A stretch of 6,961 nt of DNA, taken from an archaeon. GTDB lineage: Archaea > Aenigmatarchaeota > Aenigmatarchaeia > GW2011-AR5 > GCA-2688965. This document shows positions 1 to 6,961 of this stretch, piece after piece. The stretch is taken from positions 1-6,961 of the forward strand of contig NZEE01000088.1 of assembly GCA_002688965.1 (NCBI GenBank), read 5' to 3'. Made by a program: the position numbers and the translations under genes. The notes beneath the pieces are model-generated. The model was not told the origin of the DNA. It did no database searches and saw nothing but the letters and a program-made list of their open reading frames with translations. Position 1 is the first letter of the stretch. Each line of letters begins with the position of its first letter.

Positions 1-1
1 T

Positions 2-217
2 GTAAATTATTTGGTCAGAAGAGAGAAATATCCAATTACTTATTTAAGTAAAAAATGGAATTTTACTCAATTACATCAAAGAGGAGTTCTACCAGGAGCT
101 TTATTTTTGGAATGTGCTTGGATGTATCACTTTAATGGATTTGAAAAAACATTGAGAAATGATTTGATGAAACAAACATGGGAAGAAATGGTAAGGAGAT
201 TTAATATTGAAAACTAA
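2..217 (+). CDS. C-terminal fragment of a probable glycosyltransferase (5' end outside window)
   Basis: The frame is open from the first bases of the window, so this is the last 71 residues of a longer protein. A TTG at position 11 is in frame, but it lies inside conserved-looking sequence and is probably not the real start. The visible part has KYPITYLSKKWNFT followed, about 20 residues on, by WMYHFNGFEKTL. A 'P..YLP.KWN' segment followed by a 'xHFxG..K' segment is typical of the C-terminal end of GT-A fold enzymes of the GT8/nucleotide-diphospho-sugar type, where the His in the last motif helps bind the donor diphosphate and metal. The polar tail (QTWEEMVRRFNIEN) shows no membrane segment. 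The stop overlaps the next gene by 11 bases, indicating co-translation in a glycan operon. That a real gene ends here is fairly certain; the family call is a motif-level inference from a short fragment. Confidence 0.6.
   Translation, partial: VNYLVRREKYPITYLSKKWNFTQLHQRGVLPGALFLECAWMYHFNGFEKTLRNDLMKQTWEEMVRRFNIEN
193..198 (+). promoter_or_regulatory. Ribosome binding site deciding a TTG start
   Basis: AAGGAG lies 8 bases upstream of TTG at 207. It sits inside the end of the previous gene and is the best Shine-Dalgarno match nearby. The codons after TTG encode MKTKFAIGCL, a natural first beta strand. This supports TTG rather than a downstream ATG as the start. Confidence 0.65.
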
Positions 218-1223
218 ATTTGCTATTGGCTGTCTTGTTCAGTGGTATGAAATTGAAATGGTAGAGGAATATTTTGATAGTGTAGCGCACGCATTATATC
301 AAGCACGCAATTCATATGATATTACAGTTGATGTTTGTTTTAATATGTCGCAGGGATTAGAAAAAATAGATAGTGCACAAGCGATACAAATGCAATCGCT
401 AAAACCAGGAATACAGCCTTTAGATGCAATAAAACATAAATTTCTCTATTATATAAAATTTCTTAGTCAATATAGCTGGATTAAACATAGATTTTATGAA
501 GAAGACGCACCTTATACAATAGCAGATTATCGCAGAGAGTTTAATGATAAATATTGTGAACAAGTTGATATATTGATGTGGGGTGAAAGTGATTCATTAA
601 TACCAAGACATACTTTTGAAGTATTAGATAATATACATAATAATGTTAAAGAAAAAACACCAAAATATATTGCATTTTTTAGTACTTGTAAGATGTGGGA
701 CGATAGCTGGAAAGTTTTAGAACATCCCGAATTCACTGATAAACCTTTTTATGATTCTCCCGAAGAATTTAATCCAGATAAACATTGGTGGAGTTTGAGA
801 TATACAATGAGCATAGAAGAAATGGATAATTTTAATAGTAAAGTGAAAGAGTTAGATGTTGTACCTTTATCTCAATATAAATTTAATGGTTGTGGTTTGG
901 TTATATCTTCTGAAGTAATAAAATCTGGAGTAAATATACCTAGATCTGTATTTTTTGTTCATGAAGACACGTCGTTTATGATTATGATACAAAAAGTTTT
1001 AGGTACAATTCCACAATTTGTCATAAAAAATATGTTACTTGTACATAATAGAAATCACCCAAAAAAAAGAATGTATGTGGAAGGTGAATCTGGAAATACT
1101 ATGAATGAAAAAAGAAGAAGTAATGATTGGTATGTTAAAGCAAATAAAATGAGTGAACTAAATTGCTATAATATAGCTAATCCTGATTATAAATCTTATA
1201 CGTGGGAAGATGTATGGAAGTAG
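207..1223 (+). CDS. Divergent GT-A-like glycosyltransferase
   Basis: A 338-residue soluble protein with no signal peptide or membrane segment. It starts with a beta strand (KFAIGCLVQWYEIEMVEEYFDSV), like the nucleotide-binding start of GT2-type transferases. Around residues 121-133, DILMWGESDSLIP holds an acidic ESD triad after a hydrophobic strand, in the place of the metal-binding DxD. NGCGLVISSEV (227-237) matches the acceptor-side loop of GT-A enzymes, VHEDTSF (251-257) resembles the ED catalytic-base motif, and LLVHNRNHPKKR (277-288) gives a possible C-terminal metal-binding His. TTG is chosen as start because an AAGGAG site sits 8 bases upstream. It overlaps both neighbours and lies among other glycosyltransferases, consistent with sugar transfer onto a surface glycan. 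The donor and acceptor cannot be read from the sequence. The family is less certain than the fold, because the triad is ESD rather than DxD. Confidence 0.62.
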   Translation: MKTKFAIGCLVQWYEIEMVEEYFDSVAHALYQARNSYDITVDVCFNMSQGLEKIDSAQAIQMQSLKPGIQPLDAIKHKFLYYIKFLSQYSWIKHRFYEEDAPYTIADYRREFNDKYCEQVDILMWGESDSLIPRHTFEVLDNIHNNVKEKTPKYIAFFSTCKMWDDSWKVLEHPEFTDKPFYDSPEEFNPDKHWWSLRYTMSIEEMDNFNSKVKELDVVPLSQYKFNGCGLVISSEVIKSGVNIPRSVFFVHEDTSFMIMIQKVLGTIPQFVIKNMLLVHNRNHPKKRMYVEGESGNTMNEKRRSNDWYVKANKMSELNCYNIANPDYKSYTWEDVWK

Positions 1224-1882
1224 TAATAGCTATAGACGATTTACATCCGGAACCGGGTTGGGGCTATGAGGGAGATGAATCGGTAGAATATCTAGAAGAA
1301 CTTAATAAAGAGTTTGGATGTAAATTTACATTATTTATACCATCAAATTATCACGGCCAATGGCCGATATCGAAATATAAAGATTGGATAAAATTTTGGA
1401 AATCTAAGGACTGGGTCGAATTGGCAGCACATGGCCATTTTCATGCATGTGATAGAACAGATATAGGTGAGTGTGAATTTTTAGAATTAGAGACAGATCA
1501 ACGGATTGAAACTAGACTTAAAATGTGTTTAGCCGAATGGGAAGCGGTTGACCACAAGCCACTAGGATGGAGAAATCCAGGATGGTTAGTACATCCAAAT
1601 GCGGTAGAACATATTAGTAAATATTTTAAATATGCTGCATTACATGAACAACATAATCAGGGAATGCAGTGGCAATGCAAGATGCTTTTTGGTTGTGATG
1701 GTATTAATGAAAGCGATAAAATACAGCGATATAATAATACTTTTATGTTTCAATCACATATAGCCGGCGACTGGAATGATAATGTTTGGAATAAAGAAAA
1801 TTATGAAAATTTTAGAAATATTTTGAAATTTTTGTTAAATAGTTATAAATTAGATTATAAAACTATGGGAGAATTAGGTTGA
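1214..1882 (+). CDS. NodB/CE4-like polysaccharide deacetylase
   Basis: A predicted metal-dependent deacetylase of 222 residues. The NodB-domain motifs appear in order, numbered from the ATG at 1214. VIAIDDLHPE contains the Asp pair D8/D9 (motif 1). AAHGHFH at 72-77 supplies H73 and H77 as metal ligands (motif 2, HxxxH). GWRNPGW gives R120 and P122 (motif 3, RxPxG-like). FQSHIAG near the C-terminus gives H182 (motif 5, catalytic His). The family removes N- or O-acetyl groups from glycans or sugar precursors. There is no signal peptide, so it should act in the cytoplasm, on an activated sugar or lipid-linked intermediate rather than on exported polymer. An in-frame GTG at 1202 would add four residues (MGRC), but no ribosome site precedes it; ATG places the first strand at the N-terminus, with GGGAAGA just upstream. 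It overlaps the previous gene by 10 bases and the next by 4. The substrate is unknown. Confidence 0.82.
   Translation: MEVVIAIDDLHPEPGWGYEGDESVEYLEELNKEFGCKFTLFIPSNYHGQWPISKYKDWIKFWKSKDWVELAAHGHFHACDRTDIGECEFLELETDQRIETRLKMCLAEWEAVDHKPLGWRNPGWLVHPNAVEHISKYFKYAALHEQHNQGMQWQCKMLFGCDGINESDKIQRYNNTFMFQSHIAGDWNDNVWNKENYENFRNILKFLLNSYKLDYKTMGELG
1867..1871 (+). promoter_or_regulatory. Ribosome binding site for TTG start at 1879
   Basis: GGGAG lies 7 bases before TTG at 1879, near the end of the deacetylase gene. The TTG overlaps the upstream TGA stop as TTGA. The next in-frame ATG is 16 codons downstream and would remove the first beta strand (NVAYFIYVG), so TTG is preferred. Confidence 0.6.
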
Positions 1883-2688
1883 ATGTAGCTTATTTTATAT
1901 ATGTAGGTAAATATGTAAAGGATGATATGTTCGATGTGTGCGTAAGATCTCTAAAAAAGCAATCAGATTGTAAAATTGTTGTTTATACTTGTGATCTTGA
2001 AAATCAAGATATTTTAAAAAATAGAAATGTTGAGATTATTAATTTTTCAAAAGAAGATTGGAATAATCGAAGGATGACTTGTAAGATAGAAAAGGCTTAT
2101 CAAGTAATAAAAGATATGAGCTTAAAGGATGGCGATAACGTTCTTTCATTGGACGCCGACTTAATATTTTTAAAAGATCCATTTGACGTTTTTAATAATG
2201 AATTTGATTTTTTTTATACGACAAGACATTTTGAATCAGAATTTAAAAATAACGGTGGCGTATGGGGCTATAAAATAAATAACTCTTCTAAAAAATTTAT
2301 GGAGATATACATTAATGAAATTAATAATCCTAAATGGATTCCCTACATAGAATTTAGAAAAAATCATCCTCACAATAGAGATTTAAAAAATTTGGATTGG
2401 TGGATAGATCAAGATTTTATTTGCGTATGCGACAGATATATAAATGAAATCAATAATGGTAATTTTGGTTTTGATATAACATTATTTGATGCTAAATCAT
2501 CATATAATTATATTATAAGAAATGGTTATGAAGAAGTTAAAAAAGAAATAAATTCTAAAAATAATTATATTTTACATTTAAAGGGTGGGACATTTAATAG
2601 ATGGGGCTCAAGCGATACAGATAAGAAAAAGAAAAAAGAACGATCAGCGTACGGTAGTTATTTTAAGGAATGGTTAGGAGATAATTAA
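1879..2688 (+). CDS. Nucleotide-diphospho-sugar glycosyltransferase (GT-A, DxD type)
   Basis: A 269-residue soluble glycosyltransferase. The N-terminal strand NVAYFIYVGKYV is followed by VCVRSLKKQSDCKIVVYT (20-37), the usual 'S...K...Y.' opening of GT8-like and nucleotide-diphospho-sugar transferase families. VLSLDADLIFLKDPFDVF (88-105) carries the DAD metal-binding triad (D92, D94), which would coordinate the divalent cation on a UDP- or GDP-sugar. NNGGVWGYK (124-132) and LDWWIDQDFI (172-181) correspond to the conserved 'N.G.' loop and 'DQ..' acceptor-side segment. ILHLKGG (231-237) supplies the C-terminal His ligand, H233. Near the end there is a run of five lysines (250-254), which may aid binding to anionic membranes; that is speculative. 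The TTG start is supported by a GGGAG site and by coupling to the upstream gene. The stop overlaps the next ATG by one base (TAATG). The fold and general activity are well supported; the specific sugar is not known. Confidence 0.8.
   Translation: MNVAYFIYVGKYVKDDMFDVCVRSLKKQSDCKIVVYTCDLENQDILKNRNVEIINFSKEDWNNRRMTCKIEKAYQVIKDMSLKDGDNVLSLDADLIFLKDPFDVFNNEFDFFYTTRHFESEFKNNGGVWGYKINNSSKKFMEIYINEINNPKWIPYIEFRKNHPHNRDLKNLDWWIDQDFICVCDRYINEINNGNFGFDITLFDAKSSYNYIIRNGYEEVKKEINSKNNYILHLKGGTFNRWGSSDTDKKKKKERSAYGSYFKEWLGDN
2676..2680 (+). promoter_or_regulatory. Ribosome binding site for ATG at 2688
   Basis: AGGAG lies 7 bases before the ATG at 2688, inside the codons just before the upstream stop. The TAATG junction and this strong site indicate translational coupling. 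Confidence 0.65.
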
Positions 2689-3752
2689 TGAAAAAGTTAT
2701 TATTCGTCGTATCAGTTTATAGACAAGGCGAAAGGATTCATCCAATAATTCCATCTTTAAGTGAAAAATTCGACATCAGTTTATTGTCCGTCCACCAGAT
2801 GAATTTTAAACATCATTGGAACGGAGATATTGATTTAAGAAAAGAATTTCACAAAAAATATGATTCTTATTTTAGTAAAATTTATGATAATTGGCAATAT
2901 GTAGATTATTCTCAATTTGATATTATATTGTTTGATGATTCGAGAGATAAAGGCACGGAAATACCTACAAAAATAATATATCCTATTGCTAAGGATGCTG
3001 GCGCAGTGGTTTTTGGCAATCAACATGGAAATAATAAATTTACATCTAAAAGTTATGAAGTTGATCATTATAAACAAGTTTTTGATTATTGCTTTTTACT
3101 CGGTCGATATGAAAGAGATATATTTTCTAAATTTGTCGATAAGAATGCATATTTACTTGGTGGAATTCCATCTAATGATGTTTTAAAAAATTATAAAAGA
3201 ACTAATGAAAATATATTAGTGATAACAAATTTTTTAGAAAATGAAAGAAGGATGTTCCCGACCTTTTTTGGTGATGATTTCGTAAAAAAAATAAAACTGT
3301 ACGACCTGCAACAAAAATATGGTAAAAGGGTTATAGTTAAAATAAAGAGCAGAGACAGACATTTTGCATTAGGCAATCTCTATACTGAAGATATAAATTT
3401 TGTAAAATCTGTATTGAAAAATAATTCTATAGAGGGCGATGTATTGAGAGATGTAAAGGATGACAATTTAATGATTTCGAGCGCTTATTGTGTGGTTGGC
3501 GCTCCTTCTACTATGTGTTTTAAATCTATACAACTTGGAATACCGACTGTAATATTAGACGGAAGCGGTTATATCGGTGCTTATGAAAATTTTTATGGAT
3601 TTAAACCTTATGGTGAAATAGAAAATAATATAGATAATCAAGTAAAAAGAGGTAGAGATACAGAATATATTAATTATAACATTGAAGGTGGTGTTGATTA
3701 TAATTCAATTGATGTATATATAAACTCGTTAGTTAAAATACTGGAAAGATGA
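2688..3752 (+). CDS. GT-B-like glycosyl/glycerophosphate transferase
   Basis: A 354-residue protein without signal peptide or membrane segment. MKKLLFVVSVYRQGERIHPIIPSL is a Rossmann-type start. VVFGNQHGNN (107-116) resembles the 'Q.HG' acceptor-side motif of CDP-glycerol glycerophosphotransferase and capsule (KpsC/KpsS-like) enzymes. LLGGIPSNDVL (156-166) matches the 'GxPR.D.L' linker between the two Rossmann domains of that group. The C-terminal half shows a strand, RVIVKIKSRD (214-223), where relatives have a 'V.K.HP' loop; the His-Pro pair is absent here. It is followed by CVVGAPSTMCFKSIQLGIPTVI (268-289), the donor-binding 'S.S...E....G.PV' region of GT-B enzymes. The likely role is transfer of a nucleotide-activated unit to a growing glycan at the cytoplasmic face. 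It is coupled to the neighbours by overlaps of 1 and 4 bases. Alternatives are a UDP-GlcNAc 2-epimerase-like or plain GT-B glycosyltransferase. Fold confidence is good; reaction confidence is low. Confidence 0.68.
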   Translation: MKKLLFVVSVYRQGERIHPIIPSLSEKFDISLLSVHQMNFKHHWNGDIDLRKEFHKKYDSYFSKIYDNWQYVDYSQFDIILFDDSRDKGTEIPTKIIYPIAKDAGAVVFGNQHGNNKFTSKSYEVDHYKQVFDYCFLLGRYERDIFSKFVDKNAYLLGGIPSNDVLKNYKRTNENILVITNFLENERRMFPTFFGDDFVKKIKLYDLQQKYGKRVIVKIKSRDRHFALGNLYTEDINFVKSVLKNNSIEGDVLRDVKDDNLMISSAYCVVGAPSTMCFKSIQLGIPTVILDGSGYIGAYENFYGFKPYGEIENNIDNQVKRGRDTEYINYNIEGGVDYNSIDVYINSLVKILER

Positions 3753-4879
3753 AAATAAATAAAGTAATTGGTTATTGTTTATCTTCATCTTATGGCAATG
3801 GAAAAGTTTACGGGCAACCACTTAATGTCAAAAGTATAGGCCTTATAGAAATTCATACAGATAATGGTTTTGTGGGTATTGGCGAAACATATTCGGGTGT
3901 GTATGTACCCGAATTAATTGAACCTACTGTGAAATTTATAGAATCATTGATAATTGGTATGAATCCGATTGATATTCAAGGTGTATGCGATTCTATGAAT
4001 ATACCTTTTGTTGGAATGAACGGGTTTATTAGAAGCGTAGCTGGTGCAGTAGAAATTGCGTTGTGGGATTTAAAGGGACAGATTGAAGAAAAACCAATAT
4101 ATAAACTATTGAGTGATAATTATTCAACCGATTTTAATATTTACGCGAGCGGCGGTTCCGTTTCATTCAATAGTGACGATATTAAGAAGGATATAGAGAA
4201 AGTAACTTCAGAGGGATTTAGTTCTTATAAGATGAGAGTGGGCGTTCAAGATTGGAAACAAGATTTAATCAGAGTATCTACAGCAAGAAGTGAACTAGGT
4301 ACTAATAATTTAATGGTCGATGCAATAATGGGAACTTTAAATACTTGGAACCAGAATAATGTAGTCCATAATATAAAAGAATTAGAAAAGTATGATTTAA
4401 CTTGGATTGAAGAACCATTACATCCATCTAAATTAAAGGAATTAAAATCAATATATAAAATGATTAATATTCCGATAGCAACAGGTGAAGGTCTAAGCGG
4501 AAAATTTGATTTTGATTCATATTTAGATTCTAATTGTATAGATATTATTCAACCAGATGTAACTTATTGTGGCGGATTTATTCAGGCAATAAGAATAATA
4601 GAAAATGCAAAGAGAAGAGGTATAAAGGTTGCATTGCATGTGTGGGGTAGTAGTATTTCTTTAATTTCTAATTTACATTTAGCATTAGCTATGAAAGTCG
4701 ATTGGATAGAAATTCCAATGGTTAAATTAGATTTATTGTCAAGCGAATTTAATAATTTGAAAGAAATTATATTAAATAAGCATTTTTTACCCAATAACGG
4801 ATTGGGAATAAAAATTAGTGATGATATTAAAAATACTTACCAATTTATTAATAATAGTGGATATAAAATAAAAAAGTAA
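3749..4879 (+). CDS. Mandelate racemase/muconate lactonizing enzyme family protein (enolase superfamily)
   Basis: 376 residues, full length for the family. The N-terminal capping domain covers about residues 1-125 (GLIEIHTDNGFVGIGETYSG at 31-50 and the conserved AVEIALWDLKG at 100-110). The TIM-barrel domain follows. Metal ligands are visible at strand ends: D191 (MVDAIMG), E221 (WIEEPL) and E247 (ATGEGL). The His-Asp acid/base dyad of the mandelate racemase subgroup is D270 (IIQPDVTYCGG) with H297 (ALHVWGSS), and E321 (WIEIP) matches the further conserved Glu. The KxK motif reads YKMRVG (K161, R163), so Arg replaces the second Lys. Known relatives abstract the alpha-proton of a carboxylate, most often dehydrating or epimerising acid sugars with Mg2+. 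In this operon it may make or consume a sugar-acid precursor; that is inference. ATG overlaps the upstream TGA by 4 bases (ATGA), and the Shine-Dalgarno is weak and close, so translation probably depends on coupling. Confidence 0.88.
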   Translation: MKINKVIGYCLSSSYGNGKVYGQPLNVKSIGLIEIHTDNGFVGIGETYSGVYVPELIEPTVKFIESLIIGMNPIDIQGVCDSMNIPFVGMNGFIRSVAGAVEIALWDLKGQIEEKPIYKLLSDNYSTDFNIYASGGSVSFNSDDIKKDIEKVTSEGFSSYKMRVGVQDWKQDLIRVSTARSELGTNNLMVDAIMGTLNTWNQNNVVHNIKELEKYDLTWIEEPLHPSKLKELKSIYKMINIPIATGEGLSGKFDFDSYLDSNCIDIIQPDVTYCGGFIQAIRIIENAKRRGIKVALHVWGSSISLISNLHLALAMKVDWIEIPMVKLDLLSSEFNNLKEIILNKHFLPNNGLGIKISDDIKNTYQFINNSGYKIKK

Positions 4880-4882
4880 ATA

Positions 4883-5248
4883 ATGAAAAACAATAAACCA
4901 AAAACAATATTTTGCGATTTAGATGGTACGCTAGTTAAACATTCAAATCCTGTAGAAGTTCAAAATTTAGATTTAAAATTAGAAGTTTTACCTGGAGTTT
5001 ATAGTAAATTAAGAGAATGGGATAATAAAGGATATCATATAGTAATCACTACTGGCAGGAAAAAGAGCGCAAAAGAATCTACTATTAAACAACTACAGAG
5101 AGCGGGTATTTTATATGATCAATTAATAATGGGTTTTGGTGGCGGTGATAGAATTTTAATAAATGATAAAAAGGCCGATAGTACTAGAGACACTGCCTAT
5201 TCAATAAATGTAAAAAGAAATAGAGGAATTGTAGATGTCAAAATATAA
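4883..5248 (+). CDS. Small capless HAD-superfamily phosphatase
   Basis: A 121-residue HAD hydrolase. Motif I is IFCDLDGTLV, with nucleophile D12 and acid/base D14. Motif II is VITTGRKKS, with T56/T57 after a hydrophobic strand. The C-terminal GGGDRILINDKKAD (86-99) holds the acidic motif (D89 and/or D95) that completes the Mg2+ site. There is no cap insertion, placing it with short capless phosphatases, which act on large or exposed phosphoesters such as phosphosugars. It lies between an enolase-superfamily enzyme and a sugar-phosphate-type cupin, so it probably dephosphorylates a sugar or sugar-acid phosphate intermediate; this is inferred from context. It begins 3 bases after the preceding stop with no good Shine-Dalgarno, so ribosomes probably re-initiate there. 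It overlaps the next gene by 14 bases. The superfamily is clear; the substrate is not. Confidence 0.85.
   Translation: MKNNKPKTIFCDLDGTLVKHSNPVEVQNLDLKLEVLPGVYSKLREWDNKGYHIVITTGRKKSAKESTIKQLQRAGILYDQLIMGFGGGDRILINDKKADSTRDTAYSINVKRNRGIVDVKI
5223..5228 (+). promoter_or_regulatory. Ribosome binding site for cupin gene at 5235
   Basis: GAGGAA lies 6 bases before the ATG at 5235, within the last codons of the HAD gene. It supports this start despite the 14-base overlap. Confidence 0.55.
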
Positions 5249-5714
5249 ACATATAGAAGATGCTTGGGTACGGAAAGCATTGGAAGAATATAAAGATAAA
5301 ATAGATAAGAACAAATCTCACCGTTTAGATATTAGTTCATATAGGGTAGAAAAACCATGGGGGTATGAACTTTGGTTGGAGCTTAACGAACATTATGCTT
5401 ATAAATTAATTCATATGAATAAAGGATATCAAAGTAGTTTACAGTGGCATGAAAAGAAAGTAGAAACCAATTATGTTATTGAAGGTGAAGCAGAAGTATT
5501 ATTAGAAAAAGAAGACGGTACAATGGAATCAAGAAGTTATAAAGCTGGTGACGGTTGGTGTGTTCCATTGAAAACAAAACATAGGGTAATTGCTACAACA
5601 GATTATACAGCCCTTGAATGTTCAACTGCACATTTGAATGATTGTATAAGATTCGAAGATGATTCAGATAGAGGTAGCGGAAAAATAGAATCAGAGCATG
5701 GGGAAATTAAATGA
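5235..5714 (+). CDS. Cupin-domain protein resembling the type II mannose-6-phosphate isomerase domain
   Basis: 159 residues. After a charged N-terminal extension of about 35 residues (probably helical), the segment VEKPWGYELWLE (38-49) matches the 'RPWG.YE' opening of type II phosphomannose isomerase domains. Cupin motif 1 runs from G64 to G84: GYQSSLQWHEKKVETNYVIEG, with Q70, H72 and E77 as metal-site residues, the same 'LQ.H....E' arrangement as those isomerases. Motif 2 (GDGWCVPLKTKHRV, 105-118) gives H116. The family interconverts phosphosugars, or exists as the isomerase half of PMI/GMP enzymes that feed GDP-mannose. Here it stands alone beside a separate nucleotidyltransferase, so it could be a sugar-phosphate isomerase/epimerase or a binding protein for the activated sugar. 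The start at 5235 is supported by GAGGAA. The stop overlaps the next start as ATGA. The acidic tail after residue 140 (FEDDSDRGSG) is low-complexity. Confidence 0.78.
   Translation: MSKYKHIEDAWVRKALEEYKDKIDKNKSHRLDISSYRVEKPWGYELWLELNEHYAYKLIHMNKGYQSSLQWHEKKVETNYVIEGEAEVLLEKEDGTMESRSYKAGDGWCVPLKTKHRVIATTDYTALECSTAHLNDCIRFEDDSDRGSGKIESEHGEIK
5700..5705 (+). promoter_or_regulatory. Probable ribosome binding site for ATG at 5711
   Basis: GGGGAA lies 5 bases before the ATG at 5711. It is a moderate match, but it supports the start that includes the N-terminal cysteine pairs. Confidence 0.4.
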
Positions 5715-6961
5715 AAACAACATTTTGTGAAAATTGCCAGTCCACTGTAAAAGTGTATAGTGATTACGGTTATAATAAAAATCATTGGATATATTATTGT
5801 GTACAATGTGAAATTGAATTGAGTTATAATTTTAAGTTTTGTATATTAGCTGCAGGAAGGGGAACTAGAAATAATGATGTTGATGGATTACATAAAGCTT
5901 TACTTCCACTAGAAAATAAGCCCGTTATATCACATATCATTGATAAATTGGATAAAAAAGTTGAAGTTGTAATAGCAGTTGGTTATAGAGCAGAACAAAT
6001 AAAAACTTATTTAAATACTGTTTATGATGATAGAAAAATAACATATGTTGATATTGATAATTATGATGGGGAAGGTTCGGGTCCCGGTTATAGTTTATTG
6101 TGCTGTAAACGTGAATTACAATCACCTTTTATATTTACATCAGCAGATACTATAGTTGAGGAAGATATGGCATTTAATTATATTAGTGATAATTGGTTAG
6201 GAGTTTCTAAGGTAGAATTGGATGAATCGATGAATTATTGTTTGGTTCACGGCAGTAAATATTTAGAGGATTTGTATTATGGAACTGGCAATAGAGCTTA
6301 TGTTGGTATGGCAGGTATTCATGATTATAAAAATTATTGGAAAAGTTTGGAGAATCGAAAAATAGTAAATGATGAGTATCAAGTAATTCATGGATTTGAT
6401 GGACTTAAACATATAAGACTAATCGATTTTACTTGGTATGATACTGGAAATAATAAGTCCTACTATGAAACTAAAAAGATTTTTTGTAATGATGTGGTAG
6501 CAAATAAAAGCGATGAGGCTATTTTTATCGATAGGGGTAAGGTGATTAAATATTTTAATGATTCTGAAAAAACGAAATTAAGAGTAGAGAGAACCAAATA
6601 TTTAAATGATAGTTGCCCGCAAGTATCAGCTGTAAATGATAATATGTATACTTATGATTATGTTCAGGGAAAATTATTTTCAAACATTACTGATGAATTT
6701 TTGATGAGAAAGTTTTTAAATGAATGTAAAACAAATTTGTGGAAAGAATCTCATGTTACTGATTATTTTTTAGATGATTGTAAAGAAATGTATGAAATAA
6801 AAACGAAAGAAAGAGTAAAGTCATTAGTAGATTCAAAACTTGATAGAATATCTATTATTAATGGTGTAGAAGTAGAACCAGTTGAAATTATGTTAGATAA
6901 AATAAATTGGAAATCTTTTTATGATAAATCAATTCCATCAAACTTCCACGGTGATTTACAA
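5711..6961 (+). CDS. Zinc-ribbon / sugar nucleotidyltransferase / APH-choline-kinase-like fusion protein (3' end outside window)
   Basis: The frame stays open from ATG 5711 to the window edge, 417 codons without a stop, so the C-terminus is missing. Residues 1-37 carry two CxxC pairs (C6/C9 and C30/C33), a zinc-ribbon pattern. Residues 43-260 form a nucleotidyltransferase: ILAAGRGTR (45-53) is the nucleotide-binding loop, HKALLPLENKP (61-71) holds the conserved Lys, TSADT (143-147) the metal Asp D146, and WYDTGN (242-247) the second Asp. Such domains make NDP-sugars or CDP-choline-type products. From about residue 266 a kinase-like domain begins: IFIDRGKVIKYFND, with K280 as likely ATP Lys; YDYVQGKLF (315-323), a hinge-like strand; and NFHGDLQ (411-417), the HxD catalytic loop of the aminoglycoside phosphotransferase/choline kinase family, where the window stops. 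It would phosphorylate a small molecule and then activate it. The order is nucleotidyltransferase then kinase, as in LicC-LicA type pairs; the zinc ribbon is unusual. The small-molecule substrate is unknown. Confidence 0.83.
   Translation, partial: MKTTFCENCQSTVKVYSDYGYNKNHWIYYCVQCEIELSYNFKFCILAAGRGTRNNDVDGLHKALLPLENKPVISHIIDKLDKKVEVVIAVGYRAEQIKTYLNTVYDDRKITYVDIDNYDGEGSGPGYSLLCCKRELQSPFIFTSADTIVEEDMAFNYISDNWLGVSKVELDESMNYCLVHGSKYLEDLYYGTGNRAYVGMAGIHDYKNYWKSLENRKIVNDEYQVIHGFDGLKHIRLIDFTWYDTGNNKSYYETKKIFCNDVVANKSDEAIFIDRGKVIKYFNDSEKTKLRVERTKYLNDSCPQVSAVNDNMYTYDYVQGKLFSNITDEFLMRKFLNECKTNLWKESHVTDYFLDDCKEMYEIKTKERVKSLVDSKLDRISIINGVEVEPVEIMLDKINWKSFYDKSIPSNFHGDLQ

What the first reader, a model, noticed from the sequence alone, without database searches (positions are those of the whole stretch)
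5711..6961. Three-domain fusion: zinc ribbon + nucleotidyltransferase + small-molecule kinase
One open frame joins two CxxC pairs (C6/C9, C30/C33), a GxGTR-type nucleotidyltransferase (residues 43-260) and an APH/choline-kinase-like domain ending in HGDLQ. Nucleotidyltransferase-kinase pairings are known in LicC/LicA phosphocholine systems, but an N-terminal zinc ribbon is unusual and could recruit RNA, protein or a carrier, or sense metal. The cluster may phosphorylate and CDP-/NDP-activate a novel small substituent.
Basis: partly seen in the sequence, partly recalled or inferred. Interest (0 to 1): 0.72.

Follow-up and report, generated by a model that had tools for sequence, protein, structure and literature searches.

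The report
Phage sugar-activating enzyme with zinc ribbon
This gene, probably from a marine phage, encodes one protein that likely phosphorylates a sugar and then couples it to a nucleotide; a two-domain version is known from other phages, and the small zinc-finger-like cap at its front looks like an extra carried by one group of them.

Summary
Window 5711-6961 (+) is one frame, cut only by the window end. A 97%-identical full-length relative (557 aa) shows the same chain: CxxC...CxxC ribbon, nucleotidyltransferase (42-262), kinase (263-557) with HGDLQPEN...LIDW. Its model has pLDDT 93.8; both catalytic sites are invariant in 134 sequences.

The interpretation needs changing. Neighbours point to sugar activation, not choline: HAD phosphatase and cupin here; SIS isomerase and split transketolase in close relatives. 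I infer a bifunctional sugar kinase/NDP-sugar pyrophosphorylase. The two-domain fusion is published as RB69 ORF53_52c and Thanatos TH1_060, linked there to pentose on phage DNA; RB69 has the same HAD family and a SIS gene beside it.

The ribbon was seen only in one clade and travels with the nucleotidyltransferase (2 state changes on that tree, 13 on the kinase tree), so the halves recombine. In 22 of 147 loci the cupin is fused in front instead. None of my paper searches had the ribbon as a term. Substrate, nucleotide, zinc and destination are unproven.

The parts
5711..6961 (+). fused ribbon-nucleotidyltransferase-kinase gene (417 codons, 3' end outside the window)
   Evidence: full-length relatives, most of 551-571 aa,
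5711..5833 (+). N-terminal zinc-ribbon-like segment, residues 1-41 (C6, C9, C30, C33)
   Evidence: Cys kept in 79/79/80/80 of 80 extended homologues; DZR 0.003, below cut-off; strands at the knuckles
5834..6496 (+). nucleotidyltransferase domain, residues 42-262; invariant G49 G51 D146 D244 G246
6497..6961 (+). N-terminal part of the APH-like kinase domain, residues 263-417; K280, H413 G414 D415 (HGD at nt 6947-6955)
   Evidence: invariants; APH above cut-off on P0034 and L005, L015
5235..5714 (+). cupin (type-II phosphomannose-isomerase-like by Pfam), overlaps the start of the fusion gene; a cupin of this kind is fused in front of NTase-kinase in 22 of 147 loci
   Evidence: Cupin_2 and MannoseP_isomer above cut-off
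4883..5248 (+). small HAD phosphatase (capsule-phosphatase/PNKP-like), overlaps the cupin gene
   Evidence: phrog_1238 1.1e-8, the family of RB69 ORF051c; phrog_415 scores better, 6.7e-11

Best explanation
The protein is a bifunctional sugar kinase/NDP-sugar pyrophosphorylase, probably of a marine tailed phage. With its neighbours it forms a nucleotide-sugar assembly line: a transketolase (in other clades an aldolase or epimerase) provides a ketose phosphate, a SIS isomerase (and perhaps the cupin) makes the aldose phosphate, the HAD enzyme removes the distal phosphate, the APH-like domain phosphorylates the anomeric carbon, and the NTase domain joins it to a nucleotide. The ribbon is a small, probably zinc-binding cap that belongs to the NTase domain (stability, oligomer or partner contact) and is not needed for the reaction. 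Shown by computation: domain order, intact catalytic residues, fold of the NTase half, gene neighbourhood of relatives, linkage of the ribbon with the NTase. Inferred: order of the steps, anomeric phosphorylation, zinc, sugar. Unknown: which NTP, and what the sugar is put on. The second and third rivals below are narrower versions that this statement does not exclude.
For: One frame and full-length relatives. NTase and kinase catalytic residues invariant in 134 sequences. High-confidence model; NTase half matches UGPase, LicC, RmlA, GlmU. Neighbours within 6 genes in 147 loci: cupin 112 (fused ones counted), GatZ-like aldolase 102, HAD 59, KdsC-like HAD 51, split transketolase N 17 / C 16, GmhA-like SIS 15, ribulose-P 3-epimerase 12, a second SIS 11 (names from one representative each). 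Transketolase N (17 loci) and aldolase (102) occur together in 2, as alternatives would. SIS gene found in 12 of 12 virus records searched (of 13 of the window's clade). RB69, whose DNA carries arabinose, has SIS, NTase, kinase and a HAD of phrog_1238 close together; hhalign 94.9% and 93.3% to the two RB69 halves. Ribbon: 2 changes on the NTase tree, 13 on the kinase tree.
Against: No member has a measured activity that I saw: for purified Thanatos TH1_060 no function could be found in vitro, while a separate protein, TH1_063, made UDP-xylose. The window ends before the SIS and transketolase genes, so they are inferred from relatives. The SIS proteins are only GmhA-like: positions aligned with GmhA's QH and E read N (or G) and D, so the substrate may not be plain sedoheptulose 7-phosphate. 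By sequence the cupin's nearest solved relatives are oxalate decarboxylases, so 'isomerase' is unsure. BLASTP of the window HAD with RB69 ORF051c finds nothing. The kinase profile finds no solved relative (only E 0.07). Zn binding is untested.
Confidence: 0.68

Rival explanations
1. LicC/LicA-like system: the kinase phosphorylates choline, ethanolamine or a similar amino alcohol and the NTase makes the CDP derivative to decorate a surface glycan.
Against: No LicD family match among the nine window proteins scanned, three of which matched nothing; conserved neighbours are sugar-phosphate enzymes; GlmU, UGPase and RmlA match the fold about as well.
Confidence: 0.1
2. The NDP-sugar is made to glycosylate the phage's own DNA, as in RB69 (arabinosyl-hydroxymethylcytosine) and perhaps in Enterococcus phages, rather than a surface glycan.
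For: RB69 ORF53_52c and TH1_060 are linked by their authors to pentose on DNA, and TH1_060 is needed for propagation; in Enterococcus phage 9183 HAD and NTase-kinase follow a thymidylate-synthase-family gene and a dUTPase.
Against: Thymidylate synthase/hydroxymethylase family (PF00303) absent in 10 of 10 records that hold module-A members, 7 of them viral, up to 166 kb (records may be fragments, so weak). The window carries glycan-type genes (Nucleotid_trans glycosyltransferase-like, DUF2334, sugar-acid dehydratase-like). Many members lie in contigs filed under bacteria and archaea (binning of such contigs can be wrong).
Confidence: 0.22
3. A true NDP-heptose pathway with replaced kinase and NTase folds (sedoheptulose 7-P, GmhA-like isomerase, kinase, HAD phosphatase, NTase).
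For: The four activities of the published relay (isomerase, kinase, phosphatase, nucleotidyltransferase; PMC11573728) all have candidates in clade A, with a transketolase to supply the ketose; GmhA is the closest solved SIS.
Against: GmhA positions aligned with QH and E are N/G and D; kinase and NTase are of other families than HldE (recalled); a transketolase could make ketoses of several lengths (recalled).
Confidence: 0.25

Closest known systems
RB69 ORF53_52c and Shewanella phage Thanatos TH1_060 (RB69 halves fall in phrog_4098)
   Same: One polypeptide of about 560 aa with N-terminal NTase-like and C-terminal phosphotransferase-like part; in RB69 close to a SIS isomerase and a HAD of phrog_1238
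   Different: Only remote similarity (hhalign 93-95%); RB69 NTase part begins at the catalytic motif, without a ribbon; DNA-modification setting; RB69 SIS is annotated arabinose 5-phosphate isomerase; no cupin or transketolase annotated in the RB69 stretch that I fetched
LicC (CTP:phosphocholine cytidylyltransferase) and PntC fusions
   Same: NTase fold and sequence; the relatives are known to form fusions (PMC6697681, passages)
   Different: Gene neighbourhood is sugar-phosphate metabolism; choline specificity untested
HldE-type NDP-heptose relay
   Same: Isomerase, kinase, phosphatase, NTase logic; kinase and NTase in one protein
   Different: Other kinase and NTase families (HldE's recalled); SIS active-site positions changed
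Capsule phosphatases EcbF/BcbF and type-II phosphomannose isomerase cupins
   Same: HAD and cupin neighbours resemble them
   Different: Below the NCBIfam cut-offs; substrates unknown

Membership tests
RB69 ORF53_52c / TH1_060-like NTase-kinase | NTase and phosphotransferase in one chain of about 560 aa | tested here: met
   557-aa relative P0002; published lengths; the window itself is cut at 417 aa
RB69 ORF53_52c / TH1_060-like NTase-kinase | detectable homology of both halves | tested here: met
   hhalign prob. 94.9 (kinase) and 93.3 (NTase), against single sequences; but the 417-aa window protein has no phrog_4098 match up to E 0.1
RB69 ORF53_52c / TH1_060-like NTase-kinase | phrog_1238 HAD near it | tested here: met
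   window HAD 1.1e-8 (third-best family); RB69 ORF051c 1.9e-42; direct BLASTP of the two found nothing
RB69 ORF53_52c / TH1_060-like NTase-kinase | DNA hydroxymethylase in the same genome | tested here: inconclusive
   0 of 10 records of module-A members hold PF00303, but they may be fragments; the window's own genome is not held
LicC/LicA phosphocholine system | LicC-like NTase fold | tested here: met
   1jyk
LicC/LicA phosphocholine system | other lic genes nearby | tested here: inconclusive
   no LicD family match among nine window proteins; only 5 kb upstream is visible and relatives were not scanned for lic genes
LicC/LicA phosphocholine system | choline as substrate | not testable with these tools
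   needs an assay
HldE NDP-heptose enzymes | four activities in one locus | tested here: inconclusive
   HAD and fusion in the window; SIS next to it only in relatives
HldE NDP-heptose enzymes | HldE-type kinase and NTase families (recalled) | tested here: not met
   NTP_transf_3 plus APH instead
zinc ribbon | two CxxC knuckles conserved | tested here: met
zinc ribbon | four Cys close enough for one Zn | not testable with these tools
   no model coordinates available; strand layout fits

The most novel reading that the evidence does not exclude
Marine phages carry a self-contained nucleotide-sugar factory that builds an as yet unknown NDP-sugar from central metabolism (own split transketolase, isomerase, cupin, phosphatase, fused kinase-pyrophosphorylase), by a relay parallel to but not homologous with the NDP-heptose one; the ribbon-bearing NTase is a swappable cassette that recombines against the kinase half and may retune which sugar or nucleotide is used.
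Probability: 0.35. Interest if true: 0.72.

Novelty: new variant of a known kind. Interest (0 to 1): 0.5.

Why it matters
The family is common (603 homologues; at least 214 viral-contig stretches; also contigs filed under bacteria and archaea), and the one phage member that I saw tested was needed for propagation, yet its activity is not known. The gene context gives a concrete, testable order of reactions and suggests that different clades feed different sugars (by transketolase, aldolase or ribulose-phosphate epimerase) into one activation enzyme. That would bear on which sugars phages put on DNA or surfaces.

Tried and rejected
Own genome search: none held. Close-relative scan of viral contigs with P0002 alone: nothing; the alignment A1 found 214 relatives, of which the best 80 were kept. 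First structure model from 17 close sequences was poor in the NTase half and was replaced. Ribbon-only protein search: 16 of 16 hits are members of the same fused family (it sees only proteins of 0.55-1.75 times the length that share short exact words). DNA of the window has no match among annotated phages. The VIA list was filled by the NTase half, so absence of kinase folds there says nothing. Rejected: separate kinase gene or frameshift; chance CxxC pairs; choline as first choice (see rivals). Ten paper searches ran. In their listings I saw no paper on a ribbon-bearing form, but none of them had the ribbon as a term and most subscription journals are not held, so its absence from print is not tested.

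Full report
Observation. ORF 5711-6961 on the + strand is open from an ATG that overlaps the stop of the preceding cupin gene to the end of the window. The nearest relative is 97% identical and 557 aa long; 603 proteins match at E <= 0.001, of which 120 were listed. Of those 120, 112 have H[GN]D[LF] after residue 300, 80 have the N-terminal extension and 40 start directly at the NTase. The four ribbon Cys are kept in 79, 79, 80 and 80 of the 80.

Neighbourhood. 147 loci with a full protein or most of it (80 viral contigs, the best 80 of 214; 65 of 74 genome contigs; the window; L001) were surveyed six genes either way by a simple ORF caller. Cupin in 112 (in 22 fused to the front of the NTase-kinase, 21 of them viral, L034 cut by its contig end), GatZ/KbaZ-like aldolase in 102, HAD of the window's type in 59, KdsC-like HAD in 51, shikimate-dehydrogenase-like in 36, transketolase N and C as separate genes in 17 and 16, GmhA-like SIS in 15, ribulose-phosphate 3-epimerase in 12 and a second SIS in 11 (11 of 11 with the epimerase). 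Names come from one representative of each cluster. In the 15 closest loci (window included): HAD 15, cupin 14, transketolase N 14, shikimate-DH-like 12, transketolase C 12, SIS 11. A direct search found the SIS gene in 12 of 12 virus records (13 virus loci of this clade, L004-L016; the record of L012 was not searched), so misses there were gaps of my ORF caller. The typical order is HAD, cupin, [ribbon-]NTase-kinase, SIS, transketolase N, transketolase C, shikimate-DH-like. The window stops before the SIS.

Phage origin. L004, a 73% relative, has clamp-loader, head-maturation-protease and exonuclease matches in its flank; the close virus loci lie in contigs of 29-166 kb. The window itself shows no sure phage gene: its first, cut ORF has only a weak neck-protein match (0.03), and it has no match among annotated phages. 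Phage origin is therefore an inference from relatives.

Known relatives. Thomas et al. 2018 (PMC6024577, passages) report arabinosyl-hydroxymethylcytosine in RB69 DNA and that ORF053c and ORF052c are one 561-residue protein, for which they speculate a role in UDP-arabinose synthesis together with the SIS-domain protein ORF055c. In the annotated RB69 genome ORF051c, ORF052c, ORF053c, ORF054c and ORF055c follow one another. ORF051c falls in phrog_1238, which the window HAD also matches, although BLASTP of the two directly finds nothing. In phage Thanatos (PMC12838424, passages) the homologue TH1_060 was needed for propagation, but its function could not be found in vitro. So the two-domain fusion is in print; what it does is not settled. 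The NDP-heptose relay with a fused kinase/nucleotidyltransferase (PMC11573728, part 1 of 2, which holds the body text) is the closest described logic. On LicC and PntC I saw passages of PMC6697681.

Ribbon. On 71 sequences that I chose (55 listed proteins, 15 loci, the window; 36 with and 35 without ribbon), the ribbon needs 2 changes on the NTase tree and 13 on the kinase tree, where starred branches force at least 6; 0 of 500 shuffles were as low in either. These are quick trees with long branches among the outer rows. Of 13 pairs compared in sliding windows, the clearest are P0106-P0081 (90-100% through the NTase, 52-85% in the kinase) and P0046-P0086 (37-87% in the NTase, 87-100% in the kinase); others, such as P0047-P0089 and P0051-P0106, are less sharp. 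So the ribbon is an NTase-linked trait, and NTase and kinase halves are exchanged. Modules with (L084) and without (L005, L006) ribbon have like neighbours, and their cupins are equally, 94%, identical to the window's, so it is not needed for the pathway. A structural or partner-contact role is inference. In the 147 loci the ribbon pattern occurs in 5: L004, L008, L016, L084 and the window.

Destination. The window's other genes (Nucleotid_trans glycosyltransferase-like, DUF2334, enolase-superfamily dehydratase-like) fit a glycan island. Thymidylate synthase/hydroxymethylase, expected for RB69-type DNA modification, was absent in 10 of 10 records, which is weak evidence as records may be fragments. 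Both destinations stay open.

Verdict. A real three-domain protein; most likely a bifunctional sugar kinase/pyrophosphorylase in a phage nucleotide-sugar cassette; a variant (ribbon; cupin-fused sister form) of a published but uncharacterised kind.

Noticed in passing
L002, L003 (Enterococcus phages Planchet, 9183), about 6.4-13.3 kb of each locus: HAD plus NTase-kinase and two genes called glycosyltransferase in Planchet lie between a thymidylate-synthase-family gene/dUTPase and thymidine kinase/DNA polymerase: a candidate base-glycosylation cassette. Pfam support for the glycosyltransferases of 9183 is weak or missing.
   Followed up: partly
L024, L025, L026, L030, L116 and 17 other loci: Cupin fused in front of the NTase-kinase (632-657 aa; L034 cut), like the cupin that is the separate gene 5235-5714 in the window.
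   Followed up: partly
L103, L108, L110, L119, L146 and others: Form seen in gut-bacterial contigs: KdsC-like HAD, NTase-kinase, ribulose-phosphate 3-epimerase and SIS isomerase in a row, suggesting an NDP-pentose.
   Followed up: partly
102 of 147 loci, e.g. L127 7651-8829: A conserved GatZ/KbaZ-like aldolase near the NTase-kinase that is rarely together with the transketolase genes (2 loci); the L001 copy itself gives no Pfam match.
   Followed up: partly
L084 11662-12294 and 13 relatives: GmhA-like SIS subfamily with an HPFVS[ED]DK motif (13 of 14; L014 has C for S) and N or G, and D, at positions aligned with GmhA QH and E.
   Followed up: partly
window 3749-4879: Enolase-superfamily sugar-acid dehydratase-like gene (MR_MLE_C 1e-42), without relatives among the ORFs of the fetched loci.
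   Followed up: no
window 1202-1882: DUF2334 gene, NCBIfam hint at a deacetylase far below its cut-off.
   Followed up: no
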